Below are positions 1-64,000 of a DNA stretch of 64,000 bases, piece by piece; position 1 is the first letter of the stretch; each line of letters starts with the position of its first letter. This stretch comes from Mycobacterium basiliense. Its GTDB lineage: Bacteria; Actinomycetota; Actinomycetes; Mycobacteriales; Mycobacteriaceae. The DNA lies in assembly GCF_900292015.1 (NCBI RefSeq), contig NZ_LR130759.1, positions 2,790,001 to 2,854,000 of the forward strand, in the 5' to 3' direction. The position numbers and the translations under genes were made by a program. The notes beneath the pieces were generated by a model. It had not been told where the DNA came from, did not search any database, and saw only the letters and a program-made list of their open reading frames with translations.

Positions 1-749
1 TGTGGGCGCAGGACGCGGCAGCGATGTACGGATATGCCGCGTCATCGGCGTTGGCCTCAACGCTGACACCGTTCACCGAGCCGCCGCAGACCACCGATGG
101 CGGTGGGCTTACCCAGCAAGCAGAGGCGGTCGCGCAGGCCGCCGCGACGTTGACGGGCAACGCGTCACGCACCGCCGCGGTGTCGATTCCACAGCCGATC
201 GCCGCTGCGCCCCAAGCAGTTCAACATTTCGCGTCATCAGTGGCCACGTCGGGCTCGCCGATCGCCTGGCTCAAGGGTGTATTGACCGAGCTCGCCACCT
301 TGTCACCCGCGGAGCGGACCACCTTGGTTCGGCTATGGGCAAACCTGTACTACGGGCTGGGTATGTCGCAATCGCTGGTTTCGATCGCGCAACAGTTGAC
401 GTTCGGCCCGGGCGGAACCACGGCGGGTTCGAGTGGAGCCTGGTATCCAACCCCGCAGTTCGCCGCGGTGGGCGGTAGTCCCGCGGCAGTGTCGGCCAGT
501 TTGGCCCGCGCCGACGCGATTGGTGCGCTGTCAGTGCCACCGAGCTGGACCACCGCCGTTCCGGCGCTGGCGAATGAAACTGGCCAAGCCGCGTCGGTTG
601 CCGGTATCGGCGAAGTCCCGGGTGCGCCCACGGAAGGACTTGTGCGCAGTATTCCCTGGGCCGGTGCCGGGCGGCGTAGCGCGGGTGGCTTTGTGCACAA
701 ATACGGCTTCCGCTGCAGCGTCGTGACCCGGCCGCCCTCGGCCGGATAG
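1..749 (+). CDS. PPE26: PPE family protein, PPE-SVP subfamily (5' truncated by window)
   Basis: The frame is open from the first bases, entering inside the conserved PPE N-terminal domain ([12 protein letters not shown], normally near residue 150), so about the first 150 residues lie outside the window. The rest has the usual alanine-rich linker, the SVP signature (GALSVPPSW) that defines the PPE-SVP subfamily, and a C-terminus ending RPPSAG. PPE proteins of this class are exported by ESX-5 together with PE partners to the cell surface or medium. Its place just before a second PPE, PE19 and esxMN matches PPE26 of M. tuberculosis; the symbol rests on that order, since PPE paralogues are hard to tell apart. 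Confidence 0.85.
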   Translation, partial: WAQDAAAMYGYAASSALASTLTPFTEPPQTTDGGGLTQQAEAVAQAAATLTGNASRTAAVSIPQPIAAAPQAVQHFASSVATSGSPIAWLKGVLTELATLSPAERTTLVRLWANLYYGLGMSQSLVSIAQQLTFGPGGTTAGSSGAWYPTPQFAAVGGSPAAVSASLARADAIGALSVPPSWTTAVPALANETGQAASVAGIGEVPGAPTEGLVRSIPWAGAGRRSAGGFVHKYGFRCSVVTRPPSAG

Positions 750-1158
750 CGGCTCCGGGCGCGGCTGGCGCCCCGCCGCGGTTTGGGCTTTTCCGCGACA
801 GGATTTTATCGGAGTGGACGCGGCCACGCCGTTTCTCATTGTCAGTGCGACCCACCCGCCGCCACCCGTCCAGGGCGCAGGTTGCATCCGCCGTGCCAGG
901 CATTGGCGCAGGTAACACACGGAAATCTGCAGAGATAAGGGCTGCATGCGGCACGCTTGGTGGGGTCGCGTTGTCGCGATCGATTGCTGACGGTATTCGG
1001 CCGTCCCGATCGGGTGCCTACGTTGCCGGCAGCGCCATCGACCCAAAGCGCCTAACGTCATTGGCGGGTGATTTCGGTGGGTCACCAACTCCGCAAATTC
1101 AAGCGAAATTACGTGGCCCTCGAAATCGGCGATTTAGGGACGGCTAAAGGTCAGCTCG
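750..1158 (+). other. intergenic region between two PPE genes
   Basis: About 410 bases without a convincing gene. Short open frames on both strands lack a good ribosome binding site and resemble no known family. The end next to the downstream PPE gene has a modest purine-rich stretch (TAAAGGTCAG) that can serve as its ribosome binding site. A promoter for PPE27-PE19 may lie here but no clear -35/-10 pair was identified. Confidence 0.5.
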
Positions 1159-2373
1159 ATGGATTTTGGTGCGTTGCCGCCGGAAATTAATTCCGGGCGG
1201 ATGTATTCGGGACCGGGGTCAGCGCCAATGGTTGCTGCAGCGACTGCCTGGAATGGGCTGGCGGCCGAGCTGAATTCGGTCGCGGTGGGCTATGACAAGG
1301 TGATCACTCAACTCGGTGGCGAAGAGTGGCTGGGTCCGGCATCGGCGGCAATGGTTGAGGCGGTCACACCGTTTGTAGTGTGGATGAGCGCGGCAGCGAA
1401 CCAGGCCGAGGAGGCGGCTGCCCAGGCAAGGACGGCCGCGGCGGCCTTTGAGGCCGCGTTTGCGGCGGTGGTGCCCCCGCCGCTCATCGCGGCCAACCGG
1501 GCCGAACTGGTCCGGTTGATATCGACGAACGTTTTCGGACAGAACACGTCGGCGATTGCGGCGACCGAGGCCCAATACGGGCAGATGTGGGCCCAAGACG
1601 CCGCGGCCATGTATGGCTATGCGGCCAGTTCCGCCACGGCGTCGACGGTCACACCGTTCACCGAGCCGCCCGCGATCACCAGCCCTTCGGCGCAGACCGG
1701 GCAGGCTGCGGCGGTTGCCACGGCCGCCGGCGTCTCCGCCGGCGCAGCCCAGGAGACACTGCGACAGCTACTGTCCGCGCTGCCCACCACGCTGGGGAAC
1801 CTGGCGGCTCCGCTGACCAGCTCCGTCGGAACCGAGATCGCCTTCCTGCAGTCGTCGCAGGGGCCGCTGTCGTGGCTGTGGCAGATCCTGTTCGGGACGA
1901 CCACGTTCCCGACTTCGATCTCCGGTCTGCTGACCGCGTTGCAGCCCTACGCGAGCTTCATCTACAACACCGAGGGCCTGCCCTACTTCAGCATCGGCAT
2001 GGCCAACAACTTTGTTCAGACGTCGAAGACCCTGGGATTGCTCGGCGGCGCGGCGCCCGCCGCCGCATCGGCGCTGGGCGACGCGGCTAAGGGAATGCCG
2101 GGCCTCGGTGGCCCGGTGTCGGGGGGACTGGGCAATGCCGCCTCGATTGGGAAGCTATCGGTGCCGCCGGTATGGAGTGAACAGCTGCCGGGGGCCATGC
2201 AACCGGGGGCCGCGCCGCTGCCGGTCGGCACCATCAGCGCTGCCCCGGAAGCTGGTCCGGCCAACCTGCTTGGGGGCATGCCGTTGGCCGGATCGGGTGC
2301 CGGTGCCGGTGGCGCGGGACCCCGCTACGGCTTCCGCCCGACGGTCATGGCCCGCCCTCCCTTCGCCGGATGA
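1159..2373 (+). CDS. PPE27: PPE family protein, PPE-SVP subfamily
   Basis: 404 residues. The start is fixed by the family opening [20 protein letters not shown], with the Pro-Pro-Glu at residues 7-9. The roughly 175-residue PPE domain (WLGPAS and [13 protein letters not shown] blocks) is followed by a variable Ala/Gly-rich region, the SVP motif GKLSVPPVW near residue 330 and the subfamily C-terminus (RYGFRP...RPPFAG). It is expected to fold with a PE partner into a four-helix bundle recognised by EspG5 and exported by ESX-5. PE19 follows 411 bases downstream. Order PPE-PPE-PE-esxM-esxN matches Rv1789-Rv1793, hence the name; sequence divergence among PPE paralogues keeps this positional. Confidence 0.85.
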
Positions 2374-2784
2374 CCTTCGAAGGGGGCAAAGGGGTGGCCC
2401 AAGACCGCGACCAACCGGACCGCATCGGGCCGGATTCGGCATCGGCGTTCCCACGTAGATCGGTTCGCTGGTCGGTTCGCTGGCCAGTGCACTGCTCGGG
2501 GTTTCGCCCGCAGCCGATGCACCAGGGTAAATCTGCTGGTCAGCGGAATGTGACCGGCGGCAGCAACCCCATCGTGCCCGGCGTGTCTGTGAGTTTGCTG
2601 AGGCGACGACAAACGCCGTTCAAACCCCGTTGTCCGCTGTTACTGTGTCGTTACAACAGGTGAATTCGCCGTGCCATCGCGTGAACAAATGCGAACAGGT
2701 GTCGCAGAAAGCAACCTGGCGCCGCGCCGTCATCTAGTCTCTGCACTAGAGCGGTGCCGGGGATAGTCGAGGGAGGAAACATAG
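2374..2784 (+). other. intergenic leader of PE19
   Basis: About 410 bases with no supported gene. The last part carries a strong ribosome binding site (GAGGGAGGA) just before PE19. The stretch around 2630-2750 is less GC-rich than its surroundings and is the most likely place for a promoter, but no boxes are called. Confidence 0.4.
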
Positions 2785-3084
2785 ATGTCATTCGTGACCA
2801 CACAACCGGAAGCGTTGGCCGCTGCCGCTGCAAACCTGCAGGGTATCGGGACAACCATGAGCGCCCAAAACGCCGCCGCCGCGGCTCCCACTACGGGCGT
2901 AGTGCCGGCGGCCGCCGACGAGGTATCGGCGCTGACCGCGGCGCAGTTCGCCGCCCACGCGCAGATGTATCAAGCCGTCAGCGCACAAGCCGCGGCGATC
3001 CACGAAATGTTCGTTAACACCCTGGCAACAAGCTCCGGTTCTTACGCGGCCACCGAGGCCGCCAACGCGGCAGCCGCTGGCTGA
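2785..3084 (+). CDS. PE19: PE family protein PE19
   Basis: 99 residues, essentially only the PE domain: MSFVTTQPEALAAAAANLQ at the N-terminus (Pro-Glu at 8-9) and the type VII export signal YxxxE near the C-terminus (YAATE). It has no PGRS or other extension. From memory the sequence is almost the same as M. tuberculosis PE19 (Rv1791), an ESX-5 substrate implicated in envelope permeability. It should pair with one of the two upstream PPE proteins. The start follows a strong GAGGGAGGA site. A short repeat-free PE protein of exactly this length in front of esxMN is a diagnostic of the ESX-5 locus. Confidence 0.93.
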   Translation: MSFVTTQPEALAAAAANLQGIGTTMSAQNAAAAAPTTGVVPAAADEVSALTAAQFAAHAQMYQAVSAQAAAIHEMFVNTLATSSGSYAATEAANAAAAG

Positions 3085-3438
3085 CCCGCACTGACAGTTT
3101 GACAACCGGGGGACGGATCAGCGACTGACGTGAGTTTCACGGGAACCGCTCACGGGGGGAAATGTTTCGGTTCTGCCTATCTGGCCGGGGCAGGGCTCGG
3201 GGGTATCACGTGACGCACCCCGCCGATACGGACGTCGAGGTCCGGGTTCAACGTCTCACGTGCCGCAATGCGGAGCCCGGTGGCCGCTGGCTGACGGAAA
3301 GGGGGGATCATCCGTGGTTTCTCGGTCGGCGGTTGCGCGCGCGCAGCTGATCGGCCAGCGCGCCGCCAACAACAGATGATCTAGCTACTTCAGTCACACA
3401 TATTTAGTCACATACCTAGTCAGAAGGAGACCAAAAGC
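3085..3438 (+). promoter_or_regulatory. intergenic region upstream of esxM-esxN
   Basis: About 350 bases without a credible gene. It contains an 8-bp palindrome TCACGTGA around 3207-3214 and, near the esxM end, an A/T-rich stretch (CACATATTTAGTCAC, about 3397-3411) followed by a strong ribosome binding site AGAAGGAGA. The esxMN pair probably has its own promoter here, because the gap is long and the pair is highly expressed in related species; this is inference. Confidence 0.45.
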
Positions 3439-3735
3439 ATGACCGCACGCTTTATGACCGACCCGCACGCGATGCGGGACATGGCGGGCCGTTTCGAAAT
3501 GCACGCTCAGACGGTGGAAGACGAGGCTCGCCGGATGTGGGCGTCCTCCCAAAACATCGCCGGTGCGGGCTGGAGCGGCCTGGCCTCGGCGACCTCGCTA
3601 GACACCATGGGCCAGATGAACACCGCCTTCCGCAACATTGTGAACATGCTGCATGGGGTGCGCGACGGGCTGGTCCGGGACGCCAACCACTACGAGACGC
3701 AAGAGCAGGCCTCTCAGCAGATCCTCGGCAGCTAG
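3439..3735 (+). CDS. esxM: ESAT-6-like WXG100 protein EsxM, full length
   Basis: 98 residues, the full WXG100 length. The central turn Trp-Ser-Gly is seen (AGWSGLA), and a C-terminal YxxxE export signal is present (YETQE). EsxM and EsxN form a heterodimer secreted by ESX-5. The ribosome binding site AGAAGGAGA lies seven bases upstream. In modern-lineage M. tuberculosis esxM carries a premature stop; here the frame is uninterrupted, so the ancestral full-length form is kept. Near-identical paralogues (esxJ, esxK, esxP, esxW) exist in relatives, but the ESX-5 position identifies it as esxM. Confidence 0.95.
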
Positions 3736-3785
3736 CGCCCAAAGCCACAGCTGCGTACGCTTTCTCAGGTTAGGAGAACATCAAC

Positions 3786-4070
3786 ATGACGATTAACTAC
3801 CAGTTCGGGGATGTCGACGCCCACGGCGCTCTCATCCGCGCCCAGGCCGCCTCGCTCGAGGCCGAGCACCAGGCCATCGTTCGCGATGTGCTGGCTGCCG
3901 GTGACTTTTGGGGTGGCGCCGGTTCGGTGGCTTGCCAGGAGTTCATCACCCAGTTGGGCCGTAATTTCCAGGTAATCTACGAGCAGGCCAACGCCCACGG
4001 CCAGAAGGTTCAAGCCGCCGGCAACAACATGGCGCAGACCGACAGCGCCGTCGGCTCTAGCTGGGCCTAA
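3786..4070 (+). CDS. esxN: ESAT-6-like WXG100 protein EsxN
   Basis: 94 residues with the WXG turn as Trp-Gly-Gly (DFWGGAG) near the middle. It is the QILSS-type EsxN subfamily: the N-terminal MTINYQFGDVDAHG and C-terminal TDSAVGSSWA are as remembered for M. tuberculosis EsxN. It lies 50 bases after esxM, with the site TTAGGAGAAC upstream, so the two are co-transcribed and their products pair. The YxxxD/E export signal is carried by the partner EsxM. The heterodimer is an early ESX-5 substrate. Confidence 0.96.
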   Translation: MTINYQFGDVDAHGALIRAQAASLEAEHQAIVRDVLAAGDFWGGAGSVACQEFITQLGRNFQVIYEQANAHGQKVQAAGNNMAQTDSAVGSSWA

Positions 4071-4177
4071 AACCGAACTTCAGGCGCGGCAGCACACCAA
4101 GTAGTCGGTGTGCTGCCGTGTCCTGCAGTCACAAGCACCGCGATCATTCGCGATCACAAGGACTTTTGAGGATAGGG

Positions 4178-5080
4178 ATGGATCAACAGAGCACGCGCAC
4201 CGATATCACCGTCAACGTGGACGGCTTCTGGATGCTCCAGGCGCTGCTGGATATCCGGCACGTTGCGCCCGAGCTGCGGTGCCGGCCATATGTATCCACC
4301 GACTCGAATGATTGGCTCAATGAGCATCCGGGAATGGCGATCATGCGAGAGCAGGGCATCGTCGTCGGCGACACGGTCAACGAGCAGGTGGCTACCCGGA
4401 TGAGGGTGCTCGCCGCCCCTGACCTCGAGGTGGTCGCCCTGCTGTCGCGCGGCAAGCTGCTGTACGGGGTGGTCGACGACGAGAATCAGCCACCAGGCTC
4501 ACGCGACATACCTGACAACGAATTCCGCGTGGTGCTGGCCCGCCGCGGCCAACACTGGGTATCGGCGGTCCGGGTAGGCAACGACATCACCGTGGACGAC
4601 GTCTCCGTCACTGACAGCGCATCGATCGCTGCGCTGGTGATCGATGGCCTCGAGTCCATTCACCACGCCGACGCCGCCGCGATCAACGCGGTCAACGTCC
4701 CGCTGGAGGAGATGCTGGAGGCAACCAAATCCTGGCAGGAATCTGGCTTCAATGTGTTCTCCGGTGGCGACCTACGGCGCATGGGTATCAGCGCTTCCAC
4801 GGTGGCGGCACTTGGACAGGCCCTCTCGGATCCCGCCGCCGAAGTCGCGGTATATGCGCGGCAGTATCGCGACGACGCCAAGGGGCCCAGCGCGTCGGTG
4901 TTGTCGCTCAAAGACGGATCGGGGGGGCGGATTGCGCTATACCAGCAAGCACGGACAGCCGGTTCGGGGGAGGCCTGGCTGGCAATCTGTCCGGCCACCC
5001 CACAGCTGGTGCAAGTCGGGGTGAAGACGGTGCTGGACACGTTGCCATATGGCGAGTGGAAAACGCACAGCAGAGTTTGA
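4178..5080 (+). CDS. espG5: ESX-5 PE/PPE-specific chaperone EspG5
   Basis: 300 residues. The start MDQQSTRTD at 4178 is chosen over an in-frame ATG 60 bases upstream because it matches the known protein and has the purine-rich GAGGATAGGG before it. EspG5 is a cytosolic chaperone that binds the hydrophobic tip of the PPE half of PE/PPE dimers and delivers them to the ESX-5 channel. The sequence aligns along its length with Rv1794. It lies about 100 bases after esxN. Both substrates (PE19, PPE proteins) and the channel genes flank it. Confidence 0.95.
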   Translation: MDQQSTRTDITVNVDGFWMLQALLDIRHVAPELRCRPYVSTDSNDWLNEHPGMAIMREQGIVVGDTVNEQVATRMRVLAAPDLEVVALLSRGKLLYGVVDDENQPPGSRDIPDNEFRVVLARRGQHWVSAVRVGNDITVDDVSVTDSASIAALVIDGLESIHHADAAAINAVNVPLEEMLEATKSWQESGFNVFSGGDLRRMGISASTVAALGQALSDPAAEVAVYARQYRDDAKGPSASVLSLKDGSGGRIALYQQARTAGSGEAWLAICPATPQLVQVGVKTVLDTLPYGEWKTHSRV

Positions 5081-5350
5081 TAACCGCTTACGAAATCCGG
5101 AGTGCAACAAAGTTATTGAGCATAAAATGCGATCAAGATGCGAACGCGTCATACTGCTCTACAATCAGCAACAAAACTGAAAAGTAACATCAACCACAAC
5201 CATTAGTCGCAAGGCGAGGCAAATGAATTTGGAGTTAGTCGAGCCGCAAATCAAAGCGGGCTACGGCGCCTCGGTGGCTACACCGACACAGCCCCGTATG
5301 CGGCTGCAGTCACCCGGCAACACATTCGCCACCGCAGGGGGTACAGGACG

Positions 5351-6865
5351 ATGACCGCAGTAGTAGCTGACGCGCCTCAGTCTGATCTAGAGGGCGTATC
5401 GTCGCCGCGGGGAGTCGTCGTCGGCATCATGGCCGGCGAGGGTGTCCAGATTGGTGTGCTGCTCGACGCCAACGCTCCGGTTTCGGTGATGACCGACCCG
5501 CTGCTAAAGGTGGTCAACAGCCGACTCAAGGAACTCGGCGAGACACCGCTGGAAGCCACCGGGCGCGGCAGGTGGGCGCTATGTCTGGTCGATGGGTCGC
5601 CGTTGCGCGCCGCCCATTCACTAACTGAACAAGACGTCTACGACGGCGACCGGTTGTGGATCCGCTTCATTCCCGATAGCGAACATCGATCGCAGGTCAT
5701 CGAGCACATCTCCACCGCGGTTGCCTCCAATCTCAGCAAGCGGTTCGCCTCAATCGACCCGATGGTTGCCGTGCAGGTCGGGGCCTCCATGGTGGCGACA
5801 GGCGTGATTCTTGCGTCGGGAGTGCTCGGCTGGTGGCGGTGGCACCACAACACGTGGTTGACCACGATCTTCGCCTCGGTGATCACCGTGATGGTGTTCA
5901 CGGTGGCCATGTTGCTGTTGATGCGCGCGGAATCGGATGCCGATCGCCGTGTCGCCGATCTAATGCTTATGTGCGGTCTGGCCCCGCTGACCGTAGCGGC
6001 CGCGGCGGCACCGCCGGGACCGGTCGGGTCCCCGCAAGCTGTGTTGGGTTTCGGCGTCTTGACGGTCGGCGCCACCCTGGCGCTACGGTTCACCGGCCGT
6101 CGGCTGGGAATCTATACCGCAATCATCACCATCAGTGGGCTGACGACAATCGCCAGCCTGTCCCGGATGGTGGCTGCCACCAGCGCGGTCACGTTGTTTG
6201 CCAGCATGGTGCTGGTCTGCGTCGTGCTCTACCATGCCGCACCCGCCCTGTCGCGGCGGCTGTCAGGAATCCGGCTGCCGGTGTTCCCGTCGGCTACCAG
6301 TCGCTGGGTTTTCGAGGCTCGTCCAGATCTGCCCACCACAGTGGTGCGGTCCGGAGGCGGCCCGGCGACCCTGGAAGGGCCCGCGTCCGTGCGCGACGTG
6401 CTCTTGCAAGCCGAACGGGCCCGCTCGTTCTTGAGCGGCTTGCTTGTCGGGCTGGGTGTTCTGATGGTGGTGTCGCTGACTTCGCTGTGCAATCCACACA
6501 CCCATGAGCGCTGGCTTCCGCTGATCCTTGCTGGATTCACCGCGGGTTTCCTGATGTTGCGCGGCCGTTCCTATGTCGACCGGTGGCAGGCGATCACGCT
6601 GGCGGGCACCGCCGTGATCATCGTCGCCGCCGTGGCCGTTCGGTATGCTCTGGTGTTGTCGTCACCGTTGTCCGTTTCGATTGTTGCGGCGCTCCTGGTG
6701 CTGCTGCCTGCAGCGGGCCTGACCGCCGCGGCCGTGGTGCCGAACACCATCTATAGCCCGTTGTTCCGTAAGTTCGTGGAATGGGTCGAATACCTCTGCC
6801 TGATGCCGATCTTCCCGCTGGCATTGTGGTTGATGAACGTCTATGCAGCGATTAGGTACCGCTAG
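5351..6865 (+). CDS. eccD5: ESX-5 secretion channel subunit EccD5
   Basis: 504 residues. The N-terminus (about 20-110) is the ubiquitin-like cytosolic domain of EccD proteins; from about residue 125 it is a run of hydrophobic helices consistent with the eleven transmembrane segments known for the family. EccD dimers line the inner membrane channel together with EccB, EccC and EccE. The start at ATG 5351 follows GGGGGTACAGG. The 3' end overlaps mycP5 by 23 bases, so translation is coupled. A 270-base gap separates it from espG5, where a promoter may lie. Confidence 0.96.
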   Translation: MTAVVADAPQSDLEGVSSPRGVVVGIMAGEGVQIGVLLDANAPVSVMTDPLLKVVNSRLKELGETPLEATGRGRWALCLVDGSPLRAAHSLTEQDVYDGDRLWIRFIPDSEHRSQVIEHISTAVASNLSKRFASIDPMVAVQVGASMVATGVILASGVLGWWRWHHNTWLTTIFASVITVMVFTVAMLLLMRAESDADRRVADLMLMCGLAPLTVAAAAAPPGPVGSPQAVLGFGVLTVGATLALRFTGRRLGIYTAIITISGLTTIASLSRMVAATSAVTLFASMVLVCVVLYHAAPALSRRLSGIRLPVFPSATSRWVFEARPDLPTTVVRSGGGPATLEGPASVRDVLLQAERARSFLSGLLVGLGVLMVVSLTSLCNPHTHERWLPLILAGFTAGFLMLRGRSYVDRWQAITLAGTAVIIVAAVAVRYALVLSSPLSVSIVAALLVLLPAAGLTAAAVVPNTIYSPLFRKFVEWVEYLCLMPIFPLALWLMNVYAAIRYR

Positions 6866-8591
6866 CAGCAGGTCGCGGCGTGGTCGCGCGTTGAGCGCGA
6901 CCTTCGCCGCGACCTTGCTTGCCTCGGGCGCATTAGCTGGTTTGCCGCCGGCCTACGCAATTTCGCCGCCGACAATCGATCTGGCGGCATTGCCGCCGGA
7001 CGGTCCGCCCGGACCGGTCTCGCCGATGAAGCAGACCTCATACTGCACCGAGGTCGGGGTGATACCCGGCACCGATTTTCAGTTGCAGCCGAGATACATG
7101 GACATGCTCAACCTGAAAGAGGCGTGGCAATTTGGCCGCGGTGCTGGTGTGAAAGTCGCAGTCATCGACACCGGTGTGACGCCGCACCCGAGATTCCCGC
7201 ACCTGATCCCCGGCGGTGACTATGTGATGGCCGGCGGTGACGGGTTACAGGATTGCGACGCGCACGGCACCATCGTGGCGTCGATGATCGGCGCCGCCCC
7301 GGCCAGCGGGGCGTTGCCCCCGCCGGCGGTACCGCGTCGGCCGGTGACCATTCCCACGACGGAGAAGCCACCGCCGCCCCAGACCGTGACGCTGTCACCG
7401 GTACCGCCGCAAACGGTGACGGTGGTTCCGGCGCCACCGCCGGAGGAAGGGGCTCCGCCGGGCGAGCCGGCACCTGGTCCATTGCCGCCGCCGGCTCCCG
7501 GTCCGGCTCCCTCGGGTCACCGCGGCGGCGGCACGGTGACGATACCCAGTTACTCCGGTGGCCGGCAGGTGATCGGCGTCGATCACCCCGGCACTCCCCG
7601 CCCGCTCGAGCCGACACCCGCACCGGCGCCCGATGCGTTCAGCGGCATTGCACCGGATGTCGAATTGATTTCCATCCGCCAAACAAGCCAGGCGTTCGGA
7701 CTGAAGGACCCGTACACCGGCGACGAGGATCCCCAGACACAGCAAAAGATCGACAACGTCCAGACGATGGCACGCGCGATCGTGCATGCTGCCAACATGG
7801 GAGCTCAGGTAATCAACATCTCGGATGTGACGTGCATGAGCGCCCGCAATGTGATCGACCAGAACGCGTTGGGCGCCGCGATCCACTATGCGGCCGTCGA
7901 CAAGAACGTGGTGATTGTGGCGGCGGCCGGCGACAGCAGCAAGAAGGATTGCAAGCAAAACCCGATCTTTGACCCGTTGGCGCCCGACGACCCTCGTGAC
8001 TGGAATGCGGTCACCACGGTGGTTACTCCCTCGTGGTTCCACGACTATGTACTCACCGTCGGCGCGGTCGACTCTGATGGTCAACCGATGAGCAAGATGA
8101 GTATCGCGGGGCCGTGGGTGTCGATCTCCGCGCCGGGCACCGACGTCATCGGGCTGTCGCCTCGCGACGACGGCTTGATCAACGCGATCGACGGTCCAGA
8201 CAACACGTTGTTGGTGCCGGCCGGGACTAGCTTCTCGGCCGCGATAGTGTCCGGTGTGGTTGCCCTTGTCCGGGCCAAGTTCCCCGAGCTGTCGGCATAT
8301 CAGATCAAGAATCGGTTGATTCACACTGCCAGGCCGCCCGCCCGGGGAGTGGACAACCAGGTCGGCTACGGTGTGGTGGACCCGGTGGCCGCACTGACAT
8401 GGGATGTGCCCGAAGGACCGGTCAAACCACCGAAGCAATTGTCGGCACCGCTGGAGCTGCCGAAGCCGCCCGCGGAGCGCAATATGGTGCCAATATGGGT
8501 GGCTGCCGGTGGATTAACCGGAGCACTACTGATAGGCGGTGCGGTGTTCGGTACTGCAACACTGATGCGGAGATCACGGAAGCGGCGATGA
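6843..8591 (+). CDS. mycP5: Mycosin-5, subtilisin-like membrane-anchored serine protease
   Basis: 582 residues. An N-terminal signal sequence (to about residue 39, ending AYA) precedes a subtilase domain with catalytic Asp109 (AVIDTG), His141 (DAHGT) and Ser463 (GTSFSAA). A long Pro-rich insertion (about 155-265) typical of MycP5 splits the catalytic domain. A C-terminal transmembrane helix (about 550-573) and basic tail anchor it in the inner membrane. The oxyanion-hole position reads Gly-Asp (AAAGD, Asp364) rather than the usual Asn of subtilisins, as remembered for M. tuberculosis MycP5. Mycosins cap and stabilise the ESX membrane complex. It overlaps eccD5 by 23 bases and eccE5 by 4. Confidence 0.96.
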
Positions 8592-9799
8592 AAGCTCAGA
8601 GTAGGTTCGGGTTGGCTTTGTCGTGGCCGCGGTTAACGACAGTCTTCTTGGTTGACGTTCTCATCTTGATTGTGGCCAGCCATTGTCCGGCATCCTGGCA
8701 GGGCGAGAAGCACATCGCCTGGTGGGTTGGGGTGGGACTGGCGGTGTTGGTGACCTTGTTGTCGGTCGTCACCTATCACGGCATCACGGTGATCTCCGGC
8801 GTTGCCGCGTGGCTTTGGGATTGGTCTGCCGACCCCGGCACTGCGTTGGGTGCCGGCTGTACGCCGGCGGCCGACCATCAACGCCGCTTCGGCCGGGACA
8901 CGGTCGGGGTCCGCGAGTATCAGGGCCGGTTGGTCGCGGTGATCGCCGTCGACGGCGGTGAAGGCGACCAGTCCGGCCGACACCGGCACCGAATGTCGGC
9001 GACGGCGGTGGTGCCGGTGGCCACGGTCGCCGATAGCTTGCGTCAATTCGATATTGAGCTGGATAGCGTCGAAATCGTGTCGGTAGAGGTGCGTGGCGGC
9101 GTCGAGGCCGCCAGGGCATCGGCATCACTGGAGGAGTGGGGCCCCGAGGAGTGGGGAGTGGTGGGTGATCAACCCGCTGCCAACCGGCGCCGAACCTGGT
9201 TGGTGTTGCGGATGAATCCGCAGCGCAATGTGGCCGCGATAGCGTGTCGCGATTCGTTGGCCGCGACGTTGGTGACTGCGACCGAACGGCTGGCTCAGGA
9301 CCTGGACGGTCAGAGTTGTGCTGCCCGGCCACTAACCGCTGATGAGTTCGCCGACGTTGATAGTGCGGTACTTGCGGAGCTGGAACCCACCTGGAGTCGT
9401 CCAGGTTGGCGTCATCTCAAGCATTTCAATGGTTATGCGACCAGCTTCTGGGTAACGCCATCGAACATCGATTCGGGAACCATCGATCAGTTGTGGTTGT
9501 CGGATGCCTCCGAAGTTAGCGCCACCGTGGTCACGGTGCGGCTGACCACTCGGGCGGGGCGACCGCAAGTATCGGCGTGGGTGCGCTACCACAGCGACGA
9601 ACGCCTACCCAAGGAGCTAACCGCTGGCCTCAACCGCCTCACCGGGCGCCAGTTGGCAGCGGTACGGGCAAGTCTGCCGGCTCCGGCGACCCGCCCCCAA
9701 TTGGTCGTCCCCGCTCGCGATCTGAGAGATCACGAGGAGCTGGAACTGCCCGTGGGTCCGATACAGGAGCACACAACAAGCTCGCCAGCAGGGCCATGA
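8588..9799 (+). CDS. eccE5: ESX-5 membrane component EccE5
   Basis: 403 residues, starting [15 protein letters not shown] at an ATG that overlaps the mycP5 stop (ATGA). A longer in-frame extension to 8399 lies inside mycP5 and is rejected. Two hydrophobic segments near residues 16-33 and 46-72 anchor it in the inner membrane; the rest is a soluble domain. EccE sits on the periphery of the ESX membrane complex and is needed for its stability. The sequence aligns throughout with Rv1797. The last bases overlap the eccA5 start by an ATGA. Confidence 0.95.
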
Positions 9800-11628
9800 C
9801 CCGCGCGCAGTCAGCTGCCGACGACGCCCGCAACGCGATGGTCGCCGGTCTTCTGGCATCGGGCATCTCGGTCAACGGCCTGCAGCCCAGCCACAATCCG
9901 CAGGTGGCGGCACAAATGTTCACCACCGCAACCAAGCTGGATCCCGGGATGTGCGATGCGTGGCTGGCGCGGATACTGGCCGGTGACCAAAGCATCGAGG
10001 TACTCGCCGGCGCGTGGGCTGCGGTACGAACTTTCGGTTGGGAAACACGCCGCCTCGGTGTCACCGACCTGCAGTTCCGCCCCGAGGTGTCCGACGGGCT
10101 GTTTCTGCGTCTCGCGGTGACCAGTGTGGATTCATTGGCCTGTGCCTACGCGGCGGTGCTCGCCGAGGCCAAGCGCTACCAAGAAGCGTCTGACCTGCTC
10201 GACACCACCGATCCCCGGCATCCGTTCGATGCCGAGCTGGTGAGCTATGTGCGAGGTGTGCTGTACTTCCGCACCAAACGCTGGCCCGATGTGCTTGCCC
10301 AATTCCCGGAGGCCACGCCGTGGCGTCACCCAGAGCTCAAGGCCGCGGGCGCGGCGATGGCGACCACGGCACTGGCATCGCTTGGAGTCTTCGAAGAGGC
10401 CTTCCGGCGGGCACAGGAAGCCATCGAAGGAGATCGGGTCCCGGGCGCGGCCAATATCGCGCTCTACACCCAGGGCATGTGCCTGCGGCATGTCGGCCGC
10501 GAGGAGGAAGCCGTCGAACTGTTGCGCCGCGTGTATTCGCGCGATGCCAAGTTCACGCCGGCCCGCGAGGCGCTCGACAACCCCAACTACCGGCTGGTCC
10601 TGACCGACCCGGAAACCATTGAGGCCCGAAAAGATCCCTGGGATCCAGATAGCGCGCCTACCCGGGCCCAGACGGAAGCCGCTCGCCATGCCGAGATGGC
10701 CGCAAAATACTTGGCGGAGGGGGACGCCGAACTCAATGCGATGCTCGGCATGGAGCAGGCCAAAAAGGAAATCAAACTCATCAAGTCGACCACCAAGGTA
10801 AATTTGGCGCGCGCCAAAATGGGACTCCCCGTTCCGGTGACATCCCGGCACACCTTGTTGCTTGGCCCTCCCGGCACCGGGAAGACTTCGGTTGCAAGGG
10901 CATTCACCAAGCAACTGTGCGGTCTGACCGTGCTACGCAAGCCGCTGGTGGTGGAGACCAGCCGCACCAAGCTGTTGGGCCGGTACATGGCCGATGCGGA
11001 GAAGAACACCGAGGAAATGCTTGAGGGCGCGCTGGGCGGCGCTGTCTTCTTCGATGAGATGCACACCCTGCACGAGAAGGGCTATTCCCAGGGCGACCCG
11101 TACGGCAATGCGATCATCAACACCCTGCTGCTGTACATGGAGAACCATCGCGACGAGCTGGTCGTGTTCGGCGCGGGCTATGCCAAGGCAATGGAAAAGA
11201 TGCTCGAGGTGAATCAGGGCCTGCGACGGCGCTTTTCGACGGTGATCGAGTTCTTCAGCTACACGCCGGAGGAGCTGATCGCGCTGACCCGGTTGATGGG
11301 CCAGGAGAACGAAGACGTCATCACCGACGAGTCCGCGCAAGTGCTATTCCCGTCGTACACCAGGTTCTACAACGATCAGAGCTATTCCGAGGATGGCGAT
11401 CTGATCCGGGGCATCGACATGCTGGGCAACGCCGGGTTTGTGCGAAACGTCGTCGAAAAGGCGCGGGATCATCGCAGTTTCCGCCTCGACGACGAGGATC
11501 TCGACGATGTGCTGAACAGCGAGCTGACCGAATTCAGTGAGATCCAAATGCGCCGCTTCCGAGAACTCACTCGCGAGGACCTTGCCGAAGGCCTTGGTGC
11601 CGCAGTGGCGGAGAAGAAGACGAGCTAG
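9796..11628 (+). CDS. eccA5: ESX-5 cytosolic AAA+ ATPase EccA5
   Basis: 610 residues, the same as remembered for M. tuberculosis. The start overlaps the eccE5 stop (ATGA). The N-terminal half is TPR-like helical repeats; the C-terminal half is a CbxX/CfqX-type AAA+ domain with Walker A GPPGTGKT (357-364) and Walker B AVFFDE (416-421). EccA proteins are thought to act on substrate/chaperone complexes, for example releasing EspG from PE/PPE dimers. It is the last gene of the ESX-5 core operon here; in M. tuberculosis lppT follows, but that gene is not found in this window. Confidence 0.96.
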
Positions 11629-12267
11629 ATCTCGTCTTTGCCGAAGACCGGCACAGCTAACCCGCGGCGGTCATGCTTCTCGGGAATCGACGACCGCAGC
11701 CGTACCTGCCGCTTTCCCGGTCGCTATCCCCGCGAGTCGCGTTGACCGTGGATTGGTCCCCGGTGCACCATGACGCTGGAAGCCCCTCCCCGCTGACATT
11801 TACTACCCGGAAGTGGCCTTGACATCGGAATCGACCTCGAACGTCGCAGGACCCTCACGGTTGAGATGGCTCGCGCGGGTCGCGGATTGAGGCTAACCGA
11901 CCTCGCTCGGCGCCGTCGCCGGATACGCTGTGTCATGCCAAAGCATGCAGGCCGTGCGCTATCGCCTCTAGCAAATTTCGTCGGAGGGCTTCGGCGCGGG
12001 CTTGCGCAACCACGGTGGCACTCCCGGGGGCGCCGAAGCGTGACGGGAGGTGGGCGGGACTGAACCAATTGACAGTGGTTTTGTGAGGTTGGTGACCGTT
12101 TCTAGCCGATCCGGTCATGGCAGTATTTCCGCCGTCTGAATCGACTGGCGCCGAGTGCCCGAACGCACGGGTGCACTGACTGTGCACCTGCCGTCGGCAA
12201 CATCCCGACACCACCACAGCGGCCGAGCCAGAAGCCGGGTCGGGCTATCCGTAGAGGAGAAAGTCCG
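11629..12267 (+). other. non-coding gap after eccA5 (no lppT)
   Basis: About 640 bases with no convincing gene; the small open frames on both strands lack family resemblance and good starts. It contains the decayed M-box block described separately, and ends with a strong ribosome binding site (AGAGGAGAAAG, 12252-12262) in front of a degenerate PE frame. A lipoprotein gene (lppT) stands here in M. tuberculosis; no lipobox-bearing frame was seen. Confidence 0.6.
11790..11945 (+). promoter_or_regulatory. decayed M-box (ykoK) Mg2+ riboswitch remnant
   Basis: This block shares landmarks, in the same order and almost the same spacing, with the intact M-box at 15245-15408: GACCTCGAACGTCG (11833-11846 versus 15286-15299), CCGGATACGC (11919-11928 versus 15371-15380; 86 versus 85 bases apart) and the 3' element TGCCAAAGC. 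The 5' conserved part (GGTGAGGC) is missing and the core GAAAGACGCC has changed to GCAGGACCC. It is therefore read as a duplicate that no longer binds Mg2+. It precedes a degenerate PE frame and a PPE gene, as the intact copy does. Confidence 0.6.
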
Positions 12268-12459
12268 ATGTTATTTGATAAGAAAAGGCCGCAATCGCCG
12301 CCTGATGCGTTAACTAGTTTGGCTACAATACAATTCGCCAAGCATGCCCGATTGTCTCGAGAAGCGCACCCGCTTGCACCGGCTGTTCACGAACTGTGTG
12401 CCACCCGCTTTTCCCCCAAAAACGCCGAGCAGGCTGACCATTCGAGCGCGACGGGATAG
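12268..12459 (+). pseudogene. degenerate, shortened PE gene remnant
   Basis: A 63-codon frame with a strong ribosome binding site (AGAGGAGAAAG) that ends 11 bases before the PPE start, the usual PE-PPE spacing. Residues 21-42 fit the middle of the PE domain without gaps: QFAxHA followed after nine residues by AxAVHE, matching QFAAHA...AAAIHE of PE19. The N-terminal third of a PE domain and the YxxxE signal are missing. Third-position GC is low for this genome, as expected for a frame no longer under selection. It could also be a short unrelated leader; the case rests on the match and on position. Confidence 0.5.
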
Positions 12460-12470
12460 GGGTGGTTGCA

Positions 12471-13739
12471 ATGGATTTCGGAGCACTCCCGCCAGAAATC
12501 AACTCTCTGCGCATGTATTCGGGCCCGGGATCGGAACCGATGGCAGCTGCTGTGACGGCGTGGGACGGGCTGGCCGCAGAGCTACGTGCGACCGCGGCCT
12601 CCTACGAAACGGTGATCTCGGTGCTGACCAGTGACGGCTGGCTGGGGCCGGCGTCAGAAGCGATGGAAGCGGCGATATTCCCGTACCTGACGTGGATGAC
12701 GATCACCGGAATGCAGGCTGAGCAAACTGCCCGCCAGGCAGCGGCAGCGGCCGGTGCATTTGAATCCGCGTTCGCCATGACGGTTCCGCCGGCCGAGGTG
12801 GCGGCCAACCGCGCCCTATTGACGGCGCTGGTCGCCACCAATCTGATTGGCCAGAACACGCCTGCGATTGCGGCCACCGAAGCGGCATACGGCGAGATGT
12901 GGGCCCAGGATGCGGCGGCGATGTACGGCTATGCCACCAGTTCTGCGACCGCAGCTGCGCTAACACCGTTCACCGAGCCTGCGCAAACGACCAACCCGTC
13001 CGGGCAAGCCAGTCAGGCTACGGCGGTCATTCAAGCCGCGGGTACAGCAACGGGCAACCTCGCCCAGACGGAGTTGCCTGCGCTGATGTCCGCGGTGCCG
13101 GCGAGCCTGCAAGGTCTCGCGTCGCCGGCGGCGTCGCCAATTGACGCCATTCCTGGGGCCGGCCTGCTAGCCGACATTTTGAATTTCCTGGACGGCAACG
13201 ACGGAAACCCCTACGGGATATTCCTGAACTCGAATCTGACCAACGGGTTCGTCTCGGCCGGATATGTCAACCCCGCCGTCGTCGGCCCCGCCGTCTGGGC
13301 GGCAATGGCCGATATCAACGCGGTGGCCCTGGGTGCAGAAGAAGGCGCCGCGGTACCGCCCATGGGCTCCGGCGAGGGGAACGCCACCTGGCTGCCCCCA
13401 GTGTCGCCGGCCAACCCGGAAAGCCTGCCGATTCTGGGCGAAGAAACTGCGGCCAGGTTAGCTGGGGGCGGGGTGTCGGCGGGCACCAACCAAGCGGCAT
13501 TGGTCGGGCGAATGTCTGTTCCCCAGACGTGGATTGAGGCCACCGCGGTGGCCAACCACGCGGGCGCTGCGGCACCTGGTGGCGGCTGGACCAGCACGGC
13601 CGCGGTGCCCGAAGCGGCCGCGGTGGTGCCCGGTATGCCTGGCATGCCAGCGCCCGGCATCTACGGGCATGGCTTTGGCAACGCTCCACGATACGGTTTT
13701 CGGCCGACGATCATGGGACGGCCACCGGCCGCCGGATGA
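12471..13739 (+). CDS. PPE family protein, PPE-SVP subfamily
   Basis: 422 residues from ATG 12471 ([20 protein letters not shown]); a GTG nine bases upstream is possible but unneeded. It has the PPE domain, an Ala-rich linker, the region DGNDGNPYGIFLNSNLTNGF, the SVP motif VGRMSVPQTW and the C-terminus RYGFRP...RPPAAG. It is closely related to the next PPE gene and is likely its tandem duplicate. Location after eccA5 corresponds to PPE28-PPE30 of M. tuberculosis, but one-to-one naming is not justified. Probable ESX-5 substrate. Its PE partner upstream is degenerate, so it would have to pair with a PE from elsewhere. Confidence 0.9.
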   Translation: MDFGALPPEINSLRMYSGPGSEPMAAAVTAWDGLAAELRATAASYETVISVLTSDGWLGPASEAMEAAIFPYLTWMTITGMQAEQTARQAAAAAGAFESAFAMTVPPAEVAANRALLTALVATNLIGQNTPAIAATEAAYGEMWAQDAAAMYGYATSSATAAALTPFTEPAQTTNPSGQASQATAVIQAAGTATGNLAQTELPALMSAVPASLQGLASPAASPIDAIPGAGLLADILNFLDGNDGNPYGIFLNSNLTNGFVSAGYVNPAVVGPAVWAAMADINAVALGAEEGAAVPPMGSGEGNATWLPPVSPANPESLPILGEETAARLAGGGVSAGTNQAALVGRMSVPQTWIEATAVANHAGAAAPGGGWTSTAAVPEAAAVVPGMPGMPAPGIYGHGFGNAPRYGFRPTIMGRPPAAG

Positions 13740-13850
13740 TGGGGACGGAGATCACGGTGACACTGGCGATCGTTTCCGGTTCGTTCTCGACTATCCAAGC
13801 CCGCAACACATCTCGGGCGGATTGACGGGCAGGCAACAGTCTTGCTGGCG

Positions 13851-15074
13851 ATGGATTTCGGGGCGTTGCCGCCGGAAGTCAACTCCCTGCGCATGTATTC
13901 GGGCCCAGGCTCGGCGCCAATGCTGGCTGCCATGACGGCCTGGGATGCGGTTGGTGCGGAAATGCATTTGACCGCAACGGCATACGAATCGATCGTCTCT
14001 GCGCTGCTCAGCGAGGGCTGGTTGGGGCCAGCGTCGGCGGCTATGGCGGCCTCGGTCGCCCCATACGTGACGTGGCTGCGCATCACAGGCCTGCAAGCCG
14101 AGCAGACCGCCAGTCAGGCCGCCGATGCAGCAGCGGCGTTCGAGGTCGCGTTCACCATGACGGTGCCACCGGGTGTGGTTGCCGCGAACCGAGCCCGATT
14201 GGTGGCGCTTGTGGCCACCAATTTTCTGGGCATCAACACACCCGCGATCGCGGCTACCGAGGCGGAATACGCCGAGATGTGGGCTCAGGATGCGACGGCA
14301 ATGTACGCCTATGCAGCCGCCGCTGCGGAAGCGGCAACGCTGGCGTCGTTTGCCGAACCGGCGCAAGTCAGCGAGCCGTCCGGGCTGGCGGGCCAAGCCG
14401 CGGCTGTCACCCAAGCCGCCGGTCCTGCGGTAGGTAGTCTCGCGCAAAGCGAACTGCCACAACTCATGTCCGCCGTGCCGGCGAGTCTGCAAGGGTTCGC
14501 ATCACCAGCGGCGTCGTCACCACTTGACGCCATTCCGGGGTCGGGACTGCTTGCCGACATCCTGAATTTCTTGGACGGCAACGATGGGAACCCCTACGGG
14601 ATCTTCTTCAATTCGTCGTTGACAAACGGCTTTGTCTCAGCCGGGTATGTGGCTCCAGGACTGGTGCTCCCCGCGGCCACCGCCGCAATTGCCGACGTCA
14701 ACGCACTGACTCTCGACGCCGCCCCGGGGGTCGCAGTTCCGCTCATGGGCTCCGACTCCGGCGACGCGGTGTGGACCAGGCTGACGATCCCACAGTCGGG
14801 CGTGGGCAAAGTTGCGGCCGGTGCAAACCAGGCCACGCTGGTTGGCCGACTGTCCGTTCCGCCCAGTTGGGCCGCGGCTAGCGAGGTAGCGGATCATGTC
14901 GCCACCACGCTGCCGGGCGATGCGTCGCTTGGCGCCGCTGCGCCGGAGGTCGGTGCCGCGACCCACGGCGTGCCGGGCGCGCCGGGCGCAGGACTTTACG
15001 CCCGTAACTTCGGCACCGGCCCCCGATACGGCTTCCGCCTGACGATCATGCCGCGCCCACCGGCGGGTGGTTAG
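13851..15074 (+). CDS. PPE family protein, PPE-SVP subfamily (tandem paralogue)
   Basis: 407 residues from ATG 13851; a TTG nine bases upstream is the alternative start. Opening [23 protein letters not shown] domain, shared segment LDGNDGNPYGIFFNSSLTNG, SVP motif VGRLSVPPSW, C-terminus RYGFRLTIMPRPPAGG. It lies 111 bases after its close relative and no PE gene stands between them. The two share strong similarity in the C-terminal third as well as the PPE domain, unusual for PPE paralogues and a sign of recent duplication. Probable ESX-5 substrate. Confidence 0.9.
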   Translation: MDFGALPPEVNSLRMYSGPGSAPMLAAMTAWDAVGAEMHLTATAYESIVSALLSEGWLGPASAAMAASVAPYVTWLRITGLQAEQTASQAADAAAAFEVAFTMTVPPGVVAANRARLVALVATNFLGINTPAIAATEAEYAEMWAQDATAMYAYAAAAAEAATLASFAEPAQVSEPSGLAGQAAAVTQAAGPAVGSLAQSELPQLMSAVPASLQGFASPAASSPLDAIPGSGLLADILNFLDGNDGNPYGIFFNSSLTNGFVSAGYVAPGLVLPAATAAIADVNALTLDAAPGVAVPLMGSDSGDAVWTRLTIPQSGVGKVAAGANQATLVGRLSVPPSWAAASEVADHVATTLPGDASLGAAAPEVGAATHGVPGAPGAGLYARNFGTGPRYGFRLTIMPRPPAGG

Positions 15075-15244
15075 CTGTGACCGACCAGCCGGCCAATGTT
15101 GGACTGGCAGCCCGGGTTTGCCCGTTAATCTGCGGTGCGGGCGGCCGATTAGACGATCACCACAACATGCCCGCGATGGGATGCCCCATACCGGGTGAGT
15201 TGGGTTGACTCACAACGCTACGGGTGCCACGATGACCCATGCAT

Positions 15245-15408
15245 GCACCTCGCTAGGTGAGGCGTCTGCACGGATATAGGCCACTGACCTCGAACGTCGA
15301 AAGACGCCCCGGGTCAGGACAGCTCTTCCCGGCTTAAGGGTTGAGCCCAAGTGGCTTCCGGCTCCGATAGCCGGATACGCCGTGTGGTGCCAAAGCTCTG
15401 ACGAGAGG
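15245..15408 (+). ncRNA. M-box (ykoK) Mg2+-sensing riboswitch
   Basis: It carries the conserved M-box elements in order: GCTAGGTGAGGC (15252-15263), the hairpin GTCGAAAGAC with GCC (15296-15308) and the 3' strand GTGCCAAAGCTCT (15387-15399). Pairing supports the fold: CTGCACGG (15266-15273) with CCGTGTGG (15380-15387), eight pairs with two wobbles; CTGACC (15284-15289) with GGTCAG (15312-15317); and CCTCG near 15248 with CGAG(AG)G near 15402. M-boxes sense Mg2+ and control Mg2+ uptake genes. In M. tuberculosis one precedes PE20-PPE31...mgtC. Here it precedes a degenerate PE and a PPE, with mgtC 6.6 kb further on. Nothing else is recognised between it and 15698. Confidence 0.88.
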
Positions 15409-15698
15409 GGTGCCGCGCCTGGCCGTTCTGTTGGGCGTTACTCCTGCGTGTGTCGCGTCCTGGCATCCCCGCGTGCCCCGGCCCTGAGGAGGTGAGAGCG
15501 AATTGAGTCCCGGCGATAGTTCGTATGCGAGATCGATGAGCAGTTCGTTCCGATCCGACACTCCCAGCGCTGTTTTCGGAATCTGACACCACACCGGCGA
15601 TTTTCTACCACGTCTCCGCCACTCGCGGGCGTGTAGGTACCGCACGTGCCAAAACAGCGACATCAGTGGCGGTCGAGTCCTACGTCAGGAGAATTCCC

Positions 15699-15959
15699 AT
15701 GCCATTTGCGATCACGGATCCAGAAACAATCGGTAGGCCTGCGACTCGCTTGCGTTGGACCTCGACGTTGGTGGCCACGCCCGACAAAGCCAACGAAGTA
15801 GCTAACGAGGTATCAGCCTCGACAGCAACACAATTCAGGGCTCAACGCGGTGTGCACCCCGGCGAAGACGGCTTGGAACTCGGTTGTGGCGACATCAGGT
15901 GCGAAGACGGTTTCGCACCTGCGGTCACCGAGGCCGCCGGCGCTAGCTCAGCCAGCTAG
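15699..15959 (+). pseudogene. degenerate PE gene (frame-disrupted)
   Basis: An 86-codon frame with AGGAGA upstream, opening MPFAITDPETIGRPATRL like a PE protein (Pro-Glu at 8-9), then ANEVSASTATQF matching the DEVSALTAAQF block. After that the frame loses resemblance, while the +1-shifted frame reads AKTAWNSVVATSGA, which fits the AKAAAFHEQFVATLxxGA block; resemblance returns to the first frame at VTEAA near the end. Two compensating indels explain this. The stop is 14 bases before the next PPE, normal PE-PPE spacing. It could still yield an 86-residue protein, but it lacks a PE core and the YxxxE signal. Confidence 0.65.
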
Positions 15960-15973
15960 AGAAAGAGACAACC

Positions 15974-17182
15974 ATGACCGCCGCTATGGATTTCGCATCG
16001 ATGCCGCCCGAAATCAATTCGGCGCGTATGTATTCGGGACCTGGCTCAGACCCCATGCTGGCAGCCGCATCAGCCTGGAAAGGGTTGGCTGCCGAATTAC
16101 GTGTCACCGCAATGTCATATGGTTCGGTGCTCGCAGCGTTGACGGGCGAAGAATGGTACGGCCCCGCATCAGCATCCATGGCAGCTGCGGCCACACCTTA
16201 CGTGGCCTGGATGAGCACCACGGCGGTGCAGGCCGAGCAGACAGGCGTACAAGCAGAGGCCGCCGCGGCGGCCTACGAAGTCGCCTTCGCCGCGACGGTG
16301 CCCCCGGCAGCAATCGCGGCCAATCGCGCTCAACTGCTGACACTGATCGCGACCAACGTCCTGGGGCAAAACTCGCCGGCGATCGCAGCTACCGAGGCGC
16401 TGTACGCCGAAATGTGGGCCCAAGATGCGATGGCCATGTATGCCTACGCCGGCTCCTGCGCGGTCGCCACCCGGTTGAGCGAGTTTGTCCAGCCGATGCA
16501 GGCCAACAATCCTTCCCGGCTGGTTGCGCAAGCAGCAGCGGTCACCCAAGCCAGCGGTCAGGCGGCCGGTACTCAACAATCGACGCTGGCTCAGTTGATT
16601 TCGGCGGTGCCCAGCATATTGGCGGGACTCGCGTCGTCGAACTCGTCCTCTTCGGGACCAGTGGGGCTGCTCAGCAGCCTGCTGGCGGGGGACGGAACTT
16701 CCTGGCTGGAAAAGTTGTGGGAGGAATTTGGGCCCAACGCCAACATCTGGAACACCCTTGCTTCAACTGGGTTTCTGCTGCCGAGCAACATGGTCACTCC
16801 ATTCCTCGGCATGTTGGGCGGCGCGGCGGTCGCGGATGCGGCTGACGATGCGGTAGTCGCCGGCACCGGTGGGCTGGGCGGCGCGCTCACGCATCCGCTT
16901 GCGTCCACGGGCGGAATGGGGGGTGGTCTGGCCGCGGCAGCGGGAAACGCGGCCGCAGTCGGCAAGCTGTCGGTGCCACCCAGCTGGATCGCGGGCGCGC
17001 CGTTGCCCAACCCCCTGGGCTCAGCGTTGGGCGGCACACCGATGGTCGCACCACCGCCGGCCGGCGCCGCCGGATTGCCGGGAGTGCCGTTCGCCAGTAT
17101 GACCGGGCAACCCTTTGGACGTGCCGTGCCCCAGTACGGCTTTCGTCCCAGCTTCGTCGCACGACCACCCGCGGCGGGATAG
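15974..17182 (+). CDS. PPE family protein, PPE-SVP subfamily
   Basis: 402 residues (MTAAMDFASMPPEINSARMY). The PPE domain is complete (EEWYGPAS, MWAQDAMAMYAYAG). It is followed by a Ser-rich linker, a hydrophobic middle, a Gly-rich stretch, the SVP motif VGKLSVPPSW and C-terminus QYGFRP...RPPAAG. It is the first intact gene downstream of the M-box, so its expression is predicted to depend on Mg2+. Its own PE partner is degenerate. The counterpart in M. tuberculosis by order would be PPE31, but identity with that protein is not established. Confidence 0.9.
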   Translation: MTAAMDFASMPPEINSARMYSGPGSDPMLAAASAWKGLAAELRVTAMSYGSVLAALTGEEWYGPASASMAAAATPYVAWMSTTAVQAEQTGVQAEAAAAAYEVAFAATVPPAAIAANRAQLLTLIATNVLGQNSPAIAATEALYAEMWAQDAMAMYAYAGSCAVATRLSEFVQPMQANNPSRLVAQAAAVTQASGQAAGTQQSTLAQLISAVPSILAGLASSNSSSSGPVGLLSSLLAGDGTSWLEKLWEEFGPNANIWNTLASTGFLLPSNMVTPFLGMLGGAAVADAADDAVVAGTGGLGGALTHPLASTGGMGGGLAAAAGNAAAVGKLSVPPSWIAGAPLPNPLGSALGGTPMVAPPPAGAAGLPGVPFASMTGQPFGRAVPQYGFRPSFVARPPAAG

Positions 17183-18406
17183 CACCGGGACGCCGCCGGC
17201 AGTGCCGTGTTCTGCCAACTGCGCCGCTGCGGACCGGTGTGCGAAAGGTTTGCTTGCAGGCACTCCACCAGTCGATCCGCCTTACCGGCACGTCGCTCCG
17301 ATACCGCTGCCTAGCTGGTTTCCAGCAAGCTTTCAGGAATCAGTAAGTCGAGTAACAGCGATTTCTGCGTACGTTTGCCGGACGCCATGAGTAACCTTCC
17401 CCTTAACGTAAGGAGAACGGCCCGTGTCGCCCAGCTTTGCGCCCCTCCACGGAAGTGCCCACCAGGCGGCCGTGTGGGCCGGGACCGAGGCATCGCAGGT
17501 TGTTCGCCGCGCAGAAGTTTCCTGGGGTGGGAGGTGTCCGTGACGTATCAGAAGTTAGACATCCAAGCGAGGTCCGGCCGGCTGCTGAGTGACCCACGGA
17601 ACGGCGATCCGCACAGCAACACGGCCGGCATCCACCGCGTCGTTGGCGTCACCTGAAATTCGGCCATGTCCGACCGCACCGGCGTTGCTGTGTTTGGGGC
17701 CCGCCCACCGGATCCGGTTACCCATGTTGGCCACGTTTAGCGATCAGGCTTTCGCCGTCAAGGAGAAATCCAGGAGGGCATGCACAGCGTTATCCTACGG
17801 CAAATATCGCACATTAGTCCAATAGCGGAAGCGGGGTGTGGTCAGCGGTTAATGCGCCCGGATATAAGCGGAATATCGCGGATAGTTTTGAATATAATTC
17901 ACGTTGGCAATAGCGCACCGATCAATAGTTGATTGCGGGGTCAGCACACCTTTGCTGCATCGTGTTCGAGAGGGAAAATCCGCTTTAACGGTTGCCGAAT
18001 TAATGTCCGCTGACAAATCTCCATAGTAGTTTGCCTAGGCGAGACAACATGCCCTACGACTAGGTCTGTTACCTGGAAAGGAGATTGCTATGCTCGGGTC
18101 TCACAGAGGCCATCGGGTCGGTGAGATTTAGTGTTAACGTTGCGATTACGTGGCGGGAACGCAACGCAAATATCTGTTGCGCAAGATGGCGAGTGTATTC
18201 GGGTTAGGGCACCCAAATCGGGGGTAATCAATGACCTTGCGGAAGTTCCAGACGGGGGGAGCGTGGATCGATTGCCGTCAAACGCGGTGAATCAATCGCA
18301 GAGCAGTTGATGGGGTGTTTCATGAGTTCGGTAAGACTGGGGCTGGCTTACGTGCGGGACTGCCGGGGCGTGATTACCCTGGCGGTCAGCTAAACCGGAG
18401 GTGGCA
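17183..18406 (+). other. long gene-poor gap between PPE genes
   Basis: About 1.2 kb with no supported gene. Several ribosome-binding-like stretches occur without a real frame: GTAAGGAGAA at about 17408 before a GTG frame of about 39 codons, and GGAAAGGAGA at about 18076 before a 13-codon frame. The part 17750-18250 is clearly richer in A/T than its neighbours and probably contains a promoter. No M-box was found here. The end holds the ribosome binding site GGAGG (18397-18401) of the next PPE. Confidence 0.55.
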
Positions 18407-19687
18407 ATGATTGATTTTGGGGCGCTTCCGCCGGAGATCAACTCGGGGCGGATGTATGTGGGTCCAGGTGCGGCGCCGATGCTGGCCGCGGCCGCGGCCT
18501 GGGACGAACTGGCTGCGGAGTTGCAGTCCATGGCGGCTTCATATGGTTCCACGATCGCGGGCTTGACCGTAGCGCCGTGGACAGGCGCGTCTTCGATCAC
18601 CATGGCGGCAGCGGCCGCACCATACGTGACCTGGATGAATACCACAGGTGCTCAGGCCGAGCAGGTTGCCACGCAGGCGAAACTCGCCGCCGGCGCGTAC
18701 GAGACGGCGTTTGCGGCCACGGTGCCGCCACCCGTCATCGCGGCCAACCGCGCGTTGCTCATGACGCTGATCGCCACCAACATCTTCGGGCAGAACACCC
18801 CCGCCATCGCGGCCACCGAAGCTCACTACCTGGAAATGTGGGCCCAAGACGCCGCGGCGATGTATGCGTACGCCGGGTCGTCGGCCACCGCCTCAGCGTT
18901 GACACCCTTTACCGAGCCACCGCAAACCACGAATCCGGCAGCGGGCGCCGCTCAGTCGGCCGCGGTGGCTCAGGCCAGCGGCACCGCCGCCAGCTCGGAC
19001 ATCACCTCGCAGCTGGCCGGGCTGATCACCTCGGTACCCAATGCGCTACAAAGCCTGGCAACCACCAGCGCGGTGCCGAGCGCGGCATCGATCCTGCCGG
19101 AGGTTTCCCTGCCACCGTGGCTGGCGACCGACCTGGCGAACTGGAACACCATCATGGCCACCTTGACCGGGCCGTTCTCGCTGCAGGGGATCAGTTCGAT
19201 ACCGGGTGGCCCGTTCCTGTCGTTCGGGCAGGTCTATGCCTACGCGCAAAATGCGCAGGGCCTGGACGCCTTCTTCACCCCAAAGGCCATTACCGGGGCG
19301 TTGGCGCCGTTGGCCCCGGAGCTGAGTCCGGGCGGCGTCGGCCTGACGTCGGCGTCGGCGCCGGGATCGGTATCGGGGGCGATGGGGCGTGCGGCCCTCG
19401 TCGGAAGCATGTCCGTACCGCAAGGCTGGACCCAGGCCGCTCCCGCGATGAGGTTGGTCTCCTCGATTACGCCTGCCAGCCTGGCAGCCGCACCAGCAGC
19501 CGCGGTACCGGGCGAAGCGGGTGTCTTTGGCCAAATGGCACTGTCCGGCCTCGCCGGACGTGCCCTGGGCGCCAGTACCTTCGGTTCGTCGAGCGGCGGT
19601 GCGGCCGCGAGCTCACTGGGCGGTGTTGTCGCCGAGGCCGACCCCGCCGCGGCCACGATCATCGTGATCCCGGCCCTGGACGAGTAA
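18407..19687 (+). CDS. PPE family protein, PPE-SVP subfamily with atypical C-terminus
   Basis: 426 residues from ATG 18407, placed five bases after GGAGG; a GTG at 18401 overlaps that site and is less likely. PPE domain ([43 protein letters not shown]), Ala-rich linker and SVP motif [10 protein letters not shown] are present. It does not end with the usual RYGFRP...RPPAAG; instead it closes with a Gly/Ala/Ser stretch and [12 protein letters not shown]. It is followed 87 bases on by another PPE gene, then a DUF732 gene and mgtC, the arrangement of PPE31-PPE33-Rv1810-mgtC in M. tuberculosis. Confidence 0.9.
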
Positions 19688-19774
19688 GGCGGTGCCCGCC
19701 ATGAATCACCAGCACACAGACACCCGTCCGGCGCGGGCGACACCGGCGCAGAAGACCAGGTAAGGGGTACCGAC

Positions 19775-21181
19775 ATGTTCTACGCAGCGTTTCCGCCGGA
19801 GATCAACTCGGGCCGGATGTACACCGGTGCCGGATCGGGACCGATGCTGGCCGCCGCGGCGGCCTGGGACGCGGTAGCCGCCGAATTGCAGGCGACGGCC
19901 GCCTCGTATTCGTCGGTGATCGAAGGCCTGGCGAGCGGGCCGTGGATCGGTCCTTCCTCGCTGGCGATGGCCGCTGCGGCGGCGCCATATGCGACGTGGA
20001 TGAGCGCCACCGCAGCCCAAGCCGCCGAGGCGGCGGCACAAGCCACCGCGGCGGCAACCGCCTACGAGGCCGCCTTTGCCGCCCATGTGCCACCCGTCGA
20101 GATCGCGGCCAACCGCGCGCAATTGGCAATGCTGGTGGCCACCAATCTGTTTGGTCAAAATACCGCGGCGATCGCCGCAACCGAGGCGCAGTACGGCGAG
20201 ATGTGGGCACAAGACGCCACCGCGATGGACAGCTACGCCAGCTCGTCGGCGGCCGCCAGCGAGGTGACACCGTTTGCGGAGCCACCGCAAGTCGTCAACG
20301 CGACCGGCGTGGCCAGTCAAGCCGTGACGGTGGGCCAGGCCGCCGCCAGTTCGCCGGCCGCTACCGTGCAAGATCTGCTGGCAAGTGGCCCCATCTCCTG
20401 GTTACTGCAGTTGGGGGCCGACCTCAGCACCGGCTATACGGCCGCCGTCACAGCGCTGCTGAACGGTCTGTTTGGGCCAACCGGGGCGGCGACCTATGTG
20501 AGCTTGTATAACGCCATCAAAACCCCGCTGGGCTTTACCACTGGTTTCAACGACATCGGGCTGCTGATCAACTTCCCGGCCTCCCAATTCCTCAAGTTTG
20601 CTCCGCACCCGGGGCTGGGCCCGCTCCCGAAGGACGCGCTGGGGGGTGGGCTGGGGCTCGGTCCGCACTGGGGCCAGGGCACACTTTTCAATGCGATATC
20701 GCCGGACGGGCCGACGGTCCACTGGGGACGAGGCACCCTGGTCGGGAAATTGACGGTTCCGCCGAGCTGGGCCGCCGCCACGCCCACCATCCGGACCGTA
20801 GCTGCTGCCCTGTCCGCCGCCGGGCCGGAAGCTGTCCCCGCGGCAGCGCTCGGCGAAGGGAGCTTGCTGAGTTCGATGGCGGTCGCGGGCATGCTCGGCA
20901 GTGCCTTCGGCGCGGCGGCGCCGGACGCATATAAGCGCGCCGGCGTCCGCGGGCGTCTTGCCCCGCTCAAAGACCTCAAGGACGCCACGTCACCGGAAAA
21001 ACTGAAGCGTCTGGTCGCACAGATATCGGAGAAACCCGAGAGCGTTCAGCACCACAGCGTGGATCAGGAGGGCCTGGACAGCCTGCTGGAACAACTGGCA
21101 AAGAAACCCGGCATCCATGCCGTGCACTTGTCCAAAGGTGACAAAGCCAAAGTCGTACCTTCGGATGCGCAGCGCGGCTAG
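19775..21181 (+). CDS. PPE family protein with charged C-terminal extension
   Basis: 468 residues. The opening [20 protein letters not shown] departs from MDFGALPPE but keeps Pro-Pro-Glu. PPE domain, linker and a variant SVP motif (VGKLTVPPSW) are present. After it, instead of the RPPAAG ending, there is a roughly 85-residue charged, Lys-rich tail. The tail includes LDSLLEQLAKKPGIHAVH followed by a GDKAK stretch, which resembles the last part of MgtC encoded 0.8 kb downstream (LERLVAELSLQPGIYAVH then GDQAD). Start follows GTAAGGGGTACC. Probable surface or secreted protein of the Mg2+-linked cluster; the tail's role is unknown. Confidence 0.88.
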   Translation: MFYAAFPPEINSGRMYTGAGSGPMLAAAAAWDAVAAELQATAASYSSVIEGLASGPWIGPSSLAMAAAAAPYATWMSATAAQAAEAAAQATAAATAYEAAFAAHVPPVEIAANRAQLAMLVATNLFGQNTAAIAATEAQYGEMWAQDATAMDSYASSSAAASEVTPFAEPPQVVNATGVASQAVTVGQAAASSPAATVQDLLASGPISWLLQLGADLSTGYTAAVTALLNGLFGPTGAATYVSLYNAIKTPLGFTTGFNDIGLLINFPASQFLKFAPHPGLGPLPKDALGGGLGLGPHWGQGTLFNAISPDGPTVHWGRGTLVGKLTVPPSWAAATPTIRTVAAALSAAGPEAVPAAALGEGSLLSSMAVAGMLGSAFGAAAPDAYKRAGVRGRLAPLKDLKDATSPEKLKRLVAQISEKPESVQHHSVDQEGLDSLLEQLAKKPGIHAVHLSKGDKAKVVPSDAQRG

Positions 21182-21531
21182 CGCCCCGGCGCAACTCAGC
21201 AGAACAACGAGTGGTGGATCGATATGTCTGACATGTCCGATTTGGCAACCAACTTCGTCTCGGTAACCCCCACGGTGGCGACGTTGAGATCGGCGACGTC
21301 CGTCGGAATGCGCGCTGGTCTTCGCCGCGGCTCGTCACTAGTTCCGATGCTGGACAACGTATTCAGGCCATCAAACGGAATGGCGCCGGGTATCGCCGAC
21401 GAGTGGCTCCGCGCCGTCACGGCACCCGTCGACAACGGTCACCGGTTCGGGCGGCAACACCTTCGGAGAGCCGGCTTCGGCCACCATGCGACAGCTGGCA
21501 AAGTTGCCGCGGAAGGGGAGAATGGTTAGCT
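21182..21531 (+). other. gap between PPE gene and DUF732 gene
   Basis: About 350 bases. A 101-codon plus-strand frame (21224-21529, MSDMSDLATNFVSVTP...) is open but has only a weak upstream site, no known domain and uneven codon use, so it is not called as a gene. The end supplies a purine-rich site (GAAGGGGAGAATGG) for the downstream gene. Confidence 0.4.
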
Positions 21532-21849
21532 ATGAAAGCGGTATTAGCGCTACTGGGGGCGTGTGCCATGATCGGCTTGGCCGCGCCCGCGTATGCCCAC
21601 CCGGACGAGAACGGTGACGACGCCGGCTTCCTGTCCGCTCTGCAACAAGCCGGCATCACCTATTCAGACCCGGGTCAAGCCATCGGATCCGCCAAAGCGG
21701 TGTGCTGGTGCCTGGATGGTGGCGAATCCGGCCTAGAGCTAGTGCATGACGTAAAGACCCACAATCCTGGCTTCAACATGGAGGCCGCGTCCCAGTTCGC
21801 CATGCTCGCGGCGAAGTTTTATTGTCCTCACCACCTCAACCAGGCCTGA
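21532..21849 (+). CDS. secreted DUF732 family protein (Rv1810-like)
   Basis: 105 residues. A clear signal peptide (MKAVLALLGACAMIGLAAP then AYA-H cleavage) is followed by a DUF732 domain with the family pattern: FLSALQQAGITYSDPGQAI, Cys pair near residues 60-62 and a C-terminal Cys (KFYCP). DUF732 proteins are small exported mycobacterial proteins of unknown function. In M. tuberculosis Rv1810 sits between PPE33 and mgtC and responds to Mg2+ starvation and phosphate-type regulators. ATG 21532 is chosen because upstream codons lack signal-peptide character. Confidence 0.9.
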   Translation: MKAVLALLGACAMIGLAAPAYAHPDENGDDAGFLSALQQAGITYSDPGQAIGSAKAVCWCLDGGESGLELVHDVKTHNPGFNMEAASQFAMLAAKFYCPHHLNQA

Positions 21850-21987
21850 TTCACTACCACAAAGCCAGGCGCGATTCCCCCGTCCCGGGAGGCGCCGCAA
21901 TACAACCGGTTCGCCTGTCACCTGCCGTTAACCCGCGTGTGGTTAGCTGCGGTCGCCGTCTAGCCGGTCGGAAAGGGGGGCGGTGCA

Positions 21988-22716
21988 GTGCAGAACCTGA
22001 GCATCGCCGACTTCGCGCTCCGGCTCGCAGTGGGGATGGGCTGCGGCGCCCTCATCGGCCTGGAACGGCAATGGCGGGCCCGCATGGCCGGGCTCCGCAC
22101 CAATGCGCTGGTGGCCACCGGAGCGACCCTGTTTGTGCTCTACGCCGCGGCCACCGAAGACAGCAGCCCGACTCGGGTTGCCTCCTATGTCGTTTCGGGA
22201 ATCGGGTTTCTCGGCGGTGGAGTGATTCTGCGCGAAGGATTCAATGTCCGCGGCCTCAATACTGCCGCCACGCTGTGGTGCTCTGCTGCGGTCGGCGTAC
22301 TGGCCGCCTCCGGACATCTGGTGTTCGCCCTGATCGCCACCGGCACCGTCGTCGCCATCCATGTGCTCGGGCGTCCGTTGGGCCGACTGATCGATCACGA
22401 TGGCGCGGTCGAGGAAGACGAGGGCCTAGAACCCTACCGGGTACAAATCCTCTGCCGGCCCAAGTCGGCGAAGTATGCACGCGCCCAAATCGTGCAACAC
22501 ACCGCGCGCAACGACATTATCCTGCGTGGTATTCACACCGGACAGGCCAGCGACGACAACATCACGTTGACCGCCCACGTCCTGATGAACGGCCATACCC
22601 CGGCCAAACTGGAACGCTTGGTGGCCGAGTTATCTTTGCAACCCGGCATTTACGCGGTGCATTGGTACACCGGCGATCAGGCCGATCCGTTGTTGCCGGC
22701 TTCGCAGTCCGATTGA
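21988..22716 (+). CDS. mgtC: MgtC family virulence-associated membrane protein
   Basis: 242 residues, GTG start (MQNLSIADFALRLAVG) after GGAAAGGGGGGCGG. The N-terminal half is the MgtC/SapB membrane domain, with IGLERQWRARMAGLRTNALV and the GIGFLGGGVI motif and about four or five transmembrane helices. The C-terminal half (from about 145) is the soluble ACT-like domain ending PGIYAVHWYTGDQ. MgtC is needed for growth in low Mg2+ and inside macrophages; it inhibits rather than transports in other bacteria. It is the last gene of the cluster that starts near the M-box. It lies convergent with the Rv1812c-like gene, 20 bases away. Confidence 0.95.
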   Translation: MQNLSIADFALRLAVGMGCGALIGLERQWRARMAGLRTNALVATGATLFVLYAAATEDSSPTRVASYVVSGIGFLGGGVILREGFNVRGLNTAATLWCSAAVGVLAASGHLVFALIATGTVVAIHVLGRPLGRLIDHDGAVEEDEGLEPYRVQILCRPKSAKYARAQIVQHTARNDIILRGIHTGQASDDNITLTAHVLMNGHTPAKLERLVAELSLQPGIYAVHWYTGDQADPLLPASQSD

Positions 22717-22736
22717 CTGCGGTCCAATCGAGGTGT

Positions 22737-23936
22737 CTAGGGACGAGACTGCAGGTCCGGCGCGGCGGCCGCCAACAAGTCGCCGCGGCTACGAGTCAGC
22801 GGTGGGTAGATGCGTCGTGTGTTAATGGTTTGCTTGGTGGCCTTGGCCTGTGCGCCACACGACACCACCACCCGATCCCATCCCTCGGTGTACACCGCGC
22901 CCGCCGGACCAAGATCGAGAACTGTTACATACCAAGGGATCCGAAGAGCAAGCATCGGTTCATCGAACAGATCGCTGATGACGTTGTACCCGGCATAGCG
23001 GCCCATTGGCCGCCCGTGCTGGCAGGACATCACCGACATGTGCTGGTCATCCATCCGCGCCGCAGCCACGTCGCCGGCAGCGAATATGGCGGGCACTCCA
23101 GTCGCCCGCAGGTAGTCGTCGACCTCGATCCGGCCCAGTCGATCGCGGCGTACCGCCAATTGTTGTGTGAGCGAGCTGGCCCGCATTCCAGCGCACCACA
23201 CCACGGTTCCCGCCTCGAGCCGCTCACCCGATGACAGCAACACCCCGGCCGCACTGACCGCGGCTACGCTGACCCCGGTGCGGGTCTGAACACCGTTGTC
23301 GGACAAGGCTTGTTCGATCACCGGCCGCGCTGCGGCACCCATATCGGAACCGACCCACCGATTGTGGTCAACCAGCACCACTCGGGGCGTGCCGGCCCGC
23401 CCGGCGAACAATGCTTCGAGCCTACTCGGCAGCTCGCATGCGGTCTCGATTCCGGTCAGCCCGGCACCGACCACCGCGACGGTGGCCGCTGCGATGGTCG
23501 GCGGACCAGTGGCCAGGCTTTGCAGATGGTGTTGCAGTCGGAGCGCGGCGTCGTAGCTATCGACATCGAATCCGAATTCGGCCAATCCTGGTAGGTCTGG
23601 CTTGATCAGCCGACTGCCCGATGCGAGCACCAACCGGTCATAGCCATATGTTCGGCCGCATGACGTGGTGACAGTTTTTGCGTCGGAGTCGATTCCCACA
23701 ACCTCTGCGGTGATGTGCCCGACACCGACGGGGTCCAGCACGTCGGCCAGGGGGATGCGGCACTCGGTCAGGTCGGCCTCGTAGTTGCGAACCCTGATGT
23801 CATGAAACGGTTTGGCGCTCAACACCGTGATGGCGACCGTCCCCGGCGGGACGGCGAGCTCTTCGAGTCGTCGGGCGGCGCCGAGTGCGGCCCACAGCCC
23901 CGCGAAACCGGAGCCAATCACCAGGACCCGGATCAA
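22737..23936 (-). CDS. NADH dehydrogenase-like FAD-dependent oxidoreductase (Rv1812c-like)
   Basis: 399 residues if translation starts at the TTG that overlaps the stop of the upstream hydrolase (TTGA, 23933-23936). A longer frame to 24032 would run back into that gene and is rejected. Two Rossmann dinucleotide motifs are seen: VLVIGSGFAGLWAA at the N-terminus for FAD and VAVVGAGLTGIETA in the middle for NAD(P)H. AAGDVAAARM near the C-terminus is the usual flavin contact. It is a type II NADH dehydrogenase-like enzyme; the electron acceptor is not evident. In M. tuberculosis Rv1813c, not a lipase, is the neighbour. Confidence 0.88.
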   Translation of the reverse strand: MIRVLVIGSGFAGLWAALGAARRLEELAVPPGTVAITVLSAKPFHDIRVRNYEADLTECRIPLADVLDPVGVGHITAEVVGIDSDAKTVTTSCGRTYGYDRLVLASGSRLIKPDLPGLAEFGFDVDSYDAALRLQHHLQSLATGPPTIAAATVAVVGAGLTGIETACELPSRLEALFAGRAGTPRVVLVDHNRWVGSDMGAAARPVIEQALSDNGVQTRTGVSVAAVSAAGVLLSSGERLEAGTVVWCAGMRASSLTQQLAVRRDRLGRIEVDDYLRATGVPAIFAAGDVAAARMDDQHMSVMSCQHGRPMGRYAGYNVISDLFDEPMLALRIPWYVTVLDLGPAGAVYTEGWDRVVVSCGAQAKATKQTINTRRIYPPLTRSRGDLLAAAAPDLQSRP

Positions 23937-24841
23937 CCTGTCAGCACCCGACGCATCTCGGCCAACGCCGCCGCCGCCTGACGGCCGGGCAGGAGCATCC
24001 ACGCGTGTAAACCCCCCTCGAGTTCGTACCATCCGACGTCCAGGCCTTCTGCTTGTGCCCGCCTGCGGAACGCGCGGGCATCGGGATTGAGCACATCGTG
24101 GGTGCCGGTGAAAACCGTCAGGCGGGGCAACCCGACCAGCGGTCCCATGCTCGGACTTACCAGGGTTGTGTCCAACGGATCACCGCCGGCATAACGGATG
24201 CCCGCCGCCCGCAGATCGTCGGGGTTGAGAAAGGGGTCGACTTTGGCGACCGCCGGTACGGCGGGATCCGGTAGCGCCGCGTGCATCCAGGGCGAGAGCA
24301 GCAACGCGTCGGTGGGCGGCGGAAGCCCCGCGTCGCGCACCGCATGGCACAGTGCAAATGCCATCCCCCCACCCGCCGAATCGCCCATGAACGCAATCGA
24401 ACTGGGGTCTCGGGTCTGCAGGACCCGCCGATATACCTGAAGCAGGAAAGGGAATACCTCGCGGTAGCTATGCTCGGGAGCGATGGGGTAGATCGGCACC
24501 GTCATGGTTCGCGCCAAGGTGTTCGCCAGCCTGGCAATTGCCGGCCAGTGGAAATAGGGGAGCAGGTCCAACACGTACGCGCCGCCGTGCAGATACAACA
24601 AGTGTCCGGTCGGTTGGCGATCGCCCAGCCGCGGGCTGATCTCGTAGACCGGGCGGCCGTCAAGGTCTGCCCGGGTGACGGCGATCTTCTTCAGCACCCG
24701 CCTGGGAGGCCGACCGCTGTACGGTGGCCGCGGATGCCGGGCCCAGCGATCCAGCTTCGCCGGCGGGAACAGCCTCTTGCGGACGCCCGTGGCACGGAGC
24801 AGCCGCTGGGTGAATGTTGGTTTTCGAGTCGAGCGGTCCAT
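23933..24841 (-). CDS. alpha/beta hydrolase, hormone-sensitive-lipase family esterase
   Basis: 302 residues. It has the oxyanion motif HGG (85-87), nucleophile in GDSAGG (Ser155), catalytic Asp249 (GTHDVLNPD) and His279 (GGLHAW): the family IV (HSL, alpha/beta hydrolase fold-3) pattern. It is most likely a short- or medium-chain carboxylesterase or lipase; the substrate cannot be read. No signal peptide is seen. It is divergent from erg3 (66 bases) and translationally coupled to the downstream NADH dehydrogenase-like gene. It takes the position held by Rv1813c in M. tuberculosis, so it is accessory relative to that genome. Confidence 0.88.
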   Translation of the reverse strand: MDRSTRKPTFTQRLLRATGVRKRLFPPAKLDRWARHPRPPYSGRPPRRVLKKIAVTRADLDGRPVYEISPRLGDRQPTGHLLYLHGGAYVLDLLPYFHWPAIARLANTLARTMTVPIYPIAPEHSYREVFPFLLQVYRRVLQTRDPSSIAFMGDSAGGGMAFALCHAVRDAGLPPPTDALLLSPWMHAALPDPAVPAVAKVDPFLNPDDLRAAGIRYAGGDPLDTTLVSPSMGPLVGLPRLTVFTGTHDVLNPDARAFRRRAQAEGLDVGWYELEGGLHAWMLLPGRQAAAALAEMRRVLTG

Positions 24842-24907
24842 CAGGTCCTAGCGTGTACGGTGTCGGGACGGTAGGCCAGCACGCGGGTTATCAGTAGGCT
24901 GTCTAAG

Positions 24908-25891
24908 GTGAGCGCCGTCACAGGCTTCTTGGCCGCGTTGCCTGCGGAAATGCGGGATCCGGTGCTGTTCGCCATTCCATTTTTTCTGTTTTTGCTGGTT
25001 CTCGAATGGACCGCCGCTCGCAAACTGGAGACGACCGAGGCAGCTGCAACAACTACGGCGAAGACACCGACCACACAGATCGCCCGCAGGTCGCGGCCGG
25101 CGACCGGCGCATACCACAGGCGCGATTCGGTGGCCAGCATCTCGATGGGCCTGGTGTCCCTGGCCACCACCGCTGGGTGGAAGCCCCTGGCTCTGCTGGG
25201 CTACGCGGCCCTCTACGCCTTTGTCGCCCCGTGGCACCTGTCGCCGAACCGCTGGTACACGTGGGTGATTGCGATCGTGGGAGTCGACCTGCTCTATTAC
25301 ACCTACCACCGGATGGCCCACCGTGTCCGGCTGATCTGGGCAACTCACCAAGCTCACCACTCCAGCGAATACTTCAACTTCGCCACCGCGTTGCGCCAGA
25401 AGTGGAACAACAGCGGCGAGGTGCTCATGTGGGTGCCATTGCCGCTCATCGGGTTGCCGCCCTGGATGGTGTTCTTTGGTTTCTCGGTGAGCCTCATCTA
25501 CCAGTTCTGGGTACACACCGAGCGGATCACCAAGCTGCCGCGATGGTTCGAGTTCATTTTCAACACTCCGTCGCATCATCGGGTGCACCACGGGATGGAC
25601 CAAATGTACTTGGACAGGAACTACGGGGGCATCCTGATCATTTGGGATCGGCTATTTCGCAGTTTCCAGGCGGAGATCACGCGTCCGCATTACGGGCTGA
25701 CCAAGCCGGTCGACACGTTCAACATCTGGCAGCTGCAGACCCGTGAATACGTGGCGATTGCGCGCGACTGGCGGTCGGCCACGCGCCTGCGTGACCGGCT
25801 CGGTTACGTCTTCGGACCGCCGGGTTGGCAACCGCACCCGTCCACGACCGCGCCCCCTCATGATGCCGTCCCGGTGGCCGCGTCCCGCTAG
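24908..25891 (+). CDS. erg3: sterol desaturase/fatty acid hydroxylase family membrane protein (Erg3-like)
   Basis: 327 residues from GTG 24908; an ATG 42 bases later (MRDPVLFAIPFF) is the alternative and matches the M. tuberculosis annotation, but neither has a good ribosome binding site. Three His clusters coordinate a di-iron centre: HRMAH, HQAHH and HHRVHH. Several transmembrane helices surround them. The family oxidises lipids (C5 desaturation in sterol synthesis, hydroxylation elsewhere). Mycobacteria make no sterols de novo, so the name erg3 reflects similarity only and the substrate is open. It is divergently transcribed from the esterase. Confidence 0.88.
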   Translation: MSAVTGFLAALPAEMRDPVLFAIPFFLFLLVLEWTAARKLETTEAAATTTAKTPTTQIARRSRPATGAYHRRDSVASISMGLVSLATTAGWKPLALLGYAALYAFVAPWHLSPNRWYTWVIAIVGVDLLYYTYHRMAHRVRLIWATHQAHHSSEYFNFATALRQKWNNSGEVLMWVPLPLIGLPPWMVFFGFSVSLIYQFWVHTERITKLPRWFEFIFNTPSHHRVHHGMDQMYLDRNYGGILIIWDRLFRSFQAEITRPHYGLTKPVDTFNIWQLQTREYVAIARDWRSATRLRDRLGYVFGPPGWQPHPSTTAPPHDAVPVAASR

Positions 25892-26011
25892 CGGCGCGCT
25901 GGGCCATGTAACGGCGGCGGCGCCCACGACGAAAAGCCATGCGTCAGGGTGGGAAACGCCGTAACCTCAAGCTGCGGTCGGCTGTTGAGCTGGCCACGAA
26001 GGATGGAGTCC

Positions 26012-26680
26012 ATGGTGGGCCGCCTGCCACTGCGCGCGATTGTCACATCGGCGACCGTCGCCGCCCTAGCCTGCGTGTGGGCACCTACCGCCCGCGCCGA
26101 GCCGCCACTGGTTTTCCCGGGCATGGAAATCCACCAAGACATCCACGTCTGCACCCTGGCGTATGTCGACCCCGCGATGCACATGGCTTTCTCGGCGGGC
26201 CACTGTCGAGGCCAGGGAGCAGTCACCGACCGCGCGAACAATGTCATCGGCCATCTTCAATCGTTTCGCGACAACACACCCAACGGTTCCACCGTGGCGA
26301 CCGACCAATCCATCGATGACTACGAGGCCATTGCGCTGGTCGACGATGTCAGATTGAGCAACATTTTGCCGGGTGGCCGAGCGCTGACGTCATCGCCCGG
26401 CTTGGCGCTTGCGCCGGGTCAGCCGGTCTGCCACTTCGGTATCAGCACGGGTGAGACCTGCGGGACCGTCGAGAGCGTCAACAACGGGTGGTTCACCATG
26501 ACCGGGGGGGTGACCAGCCAGCGGGGCGATTCGGGCGGACCGGTGTATCTGGCCGGTGGCGGTCCCGGACAACTTGTCGGCATCTTCAACAGTGTGTGGG
26601 GGGATTTCCCGGCCGCGGTGTCCTGGCGCACCACCCTCGATCAGATCCACCAAGATCTCGGAGCGCCCTTCCTCGGTTAG
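26012..26680 (+). CDS. secreted trypsin-fold serine protease-like protein (Rv1815-like)
   Basis: 222 residues from ATG 26012, preceded by GAAGGATGGAG; longer starts at 25949 and 26003 are less likely because a signal peptide begins at [11 protein letters not shown]. The signal peptide ends near ARAE. The chymotrypsin-like triad can be placed: His in SAGHCRG, Asp in DDYEAIAL and Ser in RGDSGGP. Cys residues near the His and before the Ser would form disulfides. It is homologous to Rv1815, an exported protein of unknown role. Function as an active protease is predicted, not shown. Confidence 0.88.
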
Positions 26681-26877
26681 ACACCGGGGTGGTCCAACCC
26701 AATCGATTTGGGGTCCGAACGGGTTCGGCCGGGGCGCACGGATCGTCGTCGGGTTGCGCGCTTGCTGGAGAACTAGAACGTGTTCACTCGGCCTCGCGGG
26801 GCCGACAGCTGGCCATGACGGCAAAGGTTACTCCTGACCCTTTCTGCGTTCAGAAGGCTGAGTTATCCTGCGAGACG

Positions 26878-27378
26878 ATGAACTTTTCCGCTCAGGCGCC
26901 AACACAGATCGCATGGGTTACCCAGGATCTGGATGCCACCGAAACGGCTCTCACCGGCTTGTTAGGCGTTCGGAAGTGGGTACGGATACCCGATGTGCAC
27001 TTTGCGGCGGATACCTGCAGCTATCGCGGCAAGCCGGCCGATTTCATCGCGAGCATCTCACTGAGCTATCTCGGTGACATGCAGTTGGAGCTGATCTCAC
27101 CGGTCCGCGGAGAGAATATCTATAGTGATTATTTGCGGGCCTCCGGTCCGGGCTTGCACCACGTCTGTATGGAAGCCGAAACCCCAGAGCGGTTCGAGAC
27201 CGCCGTAGCTGCGGCAGCACAGCACGGCGCCACGGTGGTGCAGCGCGGGGTGATGCCCGGTGGCATCCAGTTCGCCTATGTGGCGGCGCCACACGCGGGG
27301 GTTCCCTTTGTGGAGATCGCGTACTTCTCCCCAGAGATCAAGGCGTTTTACGACTACATCAAACAGGAGCAACGGTGA
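26878..27378 (+). CDS. VOC (glyoxalase/bleomycin-resistance) superfamily protein
   Basis: 166 residues from ATG 26878 (MNFSAQAPTQIAWVTQDL). An in-frame ATG at 26815 adds 21 residues but has no ribosome binding site. Two beta-alpha-beta-beta-beta units are suggested by the opening strand, MQLELISPVRG, the metal-ligand-like LHHVC stretch, and FVEIAYF near the end. VOC proteins use a metal for lyase, isomerase or dioxygenase steps, for example methylmalonyl-CoA epimerase. The GTG start of the flavoprotein overlaps its stop (GTGA), so the two probably act on one substrate. In M. tuberculosis a TetR regulator (Rv1816) precedes the flavoprotein instead. Confidence 0.8.
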   Translation: MNFSAQAPTQIAWVTQDLDATETALTGLLGVRKWVRIPDVHFAADTCSYRGKPADFIASISLSYLGDMQLELISPVRGENIYSDYLRASGPGLHHVCMEAETPERFETAVAAAAQHGATVVQRGVMPGGIQFAYVAAPHAGVPFVEIAYFSPEIKAFYDYIKQEQR

Positions 27379-28850
27379 ACACCGACATCCCAGCGACCGT
27401 CGACGCGAGCACGGTCACCTCCTGGTCGGACGACGTCGACGTGGTGGTGATCGGATTCGGTATTGCCGGCGGCTGCGCGGCGGTAAGCGCGGCCCAGCAA
27501 AGAGGGGCCGGAGCGCGGGTGCTGGTGCTCGAACGTGCCGCCACGGCGGGCGGTACCACATCGTTGGCCGGGGGGCATTTCTATCTGGGCGGCGGGACCG
27601 CCGTGCAACAGGCCACCGGCCATCCCGACTCACCCGACGAGATGTACAAGTATCTGGTCGCGGTGTCGCGTCGGCCCGATCACGCCAAGATTCGCGCCTA
27701 CTGCGACGCCAGTGTCGAACACTTCAACTGGCTCGAAGACCTCGGCTTTCAATTCGAGCGAAGCTACTTCCCGGGCAAGGCGGTGATTCAGCCGAACACC
27801 GAAGGACTCATGTACACCGGCAACGAGAAGGTCTGGCCGTTCCTCGAAAAGGCCGTCCCCGCACCGCGCGGCCACAAGGTGCCGGTTCCCGGTGACACCG
27901 GCGGTGCCAGCATGGTGATCGACCTACTGCTCAAGCGGGCCGCTAGCCTCGGGGTGCAAATCCGCTATGAGACGGGTGCGACCGAACTCATTGTCGATCC
28001 GTTGGGCACGGTGACCGGCGTGGTGTGGAAGCGGTTCGCCGAAACCGGTGCAATCAAGGCGAAGTCGGTGATCATCGCGGCCGGGGGATTCGTGATGAAC
28101 CCGGAGATGGTCGCCAAGTACACCCCGAAATTGGCGGAGAAGCCATTCGTACTCGGCAACACCTACGACGACGGTCTTGGCATCCGGATGGGTGTCTCGG
28201 CCGGGGGCGCCACCGAGCACATGGATCAGATCTTCATTACTGCTCCGCCATACCCGCCGTCGATCCTGCTCACCGGGATCATCGTCAACAAACTCGGACA
28301 ACGGTTCGTCGCCGAGGACTCCTACCACTCCAGGACCGCGGGATTCATCATGGACCAGCCCGACAGCGCGGCGTATTTGATCGTCGACGAGGCCCATCTT
28401 GAGCACCCGAAAATGCCGCTGGTCCCGTTGATCGACGGCTGGGAGACAGTCGCTGAAATGGAAGCGGCACTTGGCATTCCGCGGGGCAACCTGGCCGCCA
28501 CTCTGGAGCGTTACAACAGCTATGCCGCCTTTGGCGAGGATCCCGACTTTCACAAGCAGCCCGAATTTTTGGCGCCGCAGGACCACGGGCCGTGGGGCGC
28601 CTTCGACATGTCGTTGGGCAAGGCGATGTACGCCGGATTCACCGTCGGCGGGCTGGCCACCTCGGTGAACGGGCAAGTGCGGCGCGCCGACGGCACGGTG
28701 GTGCCTGGTTTGTACGCGGTCGGAGCATGCGCCTCCAACATCGCTCAAGACGGCAAGGGCTACGCCAGCGGTACCCAGCTGGGGGAGGGCTCGTTCTTCG
28801 GCCGGCTCGCCGGAGCACACGCGGCCGCGGCGTTGGGCACTGACGCCTGA
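27375..28850 (+). CDS. FAD-dependent oxidoreductase, KstD/fumarate reductase flavoprotein-like (Rv1817-like)
   Basis: 491 residues. The N-terminal FAD-binding motif is VVVIGFGIAGGCAAV (about 24-38). The substrate-domain and C-terminal FAD contact (YASGTQLGEGSFFGRLAG) place it in the fumarate reductase/3-ketosteroid delta1-dehydrogenase family. It aligns with Rv1817. The enzyme would oxidise or reduce a C-C bond next to a carbonyl; a steroid or related substrate is possible, not proven. It overlaps the VOC gene by four bases, implying a two-gene operon. Confidence 0.87.
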   Translation: MNTDIPATVDASTVTSWSDDVDVVVIGFGIAGGCAAVSAAQQRGAGARVLVLERAATAGGTTSLAGGHFYLGGGTAVQQATGHPDSPDEMYKYLVAVSRRPDHAKIRAYCDASVEHFNWLEDLGFQFERSYFPGKAVIQPNTEGLMYTGNEKVWPFLEKAVPAPRGHKVPVPGDTGGASMVIDLLLKRAASLGVQIRYETGATELIVDPLGTVTGVVWKRFAETGAIKAKSVIIAAGGFVMNPEMVAKYTPKLAEKPFVLGNTYDDGLGIRMGVSAGGATEHMDQIFITAPPYPPSILLTGIIVNKLGQRFVAEDSYHSRTAGFIMDQPDSAAYLIVDEAHLEHPKMPLVPLIDGWETVAEMEAALGIPRGNLAATLERYNSYAAFGEDPDFHKQPEFLAPQDHGPWGAFDMSLGKAMYAGFTVGGLATSVNGQVRRADGTVVPGLYAVGACASNIAQDGKGYASGTQLGEGSFFGRLAGAHAAAALGTDA

Positions 28851-28966
28851 GCCAGCGCGAACCGCTGCACGTGTTCTGACCCTGCCGGCGAGCCGGTGAT
28901 GAGGTAGGTGCGCCGGCTGGAAATCGGGACGCCCTGTCCCGTCGGTGCGGGCGGGCCGCCGGGAAC

Positions 28967-31654
28967 CTAGGCCTCCGGCGACGGCAGACTTCCGCCGAGC
29001 AACACGATTTGCGTCGCCGGCGGGGCGAACCCGCCATCAATCCCGTTCTCGCCAAGCAGCAATCCGCCGGTGCCCCCGGCCCCGGCGCCGCCCGAGGGTG
29101 TACCCAAGCCGCCGTTACCACCGTTACCACCGTCGCCAATCAGTACGGCATCGCCGCCCTTGCCACCAGTACCGCCGATGCCGACACTCCCGAGCAGCCT
29201 GCCATCCCCGCCGGCTCCGCCGGCGCCTCCGTTGCCGAACAGTTGCGCTCCGGCCCCGCCGGCCCCGCCGTCACCGCCGTCTCCATTCGAGCCTCCACCG
29301 GCACCGCCGGCACCACCCGCGCCGAACCAGCCGGCGGCGCCGCCGGCCCCGCCGCTTCCGCCGCCAGTGCCGCCGAAGCCGCCAAATCCGCCGGCGCCGG
29401 CATCGGAGAACAGCAACCCAGCGTTGCCACCATGCCCACCAGCGCCTCCGACGCCACCGCTGGAGCCGACGCCGCCGGTGCCTCCCGCGCCGCCGGCCCC
29501 ACCGGAGCCAAACAACAACCCGGCGTTACCGCCAGCACCCCCGGCACCACCGTTGGCGTTCAGCGCCAGGTTGGCAAGCCCATCGCCGCCGGTCCCGCCG
29601 GCCCCGCCGGGGCCACCTAGCAGGCCGGCATTCCCGCCAGTCCCGCCGGCCCCGCCGGCGCCATCACTGCCCCCACTAAACCCGCCCCCACCGCCGTCAC
29701 CGCCGCCGGACCCAAACAACCCACCCAAGAGCCCGCCGGCCCCGCCGGCCCCACCCTCACCGCCAGTCCCGCCGAGACCGAGGCTGGTGCTTGCACCACC
29801 GGTTCCGCCAACTCCACCGGCGCCGAGCAGGCCGCCGGCGCCGCCAGCGCCACCATCGCCGCCGTCGCCAAACGCTGAGAATCCGCCGGCCCCGCCGGCG
29901 CCACCGTCCCCGAGGAGCCAGCCGCCCGCCCCGCCGGCACCGCCGACTGCACCGGGCACGCCGGGGCCACCGATGATCGCAGAGAACCCGCCGGCCCCAC
30001 CGGCTCCACCGGCACCGATCAACCCGGCGTCGCCACCGGCACCACCCGGCAGGCCGGTGCTGGCAGCGGCGGATCCACCAGCCCCACCGTCCCCCAGCAG
30101 CCACCCACCCGCCGCTCCGGCGGCCCCGCTACCGGCCGCCGCGGGAGCGCCGTTGCCGATCAGCGGACGCCCGGTCAGTTCCTGAACGGGGGCATTGACC
30201 GCAGCCAGAGCTTGTTGTTGAAGCGTGTGCACCGGCGAGGTGCTGACCGGGGCGTTGAAGCCATCGGCACCCAACAGCAACCCGCTGGTCCCTCCGGCGC
30301 CGTCACCACCCGCGGTGGGGCCGGCCCCGCCGACACCGCCATTGCCGCCATTGCCAATCAGCACACCGTTGCCCCCGGCTCCGCCGGCGCCACCGTCATC
30401 GGACCCCTGTCCGCCGGCACCGCCGGCCCCACCATTACCCAGCAGCTGTCCGCCAACACCGCCCCGCCCGCCGGCACCGCCTTGGTTTACCTCCCCGAAG
30501 CCGCCGGCGCCGCCGGCGCCACCGCCGCCCAGCCAGCCGGCGTCCCCGCCGGCCCCGCCGGCACCGCCGTCGATGGACCCGGTTCCGCCCGCCCCGCCAG
30601 ACCCACCGCTGGACAACATCAGCCCGGCATTGCCGCCATTACCTCCGGCGCCCCCGTCACCGTTGAAGGAGTATCCGCCGCCCCCACCGGCGCCCCCCGC
30701 CCCGAACAGCAGGCCAGCGTTGCCGCCAGCGCCGCCGGCCCCGCCCAAGGCGGCGCCCGTACCGCCGGCCCCGCCCGATCCACCTGGGCCGGTGACCAGG
30801 CCACCAGACCCGCCGGCGCCACCGTCGCCGCCTCGGGCGCCGAGGCCCCCGGTGCCGCCGTCACCGCCACCGGCACCGAGCAATCCGGCCAGCAGACCGC
30901 CGTCTCCTCCAGCCCCACCGGCGCCGCCGACGTTGCCCGACCCGCCAACCCCGCCGATCCCGCCGGCACCGAACAGTCCGCCCGCGCCACCCGCGCCTCC
31001 GACACCACCGGAAACAAAGCTCGCCCCGCCGGCACCGCCGACACCACCAGCGCCAAACAGCAGGCCACCGGCCCCGCCAGTGCCACCGGTTCCGCCGGGC
31101 CTGCCGTCACCCAATGGCGAGTTGCCGCCGGCGCCACCGGCACCCCCACCACCGATCAACCCGGCCGCCCCACCATTACCACCGGCCTGACCCACAGCCC
31201 CCGACCCACCAGCCCCACCATCACCCAACAACCACCCACCCGCAGCCCCATCGGCCCCCGACCCCGGCGCACCGTTAGCACCATTGCCAACCAACGGACG
31301 CCCAGTCCACTGCTCAACAGACCCATTAACCGCAGTAACCAAGCCCTGCAACGGATCCTGCAACAACGCCGCATTAGCCGCCTCAGCACCCGAATACGCC
31401 CGCGCACCCACCGACAACGCCTGCTCAAACCGCGCATGAAACACCGCCACCTCAGCACCGACCCGCTGATAGGCCTGCGCATGCCCGGAAAACAACGCCG
31501 CAATCGCCGCCGACACCTCATCCCCACCAGCAGCCGCAATCCCCACCGTCGCCCCAGCCGCCGCCGCATTCGCCGCATCGATCATCGCCCCAACACCAGC
31601 CACATCCGACACCGCCGCCGCCACCATCTCCGGCACCGCCACCACAAACGACAT
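28967..31654 (-). CDS. PE_PGRS family protein with two PGRS modules
   Basis: 895 residues from [10 protein letters not shown]; the in-frame extension upstream (to 31756) is excluded because the PE domain starts here and GGGAGGAG precedes it. The order is PE domain (1-95), a linker with GRPLVGNG, a long Gly-Gly-Ala/Asn repeat region ending LLLGADGF, then a second linker ([20 protein letters not shown]) with GRPLIGNG and a second Gly-rich region ending [10 protein letters not shown]. So a linker/PGRS unit is present twice. PE_PGRS proteins are ESX-5 substrates placed in the outer membrane. It stands where PE_PGRS33 (Rv1818c) does in M. tuberculosis, but orthology is unproven. Confidence 0.88.
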
Positions 31655-31769
31655 CCCACACTCCTCCCACCAACAAACCCAACAAATACCCACGACCAGA
31701 CAGGCCAAATACACCTTCGCCCTATTGGGACACCACCGTACGCGCCAATACGCCAATTCGATTCAAATC
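31114..31769. repeat. near-identical 656-bp repeat, copy 1 (PE_PGRS 5' end and promoter)
   Basis: This block matches 34404-35059 at a constant offset of 3290 bases; reading both copies side by side gives three mismatches (31336 T/C, one G/A near 31718, one G/A near 31752). It covers the promoter side, the PE domain, the GRPL linker and the start of the PGRS region. Outside the block the sequences diverge at once. Such low divergence in direct repeats indicates recent gene conversion or duplication. Confidence 0.92.
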
Positions 31770-32343
31770 ACAGAATCTTTTAATTCTCAATCGATTGAAT
31801 TCATATTGACTCCGGGACGGTGCAGACACGGGCGAAATCACCTGGGGCGCAAACGCCGATGCGGGCCTCGGAATCCTCATCGTTCGCACTGCCGCTGACG
31901 GCTTGCGGTCGACGCAAGCTACGAAGTAGCTTGTTGGACAGGTTTTTCTACCAAACCGAGGCCACGGCTATCGGTCAGGTCGGCACCGACACGGTACTGG
32001 CGGCACAACGCGCGACCCTCACGCCTAGCACCGTCGGATCGGAAAAGTCACAATTCATCGAATTGCAAATATCTACGCGGCGCGCGGTTCGCGATAACTT
32101 CAATGACCGCATCGCAGCGGGCCACGATCCGCACCAATTCATCGCTCACAGAATATTCAACCCGCTGCCGTTAAATTCGAATTCAACAAGTAAACCCAAG
32201 CCACGCGCTCTCGTTGGGTTCCTGCTGCTCACGTCCCGAGATGGCCGACGGGAGAGATGCGCAACTCATCTCGCGAGTGGCTGGCGATCTCCGCGTCGTA
32301 GACCATGACCTCAGCGTTTGGCCCACCGCCGCGCCAAACCCGA
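31770..32343 (+). other. intergenic region between the two PE_PGRS genes
   Basis: About 570 bases, clearly poorer in GC than the flanking genes. A plus-strand frame of 162 codons (31820-32308) shows no domain and no ribosome binding site and is not called. The part next to 31654 should hold the minus-strand promoter of the first PE_PGRS gene, partly inside the 656-bp repeat. Confidence 0.5.
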
Positions 32344-34944
32344 CTAGGTCAACCCGTCAATCCCGTTGGCCCCCAGCAGAAACCCGGCGTTGCCACCGGT
32401 GCCGGGGATTCCGACGGGTGATCCAGCCCCGGCATTGCCACCGTTACCCCCAGTGCCGACCAACACAGCGTTGCCGCCGTCCCCACCGTCGCCTCCTTTG
32501 CCGCCGGCTTCGCCAACTCCGCCCTGGCCGCCGGATCCGCCGCCGCCCAGTAGCTGTCCACCGCTACCCCCCGACCCACCGGCGCCGCCGCCGTCGATAA
32601 GACCGACTCCGCCGGCGCCGCCACTCCCGCCGTAGCCGAGCATCCCCGCCTTGCCGCCGGGCCCGCCCGCACCCCCACCGTTGGCACCGAGTCCGCCGAA
32701 CCCTCCTGACCCGCCATCGGAGAGCAGCAGACCGGCCGCGCCGCCCATCCCACCCATGCCACCGTCGCCCTTGAATCCGGTTCCGCCGACCCCACCGACC
32801 CCGCCGCTGCCGAGCAGCAAGCCGGCGTCTCCGCCGGCGCCGCCGGCGCCCCCGGCGAACCCGGAGAATTTGTTGACTCCTCCGCTCCCACCGGCACCAC
32901 CGACGCCGAATAGGCCCGCGGCACCGCCGGTTCCACCATGTCCTCCGTTGCCGGAACCAAATCCACCGGTCCCGCCGTCACCTCCGCCAGCGCCAGCCAA
33001 CCCGCTCAACAGCCCACCAGATCCGCCGGGCCCGCCGGCCCCACCTGTTGCACCAAAGCCGGCTCCGCCGACGCCGCCGGGCCCACCGGCGCCCAGCAGT
33101 CCACCCGCACCGCCGGACCCACCGGCACCGCCCGCGCCGGCCGCGGAAAACCCGCCCGCCCCGCCAACCCCGCCGTCGCCAAGCAGCCATCCGCCGACTC
33201 CACCGGACCCGCCGGCCCCGCCATCACCGATGAGCGAGACCCCGCCTGCTCCACCGGTGCCGCCGGTGCCGATCAGCCCGGCGTCCCCGCCTGCCCCACC
33301 GGGCAGGGCTGTATCTGCCGCTGCCGATCCGCCGGCCCCGCCGTCACCGAGTAGCCAGCCGCCCGCCGTGCCGTCGACCCCGCTGCCGGCCGCCCCCGGA
33401 GTGCCGTTGCCGATCAGCGGGCGTCCAGTGAGTGCCTGGGACGGCGCGTTGATCGCTGCGATCGCCTGTTGTTGCAGGTCATGGAGGGGTGAGTTGCTGG
33501 CTGGGGGGTTGAACCCATCCAGGCCCAGCAGTAGGCCACTGGTTCCGCCGGATCCGTCTCCGCCTGGCGTCGGACCGGCGCCGCCAATACCGCCATTGCC
33601 GCCATTACCGATTAGCACCCCATTTCCACCGGCACCGCCAACCCCGCTGATTGCGACACTGTCCCCGCCCGACCCGCCGGCACCGCCGTTGCCAATCAGC
33701 TGACCACCGGCGCCGCCCGACCCGCCGGCGCCGCCGTGTACGGTCTGGCCGAAGCCGCCAAAGCCACCGATCCCACCGTTGCCCACCCAGCCCGCATTGC
33801 CGCCGGCCCCGCCGGCGCCGCCGTCGGTGGCCCCGTAGCCGCCGTTTCCACCGGCACCACCGCTGGAGAACAGTGCCCCGGCGTCGCCACCGGCACCGCC
33901 CGCCCCGCCAAGGCCGGCGATGCTGGTTCCACCGGCCCCACCAGCGCCGCCGGCGCCGAACAAGAGACCTGCATCACCGCCGGCACCGCCCCGCCCCGCA
34001 TTGCCGAGGTCGCCGAACCCGCCCGCACCACCGGACCCACCCCGGCCGCCCACCAGACCCCCAATGCCGCCGGCGCCACCGGCACCACCGTCGGTGTCAC
34101 CGGCCCCGCCGGCGCCACCAAGCCCGCCGCCGGCACCGACTAGCCCGCCCAACGCCCCACCGGCGCCGCCATCCCCGCCGGCTCCGCCGGCACCACCCAA
34201 CCCATCGGCGGCAAAACCGCTCCCGCCGGCGCCGCCGTGCCCGCCCGCACCGAACAACCCACCAGCGCCGCCGGCCCCGCCGGCCCCGCCGATCGCGCTG
34301 CCGCCAGCGGCAAATTGACCGGCACCGCCGGTCCCACCAGCGCCGCCGTCGCCCCACAACCAACCACCGGCACCGCCGGTCCCACCGGCACCGCCGTCGC
34401 CCGATGGCGAGTTGCCGCCGGCGCCACCGGCACCCCCACCACCGATCAACCCGGCCGCCCCACCATTACCACCGGCCTGACCCACAGCCCCCGACCCACC
34501 AGCCCCACCATCACCCAACAACCACCCACCCGCAGCCCCATCGGCCCCCGACCCCGGCGCACCGTTAGCACCATTGCCAACCAACGGACGCCCAGTCCAC
34601 TGCTCAACAGACCCATTAACCGCAGCAACCAAGCCCTGCAACGGATCCTGCAACAACGCCGCATTAGCCGCCTCAGCACCCGAATACGCCCGCGCACCCA
34701 CCGACAACGCCTGCTCAAACCGCGCATGAAACACCGCCACCTCAGCACCGACCCGCTGATAGGCCTGCGCATGCCCGGAAAACAACGCCGCAATCGCCGC
34801 CGACACCTCATCCCCACCAGCAGCCGCAATCCCCACCGTCGCCCCAGCCGCCGCCGCATTCGCCGCATCGATCATCGCCCCAACACCAGCCACATCCGAC
34901 ACCGCCGCCGCCACCATCTCCGGCACCGCCACCACAAACGACAT
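32344..34944 (-). CDS. PE_PGRS family protein with two PGRS modules (paralogue)
   Basis: 866 residues, [10 protein letters not shown] start after GGGAGGAG, identical in the PE domain to the neighbouring PE_PGRS. The architecture is the same: PE domain, GRPLVGNG linker, first PGRS ending LLLGLDGF, second linker ([20 protein letters not shown]) with GRPLIGNG, second PGRS ending [11 protein letters not shown]. The PGRS parts differ from the neighbour in number and order of Gly-rich repeats. Predicted ESX-5 exported surface protein. The Gly-rich section is encoded by very GC-rich DNA prone to slippage, so its length may vary between strains. Confidence 0.88.
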
Positions 34945-35059
34945 CCCACACTCCTCCCACCAACAAACCCAACAAATACCCACGACCAGACAGGCCAAAT
35001 ACACCTTCGCCCTATTGAGACACCACCGTACGCGCCAATACACCAATTCGATTCAAATC
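34404..35059. repeat. near-identical 656-bp repeat, copy 2
   Basis: Second copy of the block at 31114-31769, with only three differences. It includes the 5' end of the second PE_PGRS gene and about 115 bases upstream of its start, so both genes share a promoter-proximal region and probably the same control. Confidence 0.92.
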
Positions 35060-35561
35060 GAGCGCGGAGATAAATTCACTTCCGACTGAATTATCGTAGT
35101 GTCGTCGGCGCGCTAATTAGCAGCTATCGAGTCACCCGTTCGGGCGCCCTATGTCGGGGTCTGACATGCTCGGACACGGCGCCGCGACACGACGCACTGC
35201 CCCAAAAAACACGGCATACCAAACGCATTGATGAGTGCTGGTGCATTCCCGAGATCCCATTGCGGCGACCGGCCGGTCATCCGCAATTCATGTGAATCGC
35301 AAAGGTCCAGGAAGCCCCTCACGTCGATAACCGATTAAACGGGATTCGGCATCAGAGTCGGCAGCAATTCGTAGGGCGGCGAATAATTCCGGTTACGGAC
35401 ACCCGAACTCCAATCGCGATTGGCAGTGTCCGTCACTGGCTATGGCCGATCACCGAGGTTGGTGCGTGCGGCGACGGAACAATGCGCATACACCACAACC
35501 GACACCTCATCGGCTCCGGCCGCCAGCACTCCGCCGGTCGGCCAGTGCCCGCGCCGGCCAG
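35060..35561 (-). other. intergenic region between PE_PGRS and bacA
   Basis: About 500 bases of moderate GC with no supported gene. It probably includes distal promoter elements for the PE_PGRS gene and the transcription end of the bacA gene. No clear hairpin terminator was seen. Confidence 0.45.
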
Positions 35562-37481
35562 CTAGACCTGTGCGGGTTCCTTTTCCACCGGGTGCAGCCG
35601 CCACGGGCCGCCGCCAAGCAATTCGAGCTGTTGGTCGTGCAGCCGCTCGAGCGCGGGTCGATGACTGACGCTGACCACAATGCAGTCCGGCAGTTCGCTG
35701 CGCAGCAGCTCGTACAGCGCGAACTCTAGGCCGGTATCCAGCGCCGACGTGCTTTCGTCGAGGAAGACCGCTTTGGGTTTGGTCAACAGGATGCGGGCAA
35801 AGGCAACCCGCTGTTGCTCACCGGGGGAGAGCACTTTGGCCCAGTCGCGTTCTTCGTCGAGTCGGTCGCACAACGGAGCAAGCGCAACCTTTGTCAGCGT
35901 GTCCCGCACGGTCTCGTCCGCAATGTCGTCGGGCGAATTCGGGTAGCACACCACGCCTCGCAGCGTGCCCAACGGCACATAGGGCAACTGCGATAAGAAC
36001 ATCGTGTCGTTGTCGCCATCCGGGCGACTCAAGGTTCCCGTGGCGTACGGCCACAATTCCGCCAGGCTGCGTAACAGCGTGGTCTTACCCGATCCTGAAC
36101 GCCCGGTGATCACCAACGAGTCACCACGGGCGAGCCGCACATCGAGCGGATCTATCAGCCGGTCGCCGGCGGGGGTACGAACCTCGACATCGGTCAGCTC
36201 AACGGACTCGTCGTTACTCGCCCGGGTCAACACCGCCGGTAGCGCGCGGCCCTTTTCATTGGCGTCCACCAGACCGTGCAACCGGATGATCGCGGCCCGG
36301 AAAGACGCAAACGCGTCGTAGTTGTTGCGGAAGAACGACAACGAATCGTGGATGTTGCCGAAGGCGGTCGCCGTCTGGCCCACATCGCCGAAATCGATCT
36401 GTCCGGTGAACAGTCGAGGCGCCTGGATCACCCACGGCAAGGGAACGATTGTCTGACTCACCGACAAGTTCCAGCCATTGAACGCGATACTGCGCCGAAC
36501 ATAACGACGGTAGTTGAGAATGACCGGCCGGAACAGCCTCGCCAACTGCGCACCCTCCATCCGCTCACCGCGATAGAAGCCCACCGCCTCGGCGGCATCC
36601 CGCAACCGCACCAGCGCGTAACGGAAAGCGGCATTGAGCTTTTCGTTGCGGAAGCTGAGCCAAATCAGTGGACGTCCGATGACGAAGGAGATGATGGTCG
36701 CCACCAAGACGTAGATCAGCACGGTCCAGAACATGGCGCGCGGGAAGGACACGCCAAAAAGCGTGAGCGTCCCGGACAGGTTCCACAGGATGGCGGTAAA
36801 CGAAATCACCGAGATGATCGATTGCACGGCCCCAAACAGCAGCGTGCTAGCCGTCCCGTTGGACGGCTGATTCGGGCCGCCACCGGTTCCTGCGGTGAAA
36901 ATATCGATGTCCTGCTGGATACGCTGGTCGGGGTTGTCGATCGTTTCGTCGATAAACAAATCCCGGTAGTAGGCCTTGCCGGTGAGCCAGTCCTTGGTGA
37001 GGTGGTCGGTCAACCACACCCGCCAAGCGATAATAAAGCGCTGTGTCAGATAAATATCGGCCATCACCCGGGCCACGTGTATCACGGCCATAACGCTGAA
37101 AACCCCGATGGACATCCAAAATCCGCGAACGCCCGAACGTCTCACCGCGTCATCGCCGGCCGCGGTGCCCTGGAACGCCTTCTGCAAGGCGGTGTACATG
37201 TCGTTGCCCTGATAGCTGAACAACACGTTCAGGCGCACGGCTAGCACCACCGAGAACAACAGCACGCCGAGCATCAACCACACCCGAATGCTGTTGGGAC
37301 CGATGAAGTACTGGGCAGTGATGCGCCAGAATTGCTGGCCCCACGGCGTCAAATATTTGAACAAAACCAGCGCGACGATCAAGCATACGGCACTGATGGC
37401 CCAGGCCTTACCGACCCAGAACAGGGAATCCACGATTGCCCTGGACCAGTCGATGGAGGGCGAAAACGGCGTCGGACCCAA
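35562..37481 (-). CDS. bacA: SbmA/BacA-type ABC transporter (Rv1819c-like)
   Basis: 639 residues, the length remembered for Rv1819c. The N-terminal SbmA/BacA membrane domain (ABC_membrane_2, several transmembrane helices up to about 400) is fused to an ATPase with Walker A GRSGSGKT (near 465), signature LSPGEQQ (near 550) and Walker B VFLDES (near 575). In M. tuberculosis this exporter-fold protein imports vitamin B12, bleomycin and antimicrobial peptides through a large water-filled cavity and supports chronic infection. It is divergent from ilvG by 94 bases. Confidence 0.94.
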
Positions 37482-37575
37482 GGTCGATACTCCTCACGGT
37501 CGAGGTGTTTGGCGTATTGCGCAACAGAAATCCTTCGGCGAAGGTACCCGAAGGAGCTAGCTAGGCTTTCCGAAT

Positions 37576-39228
37576 ATGAGGGATACGAGCATCGAGGTCA
37601 CCGCCGCTGCGACCATTCATGCCGGCCGGCTAATCGCCCGCAGGCTCAAGGCCAGCGGTATCGACACCGTCTTCACCCTGTCGGGCGGCCACTTGTTTTC
37701 GGTCTATGACGGCTGCCGCGAGGAAGGCATCCGGTTGATCGACACCCGCCACGAGCAGACCGCAGCCTTCGCCGCGGAAGGCTGGTCGAAGGTGACCAGG
37801 GTGCCCGGCGTGGCCGCATTGACCGCAGGTCCAGGCGTCACCAACGGGATGAGCGCGATGGCCGCCGCGCAGCAGAACCAGTCGCCCTTGGTGATCCTGG
37901 GTGGTCGGGCACCGGCATCGCGGTGGGGGATGGGCTCCCTGCAGGAGATCGACCACGTACCTTTTGTCGCGCCGCTGACCCGCTTTGCCGCCACCGCACA
38001 GTCCGCCCAGGACGCGGGCAGGCTCATTGACGAGGCGCTGCGAGCCGCGGTGAGTGCCCCGTCCGGCGTGGCTTTCATCGATTTTCCAATGGATCACGTG
38101 TTTTCGATGTCGGAAGATGACGGCCGGCCAGGCGCCCTGGCACAGCGGCCGCCCACACCGGCCCCCGACGGCCGGAATCTCCAGCGGGCGGCCGAATTGC
38201 TGTCCCAGGCCCAGCGCCCGGTCATCATGGCCGGCACCAACGTCTGGTGGGGACAGGCCGAGGACGCGCTGTTGCGGCTTGCCGAGGAGCGCCGAATCCC
38301 GGTGCTGATGAACGGAATGGCCCGTGGGGCGGTGCCCGCCGACCACCCGCTGGCGTTCTCTCGGGCCCGGTCAACAGCGCTGCGGGAAGCCGATGTCGCG
38401 CTGATCGTCGGCGTGCCCATGGATTTTCGGCTGGGATTCGGGTCCGTGTTCGGACCGCAGACGCAGCTCGTCGTGGTTGACCGTGTGCAACCCGAACGCC
38501 CGCATCCGCGGCAGCTTGCGGCCGGCCTCTACGGAGATCTGGCCGCAATCCTGGCTGCCCTGGTCGGATCGGCTGGAAACAACCAGCGGGGCTGGGTGGA
38601 AGAACTTCGGACGGCCGAGACGGCGGCGCGCGCTCTCGAGAAGGCCGAGCTGGCAGACGACCGCGTCCCGCTGCATCCGATGCGGGTGTACGCCGAACTG
38701 GCGCCGCTGCTGGACCGCGATGCCATCGTCGTTATCGACGCCGGCGATTTCGGCTCCTACGCAGGCCGAGTGATCGATAGCTATCGGCCGGGCTGTTGGT
38801 TGGACAGCGGCCCGTTCGGCTGCCTTGGTTCCGGTCCCGGCTACGCCCTGGCAGCAAAGCTGGCGCGACCCGAACGTCAGGTTGTGCTGTTGCAAGGCGA
38901 CGGTGCATTCGGGTTCAGCGGGATGGAATGGGACACCCTGGTGCGGCATAACATTCCGGTGGTGTCGGTGGTCGGCAACAACGGGATCTGGGGCTTGGAG
39001 AAACATCCGATGGAGGCGCTGTACGGGTATTCGGTGGTGGCCGAGCTGCGACCGGGGACCCGCTATGACGAGGTGGCGCGGGCGTTGGGTGGCCACGGCG
39101 AGTTGGTGGCGGCTCCCGTGGAGCTTCGTCCGGCGCTGGAACGCGCCTTCGCCAGTGGTCTGCCCTCGGTGATCAACGTCCTCACCGACCCCAGCATCGC
39201 CTACCCGCGCAGATCCAACCTCGCCTGA
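37576..39228 (+). CDS. ilvG: acetolactate synthase-like thiamine-diphosphate enzyme IlvG
   Basis: 550 residues. The N-terminal pyrimidine-binding domain has the catalytic Glu in [13 protein letters not shown]. The C-terminal domain has the ThDP motif [12 protein letters not shown]...NN near residue 441. It resembles the large subunit of acetolactate synthase and aligns with Rv1820, but no small regulatory subunit is adjacent and the role in branched-chain amino-acid synthesis is uncertain; oxalyl-CoA decarboxylase or other ThDP chemistry is possible. Divergent from bacA. Confidence 0.9.
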
Positions 39229-39332
39229 CTTGTCGGGCCCGCGCACGCGGGCATACGCACGCCGGCGGCCAACCTGTCGCAGCCGAAACACGCACGCGCT
39301 CACACCCTGCCGGGGTCGCGTACCGTTGGGCT

Positions 39333-41669
39333 GTGCCCAAGACCACCCGCGCTCAGGCCAGCCGCCTGAGCGGCCGATTCTGGCGGCTGCTCGGCGCCAG
39401 TACGGAAAAGAACCAAAACCGGTCCCTGGCTCAGGTGACCGCTTCAGCGGACTACGACGGCGAAGCCGCCGACCTTAGTGACGAAAAGTTGCGTAAGGCG
39501 GCGGGACTGCTCAACCTCGACGATCTAGCAGACTCGGCCGACATTCCGCAGTTCCTCGCGATCGCCCGAGAGGCAGCCGAGCGCACCACCGAGCTGCGGC
39601 CGTTTGACGTGCAGCTGCTCGGTGCGCTGCGCATGCTCGCCGGTGATGTGATCGAGATGGCAACCGGCGAGGGCAAGACCCTCGCCGGCGCGATCGCCGC
39701 CGCCGGGTATGCGCTGGCCGGACGGCATGTCCACGTGGTGACCATCAACGACTACCTGGCCCGCCGCGACGCGGAATGGATGGCCCCGCTGTTGGAAGCG
39801 ATGGGCCTCACGGTGGGCTGGATAACCGGGGAGTCGACCAGCGAAGCCCGCAGGGCGGCCTATGACAGCGACGTCACCTACGCCTCGGTAAACGAAATCG
39901 GCTTCGACGTGCTGCGCGATCAATTGGTGACCGACGTCGACGACTTGGTGTCGCCCAATCCGGATGTTGCGCTCATCGATGAAGCCGACTCCGTCCTGGT
40001 CGACGAGGCGTTGGTGCCGCTGGTGCTGGCCGGAACCACCCACCGCGAGACACCGCGGCTCGAGATCATCAAACTGGTCGGTGAATTGGTCAGCGACAAG
40101 GACGCCGACGAGTTCTTCGCCACCGACGCCGACAGCCGCAATGTCCATCTGACCGAGGCGGGAGCACGCAAAGTCGAAAAGGCGCTGGGCGGCATTGACC
40201 TGTACTCGGAGGAACACGTCGGTACCACGCTCACCGAGGTCAACGTCGCCCTGCATGCGCATGTGCTGCTGCAGCGCGATGTGCACTACATCGTCCGCGA
40301 CGACGCGGTCCATCTGATCAACTCATCGCGCGGGCGCATCGCGCAGCTGCAGCGCTGGCCGGACGGGCTGCAGGCCGCCGTGGAGGCCAAGGAAGGCATC
40401 GAGACCACCGAGACCGGCGAGGTGCTCGACACCATTACCGTGCAGGCGCTGATCAACCGCTACGCGACCGTATGTGGCATGACGGGTACCGCGCTGGCCG
40501 CCGGCGAGCAGCTACGCCAGTTCTACAAGCTCGGTGTCTCGCCGATACCCCCGAATACTCCCAACATTCGTGAGGACCAATCCGACCGGGTGTACATCAC
40601 GGCCGCGGCCAAAAATGACGCGATCGTCGACCACATCGCCGAGGTGCACGAGACTGGCCAGCCGGTGTTGGTCGGCACTCGCGACGTTGCCGAGTCCGAG
40701 GAGTTGCACGAGCGACTGCTGCGCCGCAACATTCCCGCGGTGGTGCTCAACGCCAAAAACGATGCCGAAGAGGCCGGCGTGATCGCCGAGGCCGGCAAGT
40801 TCGACGCCGTCACGGTGTCAACCCAGATGGCTGGGCGCGGCACCGATATCCGGCTGGGTGGTTCCGACGAGGCCGACCACGATCGGGTCGCCGAGCTGGG
40901 CGGCCTCCACGTGGTCGGCACCGGTCGCCATCACACCGAGCGCTTGGACAACCAATTGCGCGGGCGGGCGGGCCGCCAGGGGGATCCAGGTTCGTCGGTT
41001 TTCTTTTCCAGTTGGGAAGACGATGTGGTGGCGGCCAACCTCGACCAGAACAAGCTGCCCACCGAAACCGACGAGGACGGCCGGATTGTCAGCCCGAAGG
41101 CCGCCGGGCTGCTCGACCACGCCCAGCGCGTCGCCGAGGGCCGGATGTTGGACGTGCACGCAAACACTTGGCGGTACAACCAGTTGATCGCTCAGCAACG
41201 TGCCATCATCGTCGACCGACGAGACGCCTTGTTGCGTACCCCAACCGCGCGTGCGGAACTCGCCGAACTGGCACCGCAGCGGTACAAGGAGTTGTCCGAG
41301 GAACTATCCGAGGATCGTCTGGAGAAAATCTGCCGGCTGATCATGCTGTATCACCTCGACCGTGGCTGGGCCGATCACCTGGCGTATCTGGCCGACATCC
41401 GCGAGAGCATCCACTTGCGGGCGCTGGGTCGGCAGAACCCGCTCGATGAGTTCCACCGGATGGCGGTAGACGCGTTCGCCTCGCTGGCCGCCGATGCGAT
41501 CGAGGCGGCTCAGCAGACCTTCGAAACCGCGAACGTCCTCGAAGACGAGCCGGGACTGGATTTGTCCAAACTGGCCCGGCCCACCTCGACGTGGACCTAC
41601 ATGGTCAACGACAACCCGCTGTCGGATGACACCCTGTCCACGCTGAGCCTGCCCGGCGTTTTCCGCTGA
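39333..41669 (+). CDS. secA2: accessory Sec ATPase SecA2
   Basis: 778 residues from GTG 39333 (VPKTTRAQ). It has the DEAD motor with Walker A MATGEGKT near residue 108-115, Walker B LIDEAD, and motif GTDIRLGG with [11 protein letters not shown] in the second motor domain. It lacks the C-terminal zinc-binding tail of housekeeping SecA and is shorter, as expected for SecA2. SecA2 exports a small set of proteins, including virulence factors, through the Sec channel. It is followed after 104 bases by pgsA2, as in Rv1821-Rv1822. Confidence 0.96.
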
Positions 41670-41773
41670 GCCGGCCCGATCGTCCGCTGCGCTCTTCGCC
41701 GGAGGGCGGCCGGAAGGACCCCGCACCGGTCTGTTTACCGGACCGTATCGTCGCCGGGCTAAGGTCACCGCTC

Positions 41774-42403
41774 ATGGAGCCGGTGGTCGCACAGAATCGG
41801 GTACTGACGGTGCCCAACGCGCTGAGCGTCATCCGCCTGGGGCTGATCCCGGTGTTCGTCTACGTGATGCTGGTCGCTCATGCGAATGGTTGGGCGGTGG
41901 CGATCTTGGTGTTCAGCGGGGTGTCCGACTGGGCCGACGGCAAGATCGCGCGGCTGCTCAACCAGTCGTCACGGTTAGGCGTACTGCTGGACCCAGCCGT
42001 CGATCGGCTCTACATGATCACCGTGCCTATCGTGTTGGGGCTGAGCGGCATCGTGCCGTGGTGGTTCGTGGTGACATTGCTGGCCCGCGACGCCGCGCTG
42101 GCCCTGACCTTGCCGCTGCTGTGGAGCCGCGGGCTATCGGCGCTTCCAGTCACCTACGTCGGCAAAGCGGCGACGTTTGCACTGATGGTCGGGTTCCCGG
42201 TGCTGTTGTTGGGGCAGTGGAATTCATTGTGGAGCCACGTACTCGAGGCCTGCGGTTGGGCATTTCTGATCTGGGGCATGTACGCATATCTGTGGGCATT
42301 TGTGCTGTATGTGGTGCAGATGACGATGGTGGTGCGTCGCATGCCCAAGCTCAAACACCGCACTGAGCAGCCGGTCGCCGGTAGAGCGGGTGACCGTGGC
42401 TGA
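41774..42403 (+). CDS. pgsA2: CDP-alcohol phosphatidyltransferase PgsA2
   Basis: 209 residues with several transmembrane helices. The CDP-alcohol phosphotransferase signature D-x2-D-G-x2-A-R-x8-G-x3-D-x3-D is complete, beginning DWADGKIAR near residue 52 and ending LLDPAVD. The family joins CDP-diacylglycerol to an alcohol; for PgsA2 the likely product is phosphatidylglycerophosphate or cardiolipin precursor, but this is not proven for the homologue Rv1822. Its 3' end overlaps the next gene by eight bases, starting a run of coupled envelope genes. Confidence 0.92.
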
Positions 42404-43316
42404 GTCAGGCCGGCTGCTCGGTGGTTATGACCCCGACGCCGGATACCGCGCCCACGCCCCACGGCCCGAACGCATTCCGGTGCCGTCGCTGTTGCGTGCG
42501 CTGCTATCGGAACATCTCGATCCCGGATACGCTGCGGCCGCCGCCAGGCGTGCTCAAACCGCAGAGCCCCGGGGTGGCCGAGCTCGCGCGTTCGGGTGGC
42601 TGTGGCAAGCGTTGGCCGCGACCCTGGTCGCGGCGGTATTCGCGGCCGCGGTCGCGCAGGCCCGCTCGGTAGCCCCCGGCGTGCATGCCGCCCAGCAGCT
42701 GCTCACCACGAGCGTGCGTTCCACGCAGGCCGCCGCGGCCAAGTTGGCGCGACAACGCACCGCGCTGTCGGCCCAAGTCGACGACGTCCGGCGGCTCGCG
42801 CTTGCCGACGACGCCGAAGGCCAGCGGCTGCTGACGGGTCTCGACGCACTCAGCTTGGCGGGCGCCAGCACCCCGGTCATCGGGCCGGGGTTGACCGTTA
42901 CCGTCACTGACCCGGGTGTGAGCCCCAACCTTTCCGACGCGTCCAAGCAGCGAGTCAGCGGCAGCCAACAAATCATTCTCGACCGAGACCTGCAGCTCGT
43001 GGTCAACTCGTTGTGGGCCAGCGGCGCGGAGGCGATTTCGGTCGATGACTCCCGGATCGGACCCAATGTGACCATCCGGCAGGCGGGGGGAGCGATCCTT
43101 GTGGACAACAATCCGATCAGCAGCCCTTATACAATCCTCGCGGTCGGACCGCCACACGCGATGCAAGACGTCTTCGACCGAAGCCCAGGTATGCGTCGTC
43201 TCAAGCTGTTGGAGATCTCCTATGGTGTGGGCGTCCGGGTAGACGTTGGCGACGGTCTGGCGCTGCCGGCGGGATCGAACCGAGATGTCAAGTTCGCCAA
43301 ACAGATTGGGCCCTAG
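42396..43316 (+). CDS. DUF881 membrane protein (Rv1823-like)
   Basis: 306 residues from GTG 42396, overlapping the pgsA2 stop; another GTG at 42390 is possible. One transmembrane helix (about 67-90) separates a short cytosolic N-terminus from an external DUF881 domain with a short coiled stretch (about 105-140) and the conserved [13 protein letters not shown] and [15 protein letters not shown] blocks. DUF881 proteins lie near division and septum genes in actinobacteria and Firmicutes; the function is not established. A second DUF881 gene follows two genes later. Confidence 0.88.
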
Positions 43317-43377
43317 TGAGCGAAGTGCTGCTGAGAGTTCTCCCGATGGGAACGACGCAGATCGGAATCCGGAAAGC

Positions 43378-43710
43378 ATGATCGGTATCGCGGCCCTTGC
43401 CGTGGGGATTGTGCTCGGCTTGGTCTTTCACCCCAGCGTGCCCGAGGTCATCCAGCCGTACCTGCCGATCGCGGTGGTTGCCGCGCTTGATGCCGTGTTC
43501 GGCGGGTTGCGCGCCTACCTCGAGCGGATCTTCGACCCCAAGGTCTTTGTGGTGTCATTCGTGTTCAACGTGTTGGTGGCGGCGCTGATCGTCTACGTCG
43601 GCGACCAATTGGGCGTTGGTACGCAGTTGTCCACGGCGATCATCGTTGTGCTGGGCATACGCATCTTCGGCAATACGGCGGCGCTGCGGCGCCGGCTGTT
43701 CGGGGCATGA
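43378..43710 (+). CDS. small basic membrane protein (DUF1290, Sbp family)
   Basis: 110 residues from ATG 43378 (MIGIAALAVGIVLG); longer in-frame starts fall inside the previous gene. Three hydrophobic helices with the family core YLPIAVVAALDAVFGGLRAYLE and the FNVLVAALIVYVGDQLGVG stretch are present. Sbp proteins sit between two DUF881 genes in many Gram-positive bacteria, and the three probably form a membrane complex. Function is unknown; a link to cell division has been proposed because of such neighbours. Confidence 0.9.
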   Translation: MIGIAALAVGIVLGLVFHPSVPEVIQPYLPIAVVAALDAVFGGLRAYLERIFDPKVFVVSFVFNVLVAALIVYVGDQLGVGTQLSTAIIVVLGIRIFGNTAALRRRLFGA

Positions 43711-43726
43711 CGGAGACGAGGTCAGG

Positions 43727-44608
43727 GTGAACCAGGGCCATTTCGATGGCGTCAACGACGAAAACGATGGCGCGCCAACCGAGCACGGGCGCTCCAAGGC
43801 CGAGCCCAAGACTCCCGAGCCGACGGGTCGAGGTCGCCACGAGCTGCCCGCCGATCATCCCCGCCCCAGGGTCGGGCGCCTGCGACAACGGGGGGTATCC
43901 ACGTCGGTGCGAGGTGGTCGGTCCCGGGTGCTGTTCGGGACGCTGGCGATCTTGCTATGCCTGGTTTTGGGGGTCGCCATTGTGACCCAGGTTCGCCAGA
44001 CCGAGTCCGGCGATTCGCTGGAAACGGCGCGTCCCGCCGACCTGTTGGTGCTGCTGGATTCGTTGCGGCAACGCGAGGCCACGCTCAACACCGAAGTGGC
44101 CGACCTACAAAACACCCTGAACGCGTTGCAGGCGTCCGGGAATAACGATCAGGCCGCTATCGAAAGCGCCCAGGCCAGATTGGCCGCATTGTCCATCCTG
44201 GTCGGTGCCGTGGGTGCCACCGGGCCCGGTGTCATCGTGACGATCGATGACCCCGGACCAGGGGTGGCGCCCGAAGCGATGCTTGACGTGGTCAACGAGT
44301 TGCGCGCCGCCGGAGCCGAGGCGATCCAGATCAGCGATGCGCAGCAGTCGGTGCGGGTAGGAGTGGATACCTGGGTCGTCGGCAGTCCCGGCGCGCTGAT
44401 CGTCGACGCCAAGTCGTTGGCTCCGCCCTATTCGATTCTGGCGATTGGTGATCCGCCGACGTTAGCTGCGGCGATGAACATTCCCGGTGGTGCCCAGGAC
44501 AGCATCAAACGTGTCGGCGGCAGAATGTCGGTGCAGCAGGCGGACCGGGTAGACGTGACCGCCTTGCGGCAACCAAAACCGCACCAATACGCTCAGCCCG
44601 TTAAGTGA
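43727..44608 (+). CDS. DUF881 membrane protein (Rv1825-like)
   Basis: 293 residues from GTG 43727, with GACGAGGTCAGG upstream, 16 bases after the small basic protein gene. The hydrophilic N-terminus (about 1-60) is variable between species; one transmembrane helix follows (about 65-87), then a coiled-coil (LRQREATLNTEVADLQ region) and the DUF881 domain with VTIDDPGPGVAPEAML. It forms the second half of the DUF881/Sbp/DUF881 set. Confidence 0.88.
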   Translation: MNQGHFDGVNDENDGAPTEHGRSKAEPKTPEPTGRGRHELPADHPRPRVGRLRQRGVSTSVRGGRSRVLFGTLAILLCLVLGVAIVTQVRQTESGDSLETARPADLLVLLDSLRQREATLNTEVADLQNTLNALQASGNNDQAAIESAQARLAALSILVGAVGATGPGVIVTIDDPGPGVAPEAMLDVVNELRAAGAEAIQISDAQQSVRVGVDTWVVGSPGALIVDAKSLAPPYSILAIGDPPTLAAAMNIPGGAQDSIKRVGGRMSVQQADRVDVTALRQPKPHQYAQPVK

Positions 44609-44663
44609 GAACCCCAACCGACGCCAACCGGCCTTCACCGAAACCCAACAGAACAGGATTACC

Positions 44664-45062
44664 GTGAGCGATATCCCACCGGATCTGCATTACACCGCCG
44701 AACACGAGTGGGTTCGCCGCACCGCAGACGATAGTCTGCGGATCGGGATTACCGACTTCGCGCAGTCGGCGATGGGCGACGTCGTGTTCGTCCAGTTGCC
44801 CGACGTCGGCGCCGAGGTGACCGCCGGGGAGGCGTTCGGCGAGGTGGAATCGACGAAATCCGTCTCGGACCTCTATGCCCCGCTGTCGGGCAAGGTGACC
44901 GCGGTCAACGGCGATCTGGAAGGCACTCCGCAGCTGGTGAACTCGGATCCGTACGGGGCCGGCTGGCTGCTCGACCTTCAGGTCGAAAGTCCGGCCGCGC
45001 TGGAGGCGGCCCTGGCGGCGCTGCTCGACGCTGAGGCCTACCGCGGCACAGTCACCGAATGA
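44664..45062 (+). CDS. gcvH: glycine cleavage system H protein
   Basis: 132 residues from GTG 44664. The lipoyl domain carries Lys65 in GEVESTKSVSDLYAP, where lipoate is attached. GcvH shuttles the aminomethyl group between P protein (GcvB, 3.4 kb downstream), T protein and the dihydrolipoyl dehydrogenase. It is not under the riboswitch seen in front of gcvB. The GTG is preceded by AACAGGATTACC. All surface Glu/Asp typical of H proteins are kept. Confidence 0.95.
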   Translation: MSDIPPDLHYTAEHEWVRRTADDSLRIGITDFAQSAMGDVVFVQLPDVGAEVTAGEAFGEVESTKSVSDLYAPLSGKVTAVNGDLEGTPQLVNSDPYGAGWLLDLQVESPAALEAALAALLDAEAYRGTVTE

Positions 45063-45233
45063 CGATTGCTAAGGTCCCTGCCAACGTTGCGTGGTTGTAT
45101 TCCGACCGCGCCCCGAACGTAGAGAAGCCGACGTTTCGGGCTTACGATCCTGCAGTGGTGGGCACGTTGCCGACCGAACCCGAACTTTGCGCGGTACGGT
45201 CGAGACATCGGCGTTAGCAGGTAAGAAACGTTA

Positions 45234-45268
45234 TTGAAGGTAGTACCGAGCTTGAAGGTAGTACAGAG
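45234..45268 (+). repeat. tandem 18-bp direct repeat in the garA leader
   Basis: TTGAAGGTAGTACCGAG at 45234-45250 is followed, one base later, by TTGAAGGTAGTACAGAG at 45252-45268, 18 bases apart start to start with a single mismatch in 17. The pair lies 60 bases before garA. It could be an operator (two helical turns would be 21 bp, so 18 bp is not ideal), an mRNA element, or a slippage product. It is the only clear short repeat in this leader. Confidence 0.7.
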
Positions 45269-45327
45269 ACGGAAACCGGCCGACCGGCCCGGCAGACAAC
45301 GCCACGGCGGCGAGTGAGGAGCAGCGG

Positions 45328-45813
45328 GTGACGGACATGGACGCAGCAAGAGACAGGGACCAGACTTCTGACGAAGTTACCGTGGAGACGACTTCGGTCT
45401 TCCGCGCCGACTTCCTCAACGAATTGGACGCTCCCGCACAGGCGGGTTCCGAGAGTTCGGTATCCGGGGTGGAGGGGCTTCCGGCAGGCTCGGCGTTGCT
45501 GGTTGTCAAACGGGGACCGAATGCAGGTTCACGCTTCCTGCTCGATCAGCCAATCACCTCTGCGGGCCGCCATCCCGACAGCGACATCTTCCTCGATGAT
45601 GTGACCGTGAGTCGGCGCCACGCCGAATTCCGGTTGGAAGGCAACGAGTTCAGTGTCGTTGACGTGGGGAGCCTCAATGGCACCTATGTCAACCGCGAGC
45701 CGGTGGACTCGGCCGTTCTGGCAAACGGCGACGAGGTTCAGATCGGCAAGTTCCGCCTGGTCTTCTTGACCGGGCCCAGGCAGGGTGAAGATGGGGGCAC
45801 CGGAGGCCAGTGA
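45328..45813 (+). CDS. garA: FHA-domain metabolic regulator GarA
   Basis: 161 residues, GTG start. The N-terminal tail holds the ETTS phosphorylation motif with Thr21 and Thr22, targets of PknG and PknB. A C-terminal forkhead-associated domain is seen ([22 protein letters not shown], then SLNGTYVN). Unphosphorylated GarA binds and inhibits 2-oxoglutarate dehydrogenase and NAD-glutamate dehydrogenase and activates glutamine oxoglutarate aminotransferase, setting nitrogen/carbon balance. The MerR gene starts inside its stop codon (GTGA). Confidence 0.96.
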
Positions 45814-46565
45814 GCGCACCCGATAGCCCCGCGCTGGCCGGGATGTCGATCGGGGCGGTCTTGGACCTGCTGCGACCGGACTATCCCGACATCACGATCT
45901 CCAAGATCCGTTTCCTGGAGGCCGAGGGGCTGGTGACGCCGCAACGCGCCGCATCTGGTTACCGGAGGTTCACCGCGTACGACTGTGCGCGGCTACGCTT
46001 CATTCTCACTGCTCAGCGTGATCATTACCTACCGCTGAAGGTCATCAGGGCGCAGCTTGACGCCCTGCCTGACGGCGAGTTACCGGCCGTCGGATCTCCT
46101 TACGGCGTACCGCGATTGGTATCGCTCGCCGGTAGCGGCACTGGGACAGCAGGATCCGACGCCAGTGCTGACCCGGCGTCGGTATCGCCCACCCGCATTC
46201 GGCTCAGCCGAGAAGACCTGCTGGAACGCTCCGGAGTCGACGATGAGCTACTGACCGCTCTGGTAAAGGCGGGGGTGATCACCACCGGACCGGGCGGTTT
46301 CTTCGACGAACACGCCGTGGTAATCCTGCAATGTGCTCGGGCGCTGGCCGACTACGGCGTGGAGCCCCGGCACCTGCGTGCCTTCCGGTCGGCAGCAGAC
46401 CGTCAGTCCGACCTCATCGCCCAGATCGCCGGCCCGCTCGTCAAGGCCGACAAAACCGGCGCGCGTGACCGGGCCGACGACTTGGCGCGTGAGGTCGCCG
46501 CGCTCGCCATAACTTTGCACACCTCGTTGATCAAGTCGGCAGTACGCGACGTATTGCACCGCTGA
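45810..46565 (+). CDS. MerR-family transcriptional regulator (Rv1828-like)
   Basis: 251 residues. The N-terminal MerR winged helix-turn-helix is recognised by [27 protein letters not shown] and [17 protein letters not shown]. The C-terminal half is alpha-helical and lacks metal-binding Cys, so the effector is unknown. Rv1828 binds its own upstream DNA. The GTG overlaps the garA stop, giving co-translation with garA. Another MerR-type gene (Rv1830-like) follows one gene later. Confidence 0.9.
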
Positions 46566-46679
46566 GGATTAGACTTTCTCCAATCGCTTGGTGTCGACGA
46601 CTTCGGCGGCTATGCCAGCACCGTGTCGTCGCTCCAAGCGACGGTCTGACACGGCGGCATGTGCGGAGGGCGGACACAG

Positions 46680-47174
46680 ATGGGCGAAGTACGTGTTGTC
46701 GGCATTCGCGTCGAGCAACCGCAGAACCAGCCGGTGCTGTTACTGCGCGAGGCCAACGGCGACCGGTATCTGCCAATCTGGATCGGACAGTCCGAGGCCG
46801 CAGCCATTGCGTTGGAGCAACAGGGCGTCGAGCCGCCCCGACCGTTGACGCATGATCTGATCAGGGATGTCATTGCCGCGCTCGGGCATTCACTGAAAGA
46901 AGTGCGCATCGTCGACCTTCAGGAAGGCACCTTCTACGCCGATCTGATCTTCGACCGCAACGTCAAGGTTTCGGCTCGTCCCTCCGACTCGGTGGCGATC
47001 GCGCTGCGCGTCGGGGTTCCCATCTACGTCGAGGAAGCGGTGCTGGCCCAGGCCGGTCTGCTGATTCCGGACGAGGGCGACGAAGACACCGGCAGCGCTG
47101 TCCGCGAGGACGAGGTGGAGAAGTTCAAAGAGTTCCTCGACAGCGTGTCACCCGACGATTTCAAGGCCACCTAG
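46680..47174 (+). CDS. bifunctional nuclease domain protein (DUF151/BFN, Rv1829-like)
   Basis: 164 residues from ATG 46680; a start 21 bases upstream is less likely. The BFN domain shows LPIWIGQSEAAAIALE and the SDSVAIALR block, and the C-terminus is acidic. Family members bind or cut nucleic acids or act as stress proteins; for the mycobacterial protein no activity is established here. It lies between two MerR-family genes, an arrangement kept in many actinobacteria, so it may belong to the same regulon. Confidence 0.88.
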   Translation: MGEVRVVGIRVEQPQNQPVLLLREANGDRYLPIWIGQSEAAAIALEQQGVEPPRPLTHDLIRDVIAALGHSLKEVRIVDLQEGTFYADLIFDRNVKVSARPSDSVAIALRVGVPIYVEEAVLAQAGLLIPDEGDEDTGSAVREDEVEKFKEFLDSVSPDDFKAT

Positions 47175-47344
47175 GCTTCGCACGGGTGCATCCCCGGCGC
47201 GGGGCCCCACCGGCATGTCGTCGGGGCCACCAACGTTACGGACAGGTCTCATCTCGCAGAATGCGACCTCGACACGCCTGCCGGATAGCGCCCGCGACGC
47301 CACCCACCGGCCATACTTTGATGGCGACTTGATGACCAACTGGC

Positions 47345-47359
47345 GGACCGATTTGGTCC
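47345..47359. promoter_or_regulatory. inverted repeat upstream of the Rv1830-like gene
   Basis: GGACC-GATTT-GGTCC is a perfect 5+5 inverted repeat with a five-base loop. Eight bases further on lies TATGCT (47367-47372), a plausible -10 hexamer, so a repressor bound here would overlap a promoter. The link to any regulator is inference. Confidence 0.35.
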
Positions 47360-47461
47360 AACAGCGTATGCTCTCAAGCACTCGGGCCTGAGCAAACGTG
47401 GTTGCAGCGGCAGCCATTGACGCAGCTAGTGACAAGAGCGCGATCGGCGAGAGGAAGCACC

Positions 47462-48082
47462 GTGAGCGAGCAGCCACGTCAAGAACAGCTGGATCTGGCG
47501 AGCCACGCAACCAACACAACCAACGGCGAGCCGGCGAACGCGCCGGTGCAGCCGGGGCTGTTCCCCGATGATTCGGTGCCCGACGAGCTGGTGGGCTACC
47601 GCGGGCCGAGCGCCTGTCAGATCGCCGGCATCACCTACCGTCAACTCGACTACTGGGCACGCACCTCGCTGGTTGTTCCGTCGATCCGCAGTGCGGCAGG
47701 TTCCGGAAGCCAACGGCTCTACTCGTTCAAGGACATTTTGGTTCTCAAGATCGTCAAGCGATTGCTTGACACCGGCATCTCGCTGCACAACATTCGGGTT
47801 GCCGTCGACCACTTGCGTCAACGCGGTGTGCAGGACCTGGCCAACATCACCTTGTTCTCCGACGGCACGACGGTGTACGAGTGCACATCGGCAGAGGAAG
47901 TCGTCGATCTGCTCCAGGGTGGTCAGGGCGTATTCGGTATCGCCGTCTCGGGCGCGATGCGTGAGCTGACCGGCGTCATCGCGGACTTCCACGGTGAACG
48001 CGCTGACGGCGGCGAATCGATCGCCGCACCGGAAGACGAACTGGCATCGCGGCGCAAGCATCGCGACCGCAAGATCGGCTGA
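47462..48082 (+). CDS. resR: MerR-like transcriptional regulator ResR/McdR (Rv1830-like)
   Basis: 206 residues from GTG 47462, preceded by the strong site GAGAGGAAG; the annotated M. tuberculosis protein may start further upstream, but no better site is seen. After a disordered N-terminus, a MerR-type winged helix-turn-helix starts at CQIAGITYRQLDYWARTSLV and runs through SRQRLY-like SGSQRLYSFKDILVLKIV. The C-terminal part is acidic and helical. In M. tuberculosis this regulator controls cell division and growth, and its mutations are linked to antibiotic resilience and treatment failure. Confidence 0.88.
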   Translation: MSEQPRQEQLDLASHATNTTNGEPANAPVQPGLFPDDSVPDELVGYRGPSACQIAGITYRQLDYWARTSLVVPSIRSAAGSGSQRLYSFKDILVLKIVKRLLDTGISLHNIRVAVDHLRQRGVQDLANITLFSDGTTVYECTSAEEVVDLLQGGQGVFGIAVSGAMRELTGVIADFHGERADGGESIAAPEDELASRRKHRDRKIG

Positions 48083-48130
48083 ACGCGCGCGGCCCACGGC
48101 GGGCCGAGTAAACTGGACGCCGCATCACCC

Positions 48131-48345
48131 CGCGCGGGAGAGTGCTGTAGCCGCCAGCTACAGACGCCGAAGGAGCAAGACCTCTCCGCCAACCTCTCAG
48201 GCACCCGGGACCGCGCGAGATCATGATGCCTCTGGAAAGCGGTGGTGACCGGCAGCGGTCCTCACCCGCCGATGGGGAAAGGTGCCGGCTAGCTCCCGGC
48301 GCCGAATCTCTCAGGCGCCTGACGTACGGGTAGAGACAGAGGGAG
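48131..48345 (+). ncRNA. tandem glycine riboswitch (two aptamers)
   Basis: Two glycine aptamers lie in series. Aptamer I (48131-48220) has GCGCGGGAGAG paired with the CGCGCGAGA strand, core GCCGAAGGAGCAA and CTCTCAGGCA. Aptamer II (48229-48345) is closed by CCTCTG (48229-48234) with CAGAGG (48337-48342), with core GCCGATGGGGAAA and CTCTCAGGCGC. Behind it CCCTA (48351-48355) can pair with TAGGG (48370-48374), a possible switch element. The leader precedes gcvB, so glycine most likely turns glycine cleavage on; a terminator U-tract is not visible, and the mechanism is not settled. Confidence 0.95.
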
Positions 48346-48413
48346 AGGGTCCCTAGTCCTTCTGCCTTGTAGGGCCTCTAGCAGGCCACTTGGTGCCCAG
48401 TCAGGAGTTCACC

Positions 48414-51239
48414 GTGTCCGATAATTCCACGTTCGCAGACCGCCACATAGGCTTGGACCCCCAGGCTGTCGCGACGATGCTTGCGGTCATCGGCGTCGAT
48501 ACTCTCGACGACCTGGCCGCCAAGGCGGTGCCGAAGGGCATCCTGGACAAACTCGCCGACGCCGGCACCGCACCGGGCCTGGACCGACTCCCGCCGGCCG
48601 CTAGCGAGGCGGAGGCGTTGGCCGAGCTGCGTGCGCTGGCCAACGCCAACACGGTGGCCGTGTCGATGATCGGGCAGGGCTACTACGACACCATCACCCC
48701 ACCGGTTCTGCTGCGGAACATCCTGGAAAACCCCGCCTGGTACACGGCGTATACGCCCTACCAGCCCGAAATCAGTCAGGGTCGGTTGGAAGCCTTACTG
48801 AATTTCCAAACCATGGTGACCGATCTCACCGGCCTAGAGATCGCGAACGCATCGATGCTCGACGAAGGCACCGCCGCAGCTGAGGCCATGACCCTGATGC
48901 AGCGCGCAACCCGCGGCCCGGCAAAGCGGCTGGCCGTTGACGTCGACGTGTTTGAGCAAACCGCGGTGGTGTTGGCCACCCGCGCGAAGCCGTTGGGTAT
49001 CGAGATCGTCACCGCCGATCTGCGGGATGGGCTGCCCGAGGGTGAATTTTTCGGCGTCATCGCCCAGCTGCCCGGAGCCAGCGGCCGGCTCACCGACTGG
49101 ACCCAGCTGGTGGAGCAGGCCCACGACCGCGGCGCGCTGGTGGCCATCGGCGCCGACCTGTTGGCCCTGACCCTGGTTGCGCCGCCGGGGGAGATTGGCG
49201 CCGATGTCGCATTCGGTACCACCCAGCGTTTCGGTGTCCCAATGGGTTTCGGCGGCCCGCACGCCGGCTATCTGTCCGTGCACGCCAAGCACGCCCGTCA
49301 GCTACCCGGACGACTGGTCGGTGTGTCGGTCGACAGCGACGGCAATTCGGCCTACCGGCTAGCGCTGCAGACCCGTGAGCAACATATCCGTCGGGACAAG
49401 GCAACCAGCAATATTTGCACCGCCCAGGTGCTGCTTGCGGTAATGGCCGCAATGTATGCCAGCTATCACGGCGCCGATGGGCTGGTCGGCATTGCACGAC
49501 GAGTGCATGGTCATGCCGAGACCATCGCCGGCGCGCTGGGCGACGCGGTGGTGCATGACAGGTTTTTCGATACCGTGCTGGCGCGGGTGCCGGGGCGTGC
49601 CGACGAGGTGTTGGCGGCGGCCAAGGCCAGTGGCGTCAACGTGTGGCGAGTCGATGCCGACCATGTGTCGGTGGCCTGCGACGAGGTCACCACCGACACC
49701 CAGGTGGCCATTGTGCTGGATGCCTTCGGGGTGTCGGCCGCCGCACCGGCCAGCGCCGACATCGCCACGCGCACTTCGGAGTTCTTGACCCATCCTGCGT
49801 TCACCCAGTACCGCACCGAGACATCGATGATGCGGTACCTGCGCGCGCTGGCGGACAAAGATATTGCGTTGGACCGCAGCATGATTCCGCTCGGTTCGTG
49901 CACCATGAAGCTCAACGCCGCTACCGAGATGGAGTCAATCACCTGGCCGGAATTCGGACGCCAGCATCCGTTCGCGCCGGCATCGGATACGCCGGGGCTG
50001 CGGCGGCTCATCGCCGACCTGGAAAGCTGGTTGACGGCCATTACCGGCTACGACGCGGTCTCGCTGCAGCCCAACGCGGGTTCGCAGGGCGAATACGCCG
50101 GGCTGTTGGCGATTCACGAGTACCACGCCAGCAGGGGAGAGCCGCAACGCGACATCTGCCTGATCCCGTCCAGCGCGCACGGCACCAACGCGGCTTCGGC
50201 CGCGCTGGCCGGGATGCGGGTGGTCGTGGTGGGTTGTCATGACAACGGCGACGTCGATCTCCATGATCTGCGCGCCAAGATCAGCGACCACGCCGATCGG
50301 CTGTCGGCGTTGATGATCACCTACCCGTCCACGCACGGCGTGTACGAGCACGACATCGCCGAGATCTGCGCGGCCGTGCACGATGCCGGCGGCCAGGTGT
50401 ACGTGGACGGCGCCAACCTCAACGCGCTGGTCGGCCTGGCCCGGCCCGGCAAGTTCGGCGGCGATGTGAGTCACCTGAACCTGCACAAGACCTTCTGCAT
50501 CCCACACGGCGGCGGCGGTCCGGGAGTGGGGCCGGTGGCGGTGCGTTCCCATCTGTCTCAGTTTCTGCCGGGCCATCCGTTCGCCCCGGAGCTGCCACAG
50601 GGGTATCCGGTGGCGTCGGCGCCCTACGGGTCGGCGTCGATTTTGCCTATCACGTGGGCCTACATCCGGATGATGGGCGCCGACGGCCTGCGGACGGCGT
50701 CGCAGACCGCGATCACGTCGGCCAACTACATTGCCCGGCGGCTCGACGAATACTTCCCGGTGCTGTACACCGGCGAGAACGGCATGGTCGCTCACGAATG
50801 CATCCTGGACCTGCGCGGCATCACCAAGTCCACCGGCGTGACCGTCGACGATGTCGCGAAACGGTTGGCAGACTACGGCTTTCACGCTCCGACCATGAGT
50901 TTTCCGGTGGCCGGCACGCTCATGGTGGAGCCGACCGAGAGCGAAAGTCTCGCCGAAGTCGACGCATTCTGCGACGCGATGATCAGCATCCGCCGCGAAA
51001 TCGACCGGGTGGGATCCGGGCAGTGGCCAGCCGACGACAATCCACTGCGCGGTGCGCCGCACACCGCCGAGTCGCTGTTGGTCGCCGACTGGGATCACCC
51101 GTACACCCGCGAAGAGGCCGCCTACCCGCTCGGTGCTGCGTTCCGGCCCAAGGTCTGGCCGGCGACGCGCCGTATCGACGGGGCCTACGGTGACCGCAAC
51201 TTGATCTGCTCGTGCCCGCCGGTGGAGGCGTTCGCCTAA
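48414..51239 (+). CDS. gcvB: glycine dehydrogenase (decarboxylating), P protein
   Basis: 941 residues from GTG 48414 with CAGGAG nine bases upstream. It is the fused P protein of mycobacteria: N-terminal and C-terminal halves both have the PLP-enzyme fold, with the cofactor Lys692 in [13 protein letters not shown]. It decarboxylates glycine and hands the aminomethyl group to GcvH. The upstream tandem riboswitch predicts glycine control. It is convergent with a PE_PGRS gene 22 bases away. Confidence 0.97.
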
Positions 51240-51261
51240 CGGCAAACCGTAGCGGGGCCGG

Positions 51262-52827
51262 CTAGGCCCCGTCAGTCCCGGGCGCGCCGGCCACCGTCCC
51301 GCCGTTGCCGCCGCTGCCCCCGGCCCCGTTAACGCCGCCGCGCCCGCCATTGCCGCCGTTGCCGATCAACTGTGCGTCACCGCCGTTACCGCCGTTGCCG
51401 AAGTTCCGGCTGCTCCCGGACTCGCCCGCATCACCGCCGGCGCCGCCGTTGCCGAACAGCGCGGCGTCCCCGCCATTGCCACCGTTGCCACCGTTGCCGA
51501 GTCCGCCCCCGGCCGCTCCGCCGGCCCCACCGGCGCCGCCGTTGCCCAACAGCTTGGCGCCGTGGCCGCCATCCCCGCCAGTCCCACCGGTGCCGCCGCC
51601 AGGGGAGGACCCACCGACGCCGCCCGCGCCACCGCTACCGATGAGGCCCACGGCATCACCGCCGTGACCGGCGGCCGATATGGTCGCGCCGCCGCCCGCG
51701 CCACCGTCGCCGATCAGCGTGCCGCCGGTGCCTCCGTTGCCACCGTGGCCGAGGCCCAGAGCGGTGCCGCCACCGCCACCGTTACCGACCATTCCCGCAT
51801 TGCCGCCGGAACCGCCGGAACCGCCGCCGTGCATACCGAATGCACCAAGCCCGCCGGCGCCACCGTCGCCCCACAGTTGTCCGCCATGGCCGCCGGCACC
51901 ACCTGCCCCACCGAACCCGCCCAGGGCCGCGGTGGGCACTACCGGCCCGCCGGCGCCCCCCGCCCCGCCCTGACCGAACCACCCGACAGCGGATCCGCCG
52001 GCCCCGCCGGCCCCACCGGCCGCGTTGGGGTCGGCGGCGCCGATCCCGCCGAACCCGCCGGCACCGCCGTCACCGTATATCCTGCCGCCGATGCCGCCGA
52101 CGCCGCCGGCGCCGCCGCTGAGGCCTTCGGCGCTCCCACCGGCCCCGCCGATGCCCCCGTTGCCGAACAGCCCCGCAGCTGCGCCGCCGGCACCCCCGAC
52201 CCCGCCGTTGCCTAAGGCGGCGGAGCCGACGCCACCGACTCCGCCGTTGCCGCCGTTGCCGATCAGCCACCCACCAGCGCCGCCGTTGCCGCCAACCAGT
52301 CCGTTCGACCCCGAACCGCCGGCGCCGCCGTTGCCGCCGTTGCCGATCAGCCCCGCGGCCCCGCCGGCCCCACCCGGTTGGCCGGCTAGGCCGCCGCCGC
52401 CGTTACCGCCGTTACCGAACAACAACCCGCCATCCCCGCCGGCCTGGCCCGGTGCGCCGTTGGCGCCGTCGCCGATCAACGGACGCCCGAATATCGCCAT
52501 GGTTTGCCCGTTCACCCCGTCAAGCACGGTCTGCATCGGCGAGGCGTTGGCGGCTTCGGCACTGGCATAGGCCCCCGCGCCCGCGCTCATCGCTCGCACG
52601 AACTGCTCGTGAAACATCGCGGCCTGCGCGCTCAGGGCTTGATAGGCCTGAGCATGGGCACCGAACAGCGCCGCGATCGCCGCCGAGACCTCGTCGGCGC
52701 CTGCCGCCAATATCCCGGTCGTGGGAATCGCCATCGCCGCATTAGCCGCACTCATCGTCGAGCCAATGTTCGCCAAATCCGTTGCTGCCGCCGTCACCAT
52801 TTCCGGCACTGTAACTACAAACGACAT
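51262..52827 (-). CDS. PE_PGRS family protein
   Basis: 521 residues from [10 protein letters not shown] after GAGAGGAATCG. The PE domain (1-95) is followed by the linker [10 protein letters not shown] and one Gly-Gly-Ala/Asn/Asp repeat region that runs to the C-terminus (GAPGTDGA). Unlike the two PE_PGRS genes at 29-35 kb it has a single GRPL linker. It ends 22 bases from gcvB. No PE_PGRS stands next to gcvB in M. tuberculosis, so this is a local insertion or rearrangement; PE_PGRS34, normally behind glcB, is absent from that place here. Predicted ESX-5 substrate. Confidence 0.88.
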
Positions 52828-53188
52828 CACGATTCCTCTCACCCATTACGTACGAACAAAGAGTCACGCGATCCGAGCGCCAGCTACACAGCGCCAAAGA
52901 CACGGTGCCAACTCAGATCCCCACCGCACCTCCCGGCCGAAGACGCAACGCCGGTAGCGCCGAATTGCCTTCGAAGCAAACGGTGTTGAACCGGAACTCT
53001 ACGGGATGTCCCGCCCAAATCGATTGCACATACCCAATTTCTTAATTCGTATTCCGGTGAATTTACTATTCATTCAGATCGGCGCGTCACCAGTGGTTGG
53101 AATCCAATTCATTGCGCACGGAATAAATGGGGATTGTACTAACTTGGCAAGTTTGTCGGCACCGGACCCGACTGGGCGGGAACAACTG
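52828..53188 (-). other. intergenic region between PE_PGRS and dinP
   Basis: About 360 bases, notably A/T-richer around 53010-53160 than the flanks. No gene is supported; the small plus-strand frames lack a site and resemblance. The PE_PGRS promoter should be in the half next to 52827. Confidence 0.5.
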
Positions 53189-54241
53189 CTATGTGACCTC
53201 GGTCAACTCTAGGCGAACGCCCAGTAATCGGACCGGCCGGTCCAGCTCAAACAGACTCAGCACGTGCAGTGCCGCAGTGGTGATCACATCGGAGTCGGTG
53301 GTGGGTGTATCCAGCTTGCGGATCTTGGTGCGCGTGTAGAACGTCGAGGTCCGCACGGTGACCGCCACTCGGCTGACAATCCGCGCCGAAGCCACCACGT
53401 CAGCCAACGTGCGCCGCGCTAATTGTGCTACCGCCAATTCCATTTCGGCACGATCGGTGAGATCGCGCGGAAACGTGATGACGTGGCTGCGGGAGCGCGG
53501 CACCCAGGGCTCGGCGCTGATATCGGTGTCTCCACCACCGCGAGCCAGCAACAGCAGCCACAATCCGGTGCGCGGGCCGAATGTCGATGTCAGCTGCTCG
53601 ACGTCGGCCTGCGCCAGTTGACGAACCGTGCAAATTCCGATGTTCGCAAGTCTTTTCGCGGTCTTCGGCCCAACACTCCAGAGCGCGTCAACCGGCCGAT
53701 CGGCCATCACCGACATCCAGTTTGCGTCGGTGAGCTGAAATATTCCGGCCGGCTTGGCCAGTCCGGTGGCTAGCTTGGCCCGTTGTTTGTTGTCGCTGAC
53801 GCCGACCGAGCAGGACAGCCCGGCTTCGGTGAAGATGACGGTGCGGATGTGTTCGGCTACGGCAGTGGGATCAAGGGGGGCATCGGGTTGGTCAGTCAGC
53901 CCGATATAGGCCTCATCCCAGCCCCACACCTCGACCGGATGTCCCAGGTCGCGCAGCAAGGCCATCACCTGTTCGGACGCCTCCTCGTAGGCGCCGGGGT
54001 CGGACGGCAAGAAGACGGCGTCCGGGCACCGGCGGGCCGCCGTCCGCAAGGGCATACCGGCACGAACACCGAACTCCCGGGCCTCATATGAGGCACACGT
54101 CACCACCTTGCGCGGCTCGCTGGGATCACCGCTACCCCCAACGATCACCGGCGAACCCGCCAGTTCGGGACGGCGGCGGAGTTCAACCGATGCCAGGAAC
54201 TGGTCGAGGTCAACATGGAGCACCCATCGCGGCGTGGTCAC
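53189..54241 (-). CDS. dinP: Y-family DNA polymerase (DinP/DinB2-like)
   Basis: 350 residues. The catalytic site shows HVDLDQF (Asp11) and WGWDEAY (Asp109-Glu110), with the steric-gate region FLASVE; the thumb has VGPKTAKRLANIG helix-hairpin-helix and the little finger PRSRSHVITFPRDL. The C-terminus ends LLGVRLEL and lacks a beta-clamp motif, as in DinB2/DinP of M. tuberculosis (Rv3056). The enzyme copies past lesions and can misinsert or use ribonucleotides. In M. tuberculosis the gene lies far away, so its place behind dmbC (4 bases) differs. Confidence 0.9.
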   Translation of the reverse strand: MTTPRWVLHVDLDQFLASVELRRRPELAGSPVIVGGSGDPSEPRKVVTCASYEAREFGVRAGMPLRTAARRCPDAVFLPSDPGAYEEASEQVMALLRDLGHPVEVWGWDEAYIGLTDQPDAPLDPTAVAEHIRTVIFTEAGLSCSVGVSDNKQRAKLATGLAKPAGIFQLTDANWMSVMADRPVDALWSVGPKTAKRLANIGICTVRQLAQADVEQLTSTFGPRTGLWLLLLARGGGDTDISAEPWVPRSRSHVITFPRDLTDRAEMELAVAQLARRTLADVVASARIVSRVAVTVRTSTFYTRTKIRKLDTPTTDSDVITTAALHVLSLFELDRPVRLLGVRLELTEVT

Positions 54242-54245
54242 AGGC

Positions 54246-55118
54246 TCAGCCGAACCGCCGCATGATCGCCGCGGCGATCTCCTCGGGTTCGTCCTCCTGG
54301 ATGAAGTGCTTCGCCGTGGGCAACTCGACCAGGACGTGATCGGGAAACGTCGTACGCATGCGGGGAATCATCTGGCCGGGCCGGAAGGCGAAGTCCTTCA
54401 TTCCCCACACCAACAGGGCCGGCTTGGCTCCCAGCTTGGCCGGCACCTCACCGGCGAGTCGTGCCAGCAGGGGACGGGCAGCCAAGATCTGCTTGGGCAT
54501 CACGGCTACCCCCGCCCTGGCCGCCGGCGTGGGCTGCACGGCGGAGTAGTGCCGCATCACCACGCCACTGGGCCGGTGCGCCGTGCCTGCCGGGATCAAT
54601 CTCTGGACGAAAAAATTTCGCTGAAGTATTGCGTACTGCAGGGGCGGGCTGGCCATCACCTTGCTGAATGCCTTCATCACCAGCGCGTCCGCGGGCCAGA
54701 ACCAGGTGTTGCCCAACACGATGCCGCGCACCCGTTCGGTGCGTTGCACCGCGACCGCCATGCTGATCGGCCCACCCCAGTCCTGACCCATGGTTAGGTA
54801 ACCATCTAGGCCGAGGTGATCGACGAACTCACCGACCACCCCGACGTGCTCCTCGATGGTGTATCCGAATCCGACTGGGCGTTCCGACAACCCGAAACCT
54901 AGATAATCCGGTGCGATGCAGCGGAAGTGGTCACGCAGCGCCAACACGATGTTGCGGTACAAGAAGCTCCAGGTGGGGTTGCCGTGGCACAGTAGGATCG
55001 GCGGACCGGCCCCCTCATCGATGTAGTGCATGCGGCCCCGCGAACTGTCGAACCAGCGTGATTCAAACGGGTACAGGTGCGGATTCGGCTTGAACTCGGG
55101 GTTGATGTAGGGGCTCAT
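54246..55118 (-). CDS. dmbC: haloalkane dehalogenase DmbC-like
   Basis: 290 residues, alpha/beta hydrolase fold. The nucleophile is Asp113 in GQDWGG, with adjacent Trp114 and Asn47 (HGNPTW) as halide-stabilising residues; the catalytic His is in AKHFIQED near the C-terminus and an acid residue follows the sixth strand. It aligns with Rv1833c (DmbC), which splits carbon-halogen bonds to an alcohol and halide in vitro; the natural substrate is unknown. It leads a two-gene operon with dinP. Confidence 0.9.
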   Translation of the reverse strand: MSPYINPEFKPNPHLYPFESRWFDSSRGRMHYIDEGAGPPILLCHGNPTWSFLYRNIVLALRDHFRCIAPDYLGFGLSERPVGFGYTIEEHVGVVGEFVDHLGLDGYLTMGQDWGGPISMAVAVQRTERVRGIVLGNTWFWPADALVMKAFSKVMASPPLQYAILQRNFFVQRLIPAGTAHRPSGVVMRHYSAVQPTPAARAGVAVMPKQILAARPLLARLAGEVPAKLGAKPALLVWGMKDFAFRPGQMIPRMRTTFPDHVLVELPTAKHFIQEDEPEEIAAAIMRRFG

Positions 55119-55179
55119 ACCGGCGTTACCCTCCTTCGACGGTGTTCACGATGGTATGTCCGAAGTGTGACATCACCGA

Positions 55180-55395
55180 GTGTGCGAGATTGGCGTAGCG
55201 GTGGCCGCTGGCCGCATCTCTCGACGGGCAAGTCAACGCAAAAGGTGTTCGTGCGGTCCGGATCGGGGCGAGTGCCGACTATCCTGCTGCTGCACGGCTA
55301 TCCGTCCAGTTCCTTCGACTCTTGGGCAGTGATTCCTCCACGTGGAGGACCCCAATGCAGTTGCCGACGCGGCGCTCGCACTGCTCGTGCGCTAG
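55180..55395 (+). pseudogene. lipZ: lipZ remnant with frameshift and internal deletion
   Basis: The start of LipZ is readable in frame (GTG 55180: VCEIGVAVAAGRISRRASQR). A small indel at AAAAGG then shifts the frame to KVFVRSGSGRVPTILLLHGY and PSSSFD, and the sequence jumps to VEDPNAVADAALALLVR and a stop at 55393. These last residues match the end of LipZ. About 190 to 200 codons of the hydrolase core, including the nucleophile, are missing. It lies between dmbC and the Rv1836c-like gene, the place of Rv1834. It cannot give an active enzyme. Confidence 0.82.
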
Positions 55396-55418
55396 CCGGC
55401 CAACGGCGCCCGGAGGGC

Positions 55419-57602
55419 TCAGCTCAAGAAGATGTCGACGGCGGTCGCGAGCTCGGGGGTCGCCGACGTCGACAGGTTCTGGTAGCTACCGCCGCTGAGT
55501 TGCGCGACCGCTTCCCAAGTGGCCCGGTCTGGGTCGGCGCCGAAATCGATGACGTTGACCGCGATGGGCTTGGCAGGGTCCGTGCTGGTGCGGATGAATT
55601 CCTGCAGGCCCGGCCCGTCCAAGGTTTGGTCGGTGTGCGGCCCCGCGGTAATCACCAGAATCGAATTTGCTTGGCCGGCACGGAAGTTGGCTTGCATATC
55701 CTGATAGATCATGCGCAGTGTGGTGAACGACACCGCACCGCCATTCGACGAATACTGCTTATCGAGTGCGGCCAGCAGGGCCGCCGAACGGGGCTGCCCG
55801 TTGACGGGGTCGGCCAGCGGTCCGGTCGACACCTCGCTGCGGCCCTCGTGCCCGTCGAATGTCCACAGGCCGACGGCGGCGTTGGGCGGAAGCGACTTTA
55901 TCCGGTTTTGCAGCGCGGCAACGACGTTGGCCAGCCGAGTCTTGCCATCGTCGTCGGTGGGCAACGACTGGTCGAGCATGATCGTCGCGGCCACTCCGAG
56001 CGACGGTGTGGCCATGGCGTCGGCGAGCGTGGCCCGGATCGCATCGTCACCGATCGACAATGCGGCAGGCAACGTCGGGAAGCCGATGACGGGACTGTCT
56101 GGGGGTTTGACGTCGCTAACCCGAAAGCCCGCCTCGGCCAGCACTGCCAACTGTTCGGGCTTGTGCATGTAGCGGGCGAAGGCGCTGGCCGCCGTGGTCT
56201 GTTCCTGCGATAGCCACGAACCGCTGAGCAACACCGTTGGATAATCGGCGACGGCCACCGGCCCGGGCGGCAGCCACGAGCTCAGTGATTTCTTGGCATC
56301 CGGCAGCGATTGGGCACGCTGAAACACTTGCTGTTCGGTGGTGACTACGGCATGGACCGGAGCGGCCGCGACATCGCTGGCCTTGAGCAGGGCATTCATC
56401 GCTTCGGTCGGCGATGGGTTGGCCAGCTTGGGCTGTGCGGCCACCAGCGTGCGCACCGCGCTGATTCCTGCGGTTGGTGCTGCTCCCGCGGGCGCCGACG
56501 CCGCGGCAATGGCTTCGCCAGCCAAAAACGCGGCGTCACCGTTGCCGCCGATGGGCAGGGCTAGACGCAGCGACCCCCACGTTGGCAGGTTCAGGGCGCC
56601 CATCGAGTTGGGATCGGTTTGCAAGCCGGGAAGCGCCGCCCAGGTCTGCTTGGCCAGCGCCGGAGCGAGTTCGGGCCGGACGGCGAGCACCACCGGTGAG
56701 GTCACCAATGACCGGCTATCGCTGATGGATTGTTTTCCGGTCGCTTGGGCCAGCCGCGCCGCCGACACGGAACTACCCGGGATCCACAAACCTGGCCGGC
56801 CACCCAGCTGCGACGGCCACTTGCCGATAAAGCCATTGAGCACGGCGTCGGCATCGGCAGCCCTAACAGTCACGGCCACACACCGGTCGCCAATCGGACC
56901 GGCCGATGCGTTGTAGCTCTCGGCGAATTTGTTGACTCGGTCCGCGATTGACGGGTCGGCAAGGACGGCGACGGTATCCTTGCCGCCTACGCAACGCGCC
57001 GCCGCGGTTTGCGATCGGTTGGACAGCACGTCGCCGAAGAAACGCCACACGATCACGCCGCCAACCACCACCACGACCGTGATCAGTGCCACGATCACGC
57101 CGACGCTGACGCCACGCCGTCCTCCGGCGCTACGGTGGCCGCCCCGCCAATCGCGAAGCCCCCGTTGGCCGCCGACACTGAACGGCGGCGGGGGAGTCCC
57201 CGGCGAGCCGGACGCCGTCGGCTCTGGGCCGCGGAGATGGGAACCGAAATCGGGGTATTCGTCTGCCTCGGGTACCGAGTAGTCCTCGACGGCCGGGTAG
57301 GGATCGTCGTCGGCGTCTTGGCTTTCGGTCCAGTAATGGCCTTCCCCGGCGAACTCGTCCGTTGCGGCCCGATCATCAGCGCGCGGCGGGAAATCGCTTT
57401 GCTGGTCCGGCCATGGGTAGCCGTAGTCGCTCTGGTGCTCGCCGACCGGCGGCGCGGTCGACTGCTCCGCTTGATCGCCTTCGGGATGCCGACCACCGGG
57501 GCGGTCGGCTACTTCGTCGCCCCAGAACTGGTGCTCCGCAGCATTTTCGTCAGACGGTTCATCCGCGGAATCCTCGGGGTCGGGCTTGCTGTGCCTACCC
57601 AT
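55419..57602 (-). CDS. VWA-domain membrane protein (Rv1836c-like)
   Basis: 727 residues from ATG 57602 (MGRHSKPDPE); a GTG 33 bases upstream is an alternative. A long acidic, Pro-rich cytosolic tail (1-150) is followed by one transmembrane helix (165-187) and an exported part with a substrate-binding-like region (about 195-500) and a von Willebrand factor A-like domain at the C-terminus (ATIMLDQSLP, VGLWTFDG, NVIDFGADPD). The metal-site DxSxS is changed to DQSLP, so metal binding is uncertain. Function unknown. Rv1835c, next in M. tuberculosis, is not present. Confidence 0.86.
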   Translation of the reverse strand: MGRHSKPDPEDSADEPSDENAAEHQFWGDEVADRPGGRHPEGDQAEQSTAPPVGEHQSDYGYPWPDQQSDFPPRADDRAATDEFAGEGHYWTESQDADDDPYPAVEDYSVPEADEYPDFGSHLRGPEPTASGSPGTPPPPFSVGGQRGLRDWRGGHRSAGGRRGVSVGVIVALITVVVVVGGVIVWRFFGDVLSNRSQTAAARCVGGKDTVAVLADPSIADRVNKFAESYNASAGPIGDRCVAVTVRAADADAVLNGFIGKWPSQLGGRPGLWIPGSSVSAARLAQATGKQSISDSRSLVTSPVVLAVRPELAPALAKQTWAALPGLQTDPNSMGALNLPTWGSLRLALPIGGNGDAAFLAGEAIAAASAPAGAAPTAGISAVRTLVAAQPKLANPSPTEAMNALLKASDVAAAPVHAVVTTEQQVFQRAQSLPDAKKSLSSWLPPGPVAVADYPTVLLSGSWLSQEQTTAASAFARYMHKPEQLAVLAEAGFRVSDVKPPDSPVIGFPTLPAALSIGDDAIRATLADAMATPSLGVAATIMLDQSLPTDDDGKTRLANVVAALQNRIKSLPPNAAVGLWTFDGHEGRSEVSTGPLADPVNGQPRSAALLAALDKQYSSNGGAVSFTTLRMIYQDMQANFRAGQANSILVITAGPHTDQTLDGPGLQEFIRTSTDPAKPIAVNVIDFGADPDRATWEAVAQLSGGSYQNLSTSATPELATAVDIFLS

Positions 57603-57652
57603 TCCGGTGTCTGCGTCCTCTCCATCGGATATCACCCCACGGCAATCGGGGA

Positions 57653-59848
57653 TCAGCCACCTAAACGCGCCTTTGCTTCGCGACGACGACGATGCAGAAT
57701 CGGCTCGGTGTAGCCGTTGGGCTGCTGCGTGCCGGACAAGATCAGCTCCTGCGCGGCCAGGAAAGCGATGCTGTCATCGAAGTTGGGTGCCATCGGCTGG
57801 TATGCCGGGTCTCCGACGTTTTGCTTGTCCACCAACGGCGCCATCCGCTCCAGGCTGGCGCGCACGTCCTCACTGGTGATCACGCCGTGGCGCAGCCAGT
57901 TGGCCAGCAGCTGGCTGGAAATCCGCAGGGTGGCGCGGTCCTCCATGAGCGCCACATTGTGTATGTCGGGCACCTTGGAACAGCCGACGCCCTGGTCGAT
58001 CCAGCGCACCACATAGCCCAGGATGGACTGGCAGTTGTTGTCGACTTCCTCGCGGATCTCCTCGGGAGCCCAGGCCAGTTCCTTGGCCAGGGGGATGGTC
58101 AGCAACTCGTCGATGGTCGTGCGGGTCTTGCCCCGCAGCTCTTCTTGCACCGCGAACACGTCCACCTGGTGGTAGTGCATGGCGTGCAGAGTGGCGGCCG
58201 TCGGCGACGGGACCCATGCGGTGGTGGCGCCCGCCTTGGGCTGGGCGATCTTCTGCTCAACCATGTCGGCCATCAGTTCGGTCATCGCCCACATGCCCTT
58301 GCCGATCTGCGCCTTGCCGGTGAAGCCGGCGGCAAGCCCGGTGTCCACGTTGGCGTCCTCGTAGGCCTTGATCCAGGTGGTGTTCTTCATCGCACCCTTG
58401 CGGATCATCGGACCGGCCTCCATCGAGGTGTGGATCTCGTCTCCGGTGCGGTCCAGGAACCCGGTGTTGATGAACACCACCCGGTCGGCGGCGGCCTTGA
58501 TGCACGCCTTCAAATTCAGCGTCGTACGTCGCTCTTCGTCCATGATGCCGACCTTCATGGTGCCCTGCGGCAACCCGAGCACGTCTTCGACACGGCTAAA
58601 CAGTTCGCAGGTGAAGGCCACCTCGGTCGGCCCGTGCATCTTGGGTTTCACGATGTAGATGGATCCGGTGCGGCTGTTGGTCAGTGGCCCGTTGCCTTCG
58701 CCCGTCCTGAGGCCATGGATCGCGATCAGACCGGTGAACAACGCATCCATGATGCCCTCGAACACCGCGGGGCCGTCGGAGCCGTCAGCGTCGAAAACGA
58801 TCGCGTCGTTGGTCATCAGATGGCCCACGTTGCGGACGAACAACAGGCTGCGTCCGGGCAGCGTCAGCTCACCACCATGCGGGGCCGTGTAGGTGCGGTC
58901 GGCATTGAGCACCCGAGTGAAAGTCTTGTCGTCCTTGGTGACCTCCTCGGTCAGGTCGCCCCGGTTCAGGCCAAGCCAGTTTCGGTAGCCGAGCACCTTG
59001 TCGTCAGCGTCGACCGCGGCCACCGAGTCCTCGAAGTCCATGATCGTGGTGATCGCGGACTCGAGGATCACGTCCTTGATACCGGCGCGGTCGGTGGCGC
59101 CGATCTGCGATTCGGGGTCGATCAGGATCTCGATGTGCAGCCCGTGGTTGGCCAACAGCACCGAGTTCGGGCGTTCCGCCGTGCCCGTATAGCCCGCGAA
59201 CTGGCCCGGATCGGCCAGGGCGGTGGACGAGTCCGCCAGCGACACCACCAGCTGGCCGTCCTGCACCGCGAAACCGGTGACATCGGTGTAGGAACCGTCC
59301 GCCAACGGCACACTGCCGTCGAGGAATCTCCGTGCATAGGCGATCACCTTGTCGCCGCGCACCTTGTTGTAGCCACCGCTTCTCTCGGCGCCGTCACTTT
59401 CCGGGATGACGTCGGTGCCGTACAGCGCGTCATAGAGGGAGCCCCAGCGGGCGTTGGCCGCATTCAGGGCGAACCGCGCATTGAGGATCGGCACCACCAG
59501 TTGCGGGCCGGCGGTGGTGGTGATTTCATCGTCGACCCCGGACGTGCCGATGGTGAAATCATCGGGCTCGGGCAGCAGGTACCCGATTTCGGCGAGGAAT
59601 TGCCGGTAAGCCTCCGCATCCAGCGGCTCGATCACACGATGCCGATGCCACTTGTCGATCTGGGCCTGCAGGTCGTCGCGGACTTTCAGCAGATCCTGAT
59701 TCTGCGGGGTGAGGTCGGTGACCACCTTGTCCACGCCTGCCCAGAAGCTGTCCGGGTCGATGTCGGTGCCGGGTAGCGCCTCGTTGTTCACGAAGTCGTA
59801 GAGCACCCGAGCGATGCGCAAGTTGCCCGCCGACACACGATCCGTCAT
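57653..59848 (-). CDS. glcB: malate synthase G
   Basis: 731 residues. It condenses glyoxylate and acetyl-CoA to malate in the glyoxylate shunt, and is needed on fatty acids. Recognised blocks include [12 protein letters not shown], the [15 protein letters not shown] stretch with the catalytic Arg, the Mg2+ ligands in GIMDEERRT, and the C-terminal [11 protein letters not shown] region with the catalytic Asp. The C-terminus is about ten residues shorter than remembered for M. tuberculosis GlcB. ATG 59848 is preceded by GGGAGGAAATAA. It stands alone, 50 bases ahead of the Rv1836c-like gene. Confidence 0.96.
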
Positions 59849-60257
59849 TTATTTCCTCCCTCACTGGCAATTAGCTCAGACTACCGGCCGACAGCTCGAT
59901 AACCGCATTCGGCGACACACAGCTGCAGGTCACAATGGCTTAGCTGGGCCACGCGCGGTGGCGCCCGGCGCTAGGCGGTCGCACTCTGGCAACTCAGCTG
60001 GTACCGATGTGTTGCCGCAGCCGCTGAGATCATACGGGCTAAGCCGACCGGCCGGGTGACCGCGGCGTGAGTTAGCTCCGTCGAAGCCGCCCCACCCGAT
60101 CGGCGCGCGCAGGCGCGCCACCGGCTCACCGGAGTTGCCAGGCCCGCGAGCCCAGCGGTCCCCAACGACCCCGGCCTCACCACCGACACCACCGCCAACA
60201 GCGGCGGGCAGCGACCATTTGACGCCCCCGGAGATTGGCGGGTACTCGGCCCGGGCG
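59849..60257 (-). other. gap upstream of glcB with possible PGRS remnant; no vapBC13
   Basis: About 410 bases with no supported gene. The glcB promoter should be near 59860-59960. On the minus strand, 60100-60210 reads AVGGGVGGEAGVVGDRWARG in one frame, a weak PGRS-like pattern that could be the decayed end of a PE_PGRS gene. In M. tuberculosis vapBC13 and PE_PGRS34 occupy this gap; neither toxin-antitoxin frame is seen. Confidence 0.4.
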
Positions 60258-61307
60258 TCAGCTGTCCTGCCCTTCCCGCATAGTGCCGACCAGGTCTTCC
60301 ACCAAATCCTCCAGTGCCACCATCCCCACGACGGCGCCGTCGTCGCCGGTCACCAACGCCAGGTGGCTGTTGCTGCGGCGCATACGCGACAAGGCATCGG
60401 GCAGCGGCAGCGATTTCGGCAGCCGCGGCAGCGGCCGAACCACCGCCAGATCGATGACGGCCTGCGGATTGTCGCCCAACGCCAGCACGTCTTTGATATG
60501 CAGATAGCCAATGAGCTTGCCGTCTGGCTCCTGCACCGGAAACCGCGAATAACCGGTCTGCGCCAATGCCTCCTCGATGGCTACGATCGTGGGACCCGAG
60601 CCCGCTGCGGCAACCGGCACGGCCTGGATGTCGGACAACGACACCGCGACGTCGGCGATGACTCGGGTACGAATCCGCAGTGCGCGAGTCAGCCGAGTGT
60701 GCTCCTCGGAATCCAGCAGGCCTTCGGATACCGATTCGGCGATCATCTCGGACAGCTCGACCGTGGAAACGGTGATATCGAGTTCGTCCTTGGGCTCTAC
60801 CCCGAGCATCCGCAGGATGGTGTTGGCGCACTTGTTGTACAGCACGATCACCGGACGCGCGGCGCGCACATAGGGCAGGTACGCCGGCACCAACAACATC
60901 GCAGTCCGCTCCGGACCGGCCAGGGCGATGTTCTTGGGCACCATCTCGCCCAGCAGCACATGCAGAGTCACCACAATGGCCAGCGCAACGACAAACGACA
61001 GCGTGTGCAGCAGCCGTGGATCGATGCCGGTCAGGCCGAACAATCCCTGCAGCACTTGGGCGCCGGCCGGCTCGGCAATGCGGCCGAGCAAGATCGAGGC
61101 GACCGTGACGCCCAGTTGGGCGCCGGCCAACATCGACGGCAGCTGTTCGCCGGCCCGGATCACCGTGACCGCGCTCGCCCTGCCCTGCTCGGCCAATGCT
61201 TCGAGCCGGTCACGACGGGCGGAGATCAATGCGAACTCGGCTCCGACGAAAAAGGCGTTGGCGAGGATCAACAGCAAGGCCAGCAGCAAAGCCAGCAGCG
61301 GATTCAT
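60258..61307 (-). CDS. CNNM/DUF21 membrane protein with CBS domains (Rv1841c-like)
   Basis: 349 residues. An N-terminal DUF21 (CNNM) domain with about four transmembrane helices (LLALLLALLLILANAFFVGAEF) is followed by a paired CBS region (from about 195). It ends soon after DDGAVVGMVALEDLVEDLV, without the C-terminal CorC/HlyC transporter-associated domain of the neighbour. CNNM proteins take part in Mg2+ or Co2+ export or homeostasis; the substrate is not proven here. Its ATG overlaps the stop of the next upstream gene (TGATG). Confidence 0.88.
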   Translation of the reverse strand: MNPLLALLLALLLILANAFFVGAEFALISARRDRLEALAEQGRASAVTVIRAGEQLPSMLAGAQLGVTVASILLGRIAEPAGAQVLQGLFGLTGIDPRLLHTLSFVVALAIVVTLHVLLGEMVPKNIALAGPERTAMLLVPAYLPYVRAARPVIVLYNKCANTILRMLGVEPKDELDITVSTVELSEMIAESVSEGLLDSEEHTRLTRALRIRTRVIADVAVSLSDIQAVPVAAAGSGPTIVAIEEALAQTGYSRFPVQEPDGKLIGYLHIKDVLALGDNPQAVIDLAVVRPLPRLPKSLPLPDALSRMRRSNSHLALVTGDDGAVVGMVALEDLVEDLVGTMREGQDS

Positions 61308-62686
61308 CAGCGGTCCCGTCCGGTACCGGATTCTTCCTGGCCATCCGGGCGATCGCTCAGGTCAGTCAGCTCGAGTAGGTCGATCCGACGGCCGTCCATG
61401 CGCACCACGGCGGCCCGCCAGTGCGCGGACTCCGCCGGCAACCGATCTTCGTCCAACGCGGGAAGATCGACCATTTCGCCTGCCTGCGGGATATGTCCGA
61501 GTTCGCGCAATACCAGACCGCCGATCGTCTCGTATGGCCCTTCGGGAGCTCGATAGCCGATTGCCGACGCAACCTCGTCGATGCGGAGCAGACCCGACAC
61601 CCGCCATCCGGTACCAGCCGCGACCACGTCGGGGGTCGCATCGTCGTGTTCATCGCGGACGTCGCCGACGATTTCCTCGATCAGATCCTCGAGGGTGACT
61701 ATCCCTGCTGTGCCGCCATACTCATCGACGACCATCGCGGTCTGCAGATCACTGGCACGGATCTCGGCCATCACCGCGTCTCCGTCCAGCGTCGACGGCA
61801 CCACGGCGACCGGTTTGGCGACCGTAGTCAGCAAGGTGCGGGCCCGGTCCGCCTGCGGAACGTGGAACGCCTGCTTGACGTGCACGATGCCGACGGTCTC
61901 GTCGAGATCACCGCGGACGACCGGAAACCGGGAGAATCCGGATGCGGCGACCGCCGCGACGAGGTCGGCGATGGTGTCGTCGGTTTGCAGCGCCACAATT
62001 TTCGATCGTGGGGTCATCAGCTCCTCGGCCGTCAGGGTGCCGAACTGCAACGACCGGCGCATCAGTGACGCGGTGGCGTCATCGAGGGAACCACGGCGCG
62101 CCGAAGCACGCACCAGCGACACCAGCTCCTGTGGGGTACGGGCCGACCGCAGCTCCTCGGCCGGCTCGATGCCGAGTTGACGCATGATCCAGTTCGCGGC
62201 CCCGTTGGTGGCTCGGATAGCTGGGGTGAGGAGCACCGAAAACAGCCACTGGGGCAGCACTACTGCGCGGGCGGTCTGCAGCGGGCGCGCCACGGCGAGG
62301 TACTTCGGGACCAGTTCGCCAAACACCATCGACAGCGACGTCACGACAACCAACGCCAGAAAGACCGTAATCGCGTCCGACATCCGATCCGATATTCCGA
62401 TCGCGGTCAGCGCCGGATGGGGCAACGCATCAACGAGCGGTTCGGTGAGGTAGCCGGTCACCAACGTCGTGATCGAGATCCCCAGCTGAGCTCCCGACAA
62501 TTGAAACGACAGCCTGCGCTGCGCGCGTCGAATGAAACGGTCCCTGCTGTCGCCACTTCGGGCATTGGCTTCGACGGTGCTGCGATCGAGGGCGGTCAGC
62601 GAGAATTCGGCTCCCACGAAAACCGCGGTGCCCAGGGTGAGCGCCAAGATGGCCAGCACGCTCGCGGCGGTGCCGGACACAATCAT
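61307..62686 (-). CDS. CNNM/DUF21 membrane protein with CBS and CorC domains (Rv1842c-like)
   Basis: 459 residues. N-terminal DUF21 membrane domain (about 1-190; [20 protein letters not shown]), paired CBS domains (about 205-330; [21 protein letters not shown]), and a C-terminal CorC/HlyC domain (about 345-435). It is the longer of two coupled paralogues and aligns with Rv1842c. Divalent-cation transport or sensing is the likely role, fitting loosely with the Mg2+-responsive elements elsewhere in the window, but no direct link is seen. Confidence 0.88.
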
Positions 62687-62882
62687 GGGCGCCTCGGCTG
62701 TCGTGAGGCCGGAGCGCCCGACGCGACTGCGGGGGACCGTCCGCCCCGGAAGTCAACGGCCCCGCCGGGTGCCTGCGGCACGTCATCCCTTTCGCTCGAT
62801 CGCACAGCCCGGCGCTGCGGGATTGAAGTCAATATGGTAGCGAAACTGCCCCCCACGAATAGTCCTGCGCCTGTGGTGGTTC

Positions 62883-64000
<1,118 letters not shown>

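What the first reader, a model, noticed from the sequence alone, without database searches (positions are those of the whole stretch)
15245..15408. Well-formed M-box Mg2+ riboswitch in front of a PE/PPE unit
Seen: all conserved M-box blocks and three compensating helices, including an 8-bp P2 with two wobbles. Known: M-boxes control Mg2+ transport genes, and a related copy lies before PE20-PPE31 in M. tuberculosis. Inferred: PPE expression at 15974, and possibly the PPE-DUF732-mgtC run, is Mg2+-dependent. That would tie ESX-5 exported proteins to Mg2+ starvation in this species.
Basis: partly seen in the sequence, partly recalled or inferred. Interest (0 to 1): 0.72.

Follow-up and report, generated by a model that had tools for sequence, protein, structure and literature searches.

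The report
Magnesium riboswitch before a PPE operon
A magnesium-sensing RNA switch of an already described mycobacterial type sits in front of a run of PPE cell-surface protein genes ending in mgtC; in some other actinobacteria the same kind of switch and mgtC flank a magnesium transporter, which suggests that PPE genes were built into an old magnesium-uptake unit.

Summary
The M-box is real: RF00380 at 15242-15416, 144.6 bits against a cut-off of 44. It has a promoter-like site upstream and is of the pe20-type described in M. tuberculosis in 2026 (PMC12810186): SD1/uORF1, anti-SD, SD2 and uORF2 are present, and the scan found no terminator-like site near it. The main claim is thus a new member of a known kind.

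There is no intact PE gene. A 1.2-kb gap separates the first PPE from the rest. mgtC has its own conserved upstream block at 21927-21950, and in M. marinum 840 bp upstream of mgtC suffice for its Mg2+ control (PMC4278808). The M-box most likely governs uORF2 and the first PPE; its control of mgtC is doubtful.

New here: (1) 16 of 18 M-box-bearing non-mycobacterial mgtC loci read M-box, NRMT-type Mg2+ transporter, mgtC, and some mycobacteria carry M-box, PE, PPE, NRMT, mgtC. (2) A hairpin between SD1 and anti-SD, kept in shape but not in sequence. (3) Much of the 'conserved' uORF2 looks constrained as nucleotide sequence rather than peptide.

The parts
15205..15233 (+). promoter-like site: TTGACT, 17 nt, CACGAT, 8 nt before the aptamer
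   Evidence: Same layout (>=8 of 12 positions, spacer 17-18) in 159 of 163 mycobacterial M-box leaders with enough upstream DNA; mononucleotide-shuffle control 8 of 163. The generic sigma-70 scan, with stricter rules, finds no promoter in 15080-22800.
15242..15416 (+). M-box (Mg2+) riboswitch aptamer, RF00380
   Evidence: 144.6 bits, E 9.7e-33, full-length; fold z -2.57
15406..15412 (+). SD1 / anti-anti-SD (AGGGGTG) inside the 3' end of the aptamer
   Evidence: Pairs with anti-SD in the MFE of 15395-15600; role as in PMC12810186
15410..15487 (+). uORF1: GTG start, 25 codons, TGA overlaps SD2
   Evidence: Read from sequence; selection on it not supported here: the other two frames stay open as long
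15415..15438 (+). hairpin H1 (arms 15415-15423 and 15430-15438) between SD1 and anti-SD
   Evidence: MFE; H1-like hairpin in 47 of 51 pe20-type leaders against 19.8 expected from shuffles, 46 distinct stems; its loop-closing pair is among the listed covarying pairs in pe20- and rv1535-type
15439..15445 (+). anti-SD (TACTCCT)
   Evidence: Pairs with SD1 in the MFE; position as in PMC12810186. The best RNAduplex partner of SD2 in the window leader was another stretch
15462..15477 (+). hairpin H2 (GGCAT/GTGCC) before SD2
   Evidence: one covarying pair in this stem in NRAMP-type leaders
15487..15493 (+). SD2 (AGGAGGT)
   Evidence: Read from sequence; SD1 and SD2 anchors were both found in 162 of 166 leaders of the three types
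15503..15586 (+). uORF2 (Rv1805A-like), TTG start, 27 codons, LSPGDSSYARSMSSSFRSDTPSAVFGI
   Evidence: The other two copies in this genome start ATG. uORF2 called in 161, 158 or 153 of 162 leaders, by three scripts with different rules
15496..15550 (+). helix between the uORF2 start region (15496-15505) and uORF2 coding sequence (15541-15550)
   Evidence: MFE; >=5 pairs between the two regions in the MFE of 44 of 51 pe20-, 70 of 85 rv1535-, 25 of 26 NRAMP-type leaders (no shuffled control for this count)
15699..15959 (+). PE-like remnant ORF, 86 aa, no PE domain detectable
15974..17182 (+). PPE1 (PPE31 position), PPE + PPE-SVP domains
   Evidence: PF00823 224.3 bits, PF12484 59.2 bits
17183..18400 (+). 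1218-nt gap, GC 0.58 (down to 0.46 per 100 nt), conserved patch before PPE2
18401..19687 (+). PPE2 (PPE + PPE-SVP)
   Evidence: PF00823 226.7 bits
19775..21181 (+). PPE3 (PPE + PPE-SVP)
   Evidence: PF00823 219.6 bits
21532..21849 (+). DUF732 protein (Rv1810 position)
   Evidence: PF05305 63.8 bits on the longer in-frame ORF 21403-21849
21927..21950 (+). conserved block GTTAACCCGCGTGTGGTTAGCTGC upstream of mgtC, putative own promoter or regulator site
   Evidence: Pattern in 25 of 39 mycobacterial mgtC loci; only match in the 5.6-Mb genome with up to 2 mismatches, control 0
21988..22716 (+). mgtC, the only MgtC-family match in the genome
   Evidence: PF02308 121.7 bits; single match genome-wide

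Best explanation
A working pe20-type M-box. When Mg2+ is plentiful, the folded aptamer holds SD1 in its closing helix; the pyrimidine-rich anti-SD is then free to pair with SD2, uORF2 is not translated and Rho ends the transcript. When Mg2+ is low, that helix opens, SD1 pairs with the anti-SD over hairpin H1, SD2 is freed, uORF2 is translated, and transcription runs on into the first PPE gene, whose product serves Mg2+ scarcity. Shown here: aptamer, leader anatomy, no terminator-like site near it, conservation. Shown by others in relatives: Rho termination and the SD1/anti-SD/SD2 interplay (M. tuberculosis leader, lacZ in M. smegmatis), Mg2+ control of pe20 by its leader, about 30-fold PPE31 induction (M. 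marinum). Inferred: that it works the same way in this species. In evolution, PE/PPE genes most likely entered an older Mg2+-uptake neighbourhood of M-box, NRMT transporter and mgtC; in this lineage PE then decayed and mgtC probably kept or gained its own control.
For: Aptamer. Leader parts. In the MFE, SD1 (15406-15412) pairs with anti-SD (15439-15445) capped by H1. H1-like hairpins in 47 of 51 pe20-type, 84 of 85 rv1535-type and 18 of 26 NRAMP-type leaders against 19.8, 30.0 and 9.3 expected; the loop-closing pair of H1 (my count along the printed consensus) is among the listed covarying pairs in pe20-type (177-184, z 11.3) and rv1535-type (177-182, z 8.1). None of the 3 terminator-like sites in 15080-22800 lies near the leader. 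Promoter-like layout in 159 of 163. Published tests: PMC12810186, PMC4278808. Origin: M-box, NRAMP, mgtC in that order in 16 of 18 M-box-bearing loci among 42 non-mycobacterial mgtC loci; the two NRAMPs tested are NRMT-like (best PDB match 7QIA, 176 and 201 bits, next best 69 and 42.5; 7QIA is EleNRMT, a Mg2+ transporter, PMC8806188, passages); M-box, PE, PPE, NRAMP, mgtC orders in mycobacteria (L245, L234).
Against: The anti-SD pairings are hardly better than shuffled sequence: mean z for SD2 -1.14 / 0.18 / 0.03 and for SD1 -0.44 / -0.07 / -1.27 in pe20-, rv1535- and NRAMP-type; the window itself -0.7 and +0.3, and its best RNAduplex partner for SD2 is not the anti-SD. The leader 15395-15600 as a whole folds less stably than 198 of 200 shuffles. 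In the covariation listing (top 70 pairs per type) no SD1/anti-SD, anti-SD/SD2 or uORF2-start helix stands out, and of H1 only one pair in two of three types. The 1.2-kb gap and the mgtC block argue against one M-box-driven transcript to mgtC. Origin: the NRMTs of PE/PPE loci are not in the clade of the NRMTs that precede mgtC in other actinobacteria, and the two NRMT-bearing PE/PPE operons with mgtC are nested in one mycobacterial mgtC clade.
Confidence: 0.82

Rival explanations
1. The M-box controls only uORF2 and PPE1. PPE2 onward and mgtC are transcribed from their own promoters, mgtC from the conserved block at 21927-21950, which may itself be Mg2+-responsive.
For: 1218-nt gap between PPE1 and PPE2 with a conserved patch just before PPE2; block upstream of mgtC in 25 of 39 loci and unique in the genome; M. 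marinum mgtC with 840 bp upstream is normally Mg2+-regulated at another site (PMC4278808).
Against: RNA-seq in M. tuberculosis suggests one transcript from pe20 to mgtC (PMC12810186); no promoter consensus found in the region; the block is missing in 14 of 39 loci.
Confidence: 0.5
2. The conserved product is the uORF2 peptide (Rv1805A-like), and the riboswitch exists mainly to control it, as proposed for M. tuberculosis.
For: uORF2 is open in nearly all leaders (161, 158 or 153 of 162 by three rules); its first ~10 codons show pN/pS 0.27, 0.50 and 0.36 in pe20-, rv1535- and NRAMP-type.
Against: Whole-ORF pN/pS 0.78, 0.88, 0.75 and flat entropy over codon positions, while genes downstream of the same M-boxes give 0.14-0.63 with more variable third positions; conserved residues keep one codon (e.g. 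Ser AGT 148 of 149, Arg CGA 93 of 99); the RNA helix offers another reason. PMC12810186 reports no visible biofilm effect of rv1805A.
Confidence: 0.3
3. The element is a decayed M-box, no longer switching, because PE is gone.
For: PE remnant; TTG instead of ATG start of uORF2.
Against: Full-length aptamer far above threshold, promoter layout and SD1/anti-SD/SD2 kept; 25 of 54 pe20-type leaders lack a detectable PE yet keep an M-box.
Confidence: 0.06

Closest known systems
pe20 (Rv1806) M-box of M. tuberculosis, pe20-type class (D'Halluin et al. 2026, PMC12810186)
   Same: Aptamer family, SD1/uORF1/anti-SD/SD2/uORF2 order, no intrinsic terminator, downstream PPE genes, gene of unknown function and mgtC
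   Different: No intact PE; uORF2 starts with TTG (ATG in that paper); long gap after PPE1; a conserved block before mgtC, not mentioned in the text read
M. marinum PPE31-mgtC locus (PMC4278808)
   Same: PPE genes, hypothetical gene, mgtC; low-Mg2+ induction expected
   Different: Regulatory site of mgtC not mapped there; a candidate block is given here
B. subtilis ykoK/mgtE M-box (RF00380 founder)
   Same: Aptamer and presumed OFF-switch logic
   Different: No terminator-like site near it; the genes downstream are PPE genes, not a transporter
M-box-controlled NrmT/NRMT Mg2+ transporters (PMC4072509, PMC8806188)
   Same: M-box plus NRMT in the same genome (C1:238558) and in related actinobacterial mgtC loci
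   Different: No NRAMP match lies in the window operon; PPE genes stand between M-box and mgtC

Membership tests
RF00380 M-box riboswitch | Covariance score over the curated cut-off | tested here: met
   144.6 bits against 44, full model
RF00380 M-box riboswitch | Lies in the 5' leader of a plausible Mg2+-related gene | tested here: met
   Promoter-like site upstream; PPE genes and mgtC downstream on the same strand
RF00380 M-box riboswitch | Mg2+ binding and Mg2+-dependent switching | not testable with these tools
   Needs in-line probing or a reporter
RF00380 M-box riboswitch | Intrinsic terminator as expression platform (ykoK case; not required of all members) | tested here: not met
   No terminator-like site near the leader; a translational platform is reported for the M. 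tuberculosis relative
pe20-type mycobacterial M-box | SD1/uORF1, anti-SD, SD2, uORF2 in order | tested here: met
pe20-type mycobacterial M-box | Multiple pe/ppe genes downstream, in several species then a gene of unknown function and mgtC ('almost exclusively' in the paper, whose classes come from a tree of aptamer plus leader) | tested here: met
   Three PPE genes, DUF732, mgtC; the PE is degenerate, and lacking in 24 of the other 53 pe20-type leaders examined. The paper's tree was not rebuilt; my pe20-type label means PE or PPE as first classed gene
pe20-type mycobacterial M-box | Rho-dependent termination in the leader | not testable with these tools
   Shown in M. tuberculosis (PMC12810186)
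PE/PPE pair secreted by ESX-5 as Mg2+ route | Intact PE partner encoded with the PPE | tested here: not met
   a partner in trans is possible, 134 PE matches in the genome

The most novel reading that the evidence does not exclude
PE/PPE genes entered an ancestral actinobacterial Mg2+-uptake unit (M-box, NRMT inner-membrane transporter, mgtC), first as an outer-membrane addition (M-box, PE, PPE, NRMT, mgtC, still seen in some mycobacteria), then in the window's lineage in place of the transporter. There the PE decayed and mgtC is run from its own conserved element. The leader's 'conserved peptide' gene is in its second half an RNA part of the switch.
Probability: 0.4. Interest if true: 0.65.

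Novelty: new member of a known kind. Interest (0 to 1): 0.42.

Why it matters
The M-box itself repeats in another mycobacterium what was published in 2026. The added value is threefold. The origin of Mg2+-controlled PE/PPE genes becomes a testable history, and the mixed operons tie PE/PPE to an inner-membrane Mg2+ importer, in line with the view that PE/PPE pairs pass nutrients through the outer membrane. The unmapped Mg2+-dependent element of mgtC in M. marinum gets a candidate site. And part of the conservation of the uORF2 peptide can be tested as RNA rather than protein. The M-box class called 'manganese-type' in that paper probably carries NRMT-type Mg2+ transporters (inference).

Tried and rejected
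Rejected or weak: a single consensus structure over all three leader types (RNAalifold gave none and the script then failed). An RNAalifold run with ribosum scoring that suggested long helices in uORF2, but with a large positive covariation term, not used as evidence. Anti-SD pairing as statistically special: weak. H1 per leader: although it is frequent, only 20 of 51, 18 of 85 and 12 of 26 leaders beat their own shuffles at p <= 0.05. H2: score cut reached in 35 of 51, 80 of 85 and 25 of 26 (expected 21.5, 49.7, 9.4), but p <= 0.05 in only 1, 40 and 1. uORF1 as a selected ORF: the other frames are equally open. The uORF2-start helix: supported by shuffles in pe20-type (z -1.81, 24 of 51), not in rv1535-type (z -0.20, 3 of 85; own arms -11.53, swapped -11.86), weakly in NRAMP-type (z -0.97, 5 of 26; whose 5' arms pair best on average with rv1535-type 3' arms). 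A first pN/pS estimate (26-aa peptides only) gave 0.87-0.93; the fuller one gave 0.75-0.88 with stronger constraint in the first ten codons, so 'no peptide constraint' was dropped. The idea that uORF2 works like the MgtL leader peptide was recalled and only searched for in papers, not tested. No other Rfam element in 15000-23000 except a chance-level hit. Four 4.4-4.6-Mb genomes were looked at to find the M. tuberculosis leader for comparison; their M-box places did not match its published coordinates, so it was not used. Two papers listed were checked by passages for earlier reports of the M-box/NRAMP/mgtC order; none seen.

Rows dropped: L003 (same DNA as the window); 8 of 201 M-box places as duplicates and 20 non-mycobacterial of the remaining 193; 10 of 193 places with no classed gene downstream were left out of the type analyses; 3 of 54 pe20-type and 1 of 27 NRAMP-type leaders without clear anchors. 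The PE model was scored on the loci it was built from. L086 and L087 are two contigs of one strain. The start-codon script allowed only a fixed list of codons. The M-box profile used was built from mycobacterial M-boxes and may miss others.

Full report
WHAT IS THERE. The window holds a full-length M-box aptamer at 15242-15416 (RF00380, 144.6 bits, cut-off 44, E 9.7e-33). The genome (5.61 Mb, one contig) has two more M-boxes: C1:2451240 (154.4 bits), followed by a small ORF that I call Rv1535-like by synteny and recall, and C1:238558 (150.8 bits), followed by a small ORF and an NRAMP-family gene. M-boxes occur in 199 of 396 genomes of the genus examined.

SURROUNDINGS. Upstream lies a promoter-like pair TTGACT-17-CACGAT; the same layout occurs in 159 of 163 mycobacterial M-box leaders against 8 of 163 mononucleotide-shuffled. 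Further upstream are EccD, mycosin, EccE and EccA genes of a type VII secretion locus (that it is ESX-5 rests on synteny and recall) and two PPE genes. Downstream are a PE-like remnant ORF (15699-15959), PPE (15974-17182), a 1218-nt gap, PPE (18401-19687), PPE (19775-21181), DUF732 (21532-21849) and mgtC (21988-22716). It is the only MgtC-family match in the genome.

THE PE IS GONE. Pfam finds nothing in the 86-aa ORF at E <= 1. The six-frame PF00934 scan of the genome lists 134 PE matches, none at this place. A model built from 27 PEs of sister loci plus one window PE scores those 27 at 130-157 bits (by construction) but the window ORF at 8.5 bits on a short stretch. Of 54 pe20-type leaders, 27 have such a PE, 2 a partial one, and 25, including the window, none above 17 bits; six of the other 24 show weak partial matches (L039, L041, L043, L050, L172, L224; 9-17 bits), as remnants might, and 18 show none at i-E below 0.5.

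LEADER ANATOMY AND MECHANISM. The literature already has the mechanism for the M. tuberculosis relative (PMC12810186; main text read up to the start of the reference list): a translational platform plus Rho, with SD1, anti-SD and SD2 competing, a weakly expressed uORF1 and a well-expressed uORF2 (Rv1805A). These parts are in the window (coordinates in 'parts'). The MFE of 15395-15600 shows the presumed low-Mg2+ form: SD1 with anti-SD, capped by a 9-bp hairpin H1, although that stretch as a whole folds less well than 198 of 200 shuffles. The scan found no terminator-like site near the leader. The window's uORF2 starts with TTG; both other copies in this genome start with ATG. Over 51 pe20-type leaders the script called TTG 22, ATG 14, GTG 8, ATT 2, ATA 1, CTG 1, none 3; rv1535-type leaders ATG 81 and GTG 4 of 85; NRAMP-type ATG 20, GTG 3, TTG 2, none 1 of 26.

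NEW LEADER FEATURES, WITH THEIR LIMITS. H1: a hairpin directly after SD1 reaches the score cut in 47 of 51 pe20-type, 84 of 85 rv1535-type and 18 of 26 NRAMP-type leaders (19.8, 30.0, 9.3 expected from shuffles), with mean folding z of -2.37, -1.81 and -2.33 and 46, 28 and 25 distinct stems: structure kept, sequence not. In the covariation listing its loop-closing pair appears in pe20-type (z 11.3; C-G 28, T-G 9, G-C 3 among 51) and rv1535-type (z 8.1; C-G 70, A-T 4, T-G 3 among 85), but its other pairs do not. Singly, only 20 of 51, 18 of 85 and 12 of 26 leaders beat their own shuffles at p <= 0.05. The words 'hairpin' and 'stem' do not occur in the text of PMC12810186; its figures were not visible. 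A second helix joins the uORF2 start region to uORF2's own coding sequence: at least 5 pairs in the MFE of 44 of 51, 70 of 85 and 25 of 26 leaders (no shuffled control for that count); pe20-type 5' arms pair best with pe20-type 3' arms and rv1535-type with rv1535-type, NRAMP-type slightly better with rv1535-type than with its own; only the pe20-type clearly beats shuffles (z -1.81; -0.20 and -0.97 for the others), and within rv1535-type swapped arms pair slightly better than own ones.

IS uORF2 A PEPTIDE GENE? The first ten codons look coding (pN/pS 0.27, 0.50, 0.36 in pe20-, rv1535-, NRAMP-type), but the whole ORF gives 0.78, 0.88 and 0.75 with about equal variability at all three codon positions, whereas genes downstream of the same M-boxes give 0.14 to 0.63 with more variable third positions. 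Many conserved residues keep one codon: Ser AGT 136 of 140 and 148 of 149, Ser TCC 121 of 123, Arg CGA 93 of 99. So the front looks like a peptide under selection, the rest like nucleotide-level constraint, perhaps the helix above. This does not contradict the published expression of uORF2; it questions how much of its conservation is protein.

CONTROL OF mgtC. 16 mycobacterial mgtC upstream regions chosen for alignment share a block. Over 39 mycobacterial mgtC loci a looser pattern is found 52-115 nt upstream of mgtC in 25; the 14 without it include the eight loci in which a single PPE precedes mgtC (L055, L057, L061-L066) and six others (L044, L050, L054, L059, L068, L069). A fuller pattern has exactly one match, allowing 2 mismatches, in the 5.6-Mb genome, at window 21927-21950. 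In M. marinum, PPE31 and mgtC rise about 30-fold in low Mg2+, and sequences within 840 bp upstream of mgtC suffice for its regulation (PMC4278808, section 16 read); [quoted passage not shown] The block is a candidate. For M. tuberculosis, on the other hand, one transcript from pe20 to mgtC is reported, with only slight mgtC induction (1.5-fold, as cited in PMC4278808).

WHERE THE OPERON COMES FROM. Of the 80 mgtC loci, 42 are non-mycobacterial; 18 of these have an M-box, and 16 of the 18 read M-box, NRAMP, mgtC on one strand, with up to 2.7 kb between NRAMP and mgtC (Amycolatopsis, Catenulispora, Kitasatospora, Streptomyces, Streptacidiphilus, Saccharothrix and others). The two others are M-box, mgtC (L082) and one with the NRAMP match split in two (L088). 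The NRAMPs are of the magnesium kind: best PDB match 7QIA at 176 bits (Amycolatopsis) and 201 bits (own genome), next best 69 and 42.5; 7QIA is EleNRMT (passages); the motif GDNDAG[GA] stands in 53 of 55 listed NRAMP rows, some of them repeats of one gene. M-box control of such NrmT transporters is published for Clostridium (PMC4072509, passages). In several mycobacteria PE/PPE and NRMT genes share the neighbourhood: L245 reads M-box, PE, PPE, M-box, PE, PPE, PPE, NRMT, mgtC; L234 reads M-box, PE, PPE, NRMT, M-box, PE, PPE, PPE, PPE, DUF732, PPE, PPE, mgtC; NRMT also lies among PE/PPE in L235, L238, L239, L244, L246, L247 and, split in two, L236 (9 of 17 long stretches; mgtC was within reach in 3 of 17: L234, L240, L245). 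Mycobacterial mgtC is one clade (100/99), next to Amycolatopsis with weak support (85/55). Limits: the NRMTs of the PE/PPE loci form their own clade, away from those that precede mgtC in other actinobacteria (rooting unsure, the MntH outgroup was left out by the tool and another row has a very long branch), and the two NRMT-bearing operons with mgtC lie within one mycobacterial clade. So shared membership of one Mg2+ neighbourhood is shown; exact replacement of one NRMT by PE/PPE is inferred.

COMPARISON AND NOVELTY. The element is an RF00380 M-box and, by leader and synteny, of the published pe20-type. [quoted passage not shown] the present data supply the likely older state and mixed states. 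Searches for M-box with Nramp and mgtC returned only that paper, and for M-box riboswitch with Actinobacteria nothing (open-licence PMC papers only); one search listed 7 papers, among them the Clostridium NrmT paper, and passages of two others showed no such report. The paper's 'manganese-type' class probably corresponds to the NRMT genes here, which look like Mg2+ transporters.

Noticed in passing
window 48125-48349: Tandem glycine riboswitch (57.0 and 42.3 bits) directly before gcvP (48390-51239).
   Followed up: partly
window 21927-21950: Conserved block upstream of mgtC, unique in the genome, in 25 of 39 mycobacterial mgtC loci; candidate for the unmapped Mg2+ element of M. marinum mgtC.
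   Followed up: partly
window 17183-18400: 1.2-kb gap between PPE1 and PPE2; 0.90-0.94 kb in 6 of 9 relatives compared, 0.22-0.63 kb in 3; a conserved patch lies before PPE2.
   Followed up: partly
L118, L145, L128, L141, L153, L079, L086: Tandem and back-to-back M-box pairs: several M-box, PE, PPE cassettes in a row, or divergent M-boxes driving NRMT one way and PE/PPE the other.
   Followed up: partly
L002 (own genome C1:238558): M-box followed by a small conserved ORF and an NRMT-type gene; probably the class called manganese-type in the 2026 paper, but the closest solved structure is a Mg2+ transporter.
   Followed up: yes
uORF2 of L050, L221, L151: Apparent ATT or ATA start codons in uORF2 of some pe20-type leaders.
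   Followed up: no
L042 1416-4405: Between M-box and PPE1 an IS21-type IstB gene is present (M. terramassiliense).
   Followed up: no
window 21224-21529: 101-aa ORF between PPE3 and DUF732 with no Pfam match.
   Followed up: no
rv1535-type leaders, uORF2: One strongly covarying column pair inside uORF2 (273-290 of the printed alignment, T-A 50, C-G 27 of 85, z 11.3) that belongs to no helix described here.
   Followed up: no
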